64,000 nucleotides of DNA from Acidobacteriota bacterium (GTDB lineage: Bacteria; Acidobacteriota; Terriglobia; Terriglobales; Acidobacteriaceae), in the NCBI GenBank assembly GCA_016196065.1, contig JACPYL010000012.1:434001-498000 (forward strand). Reading direction: 5' to 3'. The position numbers were made by a program, and so were the translations under genes. Below are positions 1 to 64,000 of this stretch, in pieces (the first letter of the stretch is position 1; every line of letters starts with the position of its first letter). The notes under the pieces were generated by a model that did no database searches, was not told the origin of the DNA, and saw only the letters and a list, made by a program, of their open reading frames with translations.

Positions 1-216
1 CCACTGGTGGACTATCGCGGACGTCGCGATTCGCACGGTTACAAACTGCACGCCAGCATCGACGCGGTTGCCGATGAACTGGCATGTGCTGCCGGACTGG
101 TCTGCGGCAAACTCGAGAGCACGCCGGCATGTATTATTCGTGGATTCCCGTATCGCCCGGGCGAAGGGAAAGCCCGACAGCTGGTTCGTCCCGCAGCATA
201 CGATTTGTTTCGCTAG
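1..216 (+). CDS. cofE: Coenzyme F420-0:L-glutamate ligase CofE, C-terminal fragment
   Basis: The reading frame is open at the left edge and ends at TAG 214-216, so only the last 71 codons are present. CofE adds gamma-linked glutamates to F420-0 in the cytoplasm using GTP. The visible segment has the family's C-terminal pattern: an RGRRDSHGYKL stretch, then AVADELACAAGLVCGK, then a PACIIRGFPY segment, as in CofE/FbiB ligase domains. The next gene, cofH, starts 6 bases after the stop, which supports an F420 operon. The remainder of cofE, and probably cofC, cofD and cofG, should lie upstream. The call rests on a short segment plus context. Confidence 0.82.
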   Translation, partial: PLVDYRGRRDSHGYKLHASIDAVADELACAAGLVCGKLESTPACIIRGFPYRPGEGKARQLVRPAAYDLFR

Positions 217-222
217 GAGACC

Positions 223-1458
223 ATGGTGACTGGGCATTCGATGGAGATGCAGCTTGAACAATTCCCGTCACTCACATGGGAAGAAATCGCTCCGCGTGCG
301 TCGGCCGAAATTCGCCAACCACTCCAGCGCGTGCTCGAACAGCAGGACGGAGCATGCCTAAGCGATGACGAACGCTATCGCCTGGCACGCGCCGATGGCA
401 ACGACCTGCTGGCACTGCTGGTTGCGGCGAATGATCTGCGCCGCGAACTGGTGGGCAACATCGTCAGCTATGTCGTGAATCGCAATATTAATTTTACGAA
501 TATCTGTTTTGTCGGGTGCAAGTTTTGCGCGTTCAGCCGCGGTCCTCGCGAAGCTGATTCGTATTTCCATTCCCTCGAAGACATGGCGCGCAAAGCAAAA
601 GAAGCGTGGGATCTTGGCGCCACCGAAGTATGCATCCAGGGCGGATTACCGCATGGGCTTCCGCCCTTTTACTATCGCGACATTTTGCGCGCCATCAAGA
701 CCGCCACGCCGGGCATGCATATTCACGCTTTTTCTCCGATGGAGATGGTCTACGGCGTGGAACTCACCGGCATGCCGCTGCGCGAGTATCTGACTATGCT
801 GCGTGACAATGGCCTCGACACATTGCCGGGCACCGCAGCCGAGATTCTCGACGATCAGATCCGCCATGTGTTGTCCCGCAACAAACTCTCCACTGCGCAA
901 TGGCAGGAAGTGATCCGCACGGCGCACCAATGCGGCATTCCGAGCACTTCAACACTGATGTACGGACACATGGAAACGCCCGATCACTGGGTGCGGCAAC
1001 TCATGCTGCTCCGGGAAATGCAAAGCGAAACCGGCGGCTTCACGGAATTTGTTCCGCTCGGATTCGTGCACCAGAACACGCTCCTGTTTCAGCAAGGCCT
1101 GGCACGGTCAGGCCCGACGCTGGCGGAACATCTCAAGATTCACGCGCTGGCTCGTATCCTGCTCGCGGGTTCGATTCACAACATCCAGGTTTCCTGGGTG
1201 AAACTGAATCGCAACCTGTCCCAGCTCTGCCTGCATGCCGGAGCGAATGATTACGGCGGCACGCTGATGGAAGAGAACATCTCCCGCGAAGCAGGCGCGA
1301 CTGCGGGACAGTACACCAGCCCCGAAGATTTTCAGTCGATGATTCTGGAGATGGGGCGAATCCCGGCTGAGCGCAACACCACCTACTCGAAGATGAAAAT
1401 CAAATTACCGATCGAGAGCGTAAGCGCAGAGTGGCCGCTGGTTCCGGAGTTCGCGTGA
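223..1458 (+). CDS. cofH: FO synthase subunit 2 (CofH), radical SAM
   Basis: CofH is the radical SAM half of FO synthase. It joins 4-hydroxyphenyl-type chemistry from tyrosine to a flavin precursor (5-amino-6-ribitylaminouracil); CofG completes the 5-deazaflavin ring. The 411-residue protein is normal length and has the radical SAM cluster motif C-x3-C-x2-C as CFVGCKFC near residue 95, a typical VCIQGGLPHG segment, and the CofH-type C-terminal region with GANDYGGTLMEENI. The ATG at 223 follows an AGGAGA ribosome binding site. The stop overlaps the GTG of the F420 reductase, so the two are probably translationally coupled. No cofG is visible here; it may be upstream. Confidence 0.93.
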   Translation: MVTGHSMEMQLEQFPSLTWEEIAPRASAEIRQPLQRVLEQQDGACLSDDERYRLARADGNDLLALLVAANDLRRELVGNIVSYVVNRNINFTNICFVGCKFCAFSRGPREADSYFHSLEDMARKAKEAWDLGATEVCIQGGLPHGLPPFYYRDILRAIKTATPGMHIHAFSPMEMVYGVELTGMPLREYLTMLRDNGLDTLPGTAAEILDDQIRHVLSRNKLSTAQWQEVIRTAHQCGIPSTSTLMYGHMETPDHWVRQLMLLREMQSETGGFTEFVPLGFVHQNTLLFQQGLARSGPTLAEHLKIHALARILLAGSIHNIQVSWVKLNRNLSQLCLHAGANDYGGTLMEENISREAGATAGQYTSPEDFQSMILEMGRIPAERNTTYSKMKIKLPIESVSAEWPLVPEFA

Positions 1459-2144
1459 GTCGCACCATTGCCATTATCGGAGGCACCGGTCCCGCAGGCA
1501 TGGGCCTTGGCCTGCGTTGGGTTCGCGCCGGAGAGAAAGTAATCCTCGGCTCGCGCGATGCGGCGCGCGCGCAGCAGGCTGCCGAAAAGATTGCACAACG
1601 AGTTGGTCCGCAGGCCCAGGTTTCAGGATTAGAGAATTCCGCAGCGTGCGCGGCCAGCAACCTGCTTGTGCTCACCGTCCCCTTCGAAGGTCAGGCGGAA
1701 TTGTTGAAGCAACTGAAGTCGTCGATTCGTGCCGGCAGTATCCTGATCGACGCGACCGTCCCCCTCGCCGCAAGTATTGGTGGGCGCGCCACTCGAATGC
1801 TCGGCGTATGGCAGGGTTCCGCCGCACAGCAGACGGCTGAACTCGTGCCCAAGGGCGTCTCGGTAGTGGCGGCGTTTCATAATGTATCCGCCGACGTATT
1901 GAACGGCGACGAGGATGTCGATTGCGACGTGATTGTGTGCAGCGACGATCCCGCCGCCACGCAAGTTGCGATGGATCTGGCCGTGAAGATTCCGCGGATC
2001 CGTGCTATCGATGGCGGCAAACTCGAGAACGCTCGCATTGTCGAACAGATCACAGCGCTGCTCATCGGCCTCAATATCCGACATAAGGGACATGGCGGCC
2101 TGCGCATCACGGGCTTGCCGGATGCGGCATACAAAACCGAATAG
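1455..2144 (+). CDS. fno: F420-dependent NADP oxidoreductase (Fno/NpdG)
   Basis: This enzyme moves hydride between F420H2 and NADP+. The N-terminal Rossmann motif is IAIIGGTGPAGMGLGLRW, with GSRD after strand 2, which fits NADP binding in this family. The C-terminal RHKGHGGLRITGL segment is characteristic of F420:NADP oxidoreductases. I start it at GTG 1455, which overlaps the cofH stop (GTGA), rather than the GTG at 1431, because the Rossmann strand begins directly after it and coupling starts are common in operons. The result is about 229 residues, normal for the family. Together with cofE and cofH it implies that the host both makes and uses F420. Confidence 0.9.
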   Translation: MSRTIAIIGGTGPAGMGLGLRWVRAGEKVILGSRDAARAQQAAEKIAQRVGPQAQVSGLENSAACAASNLLVLTVPFEGQAELLKQLKSSIRAGSILIDATVPLAASIGGRATRMLGVWQGSAAQQTAELVPKGVSVVAAFHNVSADVLNGDEDVDCDVIVCSDDPAATQVAMDLAVKIPRIRAIDGGKLENARIVEQITALLIGLNIRHKGHGGLRITGLPDAAYKTE

Positions 2145-2164
2145 TCTCCGTCCCACAATTACCA

Positions 2165-2923
2165 ATGACCGTTCCCGCCAGCGACGGACCTGCTATCGAA
2201 TTCGATCACGTTACTTTCCGGATCAACGAGCGCGCTCTCGTCGACGACGTATCGCTCGCGGTCCATCCCGGCGAGACGCTGGTCCTGCTTGGCCGCAGCG
2301 GATCGGGTAAAACCACTTCTCTCAAACTCGTCAATCGCCTGCTCGATCCGAGTGCAGGCGAAGTCCGCGTCAGCGGACAGCCCACTACCGCATGGGATCC
2401 CATTCGCCTGCGTCGAGGCATCGGCTACGTGATCCAGGATGGCGGACTCTTTCCGCACTTCACGGTCGCCAAAAATATTGCTCTGGTGCCCCGCATTGAA
2501 AACTGGTCGGAGGAACGCACGCGGGCCCGCGTGCAGGAATTGCTCGCGCTCGTAGGGTTGACTCCCGACCTGCTCGACCGTTATCCACACCAGCTTTCTG
2601 GAGGGCAGCGTCAAAGGGTAGGCGTAGCACGGGCTTTGGCGGCCGACCCTCCGATTCTGCTGCTCGACGAACCGTTTGGTGCGCTCGATCCAATCACGCG
2701 GTCCGAGATCCAAAAAGAGTTTCGCGCCTTGCAGCAGCGCATGAGGAAAGCCGTCATCTTCGTCACGCATGACCTGCGCGAGGCTGTTCTGCTCGGCGAT
2801 CACATTGCGCTGATGGAAAACGCTCGCTTGATGGTGAATCTTCCGGTTGCTGAGTTTAGTCACTCCAGCGAACCGCTGGTCCGAGCCTACATGGAAGCTT
2901 TTTCGGGAACCGAATCGAGGTGA
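2165..2923 (+). CDS. Opu-type compatible-solute ABC importer, ATPase subunit
   Basis: ATPase of an importer for quaternary amines such as glycine betaine, choline or carnitine. It has a Walker A motif GRSGSGKTT near residue 39, a Q-loop in VIQDGGLFPHFTV, the ABC signature LSGGQRQRVGVARAL, Walker B ILLLDEPFGALD and a switch histidine in FVTHDLREA. At 252 residues it lacks the C-terminal CBS pair found in many OpuA/ProV/OpuC ATPases. It begins 20 bases after fno, and the permease starts 5 bases after its stop. The Opu assignment relies mainly on the permease and binding protein downstream; exact substrate unknown. Confidence 0.88.
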   Translation: MTVPASDGPAIEFDHVTFRINERALVDDVSLAVHPGETLVLLGRSGSGKTTSLKLVNRLLDPSAGEVRVSGQPTTAWDPIRLRRGIGYVIQDGGLFPHFTVAKNIALVPRIENWSEERTRARVQELLALVGLTPDLLDRYPHQLSGGQRQRVGVARALAADPPILLLDEPFGALDPITRSEIQKEFRALQQRMRKAVIFVTHDLREAVLLGDHIALMENARLMVNLPVAEFSHSSEPLVRAYMEAFSGTESR

Positions 2924-2927
2924 CAGC

Positions 2928-3578
2928 ATGAACTTCTGGCATTTCTTGATTACCAATCGTCAGCAGATGATCGATCTGACGCTCGAGCACATCACGCTGG
3001 TCGCATTCTCGATGCTGTTTGCCGTGCTGATCGGGATTCCACTCGGCATTCTGATCACCCGCGTGCCGCAACTCAGCAAAGCTGTTCTGGGCGGGGCTAA
3101 TATTATTCAGACCATCCCTAGCCTGGCGCTTTTCGGATTCCTGCTGCCCGTTCCCTGGATCGGAGAACGTGGTGGCCGCCTCGCGATTCTGGCCCTCACT
3201 CTGTACGCGTTGCTACCGTTGATTCGAAATACTTATGTCGGAATTCGCGGTGTTGATCCCGCCGTTGTCGAAGCGGGACGGGCCATGGGCCTGACCGACC
3301 GGCAACTATTGCTGCAAGTTGAATTGCCCTTGGCATCGAGTGTGATCGTTGCGGGTATCCGAATCGCGACGGTGTTACTAGTCGGACTCGCCACCATTGC
3401 CGCAGCCATCGGCGGAGGTGGGCTTGGGCAATTTATATTTCGCGGACTATCGATGGTGAACAATCAGGTAATCCTCGCAGGAGCCATTCCCGCGGCGTTG
3501 CTGGCGCTGTCGGCGGATGTTGGCCTGGGCGCGCTCGAGCGCCGCCTCGGCACCGTGCAACAGAAGTCGTTAACGTAG
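2928..3578 (+). CDS. Opu-type compatible-solute ABC importer, permease
   Basis: Inner-membrane permease of the OpuB/OpuC/ProW family, about 216 residues with roughly five or six hydrophobic segments. It contains the EAA-like loop EAGRAMGLTDRQLLLQVELPLA, which contacts the ATPase, and a typical IIQTIPSLALFGFLLP stretch. The start at ATG 2928 lies 5 bases after the ATPase stop; the reading frame extends upstream to 2847, but that would overlap the ATPase by more than 70 bases. Only one permease gene is present, so the channel is presumably a homodimer, unlike the OpuCB/OpuCD pair of Bacillus. Confidence 0.9.
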   Translation: MNFWHFLITNRQQMIDLTLEHITLVAFSMLFAVLIGIPLGILITRVPQLSKAVLGGANIIQTIPSLALFGFLLPVPWIGERGGRLAILALTLYALLPLIRNTYVGIRGVDPAVVEAGRAMGLTDRQLLLQVELPLASSVIVAGIRIATVLLVGLATIAAAIGGGGLGQFIFRGLSMVNNQVILAGAIPAALLALSADVGLGALERRLGTVQQKSLT

Positions 3579-3605
3579 CGCGCCTCACTGAAGACGGAGA
3601 CACCA

Positions 3606-4523
3606 TTGTTGGACCAACTTGGCGAATCCCGGATCATAAGAAGGGCAGTTGCCAGCCTCACGGTCGCGCTTGTGCTGCTCGTCTTCCCAAGCTGCGCCCG
3701 CCGGGCCGATCGCGTCGTTGTCGGCAGCAAGAATTTCACCGAGCAACTTGTCCTCGGCGAAATGTTTGCGCAGATGATCGAGGCGCATACATCTCTTAGC
3801 GTCGAACGCAGTTTTTATCTCGCGGGTACTTTCATTTGCCAGCAGGCGATTCTGGCGGGACGCATTGATCTCTACCCCGAATACACCGGGACCGCCTTGA
3901 CGACGGTTCTGAAAGAACCGCCTGGCAGCGACAAGAAAGAAGTTTATCGCCGCGTGCAGCAGGGCTATGAAAGCAAATTTGGCCTCACGCTCAGCCCATC
4001 GCTGGGTTTTGACGACACTTTTGCCATGATGATTCGCGGGGAAGACGCACGCCGGTTGAACCTGCGCACGCTGTCCCAGGCCGCCGCATTTACGCCGAAA
4101 TGGCGCGCAGGATTTGGCTACGAATTCATGGAGCGGCCAGACGGGTATAAAGGCCTGGTCGCGACCTACGGACTGACATTTGCCGAAGCGCCGCGCATCA
4201 TGGATCTCGGCCTGATCACTCGCGCGCTCAAGGATCATCAAGTCGACCTGATCGCCGGCAACAACACCGATGGACTGATTCCCACACTCGACCTGTTTGT
4301 GCTCGAAGACGACCGCCACTATTTCCCGCCCTACGAAGGGGTCGCCATCATCCGCCAGGAAACGCTTAAGGCTCATCCGGAGGTCGGAGTTGCCCTGAAC
4401 GCGCTGGCAGGCGCGATCTCCGATGACGATCTGCGGCACCTGAATTACGCGGTGGATGGTGAGCACAAGGATGCGGCTAGCGTGGTTCGGGATTTTCTTC
4501 GGGAACGTAAACTCATCAATTAG
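3606..4523 (+). CDS. Opu-type solute-binding lipoprotein
   Basis: Periplasmic, lipid-anchored binding protein of the OpuAC/OpuCC family. The N-terminus has a hydrophobic segment ending in a lipobox-like LVFPSC (Cys about residue 28). The mature start VVVGSKNFTEQLVLGEM is diagnostic of OpuC-type proteins, and YPEYTGTALTTVL and the GNNTDGLIPTLDL region match ligand-binding parts of the family. It begins with TTG at 3606 (a second TTG follows at 3609), after a GGAG motif. It completes an ATPase-permease-binding protein operon for osmoprotectant uptake. Confidence 0.9.
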   Translation: MLDQLGESRIIRRAVASLTVALVLLVFPSCARRADRVVVGSKNFTEQLVLGEMFAQMIEAHTSLSVERSFYLAGTFICQQAILAGRIDLYPEYTGTALTTVLKEPPGSDKKEVYRRVQQGYESKFGLTLSPSLGFDDTFAMMIRGEDARRLNLRTLSQAAAFTPKWRAGFGYEFMERPDGYKGLVATYGLTFAEAPRIMDLGLITRALKDHQVDLIAGNNTDGLIPTLDLFVLEDDRHYFPPYEGVAIIRQETLKAHPEVGVALNALAGAISDDDLRHLNYAVDGEHKDAASVVRDFLRERKLIN

Positions 4524-4669
4524 CGGCAGTTAGCGTTTGCCCTTGATAATCCTTGTGCCTCACCTCACGACGCTCCGTGACCCGCGTCACACCGCGACGA
4601 GACACCCAGACCTCACAATGACTCTTGCAGCTTAAGGAGCGCCCAACGCTCCTGTCCGTGGGGGTATTC

Positions 4670-4951
4670 GTGGCTAAAGGTCGCGTATCCATCGTCGTCG
4701 AGCGTTGTAAGGCGTGCGGGTTCTGCGTGGAGTTCTGTCCCACGCATGTGCTGGCACTTTCCTCGGCTTTCAATTCCAAGGGCTATCATCCGCCGCATGC
4801 GGTCGATCCGGAGAAGTGCAGCGGATGCGATCTGTGCGGCATGTACTGTCCCGATTTCGCCATCTACGGCTACAAGAATCAGGTGCCGAAGAGCGCAGAC
4901 GCAAAACCTGCGGCCCCCTCAACGGCAACCGCGAAAGAAGGTGAAAAATGA
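4670..4951 (+). CDS. korD: 2-oxoacid:ferredoxin oxidoreductase delta subunit (2x[4Fe-4S])
   Basis: Small ferredoxin-like subunit carrying electrons from the catalytic subunits to external ferredoxin. Two complete C-x2-C-x2-C-x3-C-P motifs are visible: CKACGFCVEFCP and CSGCDLCGMYCP. A low-complexity Ala/Lys tail follows. I prefer GTG 4670 (VAKGRVSIVVERCKAC) over TTG 4625, since the upstream codons are not conserved-looking. The stop overlaps the korA ATG (ATGA). The order delta-alpha-beta-gamma is that of four-subunit KGOR/KorDABC enzymes. Confidence 0.9.
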   Translation: MAKGRVSIVVERCKACGFCVEFCPTHVLALSSAFNSKGYHPPHAVDPEKCSGCDLCGMYCPDFAIYGYKNQVPKSADAKPAAPSTATAKEGEK

Positions 4952-6135
4952 CCGCCGATCCGCGCGGAGTTCTCACTGGCACACATTTTCTTGACGGCGA
5001 CCACGCCTGCTGCGAAGGCGCACTCGCGGCCGGGGCAAGGTTTTCTGCCGGCTATCCCATAACACCTTCCACCGAGATTGTGGAGCGATTTGCGCAGCGT
5101 GTTCCCACCGTCGGGGGCAGCTTCATCCAGATGGAAGATGAACTCGCGGCCTCGATCGCGCTGCAGGGCGGCGTCTGGGGCGGAGCGAAAGCGTTCACCG
5201 TGACTTCCGGCCCGGGCTTTTCCCTCATGATGGAACACATCGGCTACGCGGCCATGACCGAAACGCCGTGTGTCTTCGTCGACGTGCAGCGCGGCGGCCC
5301 CTCTACCGGGCTACCCACACTCCCCGCGCAAGCCGACATGATGCAGGCGCGCTGGGGATCGCATGGCGATTACGGCGTGATCGCGTTATGTCCGAATTCG
5401 CCGCAGGAATGTTTTGATCTCACGGTAAAGGCCTTCAATTTTTCCGAGGAATTCCGCATCCCCGTGATGTTCATGATGGATGAAGTCGTCGGACACATGA
5501 CGGAAAAAGTTGTGATCCCACCCGCCGACCAGATTGAAATCGTTCCACGCAAACACACCAACAAGTCAGTCGAAGAATATTTGCCCTACGCGACCAACGG
5601 CGACCTCGTCCCGGAAATGGCGCATGCTGGAGAGGGCTACAAGTTTCACGTGACTGGCCTGACACACGATGATCGCGGCTATCCCAACATGACGCCGCAG
5701 ACGCAGCACACGCTGGTCAACCGCCTGCAGAACAAGATCCTCAACGCCATCGACCGCATCACGCTGGTCGAAGAAGAACGCACCGAAGATGCAGATGTGG
5801 TGGTGGTGTCTTACGGCATTACTTCGCGAGTCGCGCAACGGGCCATCGAAATGGCGCGCGCGCGTGGAGTCAAAGTCGGCAAACTGCGGCTGAAGACGGT
5901 GTGGCCCTTCCCGGAAAAGTTAATTCGGACCCTCGCGGAACACGTGAAGGCATTCGTGGTTCCGGAACTCAATCTCGGCCAGATGGCGCTCGAAGTAGAG
6001 CGAGCGGCTGCGGGCAAAGCCCGAACCATTCTCGTCCCGCATGCCGGGGGCAGTGTGCATAAGCCCGAAGAGATTCTCGCCGCGATCCAACTTGCTCCAA
6101 GTCAGCAGGCCGCAAAACAGGAGGCCGTCCGATGA
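4948..6135 (+). CDS. korA: 2-oxoglutarate (2-oxoacid):ferredoxin oxidoreductase alpha subunit
   Basis: Alpha subunit of a thiamine-diphosphate enzyme that oxidatively decarboxylates a 2-oxoacid to acyl-CoA and reduces ferredoxin. The protein shows the family start LDGDHACCEGALAAGARFSAGYPITPSTEI, the FIQMEDELAASIALQGG and TSGPGFSLM segments, and a C-terminal transketolase-like domain (VVVSYGITSRVAQRAIE). The 395-residue length fits KorA without a fused gamma domain. It overlaps korD and korB by 4 bases each. Specificity for 2-oxoglutarate is inferred from overall resemblance and not proven by sequence. Confidence 0.92.
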   Translation: MTADPRGVLTGTHFLDGDHACCEGALAAGARFSAGYPITPSTEIVERFAQRVPTVGGSFIQMEDELAASIALQGGVWGGAKAFTVTSGPGFSLMMEHIGYAAMTETPCVFVDVQRGGPSTGLPTLPAQADMMQARWGSHGDYGVIALCPNSPQECFDLTVKAFNFSEEFRIPVMFMMDEVVGHMTEKVVIPPADQIEIVPRKHTNKSVEEYLPYATNGDLVPEMAHAGEGYKFHVTGLTHDDRGYPNMTPQTQHTLVNRLQNKILNAIDRITLVEEERTEDADVVVVSYGITSRVAQRAIEMARARGVKVGKLRLKTVWPFPEKLIRTLAEHVKAFVVPELNLGQMALEVERAAAGKARTILVPHAGGSVHKPEEILAAIQLAPSQQAAKQEAVR

Positions 6136-7046
6136 GTACCCTTGTGAATCTCGAACCGACCAACCCCGTCGAACCATTTCTGCGTTCGGATCGCATGCCG
6201 CACATCTGGTGTCCGGGATGCGGCATTGGGACGACGGTAAATTGTTTTGCGGAAGCGTTGATCGAATCCAAGATCGATCTGAAATCGTTGGCCCTAGTCT
6301 CCGGCATCGGCTGCACTGGGCGCGTAGCCGGATACGTAAAACTCGACTCCTTCCACACCACCCACGGGCGCGCGATTCCCTTTGCGACGGGCATGAAGCT
6401 GGCGAATCCTAAGCTGAACGTGGTCGTGTACTCCGGTGACGGCGATCTTTCGGCGATTGGCGGCAATCACCTGATTCACGCGGCCCGCCGCAATATCGAT
6501 CTGAAAGTGATCTGCGTCAACAACCTGATTTATGCAATGACTGGCGGCCAAACGGCTCCCACCACTCCCGGGCACGCCGTTACGTCGACTTCTCCCTACG
6601 GAACGTTCGAACCGTCATTCAACCTGCCGCACCTGGTCGAAGCCGCAGGCGCAGTGTACGTCGCCCGCTGGACGACCTACCATGTCCGTCAACTGGCGCG
6701 CTCGATCACGGAAGCGTTCAACAAAAAGGGATTCAGTTTCATTGAAGTCATTTCGCCGTGTCCAACCCTGTATCAGCGCCGCAACAAACTGGGTGATGGA
6801 CTGGAAACGATGAAGTACTACAAAGAGAAGAGTAAGACCAAGCACGGTTGTCCGACCAGCGAAGTCGGACTCACCATGCAAGGTGAAATCATTGTCGGAA
6901 AATTTGTGGACCGCGATCGGCCCGACTACAGCACGCTTCTGAAAGCGCAGATGCACGAGAGCCTGGGCGATCGCTACGTCGACTACGACGAAGAACAAGG
7001 TTACGCATGCGGCGACGGCGGCTGCTCGGAGGACTCATGCCACTAA
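6132..7046 (+). CDS. korB: 2-oxoglutarate (2-oxoacid):ferredoxin oxidoreductase beta subunit
   Basis: Beta subunit that binds thiamine diphosphate and a [4Fe-4S] cluster. It has WCPGCGIG near residue 27, VSGIGCTGR near residue 57 and SPCPTLYQRRN near residue 213, giving the four expected cluster cysteines, and the TPP motif GDGDLSAIGGNH followed by NNLIYAMTGGQ. The C-terminus carries an extra short cysteine-rich tail, CGDGGCSEDSCH, with three regularly spaced cysteines that I do not recognise as a usual part of the family. It overlaps korA by 4 bases and korC by 10. Confidence 0.93.
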   Translation: MSTLVNLEPTNPVEPFLRSDRMPHIWCPGCGIGTTVNCFAEALIESKIDLKSLALVSGIGCTGRVAGYVKLDSFHTTHGRAIPFATGMKLANPKLNVVVYSGDGDLSAIGGNHLIHAARRNIDLKVICVNNLIYAMTGGQTAPTTPGHAVTSTSPYGTFEPSFNLPHLVEAAGAVYVARWTTYHVRQLARSITEAFNKKGFSFIEVISPCPTLYQRRNKLGDGLETMKYYKEKSKTKHGCPTSEVGLTMQGEIIVGKFVDRDRPDYSTLLKAQMHESLGDRYVDYDEEQGYACGDGGCSEDSCH

Positions 7047-7636
7047 CAGAGATTCGCATCGCAGGATTTGGCGGACAGGGCGTCATCCTCTCCGCCCAGG
7101 TGCTGGGCAAAGCAGCGTCGATCTACCAGGGCGACTACGCCACCATGACGCAGAACTTCGGTCCGGAAGCGCGGGGCGGGGCATGCAGCGCGCAGCTCGT
7201 GCTGTCTGACAAGCCCGTGCTCTATCCCTATGTCACGCAGCCCGACGTAGTCGTGATCATGTCGCAGGAAGCCTACGTGAAATTCGGCCACGATTTGAAA
7301 AGCGGCGGCACTTTATTGATCGAGCGCGACCTGGTGCGCGTAACCGACCTGCCTGCGGACACTCGTGTTTACAGCATTCCGGCTACGCGCCTCGCGGAAG
7401 AACTCGGCAAGCGCATGGTGCTGAATATCGTGATGGTGGGCTTCTTCACCGCAATCACGGACGCCATCGACCCCGAAGCAGTCCGAGAAGCCGTCGCTGA
7501 TTCCGTCCCCGCAAGCTTCCGGGACCTCAACCTGAAAGCCTTCAACAAAGGCTACGACTACGGCAAAGCCGCGCTGGCCGCTGGCCCCGAAGCAGCTGAG
7601 CTCGATCAGGTTGTGCTGTCGCAGGAAGCGCAGTAG
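7037..7636 (+). CDS. korC: 2-oxoacid:ferredoxin oxidoreductase gamma subunit
   Basis: Gamma subunit, 199 residues from the ATG at 7037. It opens with IRIAGFGGQGVILSAQVLGKA, the hallmark of the family, then NFGPEARGGACSAQLVLS and a C-terminal helical segment. A strong GGAGGA site at 7028-7033 supports this start over the frame's upstream extension at 7007. It completes the korDABC operon. A convergent cupin gene ends 9 bases beyond its stop. Confidence 0.92.
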   Translation: MPLTEIRIAGFGGQGVILSAQVLGKAASIYQGDYATMTQNFGPEARGGACSAQLVLSDKPVLYPYVTQPDVVVIMSQEAYVKFGHDLKSGGTLLIERDLVRVTDLPADTRVYSIPATRLAEELGKRMVLNIVMVGFFTAITDAIDPEAVREAVADSVPASFRDLNLKAFNKGYDYGKAALAAGPEAAELDQVVLSQEAQ

Positions 7637-7645
7637 GGAAATTTT

Positions 7646-7978
7646 CTAAAGATTTTCTTGGATGAACGTGGGACTGAGGTGAATGTCGAGTTGGACCAGT
7701 GGTGAGTCACCCACCGCCTTGAAGCTGTGGATCTCGCCGGCCTTGATGACAAAGATGTCTCCCGGGCCGCCCTCGAAGGTCTTGCCGTTTACTGTCCACA
7801 CTCCCCGGCCTTCCCGGATGAACTGGATCTCGTCATAAGGATGACGGTGCGGCCCCGGGCCCGATCCCGGTTCTCCATGGAACAGGAACACCGAGACACT
7901 TGTGTTGCCCTGCACAGCTCCGACAAACTCATGCGAACTACCAACAAAGGGCAGGTTCTCCTGGCGCACGTGAAACAT
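7646..7978 (-). CDS. Small cupin-domain protein
   Basis: A 110-residue single-domain cupin. The metal-binding motif 1 is visible as PHRHPYDEIQFIREG (two His and one Glu) and motif 2 as GDIFVIKAGEIHSFKAVG (third His). No signal peptide, so cytoplasmic. Substrate is unknown; such small cupins serve as sugar-epimerase-like, dioxygenase or ligand-sensing proteins. It is convergent with korC and divergent from the PAS-domain gene at 8111. Confidence 0.8.
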   Translation of the reverse strand: MFHVRQENLPFVGSSHEFVGAVQGNTSVSVFLFHGEPGSGPGPHRHPYDEIQFIREGRGVWTVNGKTFEGGPGDIFVIKAGEIHSFKAVGDSPLVQLDIHLSPTFIQENL

Positions 7979-8110
7979 TGCTTGGTCAGCCTCCAGCTTG
8001 GATTGGATGATCGTAGGCCCGGTTTGGCTCCGCGAATCCTAATGAGAGTTATGCGGCTTTGCACCCGCTGCATCCAGCGATAGCATTTGATTCTGAATCG
8101 GAGATGGGAC

Positions 8111-8695
8111 ATGAGTACTCCTGAACCACAATCGAGCCGATGGCAGAGCCAATTTGACCTGAGCGAGAATCTCACTTGTGTTTTGGACGAAATGTTTCGG
8201 GTGGTCTATTGCAATCGAGCCTGGGACATCGCCGCGAAGGCGAATGGGGTTGAACAAGCGACGGGAGATCGACTGCGCGGACAGGCCCTGCTTTTGTACG
8301 TTCCCCGCGCGCTGGAATATCACTATTCCAAGGTGTTAGAAAAAGCTCGTGAAAAGCACATCGTTGTTTTCACCGACTATGAATGTAATACACCGAATGT
8401 GTACCGAAAATATCGCATGAAAATCGCGCCTGTCCCCGAGACGCCCTTACTGGCCCTCGTCCACACCGTACTCATAGAGGGCTCGATTCCGTACAGAGTT
8501 CACAGCGCAATCGACTACGACTATGGCTCGGGAGACGTGGTAACCATGTGCGCTCAATGCCGACGCACGAAGCTGCTCCATGCCAACGTCTGGGACTGGG
8601 TACCCGAATTTGTGCAAAGGGCACCACCTCGCGTGACTCATGGCATTTGTGACGACTGCATCGCTTTGTATTGTCGAACTTCCGAACCCAGCTGA
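8111..8695 (+). CDS. PAS-like protein with C-terminal Cys4 zinc-ribbon-like segment
   Basis: About 194 residues. Residues ~12-130 look PAS-like (VLDEMFRVVYCNRAWDIAAKANG, then YRKYRMKIAPVP). The C-terminus has two paired-cysteine knuckles, MCAQCRRT and ICDDCIAL, about 40 residues apart, plausibly binding one zinc. There is no kinase, HTH or other output domain, so it may be a sensor acting through a partner. ATG 8111 is chosen because it follows a GGAG motif (8099-8102) with good spacing; the frame opens 8 codons earlier. No specific family recognised. Confidence 0.68.
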   Translation: MSTPEPQSSRWQSQFDLSENLTCVLDEMFRVVYCNRAWDIAAKANGVEQATGDRLRGQALLLYVPRALEYHYSKVLEKAREKHIVVFTDYECNTPNVYRKYRMKIAPVPETPLLALVHTVLIEGSIPYRVHSAIDYDYGSGDVVTMCAQCRRTKLLHANVWDWVPEFVQRAPPRVTHGICDDCIALYCRTSEPS

Positions 8696-8763
8696 ATGGT
8701 GTCTTGTGTTTAGGACGGTCAGCGATAGCCGACGCTAGCAGGCGTTTGCCTGCGAACTATCAG

Positions 8764-10107
8764 TTAGTCTTCCACGGCTTGCGCGTTCAGTTCCTGGGCG
8801 GGTTCGCCTCCAGCCATGCCCTGCGCGATGATCAATCGCCGCGCTTCGATCCGCATGGATGGAAGGTGGCGTCCGAACCAGATTGCACCGCTGATGCAGG
8901 CAACTCCTCCGACAGCAATCGTGATGGGAGCACCCATACGATGAGCCAGGGCGCCACCGCATAGCGCGCCGATTGGAGCCATTCCCATGAACATCATGGA
9001 ATACAGCGACATGACTCGGCCGCGGAGTTGATCCGGAACCATAGTCTGAATCAGCGTGTTGGAACAGGCCATCTGCAGCATCATCGAAAAACCCGCGGGC
9101 AGCAGCAAGACAACCGAAAGCCAGAAATAGCGAGAGAACGAAAACGCGATGATGCTGATTCCAAAAGCTGCGCAGGTGATCGCGACCCATCGGCCGAGTC
9201 CCTTGACATCGGTTTTGGCGGCCAGCGTCAACGCGCCGAGCAATGCGCCGACTCCGGTGGCGCCCATGAGGATGCCCAGTCCAGTGGCGCCCCGGTGCAG
9301 AATCTGGTCAGCAAATACCGGCATTAACACGGTATAGGGCATGCCAACGAGACTGACGAGGCCAATCAGAAGAAGAAGGGCGCGAATCACCTTCACGCCG
9401 TTCACCCAGCGAAATCCTTCCACGATGTCTTCCAGCGCCGAATTTTTGCTGGTGCGCTGCTCGCAGTGCACCTTCATCAAAAGGAGCCCGGCGATGACCG
9501 CGACATAGCTGATGGCGTTGGCGGCAAAGCACCACCCAATCCCCAGCACCGGCAACAGGATGGCCGCAACCGTGGGACCGATCACCCGCGCGCCATTAAA
9601 GATCGAAGAATTGAGCGCGATCGCATTCATCAAGTCTTCTTTGCCGACCATGTCGACGAGAAACGATTGCCGTCCCGGAATGTCGAACGCGTTCACCACC
9701 CCCAACAACGCAGCCAGAACAAAAATGTGGGGAACGAGCACTCGATCAGTCAGCGTCAGCCAAGCCAGGATCCCAGCCAACACCATCGACGCACTCTGGG
9801 TGGCGATGATGAGTCGATGGCGGTCCGTGCGGTCGGCGACCGCGCCTCCCAGAGGCGCGAGCAGGAACACCGGAATCTGGCTGGCGAACCCAACTGCCCC
9901 TAAAAGAAACGACGACTTGGTGATGCTGTAGACAAGCCACGCCTGGGCAACGCTCTGCATCCAAGTGCCCGTCAAGGAGATGATTTGTCCACCAAAGAAG
10001 AGCTGAAAATTCCGGTGGCGCAAAGCGCGCAACGTGGCCGCCCATCGGGATGGGGGCGATTGGGCAGGCTCGAGTTTTTCTATCCTGGGTTCCGTCGCTT
10101 GCGGCAC
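8764..10107 (-). CDS. MFS transporter (EntS-like MFS_3 family)
   Basis: A 447-residue polytopic membrane protein. The N-terminus ALRHRNFQLFFGGQIISLTGTWMQSVAQAWLVY is characteristic of the enterobactin-exporter-like MFS group, and the loop 2-3 motif appears as GGAVADRTDRHRLI. About twelve hydrophobic segments follow, with the second-half equivalent QLRGRVMSLYSMMFMGMAPIG. Probably an exporter of a small molecule or drug; substrate unknown. It is divergent from the PilZ gene. Confidence 0.85.
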   Translation of the reverse strand: MPQATEPRIEKLEPAQSPPSRWAATLRALRHRNFQLFFGGQIISLTGTWMQSVAQAWLVYSITKSSFLLGAVGFASQIPVFLLAPLGGAVADRTDRHRLIIATQSASMVLAGILAWLTLTDRVLVPHIFVLAALLGVVNAFDIPGRQSFLVDMVGKEDLMNAIALNSSIFNGARVIGPTVAAILLPVLGIGWCFAANAISYVAVIAGLLLMKVHCEQRTSKNSALEDIVEGFRWVNGVKVIRALLLLIGLVSLVGMPYTVLMPVFADQILHRGATGLGILMGATGVGALLGALTLAAKTDVKGLGRWVAITCAAFGISIIAFSFSRYFWLSVVLLLPAGFSMMLQMACSNTLIQTMVPDQLRGRVMSLYSMMFMGMAPIGALCGGALAHRMGAPITIAVGGVACISGAIWFGRHLPSMRIEARRLIIAQGMAGGEPAQELNAQAVED

Positions 10108-10231
10108 TCTTCTAAAACCTTGTCACAAGTTAAGGATGCGGGCAACCGCCACGCAGATTCGAGAACATCAGGCGCCGGCAAGATTGTTTACATTCCGGCT
10201 AAATTTCCACAGGCCGGGAACGTCACCAACT

Positions 10232-10248
10232 TGGAACTTCCCGTTCCA
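10232..10248. promoter_or_regulatory. Small inverted repeat in the divergent MFS/PilZ intergenic region
   Basis: TGGAAC-TTCCC-GTTCCA, six-base perfect arms with a five-base centre, lies about 70 bases upstream of the PilZ gene and 125 bases upstream of the MFS gene. It could be an operator for a dimeric regulator; this is only a suggestion from symmetry and position. Confidence 0.3.
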
Positions 10249-10316
10249 CGCGATTCGCGATACAGTGATCACCTCCGCGGCTCCTCCTCTAACTCCGCTC
10301 CGGGAAGGATGAATGA

Positions 10317-10721
10317 ATGAGCACTGATCCCGTTAGCATCGAGCGTCGAAGTGGCCAGCGCTTCCAGTTGCATTTGCCCGTAACCTTTCATGTCGACGGG
10401 AAAGCCGTGCCCGGTTTCACCCAGGATGTGAGTTCGCGCGGGCTCTTTCTTTATACGGAAGCCCAGCTGGCGGAAGGTTCGGTCGTGGAACTGACATTCA
10501 CCATGCCGTCAGAGATCACTCTGGGAGAGAGCATGCGAGTCCGAGGACGCGGCCGGGTACTGCGGGCTGACCACTCGAATTCCGGCCCCAGGACTGGCGT
10601 GGCCGTGCAACTCGATTCCTATCAATACTTACCAGCGCTCGACGGCGCCCCATCGGCGGATCTGGTGCGGGTTTCGGTCGCCGATCCGGACGGAGAACGT
10701 TCGGGCGCGTTTTCCCGCTGA
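10317..10721 (+). CDS. PilZ-domain protein (c-di-GMP binding)
   Basis: A 134-residue protein that is mostly one PilZ domain. Both c-di-GMP contact motifs are present: RxxxR within RRSGQR near residue 10, and D-x-S-x-x-G as DVSSRG near residue 42. A beta-barrel pattern follows (VELTFTMP, RVRGRGRVLRAD, TGVAVQL). It is likely a diffusible cytoplasmic c-di-GMP receptor. It lies about 190 bases upstream of the CpaE-like gene, so a link to surface or pilus functions is possible but not shown. Confidence 0.85.
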   Translation: MSTDPVSIERRSGQRFQLHLPVTFHVDGKAVPGFTQDVSSRGLFLYTEAQLAEGSVVELTFTMPSEITLGESMRVRGRGRVLRADHSNSGPRTGVAVQLDSYQYLPALDGAPSADLVRVSVADPDGERSGAFSR

Positions 10722-10910
10722 AGGAATTTGCTCTTCTGGCTATTGGCGCGGCTTTTCAAAGGCCGGGCAGCTGTCTTACAATACCTGCAGAGCAGCATTC
10801 GGTAGCTGTGAATATTCCCGGTGTGGTGCCCCTGCCAATCTTCGTGTTCGCCCAAAGGCGGTTCCTTCGATTACGAAGGTCATTTGGTGTTGGTTTAGGA
10901 AGTTCGTAGC

Positions 10911-12170
10911 ATGGCAATGAACAGCGATAATCGACTCATGCACGGAATAGCTGTCGCCATCCTCACCGAGGACCGCGAACAATCCGTTGTGCTGAACACC
11001 CGGGTGGAAACCACGCACATGGCCCGCACGGTGCTCAGCCATGTCGGATTTCCGCTGGGTCCAAGCGACTCCGTGCTCCGCCAGATTCTCGATCAGCGTG
11101 CGGAAATTGTCCTTGTCGATATCGATCCCCAGAACCCGCAGCGTGCCATTCGGGCCATTGAATTGATTCACGGCGCCGCCGGTGACGTCACCATTTTTGC
11201 CGTCGGCGAAATGCATCAGCCGGCAAATATTGTCTCCGCCATGCGGGTGGGTGCTCGCGAGTTTCTGGACCGGGGCTCCAACCGCGAGTCGATGATCGAG
11301 GCGTTTACCCGCTACACCGCTTCCTTGAGCCGCGCGCAGCGTAGTGCCGGCAAGGCGCGAGTCTTTACGTTTCTGAACGCCAAGGGCGGAGTCGGTTGCA
11401 CCACCACCGCCGTGAATACCGCGGTTGCCCTTGAGCAGGCTCACGGACGCGTGGTCCTGGTCGACCTGGCCCACATCGGGCATGCCGCCCTGCAATTGAA
11501 TCTGCGTCCGCAATTCACCGTGATCGATGCCTTGCAGAACCTGCATCGCATGGACGTTTCGCTGCTCGAAGGCCTGATGACGCACTACCGCAACGGACTG
11601 CATCTACTGGCCGGTGCGCAGCAGCCGCACAATGCCGTTCCGACTGCGACTGAATTGGCCCGACTTTTCGACTTGCTGGTCAGCCAGTACAACTTCGTGG
11701 TCGTGGATTGCTCCGGCCGCGTCGATGCCACCATGCAGATGGTTTGCGATCTTTCCAATGCTGTCCTGATGGTCGCGCAAACCGATGTAGTTTCCCTGTG
11801 GAGCGCAGGTAGGATACAGACTTTCCTGCAGGAAGGCTCCGGCCGCGATCGCCTGCGGATTGTTCTCAACCGCTACAAAAAGATTCCCGGATTCACCGAC
11901 GAAGACGTCGAAAAAGCTACCAACTGCAAAGTCCTGTGGAAGATTCCCAACAACTTCCAGGTCGTTGGCCCGGCTATCGACAAAGGCAATCCAGTCGCAC
12001 TGCAGGACGGCGAAATCGGCCGATCCTACCAGGGACTGGCCGGAGAACTTGCCGGCGCTTCCGCCGCGTCTGACGGCGCCCTCACGCTTGTCTACGGCCA
12101 CGACAAAGGCGAAGCCACAAAACGCCCCGCCGGCCGCCTCATCGTCTCGCCCATGCGCGCAGGACAATAA
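10911..12170 (+). CDS. CpaE-like ATPase: pseudo-receiver plus ParA/MinD domain
   Basis: Residues ~10-135 resemble a response-regulator receiver (IVLVDIDPQNP, then IFAVGEM), and residues ~150-400 are a MinD/ParA-type ATPase. The deviant Walker A is NAKGGVGCTT (K-G-G-V-G-x-T-T) near residue 156; VVLVDLAHIGHAA and FVVVDCSGRVD follow. This architecture is that of CpaE/TadZ, which position Tad/Flp pilus machinery at the cell pole. No other tad genes are in the window, so the role is inferred from domain layout. The 419 residues match CpaE. The DNA after its stop is repeat-rich. Confidence 0.82.
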   Translation: MAMNSDNRLMHGIAVAILTEDREQSVVLNTRVETTHMARTVLSHVGFPLGPSDSVLRQILDQRAEIVLVDIDPQNPQRAIRAIELIHGAAGDVTIFAVGEMHQPANIVSAMRVGAREFLDRGSNRESMIEAFTRYTASLSRAQRSAGKARVFTFLNAKGGVGCTTTAVNTAVALEQAHGRVVLVDLAHIGHAALQLNLRPQFTVIDALQNLHRMDVSLLEGLMTHYRNGLHLLAGAQQPHNAVPTATELARLFDLLVSQYNFVVVDCSGRVDATMQMVCDLSNAVLMVAQTDVVSLWSAGRIQTFLQEGSGRDRLRIVLNRYKKIPGFTDEDVEKATNCKVLWKIPNNFQVVGPAIDKGNPVALQDGEIGRSYQGLAGELAGASAASDGALTLVYGHDKGEATKRPAGRLIVSPMRAGQ

Positions 12171-12173
12171 ATC

Positions 12174-12294
12174 CAGGTTAGAGGTTAGAGGTCAGATTGC
12201 AGAGGTAGCCTCGAGCTACGCGCTTCGAGCTGGTCCGAACTGGTTGCCCGAAGCTCGCCGCTCGAAGACCGCAGCTGACGCTGCGGTCTGACCT
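12174..12294. repeat. Palindromic word-type intergenic repeat (AGCTCGAAG family), copy 1
   Basis: The gap between the CpaE-like gene and the M50 peptidase gene is filled with near-repeated words: AGGTTAGAGGTTAGAGGTC, then CGAGCTACGCGCTTCGAGCT, then GAAGCTCGCCGCTCGAAG, then a perfect stem AGACCGCAG/CTGCGGTCT. Outer AGGTCAGA and TCTGACCT are also complementary. Related words occur at 41568-41615, 42836-42870 and inside dnaG at 16678-16728. Confidence 0.7.
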
Positions 12295-12319
12295 ATGTTT
12301 GTTAGAATCAATCCTCAAC

Positions 12320-13000
12320 ATGCCGTCCAACCTGCCGGAGATCGCTTTCCAGATGATCGCGTTCCTGTTCGCTATCAGCGTGCACGAGTCCGCGCATGCC
12401 TGGACGGCGTCACGTTGCGGCGACCAGACGGCGCGCATGTTGGGTAGAGTTACGCTGAATCCGATCAAGCACATCGATCCGATTGGGACGATCCTTCTGC
12501 CACTGGTGGCCGCCATCAGCCACATCCCGTTGTTGGGATGGGCCAAGCCAACGCCGGTCGATCCGCGGAATTTCCGTCATCCTATGCGCGACGACATCCT
12601 GACATCCGTGGCCGGCCCGGTCAGCAATTTCATCGTTGCGACCGGCGCAGTCGTGATCCTGTGGATCATCTCGTTAACATCGGGCACCGGACATGACCTG
12701 GTGCGATCAGTAGCATCCGGAGACAACGAACTGTCAGGCTCGTTTCTCGATCCTGTTGTCCTGCTGACTTATCAGATGATGATCATCAATGTCGTGCTCG
12801 CGGTGTTCAACCTGATCCCGGTACCGCCGCTCGACGGGAGCCATGTGGTTCGGCATTTCCTGTCGGAGCCGATCCGCCGCATGTATGACAGCGTTGGAAT
12901 ATTTGGCTTGCTCGCGCTCGTCTATCTCGGAGGAGGACTGCTCTCCGCGCTGATCCGGCCGTTCATCATTTTCTATCGCCGGTTGCTGGTGAGTTTCTGA
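12320..13000 (+). CDS. Site-2 protease family (M50) membrane metalloprotease
   Basis: Integral membrane zinc protease of about 226 residues. The catalytic HExxH motif is HESAH in AISVHESAHAW, and the third ligand region is NLIPVPPLDGSHV (NxxPxxxxDG), both embedded in hydrophobic helices. GRVTLNPIKHIDPIGT is typical of the small YwhC/SpoIVFB-like M50 group without PDZ domains. I start at ATG 12320 (MPSNLPEI); a TTG at 12299 is in frame. Neither has a clear ribosome binding site. The stop is directly followed by the trpS ATG, suggesting an operon through scpA and scpB. Substrate unknown. Confidence 0.88.
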   Translation: MPSNLPEIAFQMIAFLFAISVHESAHAWTASRCGDQTARMLGRVTLNPIKHIDPIGTILLPLVAAISHIPLLGWAKPTPVDPRNFRHPMRDDILTSVAGPVSNFIVATGAVVILWIISLTSGTGHDLVRSVASGDNELSGSFLDPVVLLTYQMMIINVVLAVFNLIPVPPLDGSHVVRHFLSEPIRRMYDSVGIFGLLALVYLGGGLLSALIRPFIIFYRRLLVSF

Positions 13001-14062
13001 ATGACTGATTCCAACAAGACTGTTTCAATCAACAAGAAACGCGTTCTGAGCGGCATGCGCTCTACGGGCAAACTTCACCTCGGCAACTACGTCGGCGCGC
13101 TTGAAAACTGGGTGCGCATGCAAGACCAGTACGAGTGCTTCTTTTTCATCGCCGACTGGCACGCGCTGACCACCGATTATGCCGACACGTCGCGCATCAA
13201 AGAAAATTCCGTCGACGTATTACTGGATTGGCTGGCGGCCGGACTCGATCCCGAGAAGTGCGTGATGTTCATCCAGTCGCACGTGCCTGCCCATGCGGAA
13301 CTGCACTTACTCTTTTCGATGATCACTCCCCTGGGTTGGCTGGAGCGCGTTCCCACTTACAAAGAGCAGCGCGAGAACATCAAAGAGAAAGACTTGGGGA
13401 CGTATGGATTCCTCGGCTACCCGGTTCTTCAGTCCGCGGACATTTTGATCTACAAAGCGGATGGCGTGCCTGTGGGCGAGGATCAAGTCGCCCACGTTGA
13501 GCTCACACGGGAGATCGCGCGGCGCTTCAATGGCTTTTATCAAGGCAAGCGGGGCCCGATTTTTCCTGAGCCGAAGGCTTTGCTGACGCCAACGCCCAAA
13601 CTTCCCGGTACCGACGGCCGCAAGATGTCGAAGTCCTACGGCAACACCATCATGCTCACCGATCCCGAACCGGTGGTCCGCCAGAAGCTGAAATCCATGG
13701 TGACGGACCCAGCCCGTGTTCGGCGCACTGATCCGGGAAATCCCGATGTCTGTCCTGTCGGAGACTTGCACAAGATATTCAGCGACCAGGCCACCATGGA
13801 AAAGGTAAACGTCGGCTGCCGTTCCGCGGGCATCGGCTGCATCGAATGCAAGGGTTGGGCTGCTGACGCACTGGTGAAAGTGCTCAATCCCATGCAGGAG
13901 CGTCGTAAAAAATACGAGGACAATCCGCGCCTCGCGTGGGATATTCTTGAAGCCGGCTCGGCGCGTGCCGCCCAGGTAGCGGCCCAAACCATGGACGAGG
14001 TGCGGGATTCCATGGGTATGTCGTTGCATTACGAGCCAAAGGGCAAAAGCATAACGAAGTGA
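13001..14062 (+). CDS. trpS: Tryptophanyl-tRNA synthetase
   Basis: Class I aminoacyl-tRNA synthetase that charges tRNA-Trp. The HIGH-equivalent is GKLHLGNYVGAL near residue 24 and the KMSKS motif is perfect (GRKMSKSYGNT). SADILIYKADGVPVGEDQVAH is typical of TrpRS. A C-terminal cysteine-containing segment, GCRSAGIGCIECKGWAAD, resembles that of bacterial TrpRS in which a cluster or metal may bind. The 353 residues fit. The ATG immediately follows the M50 protease stop, and the terminal TGA overlaps the scpA GTG. Confidence 0.96.
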   Translation: MTDSNKTVSINKKRVLSGMRSTGKLHLGNYVGALENWVRMQDQYECFFFIADWHALTTDYADTSRIKENSVDVLLDWLAAGLDPEKCVMFIQSHVPAHAELHLLFSMITPLGWLERVPTYKEQRENIKEKDLGTYGFLGYPVLQSADILIYKADGVPVGEDQVAHVELTREIARRFNGFYQGKRGPIFPEPKALLTPTPKLPGTDGRKMSKSYGNTIMLTDPEPVVRQKLKSMVTDPARVRRTDPGNPDVCPVGDLHKIFSDQATMEKVNVGCRSAGIGCIECKGWAADALVKVLNPMQERRKKYEDNPRLAWDILEAGSARAAQVAAQTMDEVRDSMGMSLHYEPKGKSITK

Positions 14063-14931
14063 CGAACGTTTCCCAACTCGCATCGGACCAGGCACCTGTG
14101 CCCAACGCGGCATCGGTGCCGGAGTCAACGGCTCCGAAAAGCACCCACCGCGACGAAAATGATTTTCCATTTTCGATCGATCTCGGCGGAGTATATGACG
14201 GCCCGCTCGACCTGCTGCTCGACCTGATCCGCAAGCAGGACATCAATATCTACGACATCCCGATCGCAAAGATCACTGCGCAATATCTCGTCTACGTGGA
14301 GCGCATCAAGGAACTCGACGTCAACGTTGCCTCGGAATTCATCTACATGGCAGCGGTGCTGATTCACATCAAGTCGAAGATGCTGCTGCCGCGCGACCCG
14401 CTCGCTCCCGCAGGTGTCGTCGACGATCCGCGCAGTGAACTCGTCAATCGGTTGCTGGAACACGAGAAGTTCAAGTCAGCCGCGCAGATGCTTCTGCAAA
14501 AGCAGCAGATCGAAGAAGCCGTAATGAGCAATCCTGCGCTCAAGGAATTCATGGACGCCGAAGGCACCGAGCCTGAACTGGCGGCCGATGTCATCGACCT
14601 GGTGAAAACCTTTCAGCAGATTCTGGACCGCGCCCGCAACCGTCCGATGATCGAAGTGAATGAAGAGACGGTAACGGTTGGGCAGATGATTCAGTATCTG
14701 CATCGCAGGCTCGCGATCGAGTCGCGTCCGATCCGCCTTAAGCAAATGCTGCGGAACGTGCCGTCGCGCCAGGCGCTGGTATGCATGTTCCTCGCGATGC
14801 TGGAACTGGTGCGTCTGCAAGCCATTCAGGTACGGCAAGATCATGTCTTCGGCGAAGTCCTGGTTCGCAAGCATGCTCACTTCGATGAAGTGATGACGGA
14901 ACAGGCCGCGACAAGGGACGACTGGAGATAA
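14059..14931 (+). CDS. scpA: Segregation and condensation protein A
   Basis: Kleisin subunit of the bacterial Smc-ScpAB condensin; it bridges the SMC heads. The family core is clear: YDGPLDLLLDLIRKQDINIYDIPI, then YIMAAVLIHIKSKMLLP-like sequence, and a C-terminal winged-helix region containing the FLAMLELVRL motif. The 290 residues include an N-terminal ~35-residue low-complexity extension. Start is GTG 14059, overlapping the trpS stop. It is followed by the scpB gene after an 85-base palindromic linker. Confidence 0.94.
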   Translation: MTNVSQLASDQAPVPNAASVPESTAPKSTHRDENDFPFSIDLGGVYDGPLDLLLDLIRKQDINIYDIPIAKITAQYLVYVERIKELDVNVASEFIYMAAVLIHIKSKMLLPRDPLAPAGVVDDPRSELVNRLLEHEKFKSAAQMLLQKQQIEEAVMSNPALKEFMDAEGTEPELAADVIDLVKTFQQILDRARNRPMIEVNEETVTVGQMIQYLHRRLAIESRPIRLKQMLRNVPSRQALVCMFLAMLELVRLQAIQVRQDHVFGEVLVRKHAHFDEVMTEQAATRDDWR

Positions 14932-15016
14932 AAGAGCAGTGGATGGTGATTAGTGGCTAGTTCGTCAAGCCACGGTTCTGCTAATCACTCACCACTAGTC
15001 ACTCACCACTGAATTT
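14932..15016. repeat. Intercistronic palindromic linker, copy 1 (scpA-scpB)
   Basis: The linker fills the whole gap from the scpA stop to the scpB ATG. It begins AAGAGCAGTGG, contains GTGATTAGTGGCTAG and its rough complements CTAATCACTCACCACTAG and TCACTCACCACT, and ends GAATTT right at the ATG. The same ends and internal words appear in the ispD-ispF gap (28166-28252). It can fold into an imperfect long stem. Confidence 0.85.
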
Positions 15017-15751
15017 ATGAGTCTAAAAGCCCAACTCGAAGCCATCATTTACGCGACGGAATCCCCGATTTCGCTGGACCACATCGTCCAACTGGTGAAG
15101 GCCGAAGTTCTCGCCGCCGGCGCTGCCGATGACAACGAAGTGAAATCGCGCGTTCGCGCCACGCTCGAAGAACTGACCGCCGACTACGCGAGCGCCGATC
15201 ACGGTATCGAAGTGCGCCAGCTCGCCGGCGGATATCGTATGTCCACCAAGCCCGAGCAGCACGATACGGTTCGCGCCTTCGCCAAGAGCCTGAAGCCGCC
15301 GATTCGCCTCTCGCTCCCCGCGCTCGAAACCCTGGCGGTGATCGCTTACAAGCAACCCGTGACTGTCCCGGAAATCAGCGAAATTCGCGGTGTCGATTCC
15401 AACGGCGTCATCGCTACTCTGCTCGATCGCAAACTCATCACCACTGCCGGACGCAAAGCCGTGATCGGCCGCCCGATCCTGTACAAGACGAGCCGGGAAT
15501 TTCTGCTGCGCTTTGGACTGAAAGACGTTGGCGAATTGCCGAGCATGGAAGAATTCGAAAAATTGCTGGCCGAATCGTTCCAGAGCGATTTGCCGACGGA
15601 AGCGCCGGTTGAGAGCACGGCTGTCGACACTCCGGAGCCGATTGAGGCCATGGAAGTGCCAGCCGCTGAAACCACGGCTGCCGACGATGACACGACCGCA
15701 GAAATTGTCCTGCCACAAATCGCAGCGGATAAGACGAACCCAGCGGCGTAG
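15017..15751 (+). CDS. scpB: Segregation and condensation protein B
   Basis: ScpB dimerises and binds ScpA in the Smc-ScpAB complex. The two winged-helix domains are recognisable: LEAIIYATESPISLDHIVQLV at the N-terminus and LSLPALETLAVIAYKQPVTVPEI with EIRGVDSNGVI and RPILYKTSREFLLRFGL in the second. Residues beyond ~185 form an acidic Ala/Glu/Thr-rich tail. The ATG at 15017 sits exactly at the end of the palindromic linker and has no conventional ribosome binding site. Confidence 0.94.
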   Translation: MSLKAQLEAIIYATESPISLDHIVQLVKAEVLAAGAADDNEVKSRVRATLEELTADYASADHGIEVRQLAGGYRMSTKPEQHDTVRAFAKSLKPPIRLSLPALETLAVIAYKQPVTVPEISEIRGVDSNGVIATLLDRKLITTAGRKAVIGRPILYKTSREFLLRFGLKDVGELPSMEEFEKLLAESFQSDLPTEAPVESTAVDTPEPIEAMEVPAAETTAADDDTTAEIVLPQIAADKTNPAA

Positions 15752-15791
15752 AACCCTTCCGCTTTGAAGACTCGTCATCTTTTAAAGAATT

Positions 15792-15870
15792 TGTCATCCT
15801 GAGCGAAGCGAAGGACCTGATTTCCCTTACTGGCCGCGACAGCAGGTCCTTCGCTTCGCTCAGGATGACA
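15792..15870. repeat. Long perfect palindrome (GAGCGAAGCGAAGGA family), complete copy
   Basis: Two perfect 28-base arms, 15792-15819 and 15843-15870, are separated by a 23-base centre. The arm core is CATCCTGAGCGAAGCGAAGG. It lies between scpB and dnaG. One arm recurs with 29 of 31 matching bases inside dnaG at 16615-16645. This kind of motif is known to me as a frequent dispersed repeat in several soil-bacterial genomes; its mechanism of spread is not evident here. Confidence 0.92.
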
Positions 15871-16029
15871 GCTCTTAGTATTTGCGCGGCCAGTCATCCG
15901 CGTTCGTTTTCCTTCTCCGTCAACAATAGATCCCGGTATTCCACACCTTTCCCACAACTAGTTGGTGACTGTATATTCCTCTCAGCACCACGCAAGCGCA
16001 CAATGAACGAGGAGTAGCTCGCGCCGCCC

Positions 16030-17985
16030 ATGACCTCGGACAACAATTTCAAAGAAGGCCTCAAGCAGCAGGCTGACATCGTTCGCATCGTCGGCGACTA
16101 CGTCAAGCTGCGCAAGGCCGGGGCGCAAAATTTTTCAGGGTTGTGTCCGTTTCACAGCGAGAAGACGCCATCGTTTTCCGTGCATGCCTCGCGGCAGTTC
16201 TACCACTGTTTTGGATGCGGCGCTTCGGGAGACGTTTTCAGCTTCGTCCAAAAAGTCGAGAACATTACCTTCCCGGAGTCCGTTCGCCTGATCGCGCAAA
16301 AACTCGGCGTGCCCATGCCGAAAGTGGCGTTCTCCAGCCCGCAGGAAGCGCACGAAGCGAAGATTCGCATGGCCCTGCTCGACATTCACGAGCGCGCGAC
16401 AACGTTCTTTCAGGAATGTTTGCGGCGTCCTGAGGGAGCGACGGCGCGCGAATATTTGAAAAGCCGCGGGTTGACTGCCGATACCATCGCCACATTCAAG
16501 ATTGGTTACGCCCCGGATTCCGGTTTTTTACTCCGCGATGCGTTGCGGCGTGAATTCGATGAAGCACTGTTGCGCGAGAGCGGCCTTTTCTCGTGGAAGC
16601 ACACAGAGGGCGAACAGCAGGTGCTTCGCTCCGCTCAGGATGACAAGTCAAAAGCAGGTAGTCCCGGCAAAGCAGGCGCCGGACCGGAGAGTTCCAAGCC
16701 CGCAGCCCGTAGCTCGCAGCCCGAAGCCATCTACTCCAAATTCCGCAATCGCGTCATGTTCCCGATTGCCAACGATCAGGGGAAAGTCATCGCGTTCACC
16801 GGGCGGACTCTCGCGACTGACGAAAAAGCCGGACCAAAATATCTGAATTCCCCCGAGACGCCCATCTATTCCAAGTCTCGTGTGCTCTTCAACCTTGACC
16901 ATGCAAAGGAAGCGATTCGCAAACTGGAATACGCGATCCTGGTCGAAGGGCAGATGGACTGCATCTCCGTTTCCGAGGCCGGGTTCCACAACGTGATCGC
17001 TTCGTCCGGCACTGCCTTCACAGAGCTGCAGGCAAAATTGCTGGGACGATTTTCAAAAAACGTCGTCGTCAATTTCGATCCCGACACGGCCGGAGCCCGC
17101 GCCACCGAACGCACGCTTGGCCTGCTCACGGAAGAAGAATTCAATATCAAGGTGCTGACGCTCGAGACCGGATTCGATCCTGACCTTTACATTCGGCGAA
17201 AAGGCCGCGACGCTTACGCCGAAGCCCTGAAACACTCGCAACGTTATTTCGATTACCTGATTGAGCGCGCTCGCGCGCAATTTCCGGCCCGCACGGGCGA
17301 AGGCAAAGTTAAAGCGGTTAACTATCTGCTTCCCCATATCCAACGTGTTCCCAATCGAATTATCCGGGATGAGCTGGCGGCGGAAATTTCCCAAAAACTT
17401 GGCATCGATTCAGGAGTTCTGCGCCAGGAACTGAAACATGCCGCCGGCACGCGGTCAGCCGCGCAGGTAAAAGCGCCCGTCGACGCGCAGATCACTGGAG
17501 CGGAACGTGTCCTGATTCGTGCGCTTTCGTCAGCTACGCAAATGTCTCCAGGATCGTCACGCACTTCGGCTCGCGAGGGTACCGACGAAGAATTCGATCC
17601 AGCGCGGCAGGCGCAATATGTTTTGCAAGCGGAACATCTCCATCAAGGAATGTCCTCGCAGCCGCTGCTGGAAGCGCTTCTACAGGCAGGTCCCGAAACG
17701 CAGGACGTCATGGACCTTGCTCCCACCGAGGCGGACCGTCGTTTGCTGGCGTCGATCCTGATGGATGAAGACGAAGAACTCACGCCCGAAAATCTGGAGG
17801 GCGCCGTGCGGGCTCTGCGGCGGATTCACTTGCGCCGGCGGCTCGAGCAGGTCCAGCAGGAACTCCAGCGCTCCGGCCGGCAGATGGAAGAAATGCAGGC
17901 ATTGCTGCAGGAACGAGTTCGTTTGAAGCGCGCCCTGATGGACCCGAGCGTTGCCGAAAATAGCCCGCCCCCCGCGCCGTTCTAG
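16030..17985 (+). CDS. dnaG: DNA primase with repeat-derived internal insertion
   Basis: Makes RNA primers at the replication fork. The N-terminal CHC2 zinc site is CPFH...CFGC (residues ~40-65). The catalytic core has RNRVMFPIAND, then TOPRIM motifs ILVEGQMDCISV near residue 302 and VVNFDPDTAGARA near residue 346. The C-terminal ~150 residues are the weakly conserved helicase-binding region. Residues ~193-233, between the ESGLF helix and YSKFRNRVMFPI, are an extra segment (VLRSAQDDK... KPAARSSQPEA) encoded by two dispersed repeats. In E. coli about ten residues occupy this loop. The 651-residue total is long for DnaG partly for that reason. Confidence 0.95.
   Translation: MTSDNNFKEGLKQQADIVRIVGDYVKLRKAGAQNFSGLCPFHSEKTPSFSVHASRQFYHCFGCGASGDVFSFVQKVENITFPESVRLIAQKLGVPMPKVAFSSPQEAHEAKIRMALLDIHERATTFFQECLRRPEGATAREYLKSRGLTADTIATFKIGYAPDSGFLLRDALRREFDEALLRESGLFSWKHTEGEQQVLRSAQDDKSKAGSPGKAGAGPESSKPAARSSQPEAIYSKFRNRVMFPIANDQGKVIAFTGRTLATDEKAGPKYLNSPETPIYSKSRVLFNLDHAKEAIRKLEYAILVEGQMDCISVSEAGFHNVIASSGTAFTELQAKLLGRFSKNVVVNFDPDTAGARATERTLGLLTEEEFNIKVLTLETGFDPDLYIRRKGRDAYAEALKHSQRYFDYLIERARAQFPARTGEGKVKAVNYLLPHIQRVPNRIIRDELAAEISQKLGIDSGVLRQELKHAAGTRSAAQVKAPVDAQITGAERVLIRALSSATQMSPGSSRTSAREGTDEEFDPARQAQYVLQAEHLHQGMSSQPLLEALLQAGPETQDVMDLAPTEADRRLLASILMDEDEELTPENLEGAVRALRRIHLRRRLEQVQQELQRSGRQMEEMQALLQERVRLKRALMDPSVAENSPPPAPF
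16615..16728 (+). repeat. Two dispersed repeats inserted in frame inside dnaG
   Basis: Bases 16615-16645 match one arm (15840-15870) of the nearby palindrome at 29 of 31 positions and translate as QQVLRSAQDD. Bases ~16693-16726 are words of the AGCTCGAAG family (CCCGCAGCCCGTAGCTCGCA). Neither disrupts the frame. They fall in a predicted surface loop of the primase catalytic core. Confidence 0.85.
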
Positions 17986-18313
17986 AGATTTTGTAGCGCC
18001 CGGCAGTCCCGGGGCCGCGTCCTAGCCGCCCCATTATGAACGCCCAGTCCGCTATCAGCGATTTGTTATCCGCAACTTAGCGCCGATCATCAACATAGAT
18101 TTTTTGAATTGGACTCTTCCCGGCGCATCCGGCATAGTGATCTCACTTCGCAACCTGCACAGTCAGCAGCCTCTGCGAAGCTGCTTTTGCTCTGCCAGCC
18201 CCGTTTGCTGCACGGCAAATCTCCTGACCTCGTTGGTCTCTTCAAAAACTGAGTGCGCGCCATTTGGTACCGCGACGAACGTGTGCTCACAGCATTCCAT
18301 TACAGGAGATTCC
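17986..18313. other. Intergenic region without a recognisable gene
   Basis: The 328 bases between dnaG and the secreted-protein gene hold no open frame with family resemblance. A GTAGCGCCCGGCAGTCCCGG segment at ~17994 looks like a degenerate piece of a GC-rich repeat. The end contains the AGGAG ribosome binding site for 18314. I could not place a convincing promoter by eye. Confidence 0.5.
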
Positions 18314-18745
18314 ATGAAATCGTTTCGCAAACTCGCTGCTCTTGTTGTCTTCGCCGTAGGTAGTCTCAGCGTTCTCTCCGGCACCGCTTCCGCGCAGTCG
18401 GGAAACGGTTCTTTCACTCTGTCGCATGAAGTGATCTGGCAGAACACGGTGGTCCCGGCGGGAACTTACAGATTTTCTCTGGAGCCGAAAGGTCCAGCCG
18501 CATTGTTGACGCTGCAGAATGTCAGCGCCCGGGGCGGCTTCCTCATCATGGTGACCGATGTGGGAGCGTCGAAATTTGACGATGCCAACCGTCTCGTCAT
18601 GGTATCCAGAGCAGGCAAGAGTTACGTCAGCATACTGGACTTACCGCAGTTTGAAACTGTTTTGCATTTCACCGTGCCCTCCGAAGGCACGGAAAAAGAA
18701 TTGGCTTTGGCCAGCGATACCTCGGTTCCCACACACCTCCGCTAA
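18314..18745 (+). CDS. Small secreted protein of unknown function
   Basis: A 143-residue protein with a clear signal peptide (KSFRKLAALVVFAVGSLSVLSGTASAQ, cleavage near residue 27) and a beta-rich mature part: FTLSHEVIWQNTVVPAGTYRFSLEP, then LLTLQNVSARGGFLIMV. Proteins of this type are common as small exported proteins in Acidobacteria genomes as far as I recall; no function is known to me. ATG 18314 follows a good AGGAG. A 12-base perfect hairpin lies 14 bases past the stop. Confidence 0.75.
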   Translation: MKSFRKLAALVVFAVGSLSVLSGTASAQSGNGSFTLSHEVIWQNTVVPAGTYRFSLEPKGPAALLTLQNVSARGGFLIMVTDVGASKFDDANRLVMVSRAGKSYVSILDLPQFETVLHFTVPSEGTEKELALASDTSVPTHLR

Positions 18746-18759
18746 TCGCTGGTCAATCC

Positions 18760-18790
18760 GAGAGCAGATTCACTGCGCGAATCTGCTCTC
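18760..18790 (+). terminator. Hairpin after the secreted-protein gene
   Basis: Perfect 12-base stem GAGAGCAGATTC (18760-18771) with GAATCTGCTCTC (18779-18790), seven-base loop. The downstream bases (GCCTTCTGACTTG) are only mildly T-rich, so it may terminate weakly or protect the 3' end of the transcript. Confidence 0.6.
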
Positions 18791-18858
18791 GCCTTCTGAC
18801 TTGATTCCCGACTGATTGCGTCAACTTCCCGCCGGGGAATCGGTACAATCTCGAGGAA

Positions 18859-19272
18859 ATGGACAAAGCTCAAAGACAGCTTCGGTTCGTCCAAGCTGGT
18901 TGCATCTCGTTTCTTATCGTATGCATTGTCCTCCTGCATTCTGGTGTGCTTGGCAGTCTCGAACCCGCGGGTCGGGAAATCAAGCTCGTGCAACTTTTTG
19001 TGATGATCATGGCAATCTGGTCCGCTGCGTCGGGGTTCACATTCCAGCGTAGAATGGACCGCGCCGCAGCTAAACCTCAGCGGCCCTCTGCGAAATCGAC
19101 ACCTTTTGCTCGATGGCAAGCCGGAAATGTCATGCGTCTCGCAAGTGCGACGTCAGTCGGAATGTGGGGACTTGTTTTGTACTACTTCAATGGCCCGTTG
19201 TGGGTAGTCGATGCCGCTTTTGCAGTCGGCCTCATTTTGTTGTTAACGTGGCGGCCCGTAGTTCGTGCCTAA
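18859..19272 (+). CDS. Small four-helix membrane protein, unknown
   Basis: A 137-residue protein with hydrophobic segments at about residues 12-31, 44-62, 94-110 and 115-132 and a basic loop (RRMDRAAAKPQRPSAKS) in the middle. No family recognised. The ATG follows a GAGGAA motif. It is convergent with the TonB-like gene downstream. Confidence 0.6.
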   Translation: MDKAQRQLRFVQAGCISFLIVCIVLLHSGVLGSLEPAGREIKLVQLFVMIMAIWSAASGFTFQRRMDRAAAKPQRPSAKSTPFARWQAGNVMRLASATSVGMWGLVLYYFNGPLWVVDAAFAVGLILLLTWRPVVRA

Positions 19273-19288
19273 CTTCTGGCTGCGCTAA

Positions 19289-19744
19289 TTATCGCGGTTC
19301 AAAATTGACGACAATCGTAGTTGATGCTTCAACAGCCTGTCCGTTGAGCTTTAGGGGCTTCCAGCGCCATTGCTTTACCGTCTCTATCACCGCTGCACTA
19401 AGCACTGGATCACCCTTCAGAACTCGAACGGCCGTCGGTCGTCCCTCTTTGTCGATTTCTGCTTCGACCGATACCTTGCCAAAGATGTCCTTTGCCTTTG
19501 CGTCTGGTGGGAAAGTTGGACGCACCATTTTCAGCACCTTCATACTGGGAGGCGTGCAGATGATCTTGGCGACACGCTTGGTTGCATGCTCCTGAGCCAT
19601 GAGAGGAGAAAGCAGAAACAGCAACGCAGTCAAAGATTGTCGGAATTTGCTCACTGGTACTGATGACACCAAACGGACGGTAGAAGTTCCCGGACACTTG
19701 CTCAGGTGCGCTTCTCGGGCAGAATGACATCGCAGGGCTTGCAA
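19289..19744 (-). CDS. TonB C-terminal-like (energy-transducer) secreted protein
   Basis: The C-terminal ~90 residues match the TonB C-terminal fold: RPTFPPDAKAKDIFGKVSVEAEIDKEGRPTAVRVLKGDPVL and AVIETVKQWRWKPLKLNGQAV. No long Pro-rich spanner is present, so it is a stand-alone periplasmic TonB-domain protein rather than a full TonB. The coordinates give the maximal frame, from a TTG 3 bases past the previous gene's stop. A GTG at 19654, followed directly by a signal-peptide-like FRQSLTALLFLLSPLMA, is at least as likely. Acidobacteria often have many such small proteins. Confidence 0.72.
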   Translation of the reverse strand: MQALRCHSAREAHLSKCPGTSTVRLVSSVPVSKFRQSLTALLFLLSPLMAQEHATKRVAKIICTPPSMKVLKMVRPTFPPDAKAKDIFGKVSVEAEIDKEGRPTAVRVLKGDPVLSAAVIETVKQWRWKPLKLNGQAVEASTTIVVNFEPR

Positions 19745-19747
19745 AGA

Positions 19748-20248
19748 TCAGCGAAACCTCTTCTCAGCTTCTGAGAGCGTTTCACGGTTTTTCTGCACTA
19801 ACAAGGAAACGTCCACTGGCTCATCTCTTTCTACACGCTTGGAGATCATCGTAAGCACATTAATATTTGTGCTCGTATTCTTGAAGCGCAGGGTGGGGTC
19901 AGTACCGAACTCATCTGTAATCATGACCCACCGCAAAGGAAGTTCGCTGGCCAATACATCACCGAACACTACGCCTAAGCTCTGCAATTCGTAGGTCTGA
20001 GATTTCTTGAAAACCTTGTCATCGATTAGCCGCTGTAAGATCGGCAAGTCTCTTTTCGTCCTGCTGAGTGCCGTGGTCCCGTATCTCCGTTTCGCCGCAG
20101 CCGCAACGAGCGCTCTCTGCTGATCCAGTCGTTCGCTGTCGGCATGAGACAGCTCTGAGAATTTTGGTTCAGGTGCACGGTCGTGGGAAGACTGGCCGAA
20201 GAGAAAACCCGCCCCACTCAGAATTGCCCACAGTATCAGCGGTTTCAT
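19748..20248 (-). CDS. Secreted protein with DUF3806-like domain
   Basis: A 166-residue protein with signal peptide KPLILWAILSGAGFLFGQ. The region LQSLGVVFGDVLASELPLRWVMITDEFGTDPTLRF resembles DUF3806, a domain of unknown function. The C-terminus is basic and helical. It is immediately upstream of the TonB-domain gene on the same strand and probably co-transcribed. Domain assignment is by eye. Confidence 0.6.
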   Translation of the reverse strand: MKPLILWAILSGAGFLFGQSSHDRAPEPKFSELSHADSERLDQQRALVAAAAKRRYGTTALSRTKRDLPILQRLIDDKVFKKSQTYELQSLGVVFGDVLASELPLRWVMITDEFGTDPTLRFKNTSTNINVLTMISKRVERDEPVDVSLLVQKNRETLSEAEKRFR

Positions 20249-20349
20249 CGGCTAGCAGCCTACCACTAACGGACGATTTTGGTGGGGACAAGAGAGAATG
20301 AGTTTTCACTCTCAAAACCCTATCCGAAAGGTTCGCGTGGTGAGTTTGC

Positions 20350-21075
20350 CTACGACTGGTCCGGAATAGCGACGTCCCCCTTGACTTCGTCGCTCAGTAC
20401 GATCGCCTCCGCAAGTTCTTTCATCGCTTTGCGTTTCTGCCGGCTCTGCCGCTGTAACGCCAGGTAGGCTTGTTCCTCGCTCATTCCGAAATCGCGCTGC
20501 AGGATCCCTTTCGCGCGTTCGACTACTTTCCGTGTCTGCAATTGTTCGGAGAGATCATTGTTAGCAGCTTCCAGGCGGGCGAGTTCGATCTCCGCTCCCA
20601 CCAGGAATCCAATCGTTGAGATCAGCCGGATCTGTTTTGGTTTATAGACGTGGGGCAGACGATGCTGCAGGTTGATCACTCCTACGACGCGTCCCCTGCA
20701 CATCAGCGGCACGGAAAGGAACGCTTCGTAATTATCTTCGGGGAGTTCGTTGAAGAACTGAAAGCGTGGATCTTGTGCCGCCTTTTCGGGTACAGCGACT
20801 GCCTCCTGATGCTGCGCTACCCAACCTGTAATGCCCTCTCCAACGCGGAGTTTCAGGCGATCCACGATCTCGGGGTGCGGATTTTTCGAAGCCCGTAACA
20901 CCAATTCCTCGCCTTCCAGTACGTAAATCAGGCAGGAATCGCATTTCACCAGTGCAGAAGCAAATTCCACAACCCGGCCAAGCACTTCATGGAACTCGTC
21001 CGCCGTTGCCAGCCGGACGCCAATCTCGTGCAATAAATCAACGTTTGAATCCTCAACAGACATAAAAGTGGACAT
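20350..21075 (-). CDS. GAF-ANTAR regulator (RNA-binding antiterminator type)
   Basis: Residues ~8-165 form a GAF domain (LGRVVEFASALVKCDSCLIYVLE, EGITGWVAQHQEAVAVPEKAAQDPRF, LSVPLMCRGRVVGVINLQH). Residues ~180-235 are an ANTAR domain with its conserved Ala-x3-Gly core in VVERAKGILQRDFGMSEEQAYLALQRQSRQK. ANTAR proteins bind paired hairpins in nascent RNA and prevent termination. There is no receiver, so a small ligand sensed by GAF is the likely input. A second start, 4 codons downstream, is possible. Target transcript unknown. Confidence 0.88.
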   Translation of the reverse strand: MSTFMSVEDSNVDLLHEIGVRLATADEFHEVLGRVVEFASALVKCDSCLIYVLEGEELVLRASKNPHPEIVDRLKLRVGEGITGWVAQHQEAVAVPEKAAQDPRFQFFNELPEDNYEAFLSVPLMCRGRVVGVINLQHRLPHVYKPKQIRLISTIGFLVGAEIELARLEAANNDLSEQLQTRKVVERAKGILQRDFGMSEEQAYLALQRQSRQKRKAMKELAEAIVLSDEVKGDVAIPDQS

Positions 21076-21237
21076 GATCTAACGTAGGGTCAAGCCGGGA
21101 AGATGTCTAATTCCAAATTCTGATGCGTGCGATAAACATTTTCCGGCGACAAAGTGACTTGCTTACTGAATCGTTTTAGTTCATATCCGCATCCATGTGC
21201 TGTTAGAAGAAATTTGGGGAGCTGCAAAATTCTGCAC

Positions 21238-21264
21238 GTAGGGACGCGGCTTGCCGCATCTCAC
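21238..21264. repeat. GTAGAGACGCGGCTTGCCGCGTCTC family, copy 1
   Basis: A hairpin-forming repeat, here GTAGGGACGCGGCTTGCCGC followed by ATCTC, located upstream of the histidine kinase gene. Other copies are at 35071-35096 (reverse orientation) and 54925-54949. A second half-related GC-rich hairpin (CGCGGCCAACCGCG) follows at ~21280. Confidence 0.8.
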
Positions 21265-21323
21265 CGCGTGCACAGAAAACGCGGCCAACCGCGTCAGCAT
21301 TTGGATCTGGATTCTCCCAGCCG

Positions 21324-22781
21324 TTGGCAGTTCTCCACTCGACATCGTATCCTCAGCAGGTGCCACCATCATCTCAGCCGCAGCGTTCTCCAACCGCCGG
21401 GCTTCTCCTCGGCCTGGTGCTCACGCTGGCGGCGGTGGTCGCGTATTCGGCATACATCGTTTGGCAGATCAAGGGCCTGCGTCAGCTGCAGAGCGACCTT
21501 GCAGACCGCAACCGCAAAGATTCACTCCAACTGCTGCGCGTCCAGAATGATCTGAACTCTCTCGCGCTCGCGATGCGTGACATGCTGGACGCCGACGAGC
21601 CCTACCCGCTCTCTGCCTGGTCAACACAATTTCAGCGCATCCACGCCGATCTCGATGACGCTCTGCGGCGTGAAGAACAGGTTGCACTCGTGGAGCGATC
21701 GCCGGAGCAACGCGAGTTTTTGCGCTCCGCGCTCGCGCAATTCTGGGACGCTGCCGATCGCACCTTTGTCCTCGCGCAAAATGGCAAGCAGGACGAAGCA
21801 CGCTCCGAAATTCGCGTCTCGTTACAGGCCCGTCAAGCAGCGTTGAGCACAGCCGTCGCCCGCCTGCTCGTGCAGAATAACGAGTACGAGGAGCAGGTCG
21901 CCGCGCGCACCTCGGCGATTTACGATCGCGTGCAGCGTCAGGTGTATGTTTTTCTCGCTGCGACTCTGATTGCCATCGTGCTGACCAGTTTGTACCTGAT
22001 GCGCTCCAACCGCAGATTATTTGCACAACTCGCTGCACTGTCGGCGCAGCGCCGCGACCTGGCGCAAAAACTTATTGCTACGCAGGAATCCACTTTGCGT
22101 TATGTCTCGCGAGAGCTGCATGACGAGTTCGGACAGATTCTCACCGCGGTTGGTTCCATGCTGGGGCGTGCCGAAAAACATACGCCCGAAGGATCTCCCT
22201 TGCGCGTGGAGTTGCATGAAGTGCGCGAGATTGCCCAGAACACCCTGAATACCGTGCGCAGCCTATCGCAGGCGTTGCATCCCGTAATGCTCGACGAAGC
22301 GGGCCTCGAAACAACTCTCGACTGGTATCTCCCGACCGTGGAACGCCAGACCGGCATTGCCTTATCCTATGAAAAGTCAGGCGAAGCATTTCCACTTTCG
22401 AGCGCGGCGGCGGTGCATATCTACAGAATCGTGCAGGAAGCCCTGAACAACGTGACGAGACATTCCGGATCGAAGCAGGCATGGGTGCGCCTCCGCTTTC
22501 TGAACGAATCTCCTGGCGCCTTGCGGGAGGGCATTGCTTCAGCCGCGCCGCCGCCACCACCCGACAGACAGGGGGCTTTAGCCCCTGCCTTACTCGAAGT
22601 GGAAGTCGAAGATCACGGCACGGGATTTGCCCCCGCCAGCGGCCGTCCCGGCATTGGACTGGTGGCGATGCGCGAGCGCGCTCAACTTGTGAACGGTACC
22701 ATTGAATTTCTACAACCTGCGACAGGCGGCACACTGGTAAGGTTGCGTGTCCCTCGGGAGGCGCTTGAAACACATGCCTGA
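21324..22781 (+). CDS. NarL-type sensor histidine kinase with insertion in the ATPase domain
   Basis: A membrane sensor kinase, about 485 residues. TM1 is at residues ~25-48, a periplasmic helical domain follows, and TM2 is at ~210-230. The HisKA_3 box is TLRYVSRELHDEFGQILTAVG (phospho-His in ELHDE). The HATPase part has VQEALNNVTRHSGSKQAW, then GTGFAP and GRPGIGLVAMRERA. Residues ~395-425, between two HATPase strands, hold SPGALREG...PPPPPDRQGALAPALLEV, part of it encoded by a dispersed palindrome. The TTG start is uncertain. It overlaps the response regulator by 8 bases. Confidence 0.88.
   Translation: MAVLHSTSYPQQVPPSSQPQRSPTAGLLLGLVLTLAAVVAYSAYIVWQIKGLRQLQSDLADRNRKDSLQLLRVQNDLNSLALAMRDMLDADEPYPLSAWSTQFQRIHADLDDALRREEQVALVERSPEQREFLRSALAQFWDAADRTFVLAQNGKQDEARSEIRVSLQARQAALSTAVARLLVQNNEYEEQVAARTSAIYDRVQRQVYVFLAATLIAIVLTSLYLMRSNRRLFAQLAALSAQRRDLAQKLIATQESTLRYVSRELHDEFGQILTAVGSMLGRAEKHTPEGSPLRVELHEVREIAQNTLNTVRSLSQALHPVMLDEAGLETTLDWYLPTVERQTGIALSYEKSGEAFPLSSAAAVHIYRIVQEALNNVTRHSGSKQAWVRLRFLNESPGALREGIASAAPPPPPDRQGALAPALLEVEVEDHGTGFAPASGRPGIGLVAMRERAQLVNGTIEFLQPATGGTLVRLRVPREALETHA
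22566..22590 (+). repeat. GGGGCTTTAGCCCC palindrome inside the kinase gene
   Basis: CAGGGGGCTTTAGCCCCTGCC within the HATPase coding region, in frame, translated as DRQGALAPAL and preceded by a run of proline codons. A related GGGCTTTGGCCCC word occurs between rpsB and tsf (~40671-40689). Confidence 0.75.
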
Positions 22782-23403
22782 CAAGATTTCAGTGCTGTTG
22801 GTCGACGATCACGCCATGGTTCGGCAGGGCTTTCGCCGCCTGCTCGAAGACGAATCCGACATTGTCGTGGTGGGAGAATCCGGCGACGGCCTCGACGCCG
22901 TCAAAGTCGCCGGGCAACTCAAGCCGCAAGTGATCGTGATGGACTGTGCGCTCCCGGGCATCAGCGGACTGGTAGCTGCTCGCCGCATTCTCGAAGCCTC
23001 GCCCGACGTCGCCATCCTGATGCTGAGCATGCATTCCGAAGAAACCTGGGTGCGCCAGGCGCTCGACGCCGGCGCTCGCGGATACATCCTCAAAAGTGCG
23101 ATGGAACTCGAACTCCCCGTCGCCATCCGCAAAGTAGCCGCTGGAGAAACTGTGCTTGACCCCGCGGTATCGCGGCCGGCTGCCTTGAAAGGCGAGCGCA
23201 ACGCCGCGCTTACCCCGCGTGAGCTTGAAGTGCTTCAGTTGATCGTGGAAGGTAAATCCAACAAAGAAATTGCGGATCAACTTGGCCTGAGCGCCAACAC
23301 CATCGCCGTGCATCGCGCCAATATCATGGACGCCCTCGGCATTCATAAAACCGCGGAACTGGTCGTCTACGCCATCCGCAACGGGCTGGTGAACATCCCG
23401 TGA
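22774..23403 (+). CDS. NarL/FixJ-type response regulator
   Basis: A 209-residue regulator: receiver domain with VDDHAMVRQGF at the N-terminus, phospho-acceptor Asp near residue 56 in VIVMDCALPG, and Lys in GYILKSA. The C-terminal LuxR HTH is LTPRELEVLQLIVEGKSNKEIADQL with TIAVHRANIMDALG. Start at ATG 22774 is preferred, as it directly precedes the receiver strand. It is coupled to the kinase upstream (8-base overlap) and its stop overlaps the GTG of the exported ASPIC protein. Confidence 0.94.
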   Translation: MPDKISVLLVDDHAMVRQGFRRLLEDESDIVVVGESGDGLDAVKVAGQLKPQVIVMDCALPGISGLVAARRILEASPDVAILMLSMHSEETWVRQALDAGARGYILKSAMELELPVAIRKVAAGETVLDPAVSRPAALKGERNAALTPRELEVLQLIVEGKSNKEIADQLGLSANTIAVHRANIMDALGIHKTAELVVYAIRNGLVNIP

Positions 23404-25187
23404 AGCGCCGACAAAGTGTAGCGCCGGCGACCCGCCGGCAGTCGCGAGGGCAACTTGCCTTCGCCTCGGGACGCGAATTAGATCGCCGCACTTTTCTTTA
23501 CGGCCTCACCGGACTAGCTGCTGCGGCCTTGGCTCCGCGCTCGCTCTGGGCGGCCGATCCGCCTCGCCTGCCCTTTCACCTGACCGACGTCACGAACTCC
23601 GCCGGCATCCGCTTCCGCCATCACAGCGGCGCGTTCGGAGGAAAGTTCCTGCCTGAGACTCTCGGCTCGGGCTGCGCCTTCTTTGACTACGACGGCGACG
23701 GCTGGCAGGACATTCTCCTCGTCAACGGCACCGACTGGCCCGGGCATGGCACGGCGCGGCCGACGCTGCAGCTCTACCGCAACAACCGCAACGGCACGTT
23801 CACCGACGTGACGCATGCCGCCGGCCTCGACGCTCCGGATCTTTACGGAATGGGCGTTGCGGTCGGCGACTACAACAACGACGGTTTTCCCGACATCCTC
23901 GTCACCTGCGTCGGCCAGAACCGGCTTTTTCGAAATACCGGGAAAGGCACATTCGTCGATGTCACGAAATCCTCGGGCCTCGGGAACCGCCTGGCGTTCA
24001 GCACGTCGGCGCTCTGGTTTGACTACGATCGCGATGGCCATCTTGATCTGTTCGTCTGCAACTATGTGAAGTGGTCCGCCGACCACGACGTGTTTTGCAG
24101 TCTCGACGGCAAGCACAAGTCCTACTGCACGCCCGAAGCCTATCGCGGACAAACCTGTTGGCTCTTCCACAATCGCGGCGACGGCACGTTCGAAGATGTC
24201 ACCGCAACCAGCGGAATTTTCGACAGCAGTTCGAAATCACTCGGTGTTGCGCTGCTCGATTACGACCAGGACGGCTGGCCTGATCTGGTCGTCGCCAACG
24301 ACACGCAGCCCAACAAGCTCTATCGCAACAATCGCAATGGGACGTTCAAGGAAGTCGCCGTCGACGCCGGCGTTGCTTTCAGCACGGACGGCAAAGCCCG
24401 CGCCGGCATGGGAGTTGACGCCGCCGATTTTACCAACAGCGGCGTGCAGGGCATCGCCATCACAAACTTCGATAACGAAATGCTCGGACTCTTCCGCGCC
24501 AACGGCAAGGGATCCTATGACGACATTGCCGTTCCAGCCGGCGTCGGATCACCCACCAAGAACATGCTGGGCTTCGGATGCGTATTCGCGGATTTCGATC
24601 TCGACGGAGCGCTCGATCTCGCGCTCGCCAATGGACACATCGATGAAACCGTTAGAAACATTCGCGGCAACGTCGGATACGCGCAGCCTCCGCAACTTTT
24701 TGTGAATCAAGGCAAGGGAATTTTTCGCGATGCCACGGTGGAAGTGGGTTCTGATTTCAGTCAACCGAAAGTCGGACGTGGCCTTGCCTATGGAGATTTC
24801 GATGGCGATGGCGACGTCGATCTTCTCCTCACCACTAACAATGGCCCCGCATATCTTTTCCGCAACGATCGTGCCGGCGATGCAAAGAGCGCAAATCTGA
24901 GTCTGCGGTTGCGCCTGGTCGGTACCCAATCCAATCGCGACGCGATCGGAGCGATCGTGCGTCTCGAGAGCGGCGGCGTCACACAAACGAGAATGGTGAA
25001 GAGCGGATCCAGCTACTTGTCGCAATCAGAATTACCCCTGACCTTTGGCTTGGGCCGGCGAGATCAGGCCGAGAGAATTGTCGTGCAATGGCCAAACGGA
25101 CGGGTCGAAGAATTCCGCAATTGGAAGGGCGGAACCTCATATCAATGCGTTGAATCCAAAGGCGTTACAACTCTCTCCAATTTCTAG
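23400..25187 (+). CDS. Exported FG-GAP/VCBS and ASPIC/UnbV (CRTAC1-like) protein
   Basis: A 595-residue protein with a twin-arginine-like signal DRRTFLYGLTGLAAAALAP. Multiple FG-GAP/VCBS calcium-binding repeats follow, with motifs such as FFDYDGDGWQDILLVNG, VGDYNNDGFPDILVT, FADFDLDGALDLALANG and YGDFDGDGDVDLLLT. The C-terminal ASPIC/UnbV domain has SNRDAIGAIVRLESGG and WPNGRVEEFRN. It is likely a periplasmic or surface beta-propeller. The only start I see is GTG 23400 overlapping the regulator's stop, so its first ~25 residues, before the Tat motif, are largely repeat-encoded. Function unknown. Confidence 0.88.
   Translation: MKRRQSVAPATRRQSRGQLAFASGRELDRRTFLYGLTGLAAAALAPRSLWAADPPRLPFHLTDVTNSAGIRFRHHSGAFGGKFLPETLGSGCAFFDYDGDGWQDILLVNGTDWPGHGTARPTLQLYRNNRNGTFTDVTHAAGLDAPDLYGMGVAVGDYNNDGFPDILVTCVGQNRLFRNTGKGTFVDVTKSSGLGNRLAFSTSALWFDYDRDGHLDLFVCNYVKWSADHDVFCSLDGKHKSYCTPEAYRGQTCWLFHNRGDGTFEDVTATSGIFDSSSKSLGVALLDYDQDGWPDLVVANDTQPNKLYRNNRNGTFKEVAVDAGVAFSTDGKARAGMGVDAADFTNSGVQGIAITNFDNEMLGLFRANGKGSYDDIAVPAGVGSPTKNMLGFGCVFADFDLDGALDLALANGHIDETVRNIRGNVGYAQPPQLFVNQGKGIFRDATVEVGSDFSQPKVGRGLAYGDFDGDGDVDLLLTTNNGPAYLFRNDRAGDAKSANLSLRLRLVGTQSNRDAIGAIVRLESGGVTQTRMVKSGSSYLSQSELPLTFGLGRRDQAERIVVQWPNGRVEEFRNWKGGTSYQCVESKGVTTLSNF
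23418..23459 (+). repeat. GTAGCGCCGGCGACCCGCCGGC repeat in the 5' coding region
   Basis: The 22-base repeat start matches 21 of 22 bases of the intergenic copy at 50068. It encodes VAPATRRQSRG near the N-terminus of the ASPIC protein, upstream of the Tat signal. Confidence 0.75.
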
Positions 25188-25284
25188 TATTTTTACAGTA
25201 TTGTGCCATTTCTGCGATCTCGCTAGATTACATTCAATTCGCATCGCTCTCATAGCACCCCACACGCGCTTTGAGAAAGATCCA

Positions 25285-25320
25285 CCCGGCGGCATCCGCA
25301 ATGCCGCCGGGTTCTTTTTT
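25285..25320 (+). terminator. Rho-independent terminator after the kinase-regulator-ASPIC operon
   Basis: Perfect 11-base stem CCCGGCGGCAT (25285-25295) and ATGCCGCCGGG (25301-25311), five-base loop, followed by TTCTTTTTT. It lies about 100 bases beyond the ASPIC stop and ends that operon. Confidence 0.95.
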
Positions 25321-25460
25321 GCCCCTTTCTGATTCGAAATGCTTGTTTTCCCCTAACAGACTAGAACGGTCGTAACCTGTTACCTGCTTACCAGTCATTG
25401 ACTTGGGATAGTGGACAAGGTACTTTCGCGTTATCTCTCCTTTCATCAAAGGACGAACAC

Positions 25461-27638
25461 TTGGCGCGGAAGATACTGCTCGCCGATGACAGCGTTACAG
25501 CCCAGAACATGGGCCGAAAGATCCTGACTGACGCCGGGTACGACGTCGTCACGGTGAACAACGGATCTGCGGCCCTAAAGAGGGTTGCCGAGCAGAAGCC
25601 AGACCTCATCGTGCTGGACGTCTACATGCCCGGCTACAGTGGCCTGGAAGTATGTGTCCGCCTTAAGGACGCGCCTGAGACCGCCCGTATCCCTATCCTG
25701 TTGACCGTAGGTAAGTTGGAGCCTTTTAAGCCCGAGGAAGCTACCCGCGTCCGCGCTGACGCTTTCATCGTAAAGCCCTTCGAAGCCAGCGAACTTCTCA
25801 GTGCATTAACGCGCCTGGAAGATCGCATGGTTCCTGCCCAGTCGGACGGCTCGCGATTCAGCGGATCGGTTTCGGGCGTCGAGCGTTTCAGTGGTAGTGA
25901 TCCCTCAGCCAGGAAATCCGAAGAGGACACCGATAGCGGATGGAAGAATCGTCTCCGGTTTCCTTCCAAGAAAAAGAAGGAAGAACCAGAACCAGAGCCC
26001 GAACCCGATTTCGTTACACCATCGAGCTTCCGCGATTTTCGGCGAGGCAATGGCAAGGCTCCCGCCGGCAGTTCTCCTTTCCCGCTCAGCACGGCGCCCG
26101 CCGCGAATCAGGAACCCGGCCTGGTGCCCGACATTCCACGCGACATCACGCCCGAAGAATTGGACGCGCTCAGCGAACTGGTCGCGAAACTTGACGGAGT
26201 TCCCGCGCCAGAACAAGTGGCGCCGATCGGCGAAAAAATTGGCCCGTCCGAGTCCGCCTCCGCGCAAGCTCCGGAAGCAGTAGCCCAGCAAGAAGCTGCG
26301 GATACAGCTCCGGCAGCAAAGACCGAACCTGAATTTGCAGTCGCCGCTCCGGAAGTCACTAAGGAACTCGAAGTTGTCGCGCCCGCTGCGGAAGCTGCCA
26401 GGAGCGAAACCGAAACTGTTGCCACCGAGAGTGTCGCGCCTGCAGTAGAAACGCCGGCGCCGGTAGCTGAGGCTGCGCCCACTGAGGTGCCTGCTCCCGA
26501 AGTGGTTTACCAGACCGAAGCTGCTGTTGCACAGGAACCCGCTCCGATCGATCGCGATGACGAGCCGAAGTTTGCATCGGCCGTCGACGCAACACCGCCA
26601 GCCGAGTCCGCCGAAGTCCCTACGGAAGCCGCCGCGCACGAATCATCCACACCGGTCGTTGAAATACCTGCTGTAGAGACGGTTTCCGAAGCAGCAGTGG
26701 CAAGCCAGACCGACGAGAGCGCGAAGGCGGAAGACTCATCCCGCATCGACGAATCCGTTCCGGCGATCGCGCCCGCTGCTGCCGAAACTGGCAGCGCAGA
26801 CGCATCGTCGCCCAGCGCTGAGGAATTGGCGGAAGCCTTACGGCTTCTGACGCCGTCGCAAAGCCCATCTGTGCCGCAAACCTTGGCGGAAGCGGGGGCA
26901 GCGCTGGCCGATGAACTCTCGCGGGGAGCGAGCGGCCACTGGGTCGCAGAGTCTGTGTCGCTCAGTCCGGAAGAAGAAGCAGCATCACTCGAAGCCGAGA
27001 TGTTCCGCACGTTTTCGCAGGGAAGCGGTCAGCCAGCCGCAGCAACTCCAGCCAGTGAAGCTCCTGCTGAGATGGCGGTCGAAGCCGCCCCCACAGCGGT
27101 GGAGGAAAATCCGGCGACGACCGCAGCCGGGAACGCCGTGGCTTCTACGGTGCAGGAGCAGGTTGAGGCGCCCGCGAAACAGGAAGACGCCGCGCAAGAA
27201 CCCGTCGAAGCCACTACCTTCGCGGATGCGGTGAGCGCCAATCGCGAAGACGAAGACAAGAACGAACGCAAAGGCGAGGACGATCAGGCTGTCGCGGCGG
27301 TCGCCGCATCCGAGCACAACGGTTCGGCAGTGGCAAACACGCACCACGAAGATTCCATTTCAGAAAACGGTCCGGGGGGAGAGGAAGCCATGGGTAAGGA
27401 AACGAAGGGCAAGGGCGGAAAGTCCAACTGGCATCAAATCCGCTCTGGAGCGCCGGCGGCAAACGATGCTGTCGAAGCAGCGAAGCAATCCGAAGAAGCG
27501 CCCAAGACCATGGCCGCTGCAGCCTCGGCGGAGAACGGATCTGAAGCCAGTAACATCGCCAGCATCGTCGATAGCGTGCTGGCTGATTTGCGTCCGAAGA
27601 TTGTCGAAGAGATTGCCAAGCAGCTGTCTAAGAAGTAA
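25461..27638 (+). CDS. Receiver-domain protein with very long Ala/Glu/Pro-rich tail
   Basis: About 725 residues. Residues 1-120 form a CheY-like receiver: KILLADDSVTAQNMGRKIL, Asp near residue 53 in LIVLDVYMPGYSGLEV, Lys near 103 in FIVKPFE. Residues ~120-690 are low-complexity and rich in Ala, Glu, Pro and Val. The last ~25 residues switch to an ordered amphipathic helix, SIVDSVLADLRPKIVEEIAK. I prefer TTG 25461, after an AAAGGA site, because the receiver begins right there. No effector domain; a scaffold or localisation protein is plausible. Also possible is a FrzS/AglZ-like motility scaffold, but there is no coiled coil. Confidence 0.85.
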   Translation: MARKILLADDSVTAQNMGRKILTDAGYDVVTVNNGSAALKRVAEQKPDLIVLDVYMPGYSGLEVCVRLKDAPETARIPILLTVGKLEPFKPEEATRVRADAFIVKPFEASELLSALTRLEDRMVPAQSDGSRFSGSVSGVERFSGSDPSARKSEEDTDSGWKNRLRFPSKKKKEEPEPEPEPDFVTPSSFRDFRRGNGKAPAGSSPFPLSTAPAANQEPGLVPDIPRDITPEELDALSELVAKLDGVPAPEQVAPIGEKIGPSESASAQAPEAVAQQEAADTAPAAKTEPEFAVAAPEVTKELEVVAPAAEAARSETETVATESVAPAVETPAPVAEAAPTEVPAPEVVYQTEAAVAQEPAPIDRDDEPKFASAVDATPPAESAEVPTEAAAHESSTPVVEIPAVETVSEAAVASQTDESAKAEDSSRIDESVPAIAPAAAETGSADASSPSAEELAEALRLLTPSQSPSVPQTLAEAGAALADELSRGASGHWVAESVSLSPEEEAASLEAEMFRTFSQGSGQPAAATPASEAPAEMAVEAAPTAVEENPATTAAGNAVASTVQEQVEAPAKQEDAAQEPVEATTFADAVSANREDEDKNERKGEDDQAVAAVAASEHNGSAVANTHHEDSISENGPGGEEAMGKETKGKGGKSNWHQIRSGAPAANDAVEAAKQSEEAPKTMAAAASAENGSEASNIASIVDSVLADLRPKIVEEIAKQLSKK

Positions 27639-27676
27639 GCCGGCTTGAACCGCAACTGAGAGCTGGCAGCTCTCGA

Positions 27677-28165
27677 CTATCCAACCGAATCTAGTCGCTG
27701 CAGCAATACCGCAACCTGCGCAATCGCCGCGTTGTCCGTCCCGATGCCTTCAGGCGTTTTTGCTTTGATCCCTACGCAGTCTCCGGGAATTCCGCATAAC
27801 TCCGACACATGCTTTCGCAGTGCGCCTGCGTGTGGGCCAATCTTCGGTGCGGCCAGGATCAACGTGGAATCCAGATTGACCAACGCATAGCCCGCCTCTG
27901 CCACCCGTTTCAAAGCTTCGCGCAAGAAGACCGCAGAGTCTGCTCCCTTCCATTGCGGATCAGACGGTGGAAAGAGCGAACCGATATCGGGCCCAGCGAT
28001 TGCGCCCAAGAGCGCATCCGTGATGGCATGCAGCAAGACGTCGCCGTCGGAATGGCCGCCCAGGCCCTTGTCATAGGGCAGGGAAAGGCCGCCGATCATG
28101 AGCGGAATACCAGCTTTGAACTCATGCGAGTCCCAGCCAAAACCGATGCGCATTTCAGGTTGCAT
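27677..28165 (-). CDS. ispF: 2-C-methyl-D-erythritol 2,4-cyclodiphosphate synthase
   Basis: Fifth step of the MEP isoprenoid pathway: CDP-ME 2-phosphate to MEcPP with release of CMP. Motifs are RIGFGWDSHEF (metal-binding D-x-H), GGHSDGDVLLHAITDALLGA, IGSLFPPSD and the end KAKTPEGIGTDNAAIAQVAVLL. Start ATG 28165 is placed where the palindromic linker ends; a second ATG at 28153 is equally consistent with the family. At ~162 residues it is standard. It follows ispD on the same strand. Confidence 0.94.
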   Translation of the reverse strand: MQPEMRIGFGWDSHEFKAGIPLMIGGLSLPYDKGLGGHSDGDVLLHAITDALLGAIAGPDIGSLFPPSDPQWKGADSAVFLREALKRVAEAGYALVNLDSTLILAAPKIGPHAGALRKHVSELCGIPGDCVGIKAKTPEGIGTDNAAIAQVAVLLQRLDSVG

Positions 28166-28252
28166 AAATTCGAGTGATTGGTGATTAGTGGTAAGCAGAA
28201 ACGTCATGTCCTTTGACTCACCACTAATCACAAATCACTAGCCACTGCTCTT
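28166..28252. repeat. Intercistronic palindromic linker, copy 2 (ispD-ispF)
   Basis: Read on the minus strand, this starts AAAGAGCAGTGG, contains GTGATTTGTGATTAGTGG and, after a short centre, CCACTAATCACCAATCACTC, and ends GAATTT at the ispF ATG. Arms 28172-28191 and 28221-28240 pair at 18 of 20 positions. The first 12 and last 6 bases equal those of the scpA-scpB linker, in the same orientation relative to the genes. The ispD stop codon lies inside it. Confidence 0.87.
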
Positions 28253-28972
28253 TAAATAGAATTCCGCCAGTTCCATATCCGCCGGCGTGGTGATTTTCAA
28301 ATTACGAGGTGTTCCCATGACGACTGCCACCGGATGTCCGGACCGTTCGATCAGGGATGCTTCATCCGTTCCTACAAAGCCATCCGCCGCGGCATCGTCG
28401 AAAGCCTGCTTCAGAATGTCGTAGCGAATTCCTTGCGGAGTTTGCGCCATGACAACGCTCGCGCGCGGAATCGTTGCTTTGATCAACGCACCGTCCGAAG
28501 TACGCTCCACTTGTTTGACAGTGTCGACCGCCGGCGTTCCAGCAATCGCGGCGCCATGTTTCCCGGTTGCGGCGATCACCTCGCTGATGATTTCGGAGGT
28601 CACCAGAGGACGCACTCCATCATGTACGAGCACCACATCACTCGGATCGGCAGCAATCGCCGCCAGCGCGTTGGCGACGGAGTCTTGACGGTGTTCGCCG
28701 CCTTCTACCATCTGCAGGCGCTTCTTCAATATCTCCGGATATTCCTTTTCGAGCTGGGCGCGGAAGCCGGCAATTTCATTCTTCCGCAGCGCGATCACGA
28801 TCTCATACACCTCCGGGCACTCCGCAAATCGCCGCAGCGTATGGACCAGGATCGGGATGCCGCCCAATTCCTTGAATTGCTTGGATGGCGTTTTCTTTTT
28901 CGACTTGGTTGCCGCAGGGGGGGCCATGCGCGTGCCCAGTCCGGCCGCCGGAACAATGACAAACACCTTCAT
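28238..28972 (-). CDS. ispD: 2-C-methyl-D-erythritol 4-phosphate cytidylyltransferase
   Basis: Third step of the MEP pathway: joins CTP and MEP to give CDP-ME. The signature VIVPAAGLGTRM is followed by an unusual basic insert, APPAATKSKKKTPSKQF, before the conserved Lys-Gln. VHDGVRPLV, TIPRASVVMAQTPQ and TDEASLIERSG are family motifs. Length 244. The last codons (KSSG, then TAG) are contributed by the palindromic linker. The neighbouring YacL-like PIN-TRAM gene reproduces the yacL-ispD-ispF order known from Bacillus. Confidence 0.94.
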   Translation of the reverse strand: MKVFVIVPAAGLGTRMAPPAATKSKKKTPSKQFKELGGIPILVHTLRRFAECPEVYEIVIALRKNEIAGFRAQLEKEYPEILKKRLQMVEGGEHRQDSVANALAAIAADPSDVVLVHDGVRPLVTSEIISEVIAATGKHGAAIAGTPAVDTVKQVERTSDGALIKATIPRASVVMAQTPQGIRYDILKQAFDDAAADGFVGTDEASLIERSGHPVAVVMGTPRNLKITTPADMELAEFYLKSSG

Positions 28973-29137
28973 AATCGGGGTTCAGTATAAGAGGGTGTGC
29001 GGGAAAGTATCAAATGAGCGCCAGCCCAAAGTCGGCCATCATCGATGGCAAGTCGCTTTTCTCTCTCTTAGATCTCGCAGTCCTGCGTCAAGCGTAGTGC
29101 CGAAGGGCGAACGACGATCGACCAACGACCGGTCTTG

Positions 29138-30253
29138 TCATTCGTTCGGATGCTCCGCCAGCAGCGGCGAAACCTTCTTCCCAGGATCCGAAATTGGCCC
29201 GTTCGTTCCTGCCGAAGAGATCGGGGGGGCCACCTGCACACCAGCTTTCGAATCATGACGTGCGCCTGCCCGTTCGTCCCATTTCCCAAAGATCATCTTC
29301 CCGGCAGTTGTCTGCAATACCGACGTTACGGCGATGTCGACAGTCTTGCCGATCATCTTGCGCGCGTTGTCGACCACAACCATCGTGCCGTCGTCGAGAT
29401 AGGCGACGCCCTGGTTGTATTCTTTTCCTTCTTTCAGGATGAACACCCGCATCGCCTCGCCAGGCAGCACGATCGGTTTCAGGGAATTCGCCAGCTCGTT
29501 GATATTCAGCACGGCGACGCCCTGCAGTTGCGCGACTTTATTCAGATTGAAATCGTTGGTGATGATCTTGCCTTCGTAGAGTTTCGCTAGCTCGATCAAC
29601 TTCATGTCGACTTCGCGGACCGAAGGGAAATCGTCTTCCACGATCTGAATCTGCAGGGAAGCGGTCTTCTGCAGGCGTTGCAGGATATCGAGGCCGCGGC
29701 GTCCACGATTTCGCTTGAGCGAGTCCGCGGAGTCGGCTACCAGTTGCAGTTCACGCAACACGAACTGCGGAATCACGATGATGCCGTCAAGGAAACCAGT
29801 TTCGGCGATATCGGAAATGCGGCCGTCGATGATGACGCTGGTGTCGAGGATCTTGTAACTCTTCTTGCCCGATTTCTCGCCGCCGAAAATACCACCCAGT
29901 GCAGCCAGGTTGAGGAGGTCGCCCTTGTTGGCGCCGACCGCCAGGCCTACATAGGCCATGATCAGCATCACCAGAATCTGGAGGAAGCTCTGGGTCGGGC
30001 TCGATGGAATGCTGTTGCGGATGACGAGCGCGAAAAGATAGGCGCCGACGATCCCGAGAATGCTGCCGATTGCCGCCCCGATGAGCCGTTTCAGGCTCAT
30101 GACGCGCAGGCGCCACTCGAAGACAATAATGGCGCAGCCAATCAGAAGCCCGACCGCTGCGTCCAGATTCGAAGGCAATCCAAACGGTTGGATCCGGAAG
30201 CAGGTGAAGCCTACAAAGAGAACAAATGAAAGCCGTATAAGTATGACGTCCAC
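29138..30253 (-). CDS. YacL-like membrane PIN-TRAM protein
   Basis: About 371 residues. The N-terminal ~110 residues contain four hydrophobic segments. Residues ~140-265 are a PIN nuclease domain with acidic sites in [13 protein letters not shown], a conserved Glu in [12 protein letters not shown] and IITNDFNLN. Residues ~275-345 are a TRAM RNA-binding domain ([31 protein letters not shown]). Start GTG 30253 has a strong GGGGAGGT site seven bases upstream; the frame extends further but with no support. Likely an RNA-acting, membrane-bound protein. It sits upstream of ispD, as yacL does in Bacillus. Confidence 0.88.
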
Positions 30254-30429
30254 GGATCGACCTCCCCGGGCGAAGGTGCCGTCGAAACGACTCCCGTCCC
30301 GCGCCAGCGATCCAGGGTGAAAATGAAAATAGGCCCTGTCCGCCAACGTTCTAATACGGGGCGATTATGAGATATGAAACGGTGCCCCGTTTTCCGGCGC
30401 AAGGCCGGAGCCCAACCAACAACTACGGC

Positions 30430-30560
30430 GAGCAGTATATACCCGAAAACCAGCACTTAGCACTGAGCCATCCGCCTCTGGCCAAACCAAAGTAAACCCA
30501 AGCCCTGGCCCGCCAAATTGGTCGAATGGGTGGGCTTTTGGCTAAATGCTAATGGCTGAG
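30430..30560. repeat. Word-type palindromic intergenic DNA upstream of the YacL-like gene
   Basis: AGCACTTAGCACTGAGCCAT near 30451 and a TGGCTAAATGCTAATGGCTG segment near 30538 are partly complementary words flanking ~70 bases. It resembles the other word-type linkers but is less regular. Confidence 0.4.
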
Positions 30561-30569
30561 CGTTCCATC

Positions 30570-32282
30570 TCACATCCCGTCGTAGTTAGGCCCACCGCCA
30601 CCTTCCGGCGGAACCCACGTGATGATCTGGTATGGATCCTGAATATCGCAGGTCTTGCAGTGGACGCAGTTGGCCGCGTTCAGGCTGATCCGTTTACCGT
30701 TTGGCGTACTCGAATCGTCGAGCATTTCATAGACATTTGCGGGGCAGAAATTCTGGCAAGGGCTGCCAAACTCTTTCACGCAACGCTCGTTGCAGATGTT
30801 CGTGTCGTGAATTACCAGGTGCGCCGGCTGATCCTCTTCATGCTTCGTACCCGAGTGATACAAGTCGGTGAGTTTGTCGAATGTCAGCTTGCCGTCGCCT
30901 TTCGCGGGACCAACCATGTGCGCCGCCGGTCCACCGTCGGGCAACAGATTCGCCAGCGGCTTCATGCGCTCGTATCCAGGATGTGACGGGACGCGGTTGC
31001 GCAACCCGCCATCGAAAAATTCCTGCAATCCCGCGTTGAACATACCGGGGAGCATGCCCTTCTCAAATCCCTGATGGAAGTTGCGGACGGGCCACAATTC
31101 GTCTTTGATCCAACTCGTATCGACGCGCCGCGTGAGCTTGCCAAGCGTAGCCGCGGACGAATCGTTCTTCACCAATGCTTCGAACGCCGTCTCCGCCGCC
31201 AGCATGCCGCTCTTGATGGCAAGGTGAATTCCCTTCAGGCGGGCCGAATTCAGGAAGCCAGCCGAATCGCCGACGATCATCCAACCCTCGCCGCCGAGTG
31301 GCGGCAGTGACCACCATCCGCCATAGGGCAAAGACTTCGCGCCGTAGCGGATCATTTTCCCGCCATGGAGCAAGTCGGCGACAAATGGATGCTGCTTGAA
31401 GGACTGCAGAACATGCTGTGGATCCAGACGCGGATCCTGATAATCCAGCCCGGTCACATATCCGAGCGAAACGACGTTGTCCGCCGCGCCATACATCCAC
31501 GAACCGCCGTATTCCTTCGTGGTCAGCGGGTAGCCCAGCGTGAGGATCACTTCGCCGGGCCGAATCCTCCCGGATGGCACCTCCCACAGTTCTTTCACTC
31601 CCACGCCGTAGGTCTGCGGGTTACGGTCCTTCAATAGGTCGAATTTCTGGGTGAGCTGTTTCGTCAGCGATCCGCGTGTGCCCTCGGCCAGCACCACGAC
31701 TTTCGCTTTCACGTCGTAGCCGGGCTCGAAATTTGATTTCTGCTGGTTCTGTTTGTCGACTCCCTTATCGTCGGTGCGCACGCCGACCACGCGATTGCCT
31801 TCGTACAAAAGTTCCGATCCGGCAAACCCGGTGAAGACCGTGATGCCCGCTTCTTCCACTTTTCCGGCCAGCCACTTCACAAACCTGTTGATGGAAATCA
31901 CGTAGTTACCGTGATCCTGCAACGGAGGAGGCACGAGCGGAAGCTTGAAGTGCTTTTCTTTCGTCAGGAAATAAACGGCTTCCTTACTTACCGTCGGTCC
32001 AAGCGGAGCGTCCTTTTCGAATCCCGGCAGCAACTCCTTCATCGATCGCGGATCGAGAATCGCGCCCGACAGGCAATGCTGTCCCGCTTCGCGCGCCTTC
32101 TCAAGCAAGTAGATATTTTCTTTCGAAAGCGGCGCCTCGGGGTGCCGCGCATTGTGATCGTCAATCAATTGCGAGAGCCGGAGCGCGCACGCCATCCCTG
32201 CCGGGCCTCCGCCGACAATGACGACATCGGCTGGCATCTCGGGATGGTCGATGTTGGGGAGAGGTTTGCGGAAGATCAGCAT
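30570..32282 (-). CDS. Electron transfer flavoprotein-ubiquinone oxidoreductase
   Basis: A 570-residue membrane-associated flavoprotein that passes electrons from ETF to quinone. The N-terminal FAD motif is VVIVGGGPAGMACALRLS; GQHCLSGAILDP, AEGTRGSLTKQL, GGSWMYGAADNVVSLGYVTGLDYQDP and VGDSAGFLNSARLKGIH are family blocks. The C-terminal [4Fe-4S] ligands lie in CNERCVKEFGSPCQNFCP and NCVHCKTCDI. Complete length. ETF subunits (etfAB) are not in the window. It implies fatty acid, amino acid or choline-type dehydrogenase activity feeding the respiratory chain. Confidence 0.94.
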   Translation of the reverse strand: MLIFRKPLPNIDHPEMPADVVIVGGGPAGMACALRLSQLIDDHNARHPEAPLSKENIYLLEKAREAGQHCLSGAILDPRSMKELLPGFEKDAPLGPTVSKEAVYFLTKEKHFKLPLVPPPLQDHGNYVISINRFVKWLAGKVEEAGITVFTGFAGSELLYEGNRVVGVRTDDKGVDKQNQQKSNFEPGYDVKAKVVVLAEGTRGSLTKQLTQKFDLLKDRNPQTYGVGVKELWEVPSGRIRPGEVILTLGYPLTTKEYGGSWMYGAADNVVSLGYVTGLDYQDPRLDPQHVLQSFKQHPFVADLLHGGKMIRYGAKSLPYGGWWSLPPLGGEGWMIVGDSAGFLNSARLKGIHLAIKSGMLAAETAFEALVKNDSSAATLGKLTRRVDTSWIKDELWPVRNFHQGFEKGMLPGMFNAGLQEFFDGGLRNRVPSHPGYERMKPLANLLPDGGPAAHMVGPAKGDGKLTFDKLTDLYHSGTKHEEDQPAHLVIHDTNICNERCVKEFGSPCQNFCPANVYEMLDDSSTPNGKRISLNAANCVHCKTCDIQDPYQIITWVPPEGGGGPNYDGM

Positions 32283-32413
32283 GGTGCACTTCCCTTAGTC
32301 TGGAACTGTGTTTACCGCGGATCGGCGCAGATTTCACGGATTCTTGCGGGAAACTATCCATGATAATCGCAAACCCGGCCTAGCGCCTTCGGATTGGCGG
32401 TAGTAGCCCAGCG

Positions 32414-32764
32414 GTGGAAACTTTGACCGCGCGCCCGGTGTCTGATCTCTCCATGAGGCCCAGCTGGACACTTCGGCAGTTACTCGCCCTCTTGCGCGGG
32501 CTGGCGATCATGGTTGCGCTGTTCTGGGTACTGATCCTGTTCCAGCTCGGCCCGGCATTCGTTCGCGGAGGTTTCACCGCCCTCCGCGACCAGATCGTGC
32601 GCGTCGCGACCGCCGGCGTTCCCCCGGATCACTGGGACATTGCCATCACCAGAATGTATGAAGCCCTGGGCGCGATCGCCATCGTGGGATTGTTCCTGTA
32701 CAAAGCCCAGCGCTACCTCGGAAGAAAACTCTCGTCGCAGCGCGAATCCTGGAATCGACCCTAG
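32414..32764 (+). CDS. Small two-helix membrane protein, unknown
   Basis: A 116-residue protein with hydrophobic segments at about residues 22-46 and 83-100, separated by a loop, and a basic C-terminus. No family recognised. The frame ends 14 bases before the frame opening of recG. GTG/ATG choices at 32414-32453 cannot be settled by eye. Confidence 0.5.
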   Translation: METLTARPVSDLSMRPSWTLRQLLALLRGLAIMVALFWVLILFQLGPAFVRGGFTALRDQIVRVATAGVPPDHWDIAITRMYEALGAIAIVGLFLYKAQRYLGRKLSSQRESWNRP

Positions 32765-32871
32765 CCAAGATTTCCTCCGTGACCTCTGTGCCCTCCGTGG
32801 TCAAGCTTCTTGCGAACGGCGGCACAAAAGCGCGCGACCACCAAGCGGCGCCCCTGCTACCATCGCCTGAG

Positions 32872-35070
32872 ATGCTGGAGCCATCCACTCCCGTTCAGTT
32901 TGTCAAAGGGATTGGTCCGCGCCTCGCCGAAGTCCTGGCCGCCAAGGGCTTGAATACGGTGGACGACCTGCTCCACTACCTGCCCTTCCGTTACGAAGAT
33001 CGCCTGAACCCGCGCTCAGTGGCCGAACTTCGCGCCGGCGAGATGGCTACGGTGATTGCCGAAGTCCGCAACTCAGGCTTGTTCCGCACGCGACGCATGC
33101 CGATTTTCCAACTTACTGTTGGACAGGGGCGCAATCGCCTCAAGTGTCTCTGGTTCAACGGAACGTATTTGCGCGACCGTTTTCAGGCTGGCCAGATGGT
33201 CGCCCTCTACGGGAAGGTCGAGCAGGATCGCGAAGGCGAACTGCAGATCATGCAGCCGCAGTTTGAAATTCTCGGCGACATCAATGAAGAAGGCGGCGCT
33301 GACGATGCGGAGAAAAAAGCCGCCGCGTCGCTCGAAATCGGACGCATTGTTCCCATTTACGAATCCACCGGACAAGGCAAACTCACGCCTCGCTGGTTTC
33401 GCCGCAGCATTCGCTGGGCGCTCGACAATCTTGGGCCCGACACTTCCGATCCGATCCCGCCCGCGGTACGTGCCCATCTCAGCCTGATCGGACATCGCGA
33501 AGCGCTCGAAAAAGTTCACTGGCCCGATCCGGGCGAAAGTTTCAGCGATCTTCTGTCTTCCCGCACACCGGCGCACATCCGCCTGATTTTCGATGAACTG
33601 TTTTTCGTTGAACTCGGTCTCGAATTGAAGCGTCGCGAACAACGAGCGCGCACCGGGATTGCGTTTGCGCCTACCGCCGACGTGCGGGAGGCCATCAAGA
33701 AAGTGTTGCCCTTCCATCCGACCGCCGCGCAAAAGCGCGTCCTTAAGGAAATTGCCACGGATATGCAGGCGCCTTTCCCGATGCGGCGACTCCTCCAGGG
33801 AGATGTTGGTTCCGGCAAGACGATCGTTGCTTTTCAGGCTGCGATCATTGCCATCGAAAATGGATATCAAGTCGCGCTCATGGCGCCGACCGAAATCCTC
33901 GCCCAGCAACATTATTTTTCTGCGAGGCAGATTCTCGAAAAAGCTGGCTACAACATCGTGCTGCTGACGGGCTCGCTCGAACAGGACACGAAGCGCAACA
34001 TCCGTCGCCACATTGCGCAAGGCAATGCGCAGCTCGCCATCGGAACGCACGCGCTAATTCAGGAAGGCGTTGAGTTCGAAAGTCTTGGCCTGGTGATCGT
34101 CGACGAGCAGCATCGCTTCGGCGTCATGCAGCGCTTGAAACTAATGCAGAAGTCCGAGGAAGAACGTGTGGGGACAGGTCTGCGACCTGTCCAAGCCGAG
34201 CGAAGCTCGGCACCCGCCGAACCGGATGTCCTGGTCATGACCGCCACCCCCATCCCGCGCACGCTGGCCCTCACCCTCTACGGAGACCTCGACGTATCCG
34301 ACCTCGATGAACTCCCTCCCGGCCGCACGCCCGTCGTCACCCGCGCCGTCACCGACGAACGCGCTCCGGAAGTCTGGGACTTCGTTCGCAAACAGATCAC
34401 TGCTGGACATCAGGCGTACGTCGTTTATCCGGTGATCGAAGAGAACGAAGAACGCGAGCTGAAAGCCGCGCAACAGATGTTCCGCCAGTTGCGCGACAAG
34501 ACTTTTTCCAACCTTCACGTCGGCCTGCTGCACGGACGGCTCGATCCCGAAGAAAAAGAACATGTCATGCGGGAATTCCAGAAGGGCGAAATCAACGTGT
34601 TGGTCGCGACCACGGTAATCGAAGTTGGCGTCGACGTGGCGAACGCGGCCATCATGGTGATCGAGCACGCCGACCGCTTCGGCCTGGCGCAACTCCACCA
34701 GCTTCGCGGACGCATTGGGCGCGGCGCCGCCAAGTCGTATTGCATCCTGATGTACGGCGGGAAAGTTTCCGAAGAAGGCCAGCGCCGCCTCGATGCCATG
34801 GTTCGCACCACCGACGGCTTTCAGATCGCCGAACTCGACCTCGAACTGCGCGGTCCCGGGGAATTTTTCGGTACGAAGCAGGCAGGCATTCCTAGTTTTC
34901 GCGTCGCGAATATCATCCGCGACCGGCAATTGCTGGAAGCCGCCAAACTTGAGGCCGCGTTTGTGTTGTCGGGACCGAATGCAGAAATCTCGCAGGCAGA
35001 AATCGACCGCGCGCTGAAGCACATGCGGACACGCTGGGCGTTGAGTTATGGGTTGGTGGAGGTGGGATAG
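32872..35070 (+). CDS. recG: ATP-dependent DNA helicase RecG with repeat-derived insertion
   Basis: Branch migration helicase for fork rescue. The wedge domain begins VQFVKGIGPRLAEVLAAKGL; OB-fold residues follow. Helicase motifs: RLLQGDVGSGKTIVAF (Walker A), VIVDEQHRFGV (DEQH box), LVMTATPIPRTLALTLYG, and a C-terminal RHQLRGRVGR-like block (QLHQLRGRIGRGAAKSYC). Residues ~434-449 (GTGLRPVQAERSSAPA), between the motif II helix and LVMTATPIPRT, are encoded by a dispersed palindrome. Start ATG 32872 is preferred; the earlier GTG 32779 would translate CCTCTGTG-type repeat DNA. Confidence 0.94.
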   Translation: MLEPSTPVQFVKGIGPRLAEVLAAKGLNTVDDLLHYLPFRYEDRLNPRSVAELRAGEMATVIAEVRNSGLFRTRRMPIFQLTVGQGRNRLKCLWFNGTYLRDRFQAGQMVALYGKVEQDREGELQIMQPQFEILGDINEEGGADDAEKKAAASLEIGRIVPIYESTGQGKLTPRWFRRSIRWALDNLGPDTSDPIPPAVRAHLSLIGHREALEKVHWPDPGESFSDLLSSRTPAHIRLIFDELFFVELGLELKRREQRARTGIAFAPTADVREAIKKVLPFHPTAAQKRVLKEIATDMQAPFPMRRLLQGDVGSGKTIVAFQAAIIAIENGYQVALMAPTEILAQQHYFSARQILEKAGYNIVLLTGSLEQDTKRNIRRHIAQGNAQLAIGTHALIQEGVEFESLGLVIVDEQHRFGVMQRLKLMQKSEEERVGTGLRPVQAERSSAPAEPDVLVMTATPIPRTLALTLYGDLDVSDLDELPPGRTPVVTRAVTDERAPEVWDFVRKQITAGHQAYVVYPVIEENEERELKAAQQMFRQLRDKTFSNLHVGLLHGRLDPEEKEHVMREFQKGEINVLVATTVIEVGVDVANAAIMVIEHADRFGLAQLHQLRGRIGRGAAKSYCILMYGGKVSEEGQRRLDAMVRTTDGFQIAELDLELRGPGEFFGTKQAGIPSFRVANIIRDRQLLEAAKLEAAFVLSGPNAEISQAEIDRALKHMRTRWALSYGLVEVG
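34171..34211 (+). repeat. Double palindrome inserted in frame inside recG
   Basis: GGACAGGTC-TGC-GACCTGTCC (34172-34192) is followed immediately by GCCGAG-CGAAG-CTCGGC (34195-34211). Two adjacent hairpins are read through in frame by recG, within a loop between helicase motifs. Confidence 0.85.
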
Positions 35071-35096
35071 TGAGCCGCGGCAAGCCGCGTCTCTAC
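35071..35096. repeat. GTAGAGACGCGGCTTGCCGCG family, copy 2 (reverse)
   Basis: Directly follows the recG stop (TAG 35068-35070) and lies just before the convergent STAS gene's end. Reads GCCGCGGCAAGCCGCGTCTC on the plus strand. May serve as a transcription-end hairpin. Confidence 0.8.
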
Positions 35097-35098
35097 AT

Positions 35099-35800
35099 TT
35101 AGGTGTTGGATGGAATGAGAGTTCGCACCTGCGCCAATAACTTCGCGCCCGCCTCCCCTGCATCATCCTTGGAGAACGCATCTCCCAGATCGACGAACGG
35201 TACTCCCGGACAACATCCTGCAAAAATCTCGCCCGCTGTTTTGCCACGGGCGGATAACTTCGCATTTGCAAGAATCAACTTCGGCGCGCGCGCTTTCATC
35301 AGCACCTGCGAGTCGACCAGATTGCTGGCCGTAATCGGACGCAGGCTCTCCTTCTTCAGTAACTCGGACAGATAGGCCAGCACGTCAGCAGACGGATCCA
35401 CGCACAACACCGCCGGGCGCGATTGATCCGCAGGAGCACCCGCCGTAGGCCTTTGCGCCTGCAATGCCGCAAGGATGGCATCATCCTCCGTCTCATAAAG
35501 GCGGAAGACGTTGTGCAGGTTCGTCATCGTCAGTGCCTTGCGCATCATCGCCGGACACTGGCAGATCGTCACGTCGCCACCCGCTGCCCGAGCCGCGGAC
35601 ATCAATCGGACAATGGTCCCCAACCCGCTGCTGTCGATGAAAGTCACCTCGGCGGTTTGCAGAACAATGTGGGGCTGGTGCTCTAATTCCTTGCGGACGA
35701 TCTCGTGCAGGGTGTCCACTTCCGGTCCCACAACAATTCGACCCGCACACTGCAGGACGAGAACTTCGCCGACCCAGCGCGACTTGAGTTGCAGATTCAC
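35099..35800 (-). CDS. STAS-domain protein with degenerate receiver
   Basis: Residues ~1-110 form a STAS domain (anti-sigma antagonist type). The phosphorylatable Ser lies in VTFIDSSGLGTIVRLM. Residues ~128-230 resemble a receiver (AVLCVDPSADVLAYLSELLKKE), but the expected acceptor Asp is replaced in LILANAKLS, so it is probably not phosphorylated. 233 residues. The combination suggests a partner-switching component. No RsbW-like kinase or SpoIIE-like phosphatase is in the window. Confidence 0.82.
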   Translation of the reverse strand: MNLQLKSRWVGEVLVLQCAGRIVVGPEVDTLHEIVRKELEHQPHIVLQTAEVTFIDSSGLGTIVRLMSAARAAGGDVTICQCPAMMRKALTMTNLHNVFRLYETEDDAILAALQAQRPTAGAPADQSRPAVLCVDPSADVLAYLSELLKKESLRPITASNLVDSQVLMKARAPKLILANAKLSARGKTAGEIFAGCCPGVPFVDLGDAFSKDDAGEAGAKLLAQVRTLIPSNT

Positions 35801-35892
35801 GATGCGAGCTACAGGGAAGGCCCACGTAGCTCCGGCATTATAGCCCCCGCTTCAGTGAATCCTTGATTGCGAGCCGGTTACTCCGCCCACTA

Positions 35893-36648
35893 TCACGGAA
35901 GTGTGCCGGTGAGCTTCACTTCGTCAATGAGTCCGATGAAGTTCCTGCGGAACTGGCCCTTGTCGCTCCCGCCAAAGTTCGCCGCGCCGACTTGAAAACC
36001 GGCGTTCCCGATAGTGGGCGCGCCGAAGTTCTTGAGCGCGAGTTTCCCTTCGTTCTTGCCATTCACGATCAGACTGACATGCGTGGTCAGCCCGTCTGCC
36101 GAGGTGGTGTACTTCAACGACACTTTGTACCAGAAGCCCAGTGGCGAAGTATCGGCGCTGGTGATAAAGAAAACGCCCCCTGACTTACAGACTCCGCCAA
36201 CAAATTTCTTTTGCGCGGATACGTAATAGATCCCATACGTCGTGAGACACGTTCCCGAGCCGTTGGAAATGACCTTACCGGCAATGAGGTCTCCGAATTG
36301 ATCCGCGTCGGTCCCGCCGGTTGGCATGGCGTACAGGGACAGCGTGAAGTTCTTGACCTGATTGAGGTACGGGGCGTTGGCCTGAGTTTGAGCGAGCGTG
36401 ATGTAGTCTACGTCCGCCATGCCGTTGAGGGAAAAGGGCTTTCCGCCTTGCGGCACATCGGAAGTGTAGGTCAGGCCACCGGTCACGACTCCGTTGAAGC
36501 CAAACGGGCCGCTGTCGACCGCGTTGGCCACTGGCGCTCCGTTGGGCCCGGTGCTGAAGCGATACCGCAGGATGGTGGCCTGGGTCGCTGCATACGAGAG
36601 CGTCGGCAAAATCAGTATCAAGGCAAATTTCACGATCGTGGTCCGCAT
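35893..36648 (-). CDS. Secreted LamG/concanavalin A-like domain protein
   Basis: About 251 residues with signal peptide MRTTIVKFALILILPTLSYA. The mature part is a single jelly-roll domain: ILRYRFSTGPNGAPVANAVDSGPFGFNGVV, FSLNGMADVDYITL, KNFTLSLYAMPTGG, a disulfide-capable GTCLTTYGIYY/GGVCKSGG, and the end GFQVGAANFGG...FIGLIDEVKLTGTLP. Start ATG 36648 follows AGGAGG at good spacing. It is divergent from a membrane regulator whose periplasmic part looks similar. Likely binds a glycan or exported polymer; no enzyme active site seen. Confidence 0.78.
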   Translation of the reverse strand: MRTTIVKFALILILPTLSYAATQATILRYRFSTGPNGAPVANAVDSGPFGFNGVVTGGLTYTSDVPQGGKPFSLNGMADVDYITLAQTQANAPYLNQVKNFTLSLYAMPTGGTDADQFGDLIAGKVISNGSGTCLTTYGIYYVSAQKKFVGGVCKSGGVFFITSADTSPLGFWYKVSLKYTTSADGLTTHVSLIVNGKNEGKLALKNFGAPTIGNAGFQVGAANFGGSDKGQFRRNFIGLIDEVKLTGTLP

Positions 36649-36780
36649 GACGGCAAGTCCTCCTGAAGACTGCTTTGGTTCGTCGAAAAGCCGGTTTCGT
36701 GGCAAACTGTAACCAAGCTGGTTGCTGCAGTCTTTACCGATTTCTTAAGTACTCCTTAAATTCCTGGCGCGGTATCAGTC

Positions 36781-37917
36781 ATGAACGACTTGCACGGCAC
36801 GACCTTCGTTTTTCCTCCCTTCCGCATGGACCCAAACCGGCGTCTGCTGTTTTGTGAGGAGCGCCTGCTCTCGTTGACTCCCAAAGAGTTCGACACGCTT
36901 CTGGTTCTGGTCGAAGCCGCGGGTGCGGTGGTGAATAAGGAAATGCTGATTGCCCGCGTCTGGCCCGACAGTTACGTGGGGGATGGCAGCCTGGCGCGAA
37001 ACATTTCCGTGCTGCGTAAGAGCATGGGGGCAGAGGTGATTGAGACCGTTCCCCGCCGCGGATACCGCCTGACTGTTCCCGTCACGCAGGCACTTGCGGC
37101 GTCCGCGCCGGCCGCTTCTGATCCGCCGGAAGCAGGGCAGGTCGAGCCGCCACCGGTGAAAACGGCCGGCTCGCGCTGGGGCAGTCTCCGTCTCAGGATT
37201 GGCCTGGCGGTTGCCGCCACCTTCGTCGTCGGCGCCATCATTTTCGCGGGCCGCTATTCCGTAGTCCGACGCGCCAGCGCAGGCTCCGAAGCAGGACACT
37301 CCGGACCGATCCATTCGTTAGTCATCGAGAAAGTGGGTGGCGTCGACCCGCTCGACGAAGGCTTCACCATGTTCACGCTCGCGCCGCATGAGGAGACTTC
37401 GCTGCAGAGCCCGGGACACTTCGGATATGACCGTTTAAGGCTGGCCTCGACCGATCAGTTTCTCTTCTATCGGACGTTGAGCGATGCCGAGAAGGATTTC
37501 GCGTTCAGTCACGACTGGAAACTGACCTGCGTTTGCGCCGTGAACCAGGGCGCCGTCGTTGCCATGATCGATTTCGGCAGATACAAGGGCGCGATGCGTT
37601 TCGACATCGTGCTCCTGCAAGAAGGCGACAGGTATTTTGTGGCCCTTACCAAGCAGATTTCACCCGACTTCCAGTGGGAACAGAAGCTCGAGTTCGCCGG
37701 TGTGGCCGACGTGGTGAACCCGCACACCTATGAGCTTCGTTATGACCACTTGCGACAGGCAGCCAGTCTGTGGATCGATGGGAACGAGGCGGCATCAGGC
37801 TATCGAGGCCATCGTCAGTTTCGCGAGAACACCGGCCTCAACTTTGGAACGGTGCGCTATCTCGCCAGTGCCCAGGCGGAGGGCGTTTTTCGTACTGTGC
37901 GCTTCGAGGCGTACTGA
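36781..37917 (+). CDS. ToxR/CadC-like membrane regulator with LamG-like periplasmic domain
   Basis: A 378-residue one-component regulator. Residues ~8-100 form an OmpR/PhoB-type winged helix (RRLLFCEERLLSLTPKEFDTLLVLVEAAGAVV, SLARNISVLRKSMG, VPRRGYRLTVPV). A Pro-rich linker (~105-130) precedes one transmembrane segment (residues ~138-160, LRIGLAVAATFVVGAIIFAG), and a ~215-residue periplasmic domain ends in LWIDGNEAASGYRGHRQFRENTGLNFGTVRYL...VRFEAY, a jelly-roll-like pattern. No receiver: the periplasmic domain is the sensor. It is divergent from the LamG protein, with 132 bases between. Confidence 0.8.
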   Translation: MNDLHGTTFVFPPFRMDPNRRLLFCEERLLSLTPKEFDTLLVLVEAAGAVVNKEMLIARVWPDSYVGDGSLARNISVLRKSMGAEVIETVPRRGYRLTVPVTQALAASAPAASDPPEAGQVEPPPVKTAGSRWGSLRLRIGLAVAATFVVGAIIFAGRYSVVRRASAGSEAGHSGPIHSLVIEKVGGVDPLDEGFTMFTLAPHEETSLQSPGHFGYDRLRLASTDQFLFYRTLSDAEKDFAFSHDWKLTCVCAVNQGAVVAMIDFGRYKGAMRFDIVLLQEGDRYFVALTKQISPDFQWEQKLEFAGVADVVNPHTYELRYDHLRQAASLWIDGNEAASGYRGHRQFRENTGLNFGTVRYLASAQAEGVFRTVRFEAY

Positions 37918-38025
37918 GCCATCGCCCATCGAGTCGGAATTTTAGCCCTCTAATCTCCTTCTGATATCATCGCGAATGAAGCCGGGTGACCCGGTGGAAT
38001 CGAGTTTGTTGAAGGAGTCGCACTC

Positions 38026-38238
38026 ATGGATACGCCCGCCCTGCCTATGGGCTCACGTCGCAATGAAGACATCGCGCTCGACCTCATGAAATTTGTGGCC
38101 ATGACGACCGGCTATGGCAAGACTACGGGCACCGGAGTGGGCTTCCAGGGCGGTGGCGCTGCCTCCAAGCCCGAGGATTACGCGGATCATCTCCTGGAAC
38201 TGTATGGCAAGTGCCTGAAGGCGGTCGGCGGCAAATAG
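38026..38238 (+). CDS. Small conserved-looking protein, unknown function
   Basis: A 70-residue protein without signal or membrane segment. It has a helical N-half (RRNEDIALDLMKFVAMTTGYG), a Gly/Thr-rich middle (KTTGTGVGFQGGGAASKP) and a helical end (DYADHLLELYGKCLKAVGG). It has a strong AAGGAG site at good spacing, codon use like its neighbours, and a free-standing position upstream of the rplM promoter. No family recognised. Confidence 0.65.
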   Translation: MDTPALPMGSRRNEDIALDLMKFVAMTTGYGKTTGTGVGFQGGGAASKPEDYADHLLELYGKCLKAVGGK

Positions 38239-38358
38239 ATTGCGGGCATTCAGAACTATGTATTCAGTCAATGAAAGAGTCGAAAAGCTCTTGAAAGGCT
38301 GATAGGTGGGTGCTGAATGCGGTACCCTGCAGTAACCTCTTGTGCTGGAACCCCTTCG

Positions 38359-38388
38359 TTGACAACGCTGTTGCGGCTACGCTAACAT
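38359..38388 (+). promoter_or_regulatory. Sigma-70-like promoter for the ribosomal operon
   Basis: TTGACA (38359-38364) and TAACAT (38383-38388) with an 18-base spacer, about 115 bases upstream of rplM. A leader of roughly 100 bases remains; it could hold an r-protein autoregulatory site, but I see no definite structure. Confidence 0.65.
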
Positions 38389-38502
38389 AGACATCTTTGG
38401 AAGTCCTGCGGTTGCCCGCCTGAACGCTCTCGCGCCTTCTGCGTGGAATGATGGGGCACTCAGCGGTCTTCGTTGCGTTCTTTAATTCTAGGGAGAATTC
38501 AG

Positions 38503-38934
38503 ATGTCTACCTATTTCCCCAAAGAGGGGGAAATCGTTCGCAAGTGGTTTGTCGTGGACGCTGCCGGGCAGCCTCTCGGCCGTCTCGCGTCGAAAGTCGC
38601 TCGCATTTTGATCGGCAAAGAGAATCCGCAGTACACGCCCTTTATTGACACGGGCGACCACGTCATCGTGATCAATGCTGAGCAGGTGAAGATTACCGGC
38701 ATGAAAGCCGAGCAGACCTCGTATCACCATTACACCGGGTATCCCGGCGGCATGCGCTCTGAAGTTTTGAAGAAGCGCCTGGTCCGCAAGCCGGAGTTGG
38801 TGATCGAAGATGCGGTTTCGCGCATGCTTCCCAAGAACAAACTCGGCAAGCAGATGTTCACCAAGCTGAATGTGTACAAAGGCGACAAGCACCCGCACCA
38901 GGCGCAAAAGCCGCAAGCGAAAGTGCTGGCGTAA
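38503..38934 (+). CDS. rplM: 50S ribosomal protein L13
   Basis: Large-subunit r-protein, 143 residues from ATG 38503, which has AGGGAGA upstream. [43 protein letters not shown] and [14 protein letters not shown] are standard L13 blocks. The frame opens earlier at 38473 but the L13 homology begins at [14 protein letters not shown]. First gene of rplM-rpsI-rpsB-tsf. The gap to rpsI (140 bases) is filled by a palindromic linker. Confidence 0.96.
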
Positions 38935-39074
38935 GGAAGCTGCTAGCTTCTGGCTACTAGCTTCTAGCAAGCAAAGTTTCGAACAAGAATTCTGGAAAGG
39001 GTTGATCGGCCATAGCGACTCGCTTCGCAACTCAGTTTGCTAGAAGCCAGTAGCTAGTAGCCAGAAGCGAAATC
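38935..39074. repeat. Palindromic word-type linker between rplM and rpsI
   Basis: Left arm 38942-38972 (GCTAGCTTCTGGCTACTAGC...) and right arm 39035-39068 (GTTTGCTAGAAGCCAGTAGC...) are imperfect complements, joined by ~60 bases. It spans the entire gap up to the rpsI ATG. In most bacteria this gap is about 20 bases. Confidence 0.85.
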
Positions 39075-39470
39075 ATGGCAGAGACAGTTCAATACTACGG
39101 AACCGGCCGCCGCAAGACGGCGATTGCGCGTGTGTTTCTTCGTCCCGGCAGCGGGGAATTCAAGGTTAACGGCAAAGCGTTCGACGAATATTTCGTGACG
39201 CCTTCGCAGCGTTCGAGTGCCAAGTCGCCGCTCGCCCTCACCGAAACCGCCGCTACCTTTAATGTGCTCGCCAATGTGTCCGGCGGCGGCGTGGCCGGTC
39301 AGGCTGACGCGGTTCGTCTTGGGATCACTCGTGCGCTCATGCTCTTCAACGCCGAGTTGCGAAAACAGCTCAAGGCGAGCGGCATGGTGACGCGTGATCC
39401 ACGTCAGAAAGAGCGTAAGAAGTACGGACAGAAGGGCGCACGCAAGCGCTTCCAGTTCAGCAAGCGTTAA
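39075..39470 (+). CDS. rpsI: 30S ribosomal protein S9
   Basis: Small-subunit r-protein of 131 residues. [28 protein letters not shown] at the N-terminus, [20 protein letters not shown] in the middle and the conserved basic end [24 protein letters not shown], whose last residues reach the P-site tRNA. Its ATG sits at the end of the palindromic linker, with GAAGCGAAATC directly upstream rather than a clear Shine-Dalgarno. Confidence 0.97.
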
Positions 39471-39475
39471 GTCGC

Positions 39476-39534
39476 GTCGTTCGTCCTTCGCAGTTCGCAC
39501 CTTTCGCCGTAGCGAAGGACGAATAGCGAACGAC
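39476..39534. repeat. Hairpin between rpsI and rpsB
   Basis: GTCCTTCGC (39483-39491) pairs with GCGAAGGAC (39512-39520) and, after a 7-base bulge, GTCGTTC (39476-39482) pairs with GAACGAC (39528-39534). A weaker CCCCACCTCCCCC / GAGATGGGGTGG pairing follows at ~39588-39615. Confidence 0.7.
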
Positions 39535-39698
39535 AGGTTTAGTTTTTTTGCTGAAGGCTGATCGCCGACAGCTGGTTGTTAAATTCATCCCCCCACCTCC
39601 CCCGAGATGGGGTGGACGGGAATGGCAATCCGGAAAAGCAGTGCCCGTGCAAGGCAACTGGCAACCGATTCCGGATGTAGACCAAATGAGGAGGTTAA

Positions 39699-40601
39699 TT
39701 GGCTAACATCACCATGAAGGAATTGCTCGAAGCAGGTGTTCACTTCGGGCATCAGACCAAGCGCTGGAATCCCCGGATGAAGGAATACATATTCGGCGAG
39801 CGCAACGGGATCTACATCATCGACCTGCAGAAGACGCTGAAGATGTTCAAGGAAGCGTCGAAATTCGTGCAGGATCTGGCCGTAGCAGGCCGCGTCATCC
39901 TCTTCGTTGGCACCAAGCGCCAGGCGCAGGACGCCATCGCCGAAGAGGCGCAGCGATGCTCGATGTTCTACGTGAACCAGCGCTGGCTGGGTGGACTGCT
40001 GACCAACTGGGTCACCGTTCAGAAGTCAGTCAAGCGGCTCAAAGAACTCGACGACATGGCCACCGATGGCCGTTACGATCTGCTGCCGAAAAAAGAAGTC
40101 ATCAAGCTCGAACGCGAGCGCAAGCATCTCCAGGCCAACCTTGCCGGCATCAAAAATATGTCGCGGTTGCCGGATGCGATCTTCGTCATCGACTCGAACA
40201 AGGAACAGATCGCGGTACGTGAAGCCCGCAAGCTGGGCATCCCCGTGGTCGCCGTGGTCGACACGAATTGCGATCCGAGCGAAGTGGATTACGTCATTCC
40301 CGGAAACGACGACGCGCTCCGCGCGATCCGTCTGTTCACCTCGAAGATCGCTGAGTCGATCGCCGAGGGCGTCAACCTGATGAGCGACAAGCACCTGGCC
40401 GAATTGCAGGCCGTGGCTAGTCCCGAGCCGGTTGCCGGAGAGGTCGCCCCCGAAGAAGTTGCGGAAGCGGCTCCTGCTTTGTCGGCTGAGGCCGCCGAAG
40501 AAATCCGCATGGAAGACGTGTTGGGCGCGGGTACGCGCAAACGTCAGACCGTCGCAACCGAAGATATTGACGAGTTACAGGCCGAAACACGCCGGTTCTA
40601 G
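39699..40601 (+). CDS. rpsB: 30S ribosomal protein S2
   Basis: Small-subunit r-protein. The core is standard: [51 protein letters not shown] and [27 protein letters not shown]. At 300 residues it has an acidic C-terminal tail of ~55 residues ([17 protein letters not shown]). Starts with TTG 39699 after a GAGGAGG site. tsf follows, as usual. Confidence 0.96.
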
Positions 40602-40636
40602 CTGCACAGCATTTGCGGAAGAGTTCTTGTGGAAGA

Positions 40637-40689
40637 GCGGGCCTTCAGGCCCGCGTGGAAGCAAGCCTGACAAGGGCTTTGGCCCCTGA
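40637..40689. repeat. Palindromes between rpsB and tsf
   Basis: GCGGGCC-TTCA-GGCCCGC (40637-40654) and, shortly after, the GGGCTTTGGCCCC word (40672-40686), which is related to the insertion in the kinase gene at 22566. Confidence 0.75.
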
Positions 40690-40696
40690 GGAAATC

Positions 40697-40724
40697 TGAC
40701 CCGCGGCTACTCCGGCGCGGGTCA
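40697..40724 (+). terminator. Hairpin after rpsB
   Basis: TGACCCGCG (40697-40705) pairs perfectly with CGCGGGTCA (40716-40724), ten-base loop, then AGCTTTATAG. Few T residues follow, so it may attenuate rather than fully terminate before tsf. Confidence 0.55.
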
Positions 40725-40825
40725 AGCTTTATAGAAAGCAGTTTCCGGTTTCCGTTTCATCGTTTCTGGAGCCCCCCAGCATCGCTCGAGACAGGAAACC
40801 AGGAACAAGAAATGGAAGATACGGA

Positions 40826-41503
40826 ATGAGCACTACTATGGCAAATATTTCTGCTGCCCAAGTGAAAGAACTCCGCGAAAAGACCGGAGCTCCCATGATG
40901 GACTGCAAACACGCGCTGACCGAAGCCAAGGGCAACCTGGAAGATGCAGTCGTCCTGTTGCGTAAGAAGGGTGTATCGGTTGCAGCCAAGAAGGCGACTC
41001 GTGTGACCAGTGAAGGATCGGTCGGACACTACATTCACGCTGGTGGCAAGATCGGCGTCCTAGTGGAAGTGAATTGCGAGAGCGATTTCGTCGCCCGCAC
41101 CGATGACTTCAAGGAATTGGTCCACGACATCGCCATGCATATCACGGCGAGCGATCCGAGGTACGTCCGCAAAGAGGACGTGACCAAGGCAGATTTCGAT
41201 CGCGAGAAGGAAATCTTCCTCGATCAGGCCATCAAGAGTGGCAAGCCTGCGAACATCGCCGAAAAAATGGTCACCGGCAAGATGGAAAAGTTCTACGAAG
41301 AAGTCTGCCTGCTTGAGCAGCCCTTCATCAAGGACCAGACCATCTCCATCGCACAGCTGATCGCCGCGAAAATCGGCAAACTTGGAGAGAACATCTCTGT
41401 GCGCCGTTTTGCCCGCTTCAAGGTGGGTGAGGCGACCGCAACCGTAGCATTCACCACCGTCAAAACCGACGACGGTGAAGGCGACGCACCCGTCGCCAAA
41501 TAG
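40826..41503 (+). CDS. tsf: Elongation factor Ts
   Basis: Nucleotide exchange factor for EF-Tu. The N-terminal UBA-like region has AAQVKELREKTGAPMMDCKHALTEAKGNLEDAVVLLRKKG, followed by EGSVGHYIHAGGKIGVLVEVNCESDFVART and the end LGENISVRRFARFKVGE. 225 residues, a compact form. Start is ATG 40826 or 40838; a GGAAG site fits the first. A UUCG-loop terminator follows. Confidence 0.96.
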   Translation: MSTTMANISAAQVKELREKTGAPMMDCKHALTEAKGNLEDAVVLLRKKGVSVAAKKATRVTSEGSVGHYIHAGGKIGVLVEVNCESDFVARTDDFKELVHDIAMHITASDPRYVRKEDVTKADFDREKEIFLDQAIKSGKPANIAEKMVTGKMEKFYEEVCLLEQPFIKDQTISIAQLIAAKIGKLGENISVRRFARFKVGEATATVAFTTVKTDDGEGDAPVAK

Positions 41504-41515
41504 GCGGACAATTCA

Positions 41516-41540
41516 GGGGCGCTTCGGCGCCCCTTTTGAT
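41516..41540 (+). terminator. Rho-independent terminator after tsf
   Basis: GGGGCGC (41516-41522), loop TTCG, GCGCCCC (41527-41533), then TTTTGATTT. A classic stable UUCG tetraloop hairpin. Confidence 0.9.
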
Positions 41541-41567
41541 TTATGCTCTGTGGGCGGCGAGCCACGG

Positions 41568-41615
41568 GCTTTGAGCTTCGGGCAACCCGCGTACCGGTTG
41601 CTCGAAGCTCAAAGC
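41568..41615. repeat. Palindromic repeat between tsf and pyrH (AGCTCGAAG family)
   Basis: GCTTTGAGCTTCGGGCAACC (41568-41587) and GGTTGCTCGAAGCTCAAAGC (41596-41615), one mismatch that pairs as G-U in RNA, eight-base loop. More AGCTCGTAGCACGAAGC words follow up to pyrH. Confidence 0.88.
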
Positions 41616-41652
41616 TCGTAGCACGAAGCCTGGGTAACTGAGAACTCTCTTC

Positions 41653-42369
41653 ATGCCGACTCCAATTTTCAAACGCATCCTGCTCAAGATCTCCGGTGAA
41701 GCCCTGGCAGCCCGGCAGGGATTCGGCGTTGATACCGCCCGCATCCACGAAGTCGCCGCCGAGTTGGCGGACGTTCACAGCCTCGGCATACAGATCGCGA
41801 TTGTGGTTGGCGGTGGCAACTTCTTCCGCGGCGTCGCCGATCAGGCCAAAGACATGGACCGCGTTTCCGCCGATCACATGGGCATGCTCGCCACGGTCAT
41901 CAATGCGCTGGCTTTGCAGGACGCGCTCGAAAAACAGAATGTCTACACCCGCGTGATGTCCGCCATCGAAATGAATCAGGTCGCGGAACCATTTATCCGG
42001 CGCCGCGCCATGCGCCACCTGGAAAAAGGGAGAGTTGTCATCTTCGCCGGAGGCACCGGCAATCCCTATTTTTCGACTGACACTGCTGCGTCACTGCGCG
42101 CCATGGAAATCAAGGCCGAAGTCATCATCAAAGCCACCAAGGTCGACGGCATCTACGACGCCGATCCGATGATCGTGAAAGACGCCACGAAATTCGAACA
42201 CATCACGTATATGGACGTCCTGAAGAAGGGCCTGAAAGTCATGGACTCCACCGCCATCTCTCTCTGCAAGGACAACAACCTGCCCATCGTCATCTTCAAC
42301 CTCAACCAGCATGGAAACATCCGGAAAGTTGTGTTGGGCGAGAAGATCGGATCAATGGTCAGCGCGTAG
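41653..42369 (+). CDS. pyrH: UMP kinase
   Basis: Phosphorylates UMP to UDP; hexameric amino-acid-kinase fold. [12 protein letters not shown] at the N-terminus, [43 protein letters not shown] and the C-terminal [21 protein letters not shown] are all bacterial PyrH motifs. 238 residues. The gene has no clear ribosome binding site upstream of ATG 41653. A lipoprotein gene starts 9 bases after its stop. Confidence 0.97.
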
Positions 42370-42378
42370 GAGATCTTC

Positions 42379-42777
42379 GTGCTGGTCTGCAGGAAAGCTC
42401 CGTGGTGCGGTGAGCGTGTCAATCCCGCTAGGAAAAGAAATCCCATTCTACTCAGTTGCTCCTTCCTCTTTCTTCTAGCCGCGATTCTCGTACTTACGGC
42501 TTGCGACGCGTATACCTCGGCTCACGGGACTGTCTCCGACAACCTAGGACGGCCGGTGCCCGATGCGTCAGTACGCTTGACTGCTCTGAAGACGGGTCAT
42601 ACCAAGGAGACAAAATCAGATCAGGACGGCTCTTTTAGAGCGGAAATAGTCCACGGCTGGTTCGCGGGAAGGTTTCAGCTCATTGTGTCCAAGCAGGGAT
42701 ACTCAACCTACCAACAAGAAGTTCGGCCCAAGACAAGTTCAAATTTCAACGTTATTCTCACGCCAGTGTCAAAATGA
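42379..42777 (+). CDS. Lipoprotein with carboxypeptidase-regulatory-like (Ig-like) domain
   Basis: A 132-residue protein. The N-terminus is basic, then hydrophobic ILLSCSFLFLLAAILVLTAC, a good lipobox (LTAC, Cys ~41). The mature part is one CarboxypepD_reg-like beta-sandwich: AHGTVSDNLGRPVPDASVRLTALKTGHTKETKSDQDGSFR...LIVSKQGYSTYQQEV. Starts with GTG, 9 bases after pyrH; lies before frr, an unusual place. Likely anchored in the outer or inner membrane, with no evident enzymatic site. Confidence 0.8.
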   Translation: MLVCRKAPWCGERVNPARKRNPILLSCSFLFLLAAILVLTACDAYTSAHGTVSDNLGRPVPDASVRLTALKTGHTKETKSDQDGSFRAEIVHGWFAGRFQLIVSKQGYSTYQQEVRPKTSSNFNVILTPVSK

Positions 42778-42835
42778 CGGAGATCTCTCTCACGAGAAGA
42801 TCTTGTCGGGGTGATTCTTGTGGCTTGATTTAGCG

Positions 42836-42870
42836 CGTGGCTCGAAGCACGTAGCTCGCAGCCGGGTCCA
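42836..42870. repeat. AGCTCGAAG-family word repeat upstream of frr
   Basis: CGTGGCTCGAAGCACGTAGC followed by TCGCAGCC, about 50 bases before frr. Related to the copies at 12174 and 41568 and to the insert in dnaG. Confidence 0.6.
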
Positions 42871-42920
42871 GGTTTATAATCTACAGTTTTGATAGCTAGC
42901 ATTTCCCGGAGCCCAGACCT

Positions 42921-43508
42921 ATGGCGCCAGCGACGATGGCAGGACATCCCGCACTCAAAGAGACTTACGTCCAACTGAAGACCCGCATGGATAAGGCTGT
43001 CGAGGACTTCCGCCGCGAGATGGGAGCGACCCGCACCGGCCGCGCATCCGTCCGCATGCTCGACACCGTCACCGTCGACTACTACGGCGAACAGATGCCG
43101 CTCAACCAGATCGCGACCGTGCATGCGCCCGAGCCGCAACTGATCACTGTGCAGCCCTTCGACCCGTCCGTGCTCGGAGGCATTGAAAAGGCCATCCGCA
43201 CCGCTGACCTTGGCCTCAATCCGATGAACGACGGCAAGATTATCCGCGTGCCCGTGCCGCCGCTCACTGAAGAACGTCGCAAGGAAATGGTGAAGCATCT
43301 GCACCGCATTCTCGAAGAGCACCGCACCGCCATCCGCAACGTCCGCCGCGACGGCAACGACGCGATCAAGAAGGCAATGAAAGATAAGAAGATCGCCGAA
43401 GACGACGAAAAGCGTGCGCTCGAAGAGATCCAGAAACTTACCGACGACGAGATCAAGAAAATGGAAGACCTGAGCCGGGCGAAAGAAAAAGAAGTCATGG
43501 AAATCTAA
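42921..43508 (+). CDS. frr: Ribosome recycling factor
   Basis: Splits post-termination ribosomes with EF-G. The helical hairpin arms are evident: MDKAVEDFRREMGATRTGRASVRMLDTVTVDYYGE, GKIIRVPVPPLTEERRKEMVKHL, and NVRRDGNDAIKKAMKDKKIAEDDEKRALEEIQKLTDD. 195 residues; a few N-terminal residues more than usual. ATG 42921 has GGAG eight bases upstream; ATG 42936 is also in frame. Confidence 0.96.
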   Translation: MAPATMAGHPALKETYVQLKTRMDKAVEDFRREMGATRTGRASVRMLDTVTVDYYGEQMPLNQIATVHAPEPQLITVQPFDPSVLGGIEKAIRTADLGLNPMNDGKIIRVPVPPLTEERRKEMVKHLHRILEEHRTAIRNVRRDGNDAIKKAMKDKKIAEDDEKRALEEIQKLTDDEIKKMEDLSRAKEKEVMEI

Positions 43509-43524
43509 CCACCCGTGTATGTGG

Positions 43525-43544
43525 GGCGGGCGCCCCCGCCCGCC
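43525..43544 (+). terminator. GC-rich hairpin after frr
   Basis: GGCGGGCG (43525-43532) and CGCCCGCC (43537-43544) with a CCCC loop, followed by TTTCCC. It looks like another dispersed palindrome and may end the frr transcript. Confidence 0.6.
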
Positions 43545-43593
43545 TTTCCCAAGAAGTGTCCCCAAGCCATTCATTTCCCGCCACTTCGACTGC

Positions 43594-43638
43594 TTGACAA
43601 GCGCCCTTTATTTCTGATATTTCTGTTAATACAGAAAT
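43594..43638 (+). promoter_or_regulatory. Promoter and palindromic operator over the GbsR/MarR-like gene start
   Basis: TTGACA at 43594-43599 is followed by a possible -10 GATATT (43616-43621). ATTTCTGT-TAAT-ACAGAAAT (43619-43638) has perfect eight-base arms. The right arm covers the gene's own start codon at 43637, and a third TTTCTG word precedes it. This is consistent with autorepression. Confidence 0.7.
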
Positions 43639-44167
43639 GACGAAACTAACCGACATCCAACGCCAGTTCATCCTCCACTGGGGAGAGATGGGAACCCGGT
43701 GGGGCATCAGCCGCACGGTCGCGCAGATTCACGCGCTGCTTTTCCTCTCCAAGGAAACCATGAGCGCCGAACAGATTGCCGAAACGCTCAATGTGGCGCG
43801 CTCCAACGTGAGCACGTCGATCCGCGAGCTGGAGAGCTGGGGGATCGTTCACCCTGTGCACGTACTGGGCGACCGCCGCGAGCATTACGAATCGCTGAAA
43901 GATGTAAGCGAGATGTTCGTGCGCATCATAGAGATGCGCAAGCGCCGCGAACTCGATCCCACGCTGCAGTTGCTGCGCCGGTCCCTCGTCCAATTGGAGC
44001 GCGACCCGTCCGACGACTACACGCGCGAGCGCCTGCAGGAAATTGCCCAGTTTTTCGAGGCTACCAGTGAAGCCTATGAGCAGATTCACCAACTCTCCCC
44101 CGAAACGTGGCACGCGCTATTGAAAGCGCGCGGCAAGTTGAAAAAGCTCGCCGCCGTGCTGAGCTAA
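43637..44167 (+). CDS. GbsR/MarR-family transcriptional regulator
   Basis: A 176-residue winged-helix regulator. The HTH is RTVAQIHALLFLSKETMSAEQIAETLNVARSNVSTSIRELESWGIV, followed by a wing VHVLGDRREHY and a long helical C-terminus. This layout fits GbsR-type regulators, which control glycine betaine/choline genes in Bacillus. The Opu importer lies about 40 kb away, so a link is only speculative. Its start codon sits in a palindrome. Confidence 0.82.
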   Translation: MTKLTDIQRQFILHWGEMGTRWGISRTVAQIHALLFLSKETMSAEQIAETLNVARSNVSTSIRELESWGIVHPVHVLGDRREHYESLKDVSEMFVRIIEMRKRRELDPTLQLLRRSLVQLERDPSDDYTRERLQEIAQFFEATSEAYEQIHQLSPETWHALLKARGKLKKLAAVLS

Positions 44168-44212
44168 TTTCGCGAGCCCCTGCAATCCCGCTCGCGGGGA
44201 GAAGGGAGTGTT

Positions 44213-44602
44213 ATGAATAGTGTCCTGATCGGAACCATTGGCGTTGTCGTGATCGTACTAATCGCAGAAGGCGTAAGCGTGTTCTTGCGGCGGCCTCTCG
44301 GAATCCTTTTGAAGGTGGAAAAGGGTTCGGAGCGTTCGGATTTCTGGAGCGCATACATCCGAGTAGTCCTGGTGCTGGTCCCGGCCGCGTTCGCACTACT
44401 CAGCTTTCCCGACGCCACTCGACGGGATATCGCGGGCGCCCTGGTTGACCAGCTACGCTGGGGAATCGCCGGACTGCTGATCACCCTCGCGTTTGCCGGC
44501 AAAGCGGTACGTGTCCCCGCCCCTGCGCGTTACAGCCACGCACCCTATATGCCGCCGATCGTTCCTCCTCCTCCTCCGGCCCCCGCTGGACCGGCGCGGT
44601 GA
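44213..44602 (+). CDS. Three-helix membrane protein with Pro-rich tail
   Basis: A 129-residue protein with hydrophobic segments at ~4-23, ~48-66 and ~82-100, and a C-terminal tail ending PPIVPPPPPAPAGPAR. No family recognised. It follows the GbsR/MarR-like gene by 45 bases and overlaps nothing; an AGGGAG site precedes the ATG. Likely co-transcribed with the regulator. Confidence 0.62.
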   Translation: MNSVLIGTIGVVVIVLIAEGVSVFLRRPLGILLKVEKGSERSDFWSAYIRVVLVLVPAAFALLSFPDATRRDIAGALVDQLRWGIAGLLITLAFAGKAVRVPAPARYSHAPYMPPIVPPPPPAPAGPAR

Positions 44603-44605
44603 CCT

Positions 44606-44827
44606 ATGGGAGCCCTCTATGCTTTGCTGGGACTCGTGCTTGGAGTTGCCCTCTCCGAAGCGTTGCACGGGCGCGTGGGCAGCGCCCCCCGGCAGTCTGC
44701 GGAGCAGCTTGGCCGTGGGCTGGCACATTACGCTCTGTCGCGTCACTTCGAGAGCGGACCTTCGCCAAATAAACAGCCAGGGCAGGTGTCCGAACACTTC
44801 ATTGCTCAGGACTACTATGACCGGTGA
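44606..44827 (+). CDS. Small hypothetical protein
   Basis: A 73-residue protein with one hydrophobic N-terminal segment (GALYALLGLVLGVALSEAL) and a polar remainder. It starts 3 bases after the previous stop, and its end overlaps the start of the DCC gene by 11 bases, as expected for a small operon. No family recognised. Confidence 0.5.
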   Translation: MGALYALLGLVLGVALSEALHGRVGSAPRQSAEQLGRGLAHYALSRHFESGPSPNKQPGQVSEHFIAQDYYDR

Positions 44828-45266
44828 AGAACCAATTCGTGGCCCGCACTCCCCGAACACGACTCTCATCCTGTACGACGGAGTGTGTGGCCTCTGCAAC
44901 AGGTTCGTCTCTCTCCTTCTCCGCCACGATCGCCATGACGAATTTCGTTTTGCTCCGCTGCAAAGCGAGTTTGCCCAGTCCCTGTTGCAGCGTCACGGAC
45001 TGAATCAGGACGACTTGGATACGGTTGTCGTTCTTCCCAATTTTGGCTGCACGAACGAACGGGTGTTCACGCGATCGCTGGCAGTATTGTGCGCAGCCGA
45101 CCGCATAGGTGGGATCTGGAGGCTGCTGACCATTGCGAAGTGGGTTCCAAGTCCGTTACGGGAAGCCATCTACCGGTTCATTGCGCGTCACCGTTATTGC
45201 AGCGTCGGAAAGCATGACCAGTGTCCACTACCTCGGCCCGAGGATCGTCACAAGTTTCTCGGCTAG
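44817..45266 (+). CDS. DCC-family thiol-disulfide oxidoreductase-like protein (DUF393)
   Basis: A 149-residue protein with the diagnostic DGVCGLCN (D-x2-C-x2-C) motif near residue 22, then FRFAPLQSEFAQSLL and the C-terminal YRFIARHRYCSVGKHDQCPLPRPEDRHKFLG, typical of DUF393/YuxK proteins. Start ATG 44817 is chosen; the frame runs open upstream but overlaps two other genes. Function in redox chemistry is inferred from the family name only. Confidence 0.85.
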   Translation: MTGEEPIRGPHSPNTTLILYDGVCGLCNRFVSLLLRHDRHDEFRFAPLQSEFAQSLLQRHGLNQDDLDTVVVLPNFGCTNERVFTRSLAVLCAADRIGGIWRLLTIAKWVPSPLREAIYRFIARHRYCSVGKHDQCPLPRPEDRHKFLG

Positions 45267-45385
45267 GTTCTACGGCTCGCTTCTACGGCTCGCTTTCGAA
45301 ACTGGATGCGACCTGGAAGCCGCCCTTTTGCCAGTCCCCGTGCCTCCCACCTATAATCGAGACTCACTTAACCCAAGGAGCCTTC

Positions 45386-45559
45386 ATGTCCGCACCCAGC
45401 CGTCGCCCGGAAATTCGCCGCCGCCGCACTCGCGCCGAAAAAGTTCAGAAACTTCGCAAACGCCTCGCCGCTGCATCCGGGGCCGACAAAGACCGTCTCA
45501 CCGCGAAAATACATCGCTACGAGCAGAAGTCTCCGGGTAATCCGCTTATCAAGGCGTAA
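45386..45559 (+). CDS. Small basic protein (DUF6800-like)
   Basis: A 57-residue, strongly basic protein: RRPEIRRRRTRAEKVQKLRKRLAAA, then a helical KDRLTAKIHRYEQKSPGNPL. It has an AAGGAG site seven bases upstream of ATG 45386. It resembles a small family of Arg-rich proteins (DUF6800 as I recall it); nucleic-acid binding is plausible but not shown. Confidence 0.6.
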   Translation: MSAPSRRPEIRRRRTRAEKVQKLRKRLAAASGADKDRLTAKIHRYEQKSPGNPLIKA

Positions 45560-45612
45560 CCGGCGACGAAAATCCCTGAATCCAACGACCTCGAGGATCA
45601 CGGTCAACTGGC

Positions 45613-46317
45613 ATGAAGCGATTCGCCCTTTCAACTTTGCTGCTCGTTGCTCTCGTGGCCGCCTTCGCGGCCGCTCCCGAGGTGGAGATCACTGCCGAGC
45701 CATCGCATCACCTCGTTCTCGAGAACGAGAACGTGCGCGTGTTCCAGGTTGAAGTCGCCCCGAAGGCGACCACCCTCGTCCACCGGCACCGCCATGATTA
45801 TTTGTTCGTGACTTTGGGCGATTCGCATGTCGTGAACCAGGTCCCAGAAAAGCCGCCCGTGGACCTCAAGCTTTCGGACGGCGAGACCCGCTTTGTTCCC
45901 GGCAACTTCGCTCATGCGGCTCAGGATCTCTCCGATCAGCCGTTCCGCAACGTGACCATCGAATTCCTGAAGGACGACGCCACGCGCACGGCTCCATCTC
46001 CATTTCCGATGGAAGGCGGCGACCGGGAATTTCCCGGCGGTCACATCAAGATTCTTTTCGTGCGTGACGGCGCCCGCGTAGCCGCGGTCAATCTCGATCC
46101 CGGAGCGACCATCCCCAGCCATCATCACGATGGGCCGCATCTACTAGTCGCCGTCAGCGACTTGGATCTCCGCAGCGACGTCGAGGGTAAAGGGCCCCTG
46201 CCGGCGAAATTGAAAGCCGGCGATGTGAAGTGGGTGCCCGGAGGCTATACACACACGCTGACCAACGTTGGAAAGAGTCCTGCGAAGCTCGTGACCGTGG
46301 AATTCCCAGCAAACTAA
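45613..46317 (+). CDS. Secreted two-domain cupin
   Basis: A 234-residue protein with signal peptide KRFALSTLLLVALVAAFAAAP. Two cupin domains: the first with LVHRHRHDYLFVTLGDS and FVPGNFAHAAQDL, the second with IPSHHHDGPHLLVAVSD and WVPGGYTHTLTNVG. Both retain metal-binding histidines. Periplasmic bicupin of unknown substrate. It is convergent with pyrC. Confidence 0.8.
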   Translation: MKRFALSTLLLVALVAAFAAAPEVEITAEPSHHLVLENENVRVFQVEVAPKATTLVHRHRHDYLFVTLGDSHVVNQVPEKPPVDLKLSDGETRFVPGNFAHAAQDLSDQPFRNVTIEFLKDDATRTAPSPFPMEGGDREFPGGHIKILFVRDGARVAAVNLDPGATIPSHHHDGPHLLVAVSDLDLRSDVEGKGPLPAKLKAGDVKWVPGGYTHTLTNVGKSPAKLVTVEFPAN

Positions 46318-46412
46318 TCCGAGAGCACCATGCACTGCTGCGATCTAGGCAGCCGTTGTATCGATTGTTCAGTTTCTTGAAAAACTCGCAGTTTGTTTTT
46401 GTCTTTGGGTGG

Positions 46413-46432
46413 CGCAGCGGTTTACCGCTGCG
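46413..46432. repeat. CGCAGCGG-TTTA-CCGCTGCG hairpin
   Basis: Perfect eight-base stem between the convergent bicupin and pyrC genes. It may act as a bidirectional transcription-end hairpin, and is of the same style as the other palindromes. Confidence 0.7.
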
Positions 46433-46524
46433 ATGAAGGCCTTGTCTGCAATTTCGCCTTCAGGCGCTGAGGAGACGCGAGTTCCGCCGGAATGGCTTGT
46501 TCAGCACGCTGGCAGTGGGTCGAC

Positions 46525-47823
46525 TCATCTGGCATACACGATCGTCCCGCCCACCATCGTCGCCACAACTCTCCCCGTAAATTGCCATCCATCAAACGGA
46601 GAGTTCTTCGATTTTGAGAGCGACTGAGCAGCTTCATAAGTCCACTTCTTTTTCGGATCGAAGATCGTGACATCGGCGATTGATCCACGGACCAGCGTGC
46701 CGCGTCCGCGCAGATCGAAGCAGCGTGCCGGTCCGGCCGTGAACAATTCCACGACGCGCGACAAGGGGACATGTTTCTCTTTGTGCAGTTTGGTTATGGC
46801 CAGAGCCAGGGCAGTTTCCAGGCCGGTGATGCCGAACGCGGCCAGTTCAAACTCCATGTCTTTTTCGTGCGAAGCATGTGGAGCATGATCGGTAGCGATC
46901 GCATCGATCGTCCCATCGGCAAGCGCGGCCACAATCGCTTCCAGGTCCGCACCGGAGCGCAGCGGCGGATTCATTTTGTAACGGCTGTCATAGTCGCGGA
47001 CGTTGTCATCGGTAAGCGTGAAGTGATGCGGAGTGACCTCGCACGTTACGTGGACTCGCGCACGTTTCCCGCGCCGCACTGCCTTCAGCCCATCGGCGGT
47101 CGAAATATGCGCCACGTGCAAACGGGCGTTCGGAGTTTGTGTTGCGAGCAGCACATCGCGCTCCACGATGTTCGATTCCGCCGCCGACGTCATTCCGCGC
47201 AGCCCGAGTCGAAAGGACTGCGCGCCGGCGTGCATGGAGCAGCGTTCCGTCAGTCGCGTATCTTCCGCATGCTGGACGACCGGAAGGCTCAGTTCAGCTC
47301 CGAGCACCAGCGCCGCGCGCATGATGTCGTCTTCGAGAATCGGCTTGCCATCGTCGGTCACCGCAATCGCGCCTGCTCTTTGCAGCGCCCGGAAATCAGT
47401 CAGGATCGTGCCTTTGCTGGCCTCGGTCGCCGCCGCGATCGGAAACACTTTGACCACCGCGTTTCGTTCGGGAGAGCGAAGCCATTGCACCCACTCCACG
47501 GAATCCACGACCGGCGCGGTATTCGGCATGGTGCAGACCGATGTGAATCCACCCGCAGCGGCAGCGGCAGTGCCCGTCGCGACGGTCTCCTTGTGTGTCT
47601 GGCCCGGTTCGCGCAGATGCACATGCAAATCGATAAACCCCGGCGCCACCACCAGTCCCCGAGCGTCGAATTTTTCGTCAGCCCCCTTGATCTTGTTCGG
47701 TAACGCGACCTCGGCGACGCGGCCGTCCTTGATCAGGATATCCATCGGCGCGTCAATCTTCGCCGCCGGATCGATCACGTGGCCGCCCTTGATGAGCAGA
47801 CTGTTGGTGGATTGAGTCTTCAT
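46525..47823 (-). CDS. pyrC: Dihydroorotase
   Basis: Third step of pyrimidine synthesis. A class I dihydroorotase with FIDLHVHLREPGQTHKETVATGTAAAAAGGFT (metal-binding HxH), MPNTAPVVDS, LPVVQHAED, LHVAHISTADGL and ATDHAPHASHEKDMEF. 432 residues. Its ATG overlaps the pyrB stop by 4 bases. It is the last gene of pyrR-pyrB-pyrC on the minus strand. Confidence 0.96.
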   Translation of the reverse strand: MKTQSTNSLLIKGGHVIDPAAKIDAPMDILIKDGRVAEVALPNKIKGADEKFDARGLVVAPGFIDLHVHLREPGQTHKETVATGTAAAAAGGFTSVCTMPNTAPVVDSVEWVQWLRSPERNAVVKVFPIAAATEASKGTILTDFRALQRAGAIAVTDDGKPILEDDIMRAALVLGAELSLPVVQHAEDTRLTERCSMHAGAQSFRLGLRGMTSAAESNIVERDVLLATQTPNARLHVAHISTADGLKAVRRGKRARVHVTCEVTPHHFTLTDDNVRDYDSRYKMNPPLRSGADLEAIVAALADGTIDAIATDHAPHASHEKDMEFELAAFGITGLETALALAITKLHKEKHVPLSRVVELFTAGPARCFDLRGRGTLVRGSIADVTIFDPKKKWTYEAAQSLSKSKNSPFDGWQFTGRVVATMVGGTIVYAR

Positions 47824-48731
47824 CGCATCCTCCCCACCGCCCGCGCCAAAATCGCCATTCTCGTAGGGACGCCGTTCTTCACTTCCTCAAGGATGCGTGC
47901 CTGCGCACCGTCAGCCACTTCGCTGGTCAGTTCCAGTCCGCGAATGATCGGCCCCGGATGCATCACGATCGCATCTTTCTTCGCCGTCTTTATTCTCGCC
48001 GCCGTCATCTGGTAGCGTGCAATGTAGTCCGGCAAGTCCATCTTCATGCCCGCCAGGCGCTCTTTCTGGACGCGTAGCAGCATGATGACATCCGTTCCGC
48101 GCAGCGCATCTTCGATGTGGCGCGTGACGCGCACTCCGGGCGCGAGCGTCGCCGCGATATCCGGCGCCAGTTCCGGCGGACCACACAGGATCACTTTCGC
48201 CCCGAACTTGCTGAGCAGATGACAAGCCGACCGTGCCACGCGGCTATGAAAAATATCTCCCACGATGGCGATCTGCAATCCCGAAAACTTCTTCTTGTTG
48301 CGCAGGATCGTATACGCATCCAGCAGCGCCTGCGACGGATGTTCGTGCAACCCATCGCCCGCGTTGATGACAGGGATATCGATATGCCGGGCCATGACCT
48401 GCGGTGCGCCTGCATTGGGATGGCGAATGATGATGACGTCCGCACCCAGCGCGCGCACGGTGTATCCCGTATCGAGCAGGGACTCGCCTTTTTCAATGCT
48501 CGACCCGGCAGCCTGGATCAGGATGGTGTGGGCTCCCAGGAGTTTTGCGGCCAGTTCAAATGAGGTGCGGGTGCGGGTGGATGCTTCGTAAAATATCAGG
48601 ACGACCCGCTTGCCCTTCAGCAGTGGGCGCGGCTTGTCCGGATTCATACGCCGCGCGAATTTCAGAATCTTGAAAATTTCAGCTGCTTCCAGATGCTCAA
48701 TTCCCAGCAGCGACCCTCGCGCTCCGCTCAT
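47820..48731 (-). CDS. pyrB: Aspartate carbamoyltransferase catalytic subunit
   Basis: Second step of pyrimidine synthesis: carbamoyl phosphate plus aspartate. Substrate motifs YEASTRTRTSFELAAKLLGA and RHPNAGAPQ, NAGDGLHEHPSQALLDAYTI, and the C-terminal MHPGPIIRGLELTSEVADG. 303 residues. It lies 14 bases after pyrR and overlaps pyrC by 4. No regulatory pyrI gene nearby; allosteric control is therefore not expected to be of the E. coli type. Confidence 0.96.
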   Translation of the reverse strand: MSGARGSLLGIEHLEAAEIFKILKFARRMNPDKPRPLLKGKRVVLIFYEASTRTRTSFELAAKLLGAHTILIQAAGSSIEKGESLLDTGYTVRALGADVIIIRHPNAGAPQVMARHIDIPVINAGDGLHEHPSQALLDAYTILRNKKKFSGLQIAIVGDIFHSRVARSACHLLSKFGAKVILCGPPELAPDIAATLAPGVRVTRHIEDALRGTDVIMLLRVQKERLAGMKMDLPDYIARYQMTAARIKTAKKDAIVMHPGPIIRGLELTSEVADGAQARILEEVKNGVPTRMAILARAVGRMR

Positions 48732-48745
48732 TCAGTGATCACCAA

Positions 48746-49318
48746 TTACTGTTTCTCCATCAACAGAACCTTCTCGGCATCATCAATCTCGCGCAACTTG
48801 ACTTCGATAATCTGGTTGTCGGCAGTCTGTACCATCCGTCCGACAAACGCCGCTTCAATCGGCAACTCGCGATGACCGCGATCGATCAACACGCACAGTT
48901 GAACGCGTTTCGGACGCCCGCTTCGAAACAACGCATCCAGCGCCCCGCGCGTCGTGCGCCCCGTGTAGAGTACGTCATCCACCAGCACCACCGACTTCCC
49001 GGCAATGGGAACTTCAAGTTCCGTCTTGTGCACCACCGGTTTTGGGCCCAGCGTGGAGAGATCATCGCGATACAACGTGATATCCAGTGTGCCCACGGGC
49101 ACCGGCTTCTTTTCAATGCGCTGAATGATCTTTGCCAGACGCTCCGCCAGCGGCACGCCCCGCCGCTTGATGCCGACGAATGCCAGGTCCTCGATGCCGT
49201 TATTCTTTTCCAATATTTCATGCGCCAGCCGGATCAATGTCCGCTCAATTTCGGACGCCGACATCAGCTGTGCCTTCTCGTGGATTCCCGCTGGACGCTT
49301 GGAAACTTGTGAACTCAT
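48746..49318 (-). CDS. pyrR: Bifunctional pyr operon regulator / uracil phosphoribosyltransferase
   Basis: PyrR binds pyr mRNA in response to UMP and has weak UPRTase activity. It has ERTLIRLAHEILEKN, FVGIKRRGVPLAERLAKII and the PRPP loop SVVLVDDVLYTGRTTRGALDAL, plus the conserved RPKRVQLCVLIDRGHRELPI. Start ATG 49318 is chosen (~190 residues); the frame is open to 49357. Only 48 bases separate it from the previous gene, so there is no room for a Bacillus-style attenuator at this spot. Confidence 0.95.
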   Translation of the reverse strand: MSSQVSKRPAGIHEKAQLMSASEIERTLIRLAHEILEKNNGIEDLAFVGIKRRGVPLAERLAKIIQRIEKKPVPVGTLDITLYRDDLSTLGPKPVVHKTELEVPIAGKSVVLVDDVLYTGRTTRGALDALFRSGRPKRVQLCVLIDRGHRELPIEAAFVGRMVQTADNQIIEVKLREIDDAEKVLLMEKQ

Positions 49319-49366
49319 AAACGCTGCATCATACGCGGGTCGAATGGTTCGGGGCAAGGACGCGGG

Positions 49367-50014
49367 TTACAAAGGTGGCCGGTTGCGGTCGCGAAACAGC
49401 GTGGATCCGATCACGCCGCCCACCGCCGACAGCAACATCGAGAGCAGGACCGCCCCCACCATTCCCAATGCGAGCACAATCTCAAATCCTCGCGGCGTGT
49501 GAATCCACTGCAGAAAAGTCTGTACTTCGGGGTCAGACTGGTTCGCGACGCTCTGCTCCAACGCCTTCATCATCAGGTCGTGGAACTGTTGTTGTGTATT
49601 CAGCAGTACGACGGCGAGTACGGTCAGTAGAGCGGTGGTCGCGAATGCAATCGCCCCCGCCACTGCCCCTAAACGGGCGGCCTTGGCGCTACGGAGAGTT
49701 CCAGCCTGGGCACGGTGGTACAGCAATGCCGCCAGAATCCCCGTGAGCACCATTCCCAATCCAAATGGGATCAGGTTTGCCATCACGCCCAACAGGCCTG
49801 CCTGCAGTGCAGTTCGAAAGAAGGCGGGATCTCCTGACGATGGAATACTCGCGGGTCTTAGATGATCTGGCTCGATCGCGAGGTCAGGCAGTACAGATGC
49901 GGGATTAGCTGGTAACTCGGCAACCGCAACCCGCACCTGCGGAGCGCGGCACTTGGGACAGAACGGCCGCCCGTCCTCGACGTCCGTTCCACATTGTTCG
50001 CAGGGATGATCCAC
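49367..50014 (-). CDS. Zinc-ribbon membrane protein, unknown
   Basis: A protein of ~215 residues. An N-terminal zinc ribbon CEQCGTDVEDGRPFCPKC (two C-x2-C pairs) is followed by a Pro-rich linker and at least three transmembrane segments (VMANLIPFGLGMVLTGILAALLY, AVAGAIAFATTALLTVLAVVLL, IVLALGMVGAVLLSMLLSAVGGVIG). GTG 50014 is chosen: upstream codons up to 50167 only translate repeat DNA. No specific function; such proteins are common in Acidobacteria. Confidence 0.72.
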   Translation of the reverse strand: MDHPCEQCGTDVEDGRPFCPKCRAPQVRVAVAELPANPASVLPDLAIEPDHLRPASIPSSGDPAFFRTALQAGLLGVMANLIPFGLGMVLTGILAALLYHRAQAGTLRSAKAARLGAVAGAIAFATTALLTVLAVVLLNTQQQFHDLMMKALEQSVANQSDPEVQTFLQWIHTPRGFEIVLALGMVGAVLLSMLLSAVGGVIGSTLFRDRNRPPL

Positions 50015-50067
50015 ACTTGAGAAGCTAGCGCAGGCGAGCGCAGAGAGCAACTCCGCAGCGCGTGGAC

Positions 50068-50181
50068 GTAGCGCCGGCGACTCGCCGGCTGTCCGGGGGG
50101 CGCCCCGCCCCCCGCATTCGAGACCTCTTGATTTCTGGCGGCGAGTCGCCGCCACGACTGCCGGCAAGGTGCCGACGCTAC
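50068..50181. repeat. Composite palindrome (GTAGCGCCGGCGACTCGCCGGC family)
   Basis: The left end GTAGCGCCGGCGACTCGCCG and the right end GCCGGCAAGGTGCCGACGCT are partly complementary. Inside are CGGGGGGCGCCCCGCCCCCC and GGCGGCGAGTCGCCGCC hairpins. The left end recurs in the ASPIC gene at 23418. An apparent ATG-initiated frame through it is dismissed as coding. Confidence 0.85.
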
Positions 50182-50197
50182 AGTTCAGTTCGAGATT

Positions 50198-50800
50198 CTA
50201 GATCGTGTCGTCTTTCCCTGCGTGCGTCCGTACGTAAACCAGCGCAAACCGCGATCCCTTGCCATCTGGCTTTACCGCAACGATGTGCTGGTTGTCGTCG
50301 GTCCCGACCTTCAGCTCGACCGAGTCTCCACTTTCCTCTTTCCTGCAGCTCACCGGCTTGGATCCCTCTTTGTCTTTGCCGTGCATGCCGGCGTCGACGT
50401 CTCCGCCGGTCCAGCGGCCGTGGCACTCAATCGGCTTACCGAAGCGCTGCAGTTCCTTGCTGTAGTAGGAGATGAGTTTGTCGGGCGAATCGTCTGACTC
50501 AAATTCGGCGGCAACCACCTTCAGAGAAAATCCCAAACCCGAGATGTTGACGTTCGCGCTCTTCTTGTCGCCGCCATCTTCTTTCGGAGCCGGCCGCGCG
50601 CCCGCGTACAGCGAAAGGCCAGTGTCGTGGACATCGGGCTGTTCGTTGACGTGGACGTTCCCCATCGGCGTCTGGATGTCGACGCGACTTTTGCCCTCCT
50701 TGTCTTTGTCCTTCACGTTGATACTGCACGCGGGCAGCACGATGAGCGCAACTGCCAGTGCGGCGGGCGCGATCTGCGCGACTAGATTACGGCTGAGCAT
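50198..50800 (-). CDS. Lipoprotein, unknown function
   Basis: About 200 residues. Start ATG 50800 has AGGAGG at good spacing. The signal LVAQIAPAALAVALIVLPAC ends in a lipobox LPAC. The mature part has short repeats of Lys/Asp (KDKDKEGK), a VDIQTPMGNVHVNEQPD segment and a C-terminal beta-rich part (VELKVGTDDNQHIVAVKPDG). No family recognised. It overlaps nagZ by 14 bases, so the two may be co-translated. Confidence 0.7.
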   Translation of the reverse strand: MLSRNLVAQIAPAALAVALIVLPACSINVKDKDKEGKSRVDIQTPMGNVHVNEQPDVHDTGLSLYAGARPAPKEDGGDKKSANVNISGLGFSLKVVAAEFESDDSPDKLISYYSKELQRFGKPIECHGRWTGGDVDAGMHGKDKEGSKPVSCRKEESGDSVELKVGTDDNQHIVAVKPDGKGSRFALVYVRTHAGKDDTI

Positions 50801-52709
50801 GAGAAGAACCTCCTGAACTGTTGAGAGCGGAACGTTCCAAGCCTGCGTTTCGTGATGCAATGCCCGGAATCGTAACCGGCAGATGTCCGTGTGTTGGTAT
50901 TTCGCCGAACAGCGCCTTCACGGCCGCTACCTCCGACACCGTGGCGTTTGAAAATGTACAAAGATACGTCTGCACCGATGGAAAATCCTGCGCCAGATAC
51001 GGATTGCCCATCGCCACGAGTGCCGTTCGCGGCCCGGCATGTTCCAGGATCGCGTTCAATAGTGTTGCGCTGGCATCCATGGCAGCGTTCTTCGATCCTC
51101 CGGCCATCACCAGCGCCCGCCCCGTAGTCGGAATCGCGTACACCGCCGCGATCACGTGCTCCGCGGAATCGATCGCCGCCAGCGTTTCCGTGCTCATCCC
51201 TGCCGCCGACCGCAGGTCCACATAGATCACGTGGGCATCCGGCACGCGGGCCAGAATCTGGCGCTCCAGCATCCGGCCGGATTCGGTGCGTAGATCCTCA
51301 CTGAAAATAACCACGACCAGCCGATTGCGCACCTCGGCCACAGCTTGATACGGAAGGACCGTTCCAGTTGTTCCCGTAGGCTTGGCATGAAGCGGCAGCA
51401 CCTGCCCGTTGTCCCGCACCAATGTGACCGCCTGATCGGCGACCTGCTGTCCAAAAGCGACATTCTCGGGCTTCCCGATCACTTTTGGAAGCTGCGCGAG
51501 GTCCACCAGTCGCGCTGTTTGCAGCCCGAGAGATGCTTTTAGGCTCAATAGCTTACGGACCGACTCATCCAGCCTGGCGGCAGGGATTTCGCCGCTCTTC
51601 ACCGCCTGGACCATCGACCGGTGACTCGCTTCCAGATCGGCGGGAATGATCAGGAGGTCGTTGCCGGCCTTGAAGGAATCCACCGCCGCCCTGCCGATGT
51701 CGTTTGCGTACATCCGCGTCAATCCCGCCATGTCGAGCGCGTCTGTGACCACCACGCCCTTGAATTTCATCTGGTGTTTGAGCAGGTCGGTAACAACCGC
51801 GGTCGACGTGGACGCCACCCGGTTCGCATCCGGATCCAAGCTCGGTACAGTCACGTGCGCGACCATCACCGAATCCACGCCTGCCTCGATGCCGCGCCGG
51901 AACGGCGCCAGTTCAATTGCATCCAGCCGCGCCCTGTCCCCAGTCACCTGCGCGACTCCAAGATGCGAGTCCGTAGCCGTGTCGCCGTGTCCCGGAAAAT
52001 GTTTGATCGTGGTTAGCATTCCGCCCGCGTGTGCGCCCTTGATATAGGCGGCCACCATTTCGCCAACCTGCTGTGGATCTTCTCCGAACGATCGCGTGTT
52101 GATGATCGGATTCGCCGGATTGGAATTCACATCCGCATCGGGAAAGAAATTCCAGTGCACGCCGATCGCGCGCGCCTCGAGTGCCGTGATTCTCCCGAAC
52201 CCTTCGGCATTTTCAAGTTTTCCCGCCGCGCCGAATGCCATCGCATGCGGAAACACCGTCGCGCCATAGAGACGTATCGAGACGCCGCGTTCGAAATCCG
52301 CGGCAACGATCAGCGGCAATGCCGACGCCCCCTGCAAACGATTCAGCAACTCTGCCGCTTCGTAGGGCTGATTCCTCATCAGCACCACGCCCTCTACCGG
52401 CACGCTCATGCAGACTCCGCCGATGTGATACTTCTTCACGTTATCGCGCAGCGTGATCCACGCCGGATCCGCCTCGTTCATGAACGTGACGCGCGTCCAG
52501 ATCATGAACAACTGGCCCACCTTTTCTTCGGTGGTCATCTTGTGCAGCGTCTTCTCCACCCACCGTTGACCTTCTTTATCAAGGTGGATCGGGCCGGGCT
52601 TCTGAAAGCGCTCGTTGTTCTTGGGGATGGCAAATCCGAAGGAAGAGGTAAGGACCAATAACGCGCACAACAGGCTTGCCCTGCGTGCAGAAGAATGAAG
52701 TCGAAGCAT
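50787..52709 (-). CDS. nagZ: Glycoside hydrolase family 3, beta-N-acetylhexosaminidase
   Basis: Removes terminal GlcNAc from peptidoglycan or chitin fragments. The family motif KHFPGHGDTATDSHLG (with the general-acid His) is present, as are MTTEEKVGQLFMIW, PLIVAADFERGVSIR and VVVTDALDMAGLTRMY. At ~640 residues it is longer than E. coli NagZ, having a C-terminal second GH3 domain. The signal-like N-terminus (ASLLCALLVLTSSFGFA) suggests export. Start at 52709 (MLRLHSS) is chosen. Confidence 0.9.
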   Translation of the reverse strand: MLRLHSSARRASLLCALLVLTSSFGFAIPKNNERFQKPGPIHLDKEGQRWVEKTLHKMTTEEKVGQLFMIWTRVTFMNEADPAWITLRDNVKKYHIGGVCMSVPVEGVVLMRNQPYEAAELLNRLQGASALPLIVAADFERGVSIRLYGATVFPHAMAFGAAGKLENAEGFGRITALEARAIGVHWNFFPDADVNSNPANPIINTRSFGEDPQQVGEMVAAYIKGAHAGGMLTTIKHFPGHGDTATDSHLGVAQVTGDRARLDAIELAPFRRGIEAGVDSVMVAHVTVPSLDPDANRVASTSTAVVTDLLKHQMKFKGVVVTDALDMAGLTRMYANDIGRAAVDSFKAGNDLLIIPADLEASHRSMVQAVKSGEIPAARLDESVRKLLSLKASLGLQTARLVDLAQLPKVIGKPENVAFGQQVADQAVTLVRDNGQVLPLHAKPTGTTGTVLPYQAVAEVRNRLVVVIFSEDLRTESGRMLERQILARVPDAHVIYVDLRSAAGMSTETLAAIDSAEHVIAAVYAIPTTGRALVMAGGSKNAAMDASATLLNAILEHAGPRTALVAMGNPYLAQDFPSVQTYLCTFSNATVSEVAAVKALFGEIPTHGHLPVTIPGIASRNAGLERSALNSSGGSSHAQP

Positions 52710-52774
52710 GTAGATGACGATAGCAAATTTCAACCGGAGACGCGCAAATGCCGCGATGATTCAGCGCCTGGCTC

Positions 52775-53212
52775 TTAGTGCACGATAGGAGTGGCATTGG
52801 TGGCGATGCACACCCAGTTTCCATTCTTCTGGATCCACGTGTCGACAAAACGTTCGCGACGCATATACGGTTTGCCGCCGTGATTTCCCTTGGCCGCAAA
52901 AACGCCGACCGCAATCGCAGTCTGACCGTGGACATGCACGGTGAGTGATTCGGGAGCGACCTGCTCCTCGTTCGCCGTCGGGCCTTTGATGCTGGCCAGA
53001 AACTGGGCTTTGGTCTTCATGGATCCGTCGTCTTCGATCAGCACCAGCGCGTCGTCGAGCAGCGTGCTCAATCCCTTGGTGTCGCCGAGTTTGTAGGCCT
53101 GGTTCCAGGCCTTTTCGAGGGCAATCACTTTTGTCTTGATTGCTTCGGAATCATCCTGCGCGAAGAGGTTCACGGCGCCTGCCAGGACCAGCAGGAGGAC
53201 TGTCCATTTCAT
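52775..53212 (-). CDS. Secreted NTF2/SnoaL-like (DUF4440) protein
   Basis: About 145 residues with signal peptide MKWTVLLLVLAGAVNLFAQ. The mature part is one NTF2-like cone: KTKVIALEKAWNQAYKLGDTKGLSTLLDDALVLIEDDGSMKTKAQFL, ending RRERFVDTWIQKNGNWVCIATNATPI. Start ATG 53212 is chosen over 53320, since the signal begins there. Function unknown; the fold binds small hydrophobic ligands. Confidence 0.78.
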   Translation of the reverse strand: MKWTVLLLVLAGAVNLFAQDDSEAIKTKVIALEKAWNQAYKLGDTKGLSTLLDDALVLIEDDGSMKTKAQFLASIKGPTANEEQVAPESLTVHVHGQTAIAVGVFAAKGNHGGKPYMRRERFVDTWIQKNGNWVCIATNATPIVH

Positions 53213-53393
53213 GGGGGACTCCCGTCGGCGGTTGGACCTCCATCTCAGGGCACTGTCCGGGCACATTTCCCGGGAGGCTTGGTGGAGCCGCCGTTCCTCC
53301 GGACTATAGCAAAGGAACAAGCCGCCCCCTCCATGTTCCTTCCGCCAGGTGCATGGAAAGACAACGTAGACTTTGCGGCCAGCTAAGCAGCGG

Positions 53394-54788
53394 TTAAATC
53401 TTGTTGAGGCCGTCGAGCGCGGCGACTTTGTAAGCTTCCGCCAGCGTCGGATAGTTGAATACTGTGTCGCGGAAATATTCGACTGTGGCTCCCATCGTCA
53501 GCACGGCCTGCCCGATATGGATGATTTCCGCCGCCCGGTCGCCGATGATGTGGACGCCGAGCAACTTCAGGGAATCAGGATCGAAAAGAATTTTGAGCAG
53601 CCCATTTTCATCGCCCAGCATCTGTCCCTTGGCAAGTTCGTTGTAGCGCGCCAGGCCGATTTCGTACGGAGCTTTTTGCCGGGTCAGCTCTTCTTCGGTC
53701 GCTCCCACCATCGAAATTTCCGGAATCGCATAAATCCCGTAGGGGATGAGGTGCGACATCATCTTGCTCGGCTTGCCGAACATGTGGCAACTGGCGAGCC
53801 GTCCCTGTTCCATCGCCGTGCTGGCCAGTGCGGGAAATCCAATTACATCGCCCGCCGCATAAATGTGCGGCACATTCGTCTGAAAATTTTCGTTTACTGA
53901 CAGCTTGCCGCGCGCGTCAGCAGTTAGGCCTGCCGCTTCAATGTTCAACTTGTCGCTATTCGCCTGCCGTCCGATCGTATAGAGCAGCGCCTGCCCACGG
54001 ACGATCTTGCCGCTTTCCAGTTTGGCGAATACCCGGTCGCGCTCCTGATCGAAGCCGACCTGCACAACCTTCTCACCCAAACGAAGAACCGTGCCCAGTT
54101 GCCGTAATTGGTAGCACAGGCTTTCAATAATCTCGTGATCGACAAAGTCCAGCAGCGTAGGCCGCAGATCAAGCAGCGTGACTTTTGTCCCCAGCGTCGC
54201 AAACATGGACGCGTACTCGATGCCGATGATCCCTGCTCCCACTACAATCAGTTCGCGCGGAACCTCTTTCAGGCTGTTCACCTGGTCGGAGTCGAAGATG
54301 CGCTGCCCGTCGATCGGAATGTCGTCACTGTGCGCGGGACGCGTTCCACAGGCGATCATGATCTGTTCGCCACGCACCAGTTGCACGCCATCTTCACTGT
54401 GGATCTCGATCGTGTGCGGATCTTTGAAGCGCGCGTCGCCTTCAAACGACGTGATGTCGTTCCGGCGAAGCTGCGCTTTGATCACATCCACTTCGCGCGT
54501 CATTACTGCCGTGGCGCGGAAAACCAGGTCCGCCATCTCGATGCGGTCTTTCACCACGTATCCGCGGCCATAAAATGTGCGTTGCCGGAATCCGCTCAGA
54601 TACAGAATCGCCTCGCGCAACATCTTGCTCGGGATGGTGCCCGTGTGCACGCACACCCCACCCATGAACCGCTCGCGATCGATGATGGCGACTTTCTTGC
54701 GCAGCTTGGCCGCGCAGACAGCGCTCTTCTGCCCCGCCGGACCGCTCCCAATCACCACTAGATCGTATTCGTGAGTTTGCAAGGACAT
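53394..54788 (-). CDS. sthA: Soluble pyridine nucleotide transhydrogenase
   Basis: Interconverts NADPH and NADH via FAD. VVIGSGPAGQKSAVCAAKL (FAD) and VVGAGIIGIEYASMFATLG (NAD(P)) Rossmann motifs, and the end RDTVFNYPTLAEAYKVAALDGLN. The redox site of the related lipoamide dehydrogenases (C-x4-C) is broken: GGVCVHTGTIPSK has only the first Cys. Loss of the second Cys is expected for SthA. 464 residues, full length. Confidence 0.92.
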   Translation of the reverse strand: MSLQTHEYDLVVIGSGPAGQKSAVCAAKLRKKVAIIDRERFMGGVCVHTGTIPSKMLREAILYLSGFRQRTFYGRGYVVKDRIEMADLVFRATAVMTREVDVIKAQLRRNDITSFEGDARFKDPHTIEIHSEDGVQLVRGEQIMIACGTRPAHSDDIPIDGQRIFDSDQVNSLKEVPRELIVVGAGIIGIEYASMFATLGTKVTLLDLRPTLLDFVDHEIIESLCYQLRQLGTVLRLGEKVVQVGFDQERDRVFAKLESGKIVRGQALLYTIGRQANSDKLNIEAAGLTADARGKLSVNENFQTNVPHIYAAGDVIGFPALASTAMEQGRLASCHMFGKPSKMMSHLIPYGIYAIPEISMVGATEEELTRQKAPYEIGLARYNELAKGQMLGDENGLLKILFDPDSLKLLGVHIIGDRAAEIIHIGQAVLTMGATVEYFRDTVFNYPTLAEAYKVAALDGLNKI

Positions 54789-54924
54789 TTCATCATTACT
54801 CTACACGCAACAACCCCCATGCAGAACGTGCCTGACGTAACCACGGGGCGTGTCTATTTGCCGCTTATCTTGTTCGGCCCAGCCGATAAACAGGAATTGT
54901 TCCCAGGACAGGATGAATTGGGCG

Positions 54925-54949
54925 TAGAGACGCGGCTTGCCGCGTCTCC
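54925..54949. repeat. GTAGAGACGCGGCTTGCCGCGTCTC family, copy 3
   Basis: Full-length canonical copy between sthA and the M13 peptidase gene. It forms a hairpin of ~9 bases with a TT centre. Nothing else recognisable lies in this ~220-base gap. Confidence 0.85.
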
Positions 54950-55012
54950 TCGTCAGGCGGCACGGAACACGCCCACGACTAATACTGCATTTCTACCGAT
55001 TGAAGCGGTGGC

Positions 55013-57037
55013 CTACCAGACCTCGCAGCGCTTATCCGCCGGTCGCACCATGGGTGCATCCCCTTTGCATTGAAACGCCTTCTGAAACTCCGGCAGATTT
55101 GAAAGCGGCCCAATCACCCGATATTTCGCCACCGGGTGCGGATCCGACTCCATCATCAACCGCTGCGTTTCAGGACGGATCGCATCGGCGCGAAATTGTC
55201 CCCATGCAATGAAGAATTGCTGCTCCGGCGTGAAGCCATCAATGTTCGCCGGACGAGGTTTGCCCTCCAGCGATTTTTCAAACGCCAGAAATGCCACCTT
55301 GGCTCCGCCCAGATCGCCAATGCTTTCGCCGAGCACTAGCTTTCCATTGTGATGAATGCCCGGCTCGATGAAGTAATTGTCGAACTGGTTCGCCACGCAG
55401 GCGCCGCGTACCTGAAATTGTTTCAGATCATTCTCCGTCCACCAGTTTCGCAAACGCCCCAGGTAATCGAACTGCGCGCCCTCATCGTCGAACCCGTGCG
55501 AAATCTCGTGGCCAATCACGACGCCAATGGCGCCGTAGTTCAACGCATCGATTGCCGACACATCGAAAGCCGGAGGCTGCAGAATGCCGGCAGGGAAGAC
55601 GATCTCATTGAGCGCCGGATTGTAATAGGCATCGGATGTCGGTGGCGTCATTCCCCATCGCCCCCGATCCACCGGTTGGCCGATGGTCAGCCGGTCATCT
55701 TCGGTGAGAAATTGGCGTCCCGCCATATTGTCTTCAAAAAATGTGTCGCGGCGAACCTCAACCTTGCTGTAATCCTTCCATTTGTCGGGATAGCCAATCT
55801 TGGGATTGAACGTAGCAATCTTGGCCAGCGCCTTCTCCTTGGTTTCGTCGCTCATCCAAGGGCGGCTCAGGATGTCATCGCGCATCGCCAGCAGCAAATT
55901 GCGCACGATCTCCTGCATGCGCGCCTTGGCTTCCGGAGGAAAATACTTCTCGACATACTTCTTGCCCAGCGCCTCGCCGAGATAGTGATCGGTCTGTTCC
56001 GCGCAACGCTTCCAGCGCGGCTTCATTTCGCTCGTGCCGCTCAGGTACTTGCCGAAAAACTCAAAATCCTCCGTCTCGATTGGCGACGAGAGTGCCTCGG
56101 CGGCCGAATTCAGCAAATTCCACTTGAGGAGGACTTTCCAGTCGGCGAGCGAAGTCTGTTGCAACTGACGATCAAATTCCTGGATGAACTTGGGCTGATC
56201 CACGTTCATGTCGACATCTTGCGGGATTTGCTTGTGCTGGAAATATCCCGCCCAGTCGAAATGCGGCGCCATCGATTGCAGCTGTGCGAACGTCGTGTTG
56301 TGATCCAGATTGGCCGGATCACGCATCGCGGTCCGCTCGATCGAAGCATCAGCAAACTTCGTTTCCAAAGTCAGGACCGTCTGCGCGGCCACGGCCGACG
56401 ACTTCGCGTCCCAGCCCGCCAGCGTGAACATCTTGGCGATGTGCGCGACGTACTTCGCGCGTGCTTCCTTGAAGCGGTCATCCGCCTTCAAGTAGTAGTC
56501 GCGATCAGGCAAGCTGAATCCTGCCGCCCCTATATCCGCAAGAATTAACGTCGGTTTGTGGACATCCTGTTGGCCAGTCAGATAGAACGGCCCGACCACC
56601 TGGATGTCATGTAAATCCATCAGGACACGCTGAAGCGCCGCCATGTCTTTCGCGCCGTCGATCTTGGCGAACCAGGGCTTGACCGGTTCCGCGCCGCGGG
56701 CGTTAACCTTCGATTCATCCATGCAGGACCGGTAGTAGTCGCCGATCAGCTGCTCGGTGCTTCCTTTCGCAACGGTTGCCGGGTCGATCGCTTCGAGGAT
56801 CTCTTTCAGCCTGTCCTTTGCCGTCTCGCCGGCCTGCCAGCGCCGGCTCCAGCGCGTCATCGATGCCGGAATCGGATTCCGGGCATGCCAGTCCCCATTC
56901 GCGTACTGCGCGAAGTCCGTGCACGGATCGGTCTTGCGGTCGAGATCATTCACATCGACGCCGTGCAACGATGAGTTTTGCGAAAAGGCAAACGCCGAGA
57001 GCAGGCAGACAGCCAGTACGGTTCGGATGATGCGCAT
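55013..57037 (-). CDS. M13 family metallopeptidase (neprilysin/PepO-like)
   Basis: A zinc endopeptidase, about 674 residues. Zinc site VIGHEISHGFDDEGAQFD (HExxH) and downstream GESIGDLGG (ExxxD). The SDAYYNPALNEIVFPAGIL segment is the substrate-binding N-A-(Y/F)-Y-N-P-like block. A signal-like N-terminus (IIRTVLAVCLLSAFAFSQ) indicates export. The family's usual C-terminal CxxW-like end is seen as KRCEVW. Start ATG 57037 is chosen; the frame is open to 57181. Confidence 0.93.
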   Translation of the reverse strand: MRIIRTVLAVCLLSAFAFSQNSSLHGVDVNDLDRKTDPCTDFAQYANGDWHARNPIPASMTRWSRRWQAGETAKDRLKEILEAIDPATVAKGSTEQLIGDYYRSCMDESKVNARGAEPVKPWFAKIDGAKDMAALQRVLMDLHDIQVVGPFYLTGQQDVHKPTLILADIGAAGFSLPDRDYYLKADDRFKEARAKYVAHIAKMFTLAGWDAKSSAVAAQTVLTLETKFADASIERTAMRDPANLDHNTTFAQLQSMAPHFDWAGYFQHKQIPQDVDMNVDQPKFIQEFDRQLQQTSLADWKVLLKWNLLNSAAEALSSPIETEDFEFFGKYLSGTSEMKPRWKRCAEQTDHYLGEALGKKYVEKYFPPEAKARMQEIVRNLLLAMRDDILSRPWMSDETKEKALAKIATFNPKIGYPDKWKDYSKVEVRRDTFFEDNMAGRQFLTEDDRLTIGQPVDRGRWGMTPPTSDAYYNPALNEIVFPAGILQPPAFDVSAIDALNYGAIGVVIGHEISHGFDDEGAQFDYLGRLRNWWTENDLKQFQVRGACVANQFDNYFIEPGIHHNGKLVLGESIGDLGGAKVAFLAFEKSLEGKPRPANIDGFTPEQQFFIAWGQFRADAIRPETQRLMMESDPHPVAKYRVIGPLSNLPEFQKAFQCKGDAPMVRPADKRCEVW

Positions 57038-57206
57038 GAGAGACTTTGCTCCGTGGAGGTTCGGATTAGGTTTGTCGAGGCGAACAGACATTCTAGAACA
57101 GAGTAGCCATTCTAATCGACGGCCACCGCGAAGAAAGGAAAGCCGGAATCCACGATTCTCCGCGGCGGAAGCGCTCTTCAATGTGGTCTAATTCCGCAAG
57201 AAATAC

Positions 57207-57914
57207 ATGACAATCAATGTCTTAATTGAAATTTGTGTCGAAAAGGTCGCCCACGCCATCGCGGCGGAGAACGGCGGAGCCGACCGGATCGAGCTTTGCA
57301 GCGATTTGTCTTCTGGCGGCGTAACTCCGAGCGTAGCGCTCATGCGAGCCACACGCGAACAGGTCCGAATTCCCATCTATGGAATGATTCGCCCGCGCGC
57401 CGGCAACTTCATTTATTCCGACTCTGAATTCGAGAGCATGAAACGCGAAATTCAAGTAGCGAAAGAAATCGGCCTCGACGGAGTCGTCCTCGGGCTCCTG
57501 GATCAGACTCAAGGCATGCACGTCGATCGCGAAAGAACTAGTGCGCTGGTGCAATACGCGCATCCCCTGCCCGTGACCTTTCACCGCGCTTTCGATCTTT
57601 GCGCAGATCTGAATGATGCTCTCGAAGCCGTCATCGCCACCGGAGCAATTCGAATCCTCACTTCGGGCGGAAAGTCGCATGCTGCGGACGGCCTCACTAA
57701 TCTCGAGCATCTGGTAACGACATCTGCAGGCCGCATCGGGATCATGCCAGGCGGAGGAGTACGCCCCGAGAACGCCGAACCCATCCTCCGACGTACCCGC
57801 GCGCGGGAAATCCATAGTTCGCTGGACACGTCCTGCACGAGCCCTGCACTGTTCGAAGTCAAAGTACGCGAATTCAAGGTTGCAATCGAAAACCTTGCGC
57901 GGAGCCTCGGGTAA
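57207..57914 (+). CDS. cutC: Copper homeostasis protein CutC
   Basis: A 235-residue TIM-barrel cytoplasmic protein. LIEICVEKVAHAIAAENGGADRIELCSDLSSGGVTPS at the N-terminus, IYGMIRPRAGNFIYSDSE, VTFHRAFDLCADL, RILTSGGKSHAADG and GRIGIMPGGGVRPENAEPIL are family motifs. The link to copper is by name; its molecular role is still unsettled. Divergent from the M13 gene. Confidence 0.94.
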   Translation: MTINVLIEICVEKVAHAIAAENGGADRIELCSDLSSGGVTPSVALMRATREQVRIPIYGMIRPRAGNFIYSDSEFESMKREIQVAKEIGLDGVVLGLLDQTQGMHVDRERTSALVQYAHPLPVTFHRAFDLCADLNDALEAVIATGAIRILTSGGKSHAADGLTNLEHLVTTSAGRIGIMPGGGVRPENAEPILRRTRAREIHSSLDTSCTSPALFEVKVREFKVAIENLARSLG

Positions 57915-57924
57915 ATCGAGCGCA

Positions 57925-57967
57925 GTGGAATTGTGCGGGACGCACGCGGATGCGTCCCGCATTCCAC
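57925..57967. repeat. GCGGGACGCA/TGCGTCCCGC palindrome
   Basis: GTGGAAT-TGT-GCGGGACGCA pairs with TGCGTCCCGC-ATTCCAC around a CGCGGA loop. It lies exactly between the convergent cutC and FMO genes and may end both transcripts. Confidence 0.82.
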
Positions 57968-57968
57968 G

Positions 57969-59102
57969 TCACGCAGCTGCTGCCGATGCAACCTGCACGG
58001 CACTGGATCGTTTGCCCAAGGTGCTTCGCGACGCAATCGCCTTTACGACGCGCCCGGCGTCCCTTCCCACTCCGATGACCGATGCGGAACTCATCGCATA
58101 AAGAAAGTGCAGGCCGACGAAATACATCCCTGGCACCTTGGAGACGATGCCACGCTCGTGGATGGGACGGCCGTCTTCTCCGAAAACCGGCAGATCAATC
58201 CACGAGAAGCCGGGATGGTACCCCGTGCACCAGATCACGTTCGCGACTTCGAGAGTGCGTCCGTCTTCGAGTAGCGGCCATCCGTTGCGCACGCCCACGA
58301 CTCTCGCGACACGCTCGACTCCGGCGTCGGCCAGGTCTTGGGGCTTCACCCGAATCAACGGGGCCGGACTCGCGAGTAATTTAGGACGTGCCTTCCGACC
58401 CATTGGCGTGCCCACCGTGAGTAAGTGGTGCCCGAGGAATCGAATGATCGGAAACAGAACACGACGCCCCATCAACGTCTCGATCGGGAAAGGGACGTGG
58501 CCCGACTCTTTGCCTGAAATGCAAGTTGAGTGCGTGCGCCCCACTTCAATCGCGATGTCGGCGCCGGAATTTCCTACTCCCACTACCAGCGCTGCACCGT
58601 CCTGCAGCTGCCATGGGTTGCGATAATCATGCGAATGCAACTGAACGACTCCGGGATGGAGTTTGCTTGCGAACGAAGGAACTTTCGGCGCCTGATAATT
58701 CGCCATGGCCACGACCACGTTGTCCGCCTCCATTCGCTGCTGACCTGACATCACGATGAACCGGCCGTCTTCCTTGAATAGCCGATCGACTTTCACGCCG
58801 TTGCGAACTGGCAGATGAAAATGCGCCGCATAGGATTCGAGATAGTCGGCCATGTGATCCTTCGTCGGGAATGCCTCTCCCCGATCTGGGAACGGAAAGC
58901 CCGGGAGTCCCGTGTAACGGGATGGAGTAAATAAGCGTAGAGAGTCCCAGCGATTCCGCCACGCATCGCCGATGCGCTGGCTTGCGTCGAGAATCATGAA
59001 CGGGATCCCTCGTTTTGCCAGGTGGTAACCCACTGTCAGACCCGCCTGGCCTCCGCCGATCACAATCGTGTGCGTGCGATTTAAATCGTATTGTTTGTCC
59101 AT
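57969..59102 (-). CDS. Flavin-containing monooxygenase-like FAD/NAD(P)-binding protein
   Basis: A 377-residue flavoprotein. FAD motif HTIVIGGGQAGLTVGYHLAKRG, NAD(P) motif VVGVGNSGADIAIEVG, DSLRLFTPSRYTGLPGFPFP, and the C-terminal NVIWCTGYHPGFSWIDLP and MYFVGLHFLYAMSSASVIGVGRDA. These match the YUC/CzcO-like monooxygenase group. Substrate unknown. A TPR-LuxR regulator lies 105 bases upstream on the same strand. Confidence 0.87.
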   Translation of the reverse strand: MDKQYDLNRTHTIVIGGGQAGLTVGYHLAKRGIPFMILDASQRIGDAWRNRWDSLRLFTPSRYTGLPGFPFPDRGEAFPTKDHMADYLESYAAHFHLPVRNGVKVDRLFKEDGRFIVMSGQQRMEADNVVVAMANYQAPKVPSFASKLHPGVVQLHSHDYRNPWQLQDGAALVVGVGNSGADIAIEVGRTHSTCISGKESGHVPFPIETLMGRRVLFPIIRFLGHHLLTVGTPMGRKARPKLLASPAPLIRVKPQDLADAGVERVARVVGVRNGWPLLEDGRTLEVANVIWCTGYHPGFSWIDLPVFGEDGRPIHERGIVSKVPGMYFVGLHFLYAMSSASVIGVGRDAGRVVKAIASRSTLGKRSSAVQVASAAAA

Positions 59103-59207
59103 CCTTCACCTCACTGAACCGAGATTAGGAGGATCTGCGGATCGCCGCATCGGGCGAAGTACCCACGGCGAAGGATCGAATGAAATGGGTAATTCTATGT
59201 AGAGCGA

Positions 59208-60878
59208 TCAGACCAGTTCGTGTTTGTAGGCATAGGCGGTGGCCGCCGCCCGGGAGGACAAGTCCAACTTGTTGAAGATATTGCTGATGTGCCGCGCGAC
59301 CGTCTTCTCGCTGATAGTAAGTTTGGCGGCGATTGCCTTGTTCGTCTTCCCGGAAGCGACCAGCTTCAATACCTGCAATTCGCGGTCAGTCAGCTGTCCG
59401 GCATTTTTACGGGGCGTCTTCTTCATGAACGCCTTGACGCGCCCCAGGTCCGGCGCTGCACCGAGTCGCTCGAAGACTTCATGCGCTGACGCCAGTTCCA
59501 TGTCGGCGGCATCACAATCTCCCAGTTCGCGGCATGCGAGCGCAATCAGGACTCCGGCGCGCGCTGCCTCGTAAGGCGCTCCCAGTTCCCTCCAGATTCC
59601 CCACGATTTCCGCAGCGCAGCCAGTGCGCCCCGCGCGTCATTTTCGGCGAGGAGAACAGCCCCGTTAGCGCCGTCTGCAAGCGCTCGCAGGAAAGGCGCG
59701 CCTTGGTACTCGGCGATTTGCAATAACTCGTCGGCCGCAGCTCGCGCCGCGCCGACATCGTTTGCCGCGAGAACAATTTCCACGAAGGCGCTCAGGACAA
59801 TCGACCGTGTGCGCTGATCTTTCTGCTGCACCTCGTCTGCGATCCGCCGGATGGCTGCGTTGGCCGCCTCGATTTGCCCCTCGGCCAGCCGGAGTTGCGC
59901 CAAGCCCGGCTGCACACTCCGATCCCATTGACTCGCCTGTCGAAACGATTCCACCGCCTGCGTGAAGTCGCCGCGCAGCCGCTGCAGTTCCGCGATTCGG
60001 TACAACGCAGCGCCGACCTGAGGCTTTGCCGTCGGCTGCGACAGACATTCGCAAGCCCGCTTGGCTTCGTCCAATGCGTCCGCCCATGCTCCGTGAAGTT
60101 GCAGCAGCTCGGCGCGCCGCACCAGGCAATGACCACGATAAGGAACGATGTCGGGCTGAGCCGCGCACCATTGCTCGAGTGCAGTTGTCCATTCCTGGGC
60201 GCGTCGCAGGTCGAAGACCTCGTTGCACGCTTCCAGAACACTGCAATAAACGCCGCCCGCAATAATGGGAGAGACTTCGCCCGCCGTGACCGAAACCATG
60301 GCTTCGTCGAGCAGCGAAATTCCGCGGGCAACGTCCCCTTGCCGGATCAAAGCGCGGCCCTGTCCCTGCCGGGCAAGGGTCACGAGATCGATGTCACCGA
60401 ATCGCTCTCCAATTTCTATCGCCTGGCCAAACGCTTGATACGCATGCGCAGGATCGCCTCCGTGCACCGCGCGGTATCCCACGGGTAGGATCAAGTACCC
60501 TCGCTCCACGCAGTCCGGTTGGCCGTCCAACAATCTTTCCCCGCGTGAGAACCAGCCTCCCGCCTGTGCGAAGTCGCCGTTGACGAGTGCCGTAAAGCCC
60601 AGCCGGTAGGCACAGCGGACCGCTGCCTGAATTTCTCCTCGGCTTAGAAAAGCCTGGTGCGCGCGCGTCAGCAATTCCGCGCACTCGGTTTCCTTCCCGA
60701 TTAAGTGAGCAGCCTTCGCCAGTTCTTCCAGGTCCGCAGCATCCAGCGAAGTCTCCTGGTCGGCGGCGGATAACTCCGAAAATGCCGCTCCCCATTTCCC
60801 CACCAGCAGGGATTGCCGCCCACGATCTAATGCGTGCGTTCCGGAAGCCGGATTTCGTAGTGCGGACGGTCTGCTCAT
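59208..60878 (-). CDS. LuxR-family regulator with TPR-like domain
   Basis: About 556 residues. Residues ~20-480 are all-alpha tetratricopeptide-like repeats. The C-terminal LuxR HTH is LTDRELQVLKLVASGKTNKAIAAKLTISEKTVARHISNIFNKLDL. There is no ATPase domain (unlike MalT/LAL). Start ATG 60878 is chosen; the frame extends upstream without support. Lies just upstream of, and on the same strand as, the FMO-like gene, which it may regulate. Confidence 0.85.
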   Translation of the reverse strand: MSRPSALRNPASGTHALDRGRQSLLVGKWGAAFSELSAADQETSLDAADLEELAKAAHLIGKETECAELLTRAHQAFLSRGEIQAAVRCAYRLGFTALVNGDFAQAGGWFSRGERLLDGQPDCVERGYLILPVGYRAVHGGDPAHAYQAFGQAIEIGERFGDIDLVTLARQGQGRALIRQGDVARGISLLDEAMVSVTAGEVSPIIAGGVYCSVLEACNEVFDLRRAQEWTTALEQWCAAQPDIVPYRGHCLVRRAELLQLHGAWADALDEAKRACECLSQPTAKPQVGAALYRIAELQRLRGDFTQAVESFRQASQWDRSVQPGLAQLRLAEGQIEAANAAIRRIADEVQQKDQRTRSIVLSAFVEIVLAANDVGAARAAADELLQIAEYQGAPFLRALADGANGAVLLAENDARGALAALRKSWGIWRELGAPYEAARAGVLIALACRELGDCDAADMELASAHEVFERLGAAPDLGRVKAFMKKTPRKNAGQLTDRELQVLKLVASGKTNKAIAAKLTISEKTVARHISNIFNKLDLSSRAAATAYAYKHELV

Positions 60879-61078
60879 GGCCTCTATGATTCTCGCAGGT
60901 GGACTTCGGAGAGAAAAAATTGGCAGCCGGATCGGTACGCCGAATCGGGCTGTGTCGCAAATAGATAAGTTATTTGAAATCAGTCGGCGGGGAGTGTCAA
61001 TCATGCCAGCTTTGGCAGTGACGGCAAGTTCTGCGTCACTCCGGCGTCACAATTTGTTTCTTCCAATCCGATTACACC

Positions 61079-62086
<1,008 letters not shown>

Positions 62087-62548
62087 CTATTTCGCGCTGT
62101 TGTAGTCCTTATCGGAAACCGGCTCTAGCCAGACTGTTTTTCCCTTTTGAATCGGAGTCGTTGCCAGATAGGTGAAGCCACTTGTCGGTGATGCGCCGTG
62201 CCAATGCTCTACGCTCGGAAGGCATTTGATTACGTCGCCTTTGTGAACGACTTGTATTGGCTTGCCTCTTTCCTGGTAATAGCCGGTGCCTTCCAGAACA
62301 AGCAGGATCTGACCGCCTGGATGACTGTGCCAATCCAGCTTTGCGCCGGCATCGAAGGTGGCCACCGCGAGCGCGTAGTCGAACGTACTGTCACCGGCAT
62401 TTAACTCGCTAAGCCAGACTTTTCCCGTGTGATTTTTCGTGGTGGACAACTCACCTTTCGGGAAAATTGCGTCCCCTGTCTGTGCACGGGCCGGGAAGCT
62501 GAATACAAGGCTGACCGCGATCGCGATAATTTGGAACACTGTTTTCAT
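62087..62548 (-). CDS. Secreted cupin-domain protein
   Basis: A 153-residue protein with signal peptide MKTVFQIIAIAVSLVFSFPARAQ. The cupin metal site is WHSHPGGQILLVLEGTGYYQERG and the second motif GDVIKCLPSVEHWHGASP. Such cupins often neighbour aldo/keto reductase and carboxymuconolactone genes. Substrate unknown. Probably in one operon with the NTF2-like gene and AKR. Confidence 0.83.
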   Translation of the reverse strand: MKTVFQIIAIAVSLVFSFPARAQTGDAIFPKGELSTTKNHTGKVWLSELNAGDSTFDYALAVATFDAGAKLDWHSHPGGQILLVLEGTGYYQERGKPIQVVHKGDVIKCLPSVEHWHGASPTSGFTYLATTPIQKGKTVWLEPVSDKDYNSAK

Positions 62549-62646
62549 TTTGATCCTCGTCTTCTAATGCGCTAGTTGGATGCCTGCGGCCAGAACGTCG
62601 CCACCTATTTCTTGGGCACCGCCTCGACTCCGCTCTACCTGTGTGG

Positions 62647-63189
62647 CTAATTTTTATTGTTATTCATTTTGACTGGCCTAAGCAGATGCGAGAACGTGAG
62701 TTGGGCGAGCTTCCACTTGCCGTTTTCCTTGCTATACACCTCAGTCACCGTAAAAGGATTGGTGACTTCGTGCTCACCGACTACTACCTGCAAATCAATG
62801 TCCTCTAGCAGGATGGCTGTGTTACCAAATATGCGAGCGTCAACTGCGTATACTGCGGCTTTTTTGTACCAGATGCCACCGCTCTTGATGGTAGCTAGTT
62901 CCTGGGTTTTTCCCCATGTCCCTCCCATGTGAGTGAACATTGCTTTGTCATCAAATAGTGTCTCTAAGAAATCGACCTTCTTGTCTGCCATCCAATCCCA
63001 TTTCATGTTTGAGAGGTTGATGACTTCTTTTTGCTCGGGTGTAGGACTTGCGGCAGTTTTAATCGTTTCCGATGGCGGCTGTGGCGACTGCTGCGCGTAG
63101 GACGATTGCGCAATCATTGTGAATAGAAATAGACCCACAAGTAGGTTTAGGGTTTTCAGGGCTCTCTCTCCAGGCGTGCGCGTCTTCAT
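62647..63189 (-). CDS. Secreted NTF2-like protein
   Basis: A 180-residue protein with signal LLVGLFLFTMIAQSSYAQ. The mature part is an NTF2/SnoaL-like domain: SNMKWDWMADKKVDFLETLFDDKAMFTHMGG...ITVTEVYSKENGKWKLAQLTFSHLL-like ending. Divergent from the AraC-type regulator. It may bind a small ligand; no catalytic residues can be named. Confidence 0.75.
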   Translation of the reverse strand: MKTRTPGERALKTLNLLVGLFLFTMIAQSSYAQQSPQPPSETIKTAASPTPEQKEVINLSNMKWDWMADKKVDFLETLFDDKAMFTHMGGTWGKTQELATIKSGGIWYKKAAVYAVDARIFGNTAILLEDIDLQVVVGEHEVTNPFTVTEVYSKENGKWKLAQLTFSHLLRPVKMNNNKN

Positions 63190-63344
63190 TTTGTTTCCCT
63201 CACTCCGACACTATGACCCAATGACGATGAGACGGTAGCCCGATCCTGCCTACTTATTGCCTATTCCTCTTGTCATGCGAGAAATCAATGGCTTTGCTGG
63301 AGACACGCGGCTATCTTTAGAAAGAGACGGTAGGGATCGATCAC
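63190..63344. promoter_or_regulatory. Divergent intergenic region, likely AraC-type control
   Basis: The 155 bases between the NTF2-like gene and the divergent AraC-type gene should carry both promoters and probably the regulator's binding sites. I see no obvious direct repeat by eye. Confidence 0.35.
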
Positions 63345-64000
63345 ATGAAAAACACTAAAGAAAAGCCCATCCTGAAAGCGAACCAGGCCCGCGGGTCGCA
63401 GGTGGAACTCGCCCAGAAGATTGCCTCCTTCTTGGGCAGGGAAGAGAATCGTACAACAGCAATTCCCGGCGTTAGCCTCCACCAGCGAACTGCGCCTACC
63501 CCACCGTGCCGGATGACCTACCATCCGGGAGTCATCGTGGTCGCACAGGGCAGCAAGCGGGTGAACCTTGGCCGCACCAGCTTTATCTACGACGAGTCGC
63601 GCTTCGTCGTGACTGCTGTCGATTTGCCGATTGTGAGCTGGGTAGCCTCGGCGACCGAGGACGTTCCCTGTCTCGCCTTGTCCATCAAGTTCGACATGTC
63701 GATGGTGCGGGAATTGCTCAACCGCGAGGAAATTCACGTCGCAGAAGCTCCATCTGACAGTCCGGCGATGTCAATCGGCGAGACCACGCCGGAATTCCTG
63801 AACGCGTGCTGCCGCCTGGTCGATCTATTGGCTCATCCGCAGGACATTCCTTTTCTGAGCGGCCTGGTCCAGCGCGAGATCATCTACCGCGTCCTGCGAG
63901 GACGCGTGGGAGCGCGCTTGCGCGCCGTAGCAACACTCGGAGATCAAAGCCACCGGACGGCAAAAGCGATTGCATGGATATCCGCGAACTACGCGAAGCC
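63345..64000 (+). CDS. AraC-family transcriptional regulator, N-terminal part (cut by window edge)
   Basis: Starts at ATG 63345 and stays open to the window end (218 codons). The N-terminal sensing domain is of the AraC_N type: IPGVSLHQRTAPTPPCRMTYHPGVIVVAQGSKRVNLG, then VVTAVDLPIVSWV and LALSIKFD. The last codons (HRTAKAIAWISANYAK) are the first helix region of the AraC HTH, whose remainder lies beyond the window. It likely controls the divergent NTF2-cupin-AKR genes, a frequent arrangement for this regulator type. Confidence 0.88.
   Translation, partial: MKNTKEKPILKANQARGSQVELAQKIASFLGREENRTTAIPGVSLHQRTAPTPPCRMTYHPGVIVVAQGSKRVNLGRTSFIYDESRFVVTAVDLPIVSWVASATEDVPCLALSIKFDMSMVRELLNREEIHVAEAPSDSPAMSIGETTPEFLNACCRLVDLLAHPQDIPFLSGLVQREIIYRVLRGRVGARLRAVATLGDQSHRTAKAIAWISANYAK

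What the first reader, a model, noticed from the sequence alone, without database searches (positions are those of the whole stretch)
14929..15019. Same intercistronic linker joins scpA-scpB and ispD-ispF, delivering the start codon site
Both linkers occupy the whole gap, begin AAAGAGCAGTGG at the upstream gene's end, share GTGATTAGTGG and ACCACTAATCAC-type arms, and end GAATTT directly before the downstream ATG. Orientation relative to transcription is the same. Unrelated gene pairs should not share gap boundaries unless the element inserts or is maintained specifically at such junctions. Neither downstream gene shows a normal Shine-Dalgarno, so the hairpin might influence translation or RNA processing.
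Basis: seen in the sequence. Interest (0 to 1): 0.75.

Follow-up and report, generated by a model that had tools for sequence, protein, structure and literature searches.

The report
Seven-base repeat hairpins after stop codons
The two similar gene-to-gene linkers are members of a large set of short repeat elements in an Acidobacteriota genome, built from seven-base words arranged as two mirror-image arms and mostly sitting just after stop codons, with the words differing between related species while the site and layout often stay.

Summary
The two linkers are real, but not a private linker of two gene pairs. They belong to a large set of extragenic elements in this Acidobacteriota (Terriglobales-type) genome. 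A complete element is two inverted arms of tandem 7-bp units (e.g. GTGATTA, GTTCTCA, GTCGTTG, GCTTCTA, GGTCAGA) around a variable loop. In 800 kb, lag-7 repeats number 85, against 4-12 for lags 4, 5, 8, 10 and 11. Arrays are polar: 40 of 40 oriented arrays within 12 nt of a gene edge face outward. Of 20 hairpins with room to lie elsewhere, 17 hug a stop codon (3.8 expected). At scpA-scpB of 80 named relatives the layout often recurs, but the heptamer differs even between sister species. One 15-mer varies from 0 to 81 copies among 24 same-genus genomes. Arms fit their own partner better than others', yet stem mismatches show no RNA-strand bias, so arms look kept alike at DNA level. The exact boundaries AAAGAG and GAATTT are not general. 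I read it as a REP-like, stop-codon-hugging repeat class with heptamer-built arms: a new variant of a known kind. A role in translation or RNA processing is not shown.

The parts
14059..14931 (+). scpA, stop TAA at 14929-14931
   Evidence: Pfam PF02616, E 8e-30; sequence
14931..15016 (+). Element A: the whole scpA-scpB linker; A-rich start, left arm 14937-14961, loop, right arm 14981-15010, GAATTT 15011-15016
   Evidence: lag 7 is the best lag of 3-12 and hairpin z is 9.0. Missed by the lag-7 scan (threshold)
15017..15751 (+). scpB, ATG directly after element A
   Evidence: Pfam PF04079, E 1.1e-47
28238..28972 (-). ispD; its stop TAG 28238-28240 lies in element B
   Evidence: Pfam PF01128, E 3.4e-57; same-genus comparison
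28166..28253 (-). Element B: left arm 28247-28216, loop, right arm about 28194-28172, GAATTT 28171-28166
   Evidence: found as a hairpin by the lag-7 scan
27677..28165 (-). ispF from the ATG after element B (alternative start 28153)
   Evidence: Pfam PF02542, E 7.1e-53
12175..12294 (+). Another element of the set (AGAGGTC/AGATTGC units), by eye with a GCTCGAA-type pair nested in its loop
29101..29130 (.). Single array of CGAACGACC-type units, no partner found
38938..39068 (+). Element between rplM and rpsI, GCTTCTA-type arms about 70 nt apart around a loop holding GAAAGG
39475..39523 (+). Element starting 4 nt after the rpsI stop, GTCGTTC-type units
41558..41629 (.). Element of GCTCGAA-type units

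Best explanation
The linkers are two members of a set of extragenic inverted-repeat elements that work like REP elements but are built from 7-bp words. A complete element is two inverted arms of tandem heptamers, polar (general form about RGBNNYB reading away from the gene edge), around a loop that differs between loci. Elements mostly lie directly after a stop codon and, where the next gene is close, run up to its start codon; in ispD the stop codon lies in the repeat. Shown: the periodicity, polarity and stop-codon hugging, many families in one genome, family copy numbers that differ between species, frequent retention of the site with change of the heptamer, and arms that fit their own partner without an RNA-strand bias. 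Inferred: that families spread between loci by some copying process, that arms are kept alike by DNA-level events (7-nt slippage and copying from one arm to the other), and that space after stop codons is where such growth is tolerated or aimed. Inferred and weak: when transcribed, the stem at the stop codon may slow terminating ribosomes, as reported for E. coli REPs, and the downstream gene may depend on coupling to the upstream gene.
For: Lag-7 repeats: 85 segments in 800 kb against 4-12 for lags 4, 5, 8, 10 and 11. Polarity: 40 outward and 0 inward within 12 nt of a gene edge; 24 oriented arrays lie farther away (13 outward, 11 inward), and 12 of 76 intergenic arrays had no clear orientation and were set aside. 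Stop codons: 17 of 20 hairpins with more than 20 nt of free room start within 12 nt of a stop, expected 3.8, largest of 20000 simulations 11 (2 divergent and 2 in-gene hairpins of 34 left out, 10 of the other 30 lacked room). Same site, other word: at scpA-scpB of 81 rows (80 relatives and the window), lag 7 is the best of lags 3-12 in 57 of 74 gaps of 30 nt or more. The heptamer class changes at least 30 times over 56 labelled rows; with shuffled labels the mean is 34.0 and 5 of 100 shuffles give 30 or fewer, so classes follow the tree hardly better than chance. Sister rows such as L091/L107, L067/L068 and L092/L104 differ. Arms fit their own partner better than others': 0 of 5000 permutations reach the observed mean in 57 scpAB and in 21 rplM-rpsI loci. 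No RNA-strand bias: G-U 57 / A-C 68, 32 / 37 and 14 / 16 in three sets. Dispersal: AGGTCAGATTGCAGA in 22 of 24 same-genus genomes, 0 to 81 copies each, backwards control 0 in all 24. CAGTTGCCAGTTGCCAGT in 18 of 150 genomes and 13 of 42 genera of the order, control 0 in all 150, with one long run of units in G065.
Against: Stop-codon hugging and retention at scpA-scpB could equally mean a selected function. Loops are not shared between loci, unlike a simple inserted element, and no target duplication or transposase was identified. Convergent gaps, with two stop codons, hold only 2 of the 34 hairpins (103 gaps) against 28 in 443 tandem gaps, although 11 of 28 copies of the AGGTCAGATTGCAGA family do lie between two stops. 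The own right arm is the best of all right arms in only 8 of 57 and 2 of 21 loci: families are shared, and permutations do not remove relatedness. The polarity motif was drawn up after looking at the same arrays. The ScpB tree is weak (35 of 78 inner branches open) and 14 of 56 class labels are doubtful. Gene edges come from my own simple caller.
Confidence: 0.6

Rival explanations
1. A selected RNA hairpin: the transcribed stem after the stop codon controls translation of the downstream gene, coupling or mRNA processing, and selection keeps the structure while the letters drift.
For: Tight spacing to stop and start: 44 and 37 of 51 scored scpAB loci within 12 nt. Elements sit between genes that are likely co-transcribed, such as rplM-rpsI and scpA-scpB (co-transcription inferred). 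scpB has no SD-like tetramer in 50 of 50 element loci. GAAAGG is kept between the arms in 21 of 21 delimited rplM-rpsI gaps.
Against: No G-U excess over A-C in stems. At rplM-rpsI three species have arms of two different families (L219, L226, L228; own scores 18, 12, 16) and L215 and L232 score 8, against a cross-species mean of 15.3. At ispD-ispF six same-genus loci (L187, L188, L193, L195, L197, L200) have no room for an element. Only 4 of 29 scpAB loci without a clear element have an SD-like tetramer.
Confidence: 0.2
2. REPs mobilised by RAYT / Y1 transposases, as in enterobacteria.
For: Six Y1_Tnp matches over the cut-off in this genome. REPs are reported close to stop codons (PMC12306157, passages) and GTAG REPs often supply the TAG stop (PMC3733652, passages), as at ispD. 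GTAG or CTAC occurs in 17 of 85 arrays.
Against: In the five Y1_Tnp loci read (of six), a scan of each whole 3.3-kb locus found only two short lag-7 segments, and flanks hold other palindromes. Single arms are not palindromes: self-complementarity mean z 0.11, z over 3 in 1 of 85.
Confidence: 0.1
3. Intrinsic transcription terminators, partly bidirectional.
For: Stem after a stop codon with A-rich 5' and T-rich 3' flanks (A 0.38 in the 8 nt upstream, T 0.35 in the 12 nt downstream).
Against: TTTT in the 12 nt after the stem in only 5 of 30 hairpins. Elements separate genes that are likely co-transcribed (rplM-rpsI, scpA-scpB). Convergent gaps are not enriched.
Confidence: 0.06
4. Neutral slippage arrays grown independently in tolerant gaps, with no dispersal.
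For: 7-nt units, one very long run in G065, arrays without a found partner (49 of 83 elements).
Against: Identical 15-mers and 18-mers at many unlinked loci with backwards controls of 0; inverted arm layout and outward polarity.
Confidence: 0.04

Closest known systems
Nostoc trnL intron P6b stem-loop, Class I (TDNGATT) and Class II (NNTGAGT) 7-nt repeats (PMC4476775; abstract and passages seen)
   Same: A stem built on one of two 7-nt repeat motifs; the paper infers repeated independent replacement of one motif by the other while the structure stays; repeats are gained or lost in units.
   Different: One locus inside a self-splicing intron of cyanobacteria; here 83 elements in 0.8 Mb between genes of an acidobacterium (hundreds if the rest is alike), many motifs, mostly at stop codons.
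REP elements / BIMEs (PMC12306157, PMC3733652; passages seen)
   Same: Dispersed, extragenic, inverted-repeat, often within 15 nt of a stop codon, sometimes supplying the stop codon.
   Different: REP units are 20-40 bp palindromes, in two large groups with GTAG or CGTC tags, some with RAYT genes; here each arm is a tandem heptamer array and not itself a palindrome.
TAACTGA heptamer direct repeats of Beggiatoaceae, cyanobacteria and Bacteroidetes (PMC4679880; abstract, passages and section 10 seen)
   Same: 7-nt tandem units between genes, close to gene edges, SD rare nearby, differences in 7-nt steps between close strains.
   Different: One heptamer as direct repeats, in the main genome mostly before start codons and with one inverted case; here inverted pairs of many heptamers, mostly after stop codons.
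Cyanobacterial STRR heptamers (recalled, Mazel and others; not read)
   Same: Short tandem heptamers dispersed in genomes.
   Different: Not known to me as stop-codon-anchored inverted pairs.

Membership tests
REP elements | Dispersed extragenic inverted repeat in many copies | tested here: met
   34 hairpins of 83 elements in 800 kb; a 15-mer family with 28 copies, all intergenic by my caller
REP elements | Frequent position within about 15 nt of a stop codon | tested here: met
   17 of 20 hairpins with room start within 12 nt of a stop
REP elements | Single 20-40 bp unit is itself a palindrome | tested here: not met
   Self-complementarity of 85 arrays against shuffles: mean z 0.11, z over 3 in 1
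REP elements | GTAG or CGTC tag | tested here: inconclusive
   GTAG/CTAC in 17 of 85 arrays and CGTC/GACG in 9 of 85, no chance level computed; 6 of 85 have GTAG/CTAC near an end
REP elements | Flanks a RAYT / Y1 transposase gene | tested here: not met
   0 of 5 Y1 loci read carry a heptamer-arm element (6 found in the genome)
Heptamer short tandem repeats (STRR / TAACTGA kind) | Tandem 7-nt units between genes | tested here: met
   85 lag-7 segments in 800 kb, 76 intergenic
Heptamer short tandem repeats (STRR / TAACTGA kind) | One dominant heptamer as direct repeats only | tested here: not met
   Many heptamers in one genome; inverted partners in 34 of 83 elements
Intrinsic terminator | Stem followed by a run of T | tested here: not met
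   TTTT in 5 of 30
Known Rfam RNA | Match at gathering score | tested here: not met
   0 matches in the window
Structured RNA element | Strand-specific tolerance of G-U pairs in stems | tested here: not met
   G-U not above A-C in three sets
Structured RNA element | Effect on expression or RNA ends | not testable with these tools
   No RNA data

The most novel reading that the evidence does not exclude
A separate class of stop-codon-anchored repeat: polar heptamer arrays in inverted pairs whose 7-base word is rewritten in place on both arms by a DNA-level copying process, so that the address and layout of an element outlive its sequence, across many genera of a bacterial order.
Probability: 0.4. 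Interest if true: 0.78.

Novelty: new variant of a known kind. Interest (0 to 1): 0.62.

Why it matters
It gives many natural replicates of a structure whose place and shape often persist while its letters differ, so what keeps inverted repeats alike (RNA function or DNA copying) can be tested directly. About a fifth of tandem gaps of 50-250 bp hold such an element in the sampled 800 kb (47 of 239), including the gap of a ribosomal-protein gene pair, which bears on translation without SD sites and on the annotation of gene ends.

Tried and rejected
RAYT origin: the five Y1_Tnp loci read lacked heptamer-arm elements. Terminator: few T runs. Rfam: no match in the window. An idea that the stem brings an upstream SD next to the start codon: the kept GAAAGG at rplM-rpsI lies 57-81 nt before the start between the arms, so the stem would not bring it there; not tested further. 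Claim of a strongly kept core at rplM-rpsI: core identity between loci with different arm families is 0.67 (19 pairs) against 0.53 for shuffled cores, and the measure is inflated by anchoring on GAAAGG, so only the hexamer itself (21 of 21 delimited gaps) is claimed. Empty-site analysis for target duplication: by eye, same-genus sites at ispD-ispF and at the gene upstream of trpS are too diverged to read exact insertion ends. Short-pattern counts were dropped as evidence because controls are as high. The lag-7 scan missed element A itself (threshold), so counts of elements are low estimates. The hairpin scan without the periodicity rule (129 hairpins, 34 with lag 7 as the best lag, 86 with none) was superseded. 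The genome-wide SD rate (323 of 651) is raised by my gene caller, which gives a bonus to starts with an SD, so it is not a clean yardstick. Literature: in the held library, two searches returned no paper; of the papers listed by others (6, 20 of 94, 10 of 3,611) none describes such repeats in Acidobacteriota by title, abstract start or the passages read. PMC3733652 mentions terminal repeats of a Koribacter tyrosine transposase as a repeated family, and PMC12306157 counts REPs in Granulicella by a general tool, so individual copies may have been counted before.

Full report
What is in the sequence. The scpA-scpB linker is 14931-15016 and the ispD-ispF linker is 28166-28253 on the minus strand. 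They share AAAGAGCAGTGG, GTGATTAGTGG and GAATTT before ATG, as stated. The ispD stop codon lies inside the repeat. Six same-genus loci without an element at that place (L187, L188, L193, L195, L197, L200) have other IspD ends and only 11 or 26 nt from the IspD stop to the conserved start of IspF; by eye, L194, L196 and L199 have the same family as the window and L186 and L192 another. The shared heptamer arms exceed chance.

What kind of thing. Both arms are made of 7-bp units. A scan of 800 kb of the own genome (C10:1-400000, C12:300001-700000) gives 85 lag-7 segments, against 4-12 for lags 4, 5, 8, 10 and 11 (lags 6, 9 and 12 give 41-50, as codons would). With a slightly lower threshold and merging, there are 83 elements, 34 with an inverted partner above control: 28 in tandem gaps, 2 convergent, 2 divergent, 2 inside called genes; of all 83, 13 are inside called genes. 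Heptamers seen in the one genome include AGTGATT, AGTTCTC, AGTCGTT, AGGTGTC, AGCACTC, AGCTTCT, AGCTACG and AGAGGTC with AGATTGC. 47 of 239 tandem gaps of 50-250 bp hold a lag-7 element. Samples of three same-genus genomes have 10.6-15.0 lag-7 segments per 100 kb (own 8.8 and 12.5; one segment of G013 is a run of N); the two larger samples of another family, G025 and G028, show no lag-7 excess over lag 8.

Position and polarity. Of 76 intergenic arrays, 64 have a clear orientation. 40 lie within 12 nt of a gene edge and all 40 face outward; 30 of the 40 are at stop codons and 10 at start codons. Of 20 hairpins with more than 20 nt of free room, 17 start within 12 nt of a stop, expected 3.8. Of 28 tandem hairpins, 9 reach within 12 nt of both genes. 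Of 28 exact copies of AGGTCAGATTGCAGA in the own genome (three pairs are two arms of one element), all are intergenic by my caller; 19 have a stop codon 1-24 nt before the 15-mer and 9 have a start codon at 25-178 nt. Gene edges are from my own dicodon caller, which mis-sets some starts.

Comparison at one site. For scpB, the best 80 of 208 loci of named relatives were kept by the tool; the records are MAG-type, labelled as Acidobacteriota groups except one labelled Verrucomicrobia. With the window that is 81 rows; 2 have no recognisable scpA end, 5 gaps are under 30 nt, and 74 remain. Lag 7 is the best lag in 57, an inverted repeat with z over 4 is present in 45, both in 40. In 51 loci with a scoring segment the array starts at a median of 5 nt after the stop (44 within 12) and ends at a median of 6 nt before ATG (37 within 12); 33 are within 12 nt on both sides. 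The heptamer class changes at least 30 times over 56 labelled rows (14 labels doubtful; 13 short, 10 unclassed and 2 unknown rows left out), with weak support for many branches. Shuffled labels need 34.0 changes on average, and 5 of 100 shuffles need 30 or fewer, so the class is close to random on this tree. Some loci have mixed arms, e.g. L087 with GTGGCC-type left and GTTGCC-type right units. Same-genus genomes overlap in part with the named set, as equal gap sequences show, so the sets are not independent.

A second site is rplM-rpsI. Of 23 same-genus loci, 21 gaps could be delimited. In 18 of 21 at least one arm passes my family rule: 9 have the same family on both sides, 3 two different families, and 6 only one called arm. 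GAAAGG lies between the arms in 21 of 21 (19 as GAAAGGT). In 16 loci of other genera, 5 had no motif match; by eye none of the other 11 shows the paired arrangement, though L302 has a short run that may be a single array.

RNA or DNA level. If the transcript stem were selected, G-U pairs should be tolerated more than A-C mismatches. Counts are 32 against 37 (28 own-genome tandem hairpins), 57 against 68 (46 scpAB stems) and 14 against 16 (10 rplM-rpsI stems); a first count on scpAB gave 55 against 63. Yet arms fit their own partner better than others' (own mean 27.8 against 16.1 at scpAB, 21.1 against 15.3 at rplM-rpsI; 0 of 5000 permutations at each), a test that does not remove relatedness. 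The own right arm is the best of all in only 8 of 57 and 2 of 21. This points to arms being kept alike by DNA-level events, or to recent origin, rather than to selection on the RNA; modest selection is not excluded by these numbers.

Dispersal. AGGTCAGATTGCAGA is present in 22 of 24 genomes of the genus with 0 to 81 copies (28 in the own genome), backwards control 0 in each. CAGTTGCCAGTTGCCAGT is in 18 of 150 genomes and 13 of 42 genera of the order, again with zero controls; G065 has a long run, and the own genome has none. Loops differ between loci (by eye), so the spreading unit is not a simple fixed-length insertion; at one site, relatives can share a loop (e.g. GCCACGG in the window, L103, L131 and L137). 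Y1 transposase loci (5 of 6 read) carry other palindromes instead.

Shine-Dalgarno. None of 50 element loci has GGAG, GAGG, AGGA, AAGG or AGGT at -20 to -4 of scpB, against 4 of 29 without a clear element; in the own genome 323 of 651 called genes have one, a rate raised by the caller's bonus. scpB is thus mostly without SD either way.

Relation to what is known. The nearest precedent for word turnover in a kept stem is the Nostoc trnL P6b region (PMC4476775, abstract and passages). For position and stop-codon supply it is REPs (PMC12306157; PMC3733652; passages). That stem-loops in general lie near stop codons is in PMC1590033 (passages). For intergenic heptamers it is the TAACTGA repeats (PMC4679880, abstract, passages and one section). 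The combination, many heptamers as inverted, outward-facing pairs at stop codons of Acidobacteriota, was not among the papers that my searches of the held library listed.

Noticed in passing
window 16620-16735, inside dnaG (16030-17985): The DnaG reading frame holds an in-frame stretch with a heptamer array (AGCCCGCAGCCCGTAGCTCGCAGCCCGAAGCC) and, by eye, a second repeat-like string, encoding a low-complexity stretch near the DNAG_N domain, which Pfam matches in two stretches.
   Followed up: partly
L185, L189, L190, L198, L201 (ispD-ispF of same-genus genomes): The same junction holds other palindromes instead (GCATCGCTTCAGCGATGCC, CCCCTTAGGGG, GGGCACGGCTTCAGCCGTGCC types), by eye similar to those around Y1 transposase genes.
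   Followed up: no
window 12175-12294; G000:C12:406569-406723: By eye, one heptamer element nested in the loop of another of a different family.
   Followed up: no
L105, L115, L119, L140 (scpA-scpB): Arrays with an 8-nt period (AAGGTTTC-like units) take the place of the 7-nt kind at the same site.
   Followed up: no
L388:9313-9330: A viral-collection contig carries an AGAGGTCAGATTGCAGAGGT arm shortly after a TGA; L387 has the 18-mer without arm context and may be chance.
   Followed up: no
window 39475-39523: rpsI is followed at 4 nt by a further heptamer element, so the rplM-rpsI pair carries elements after both stop codons.
   Followed up: no
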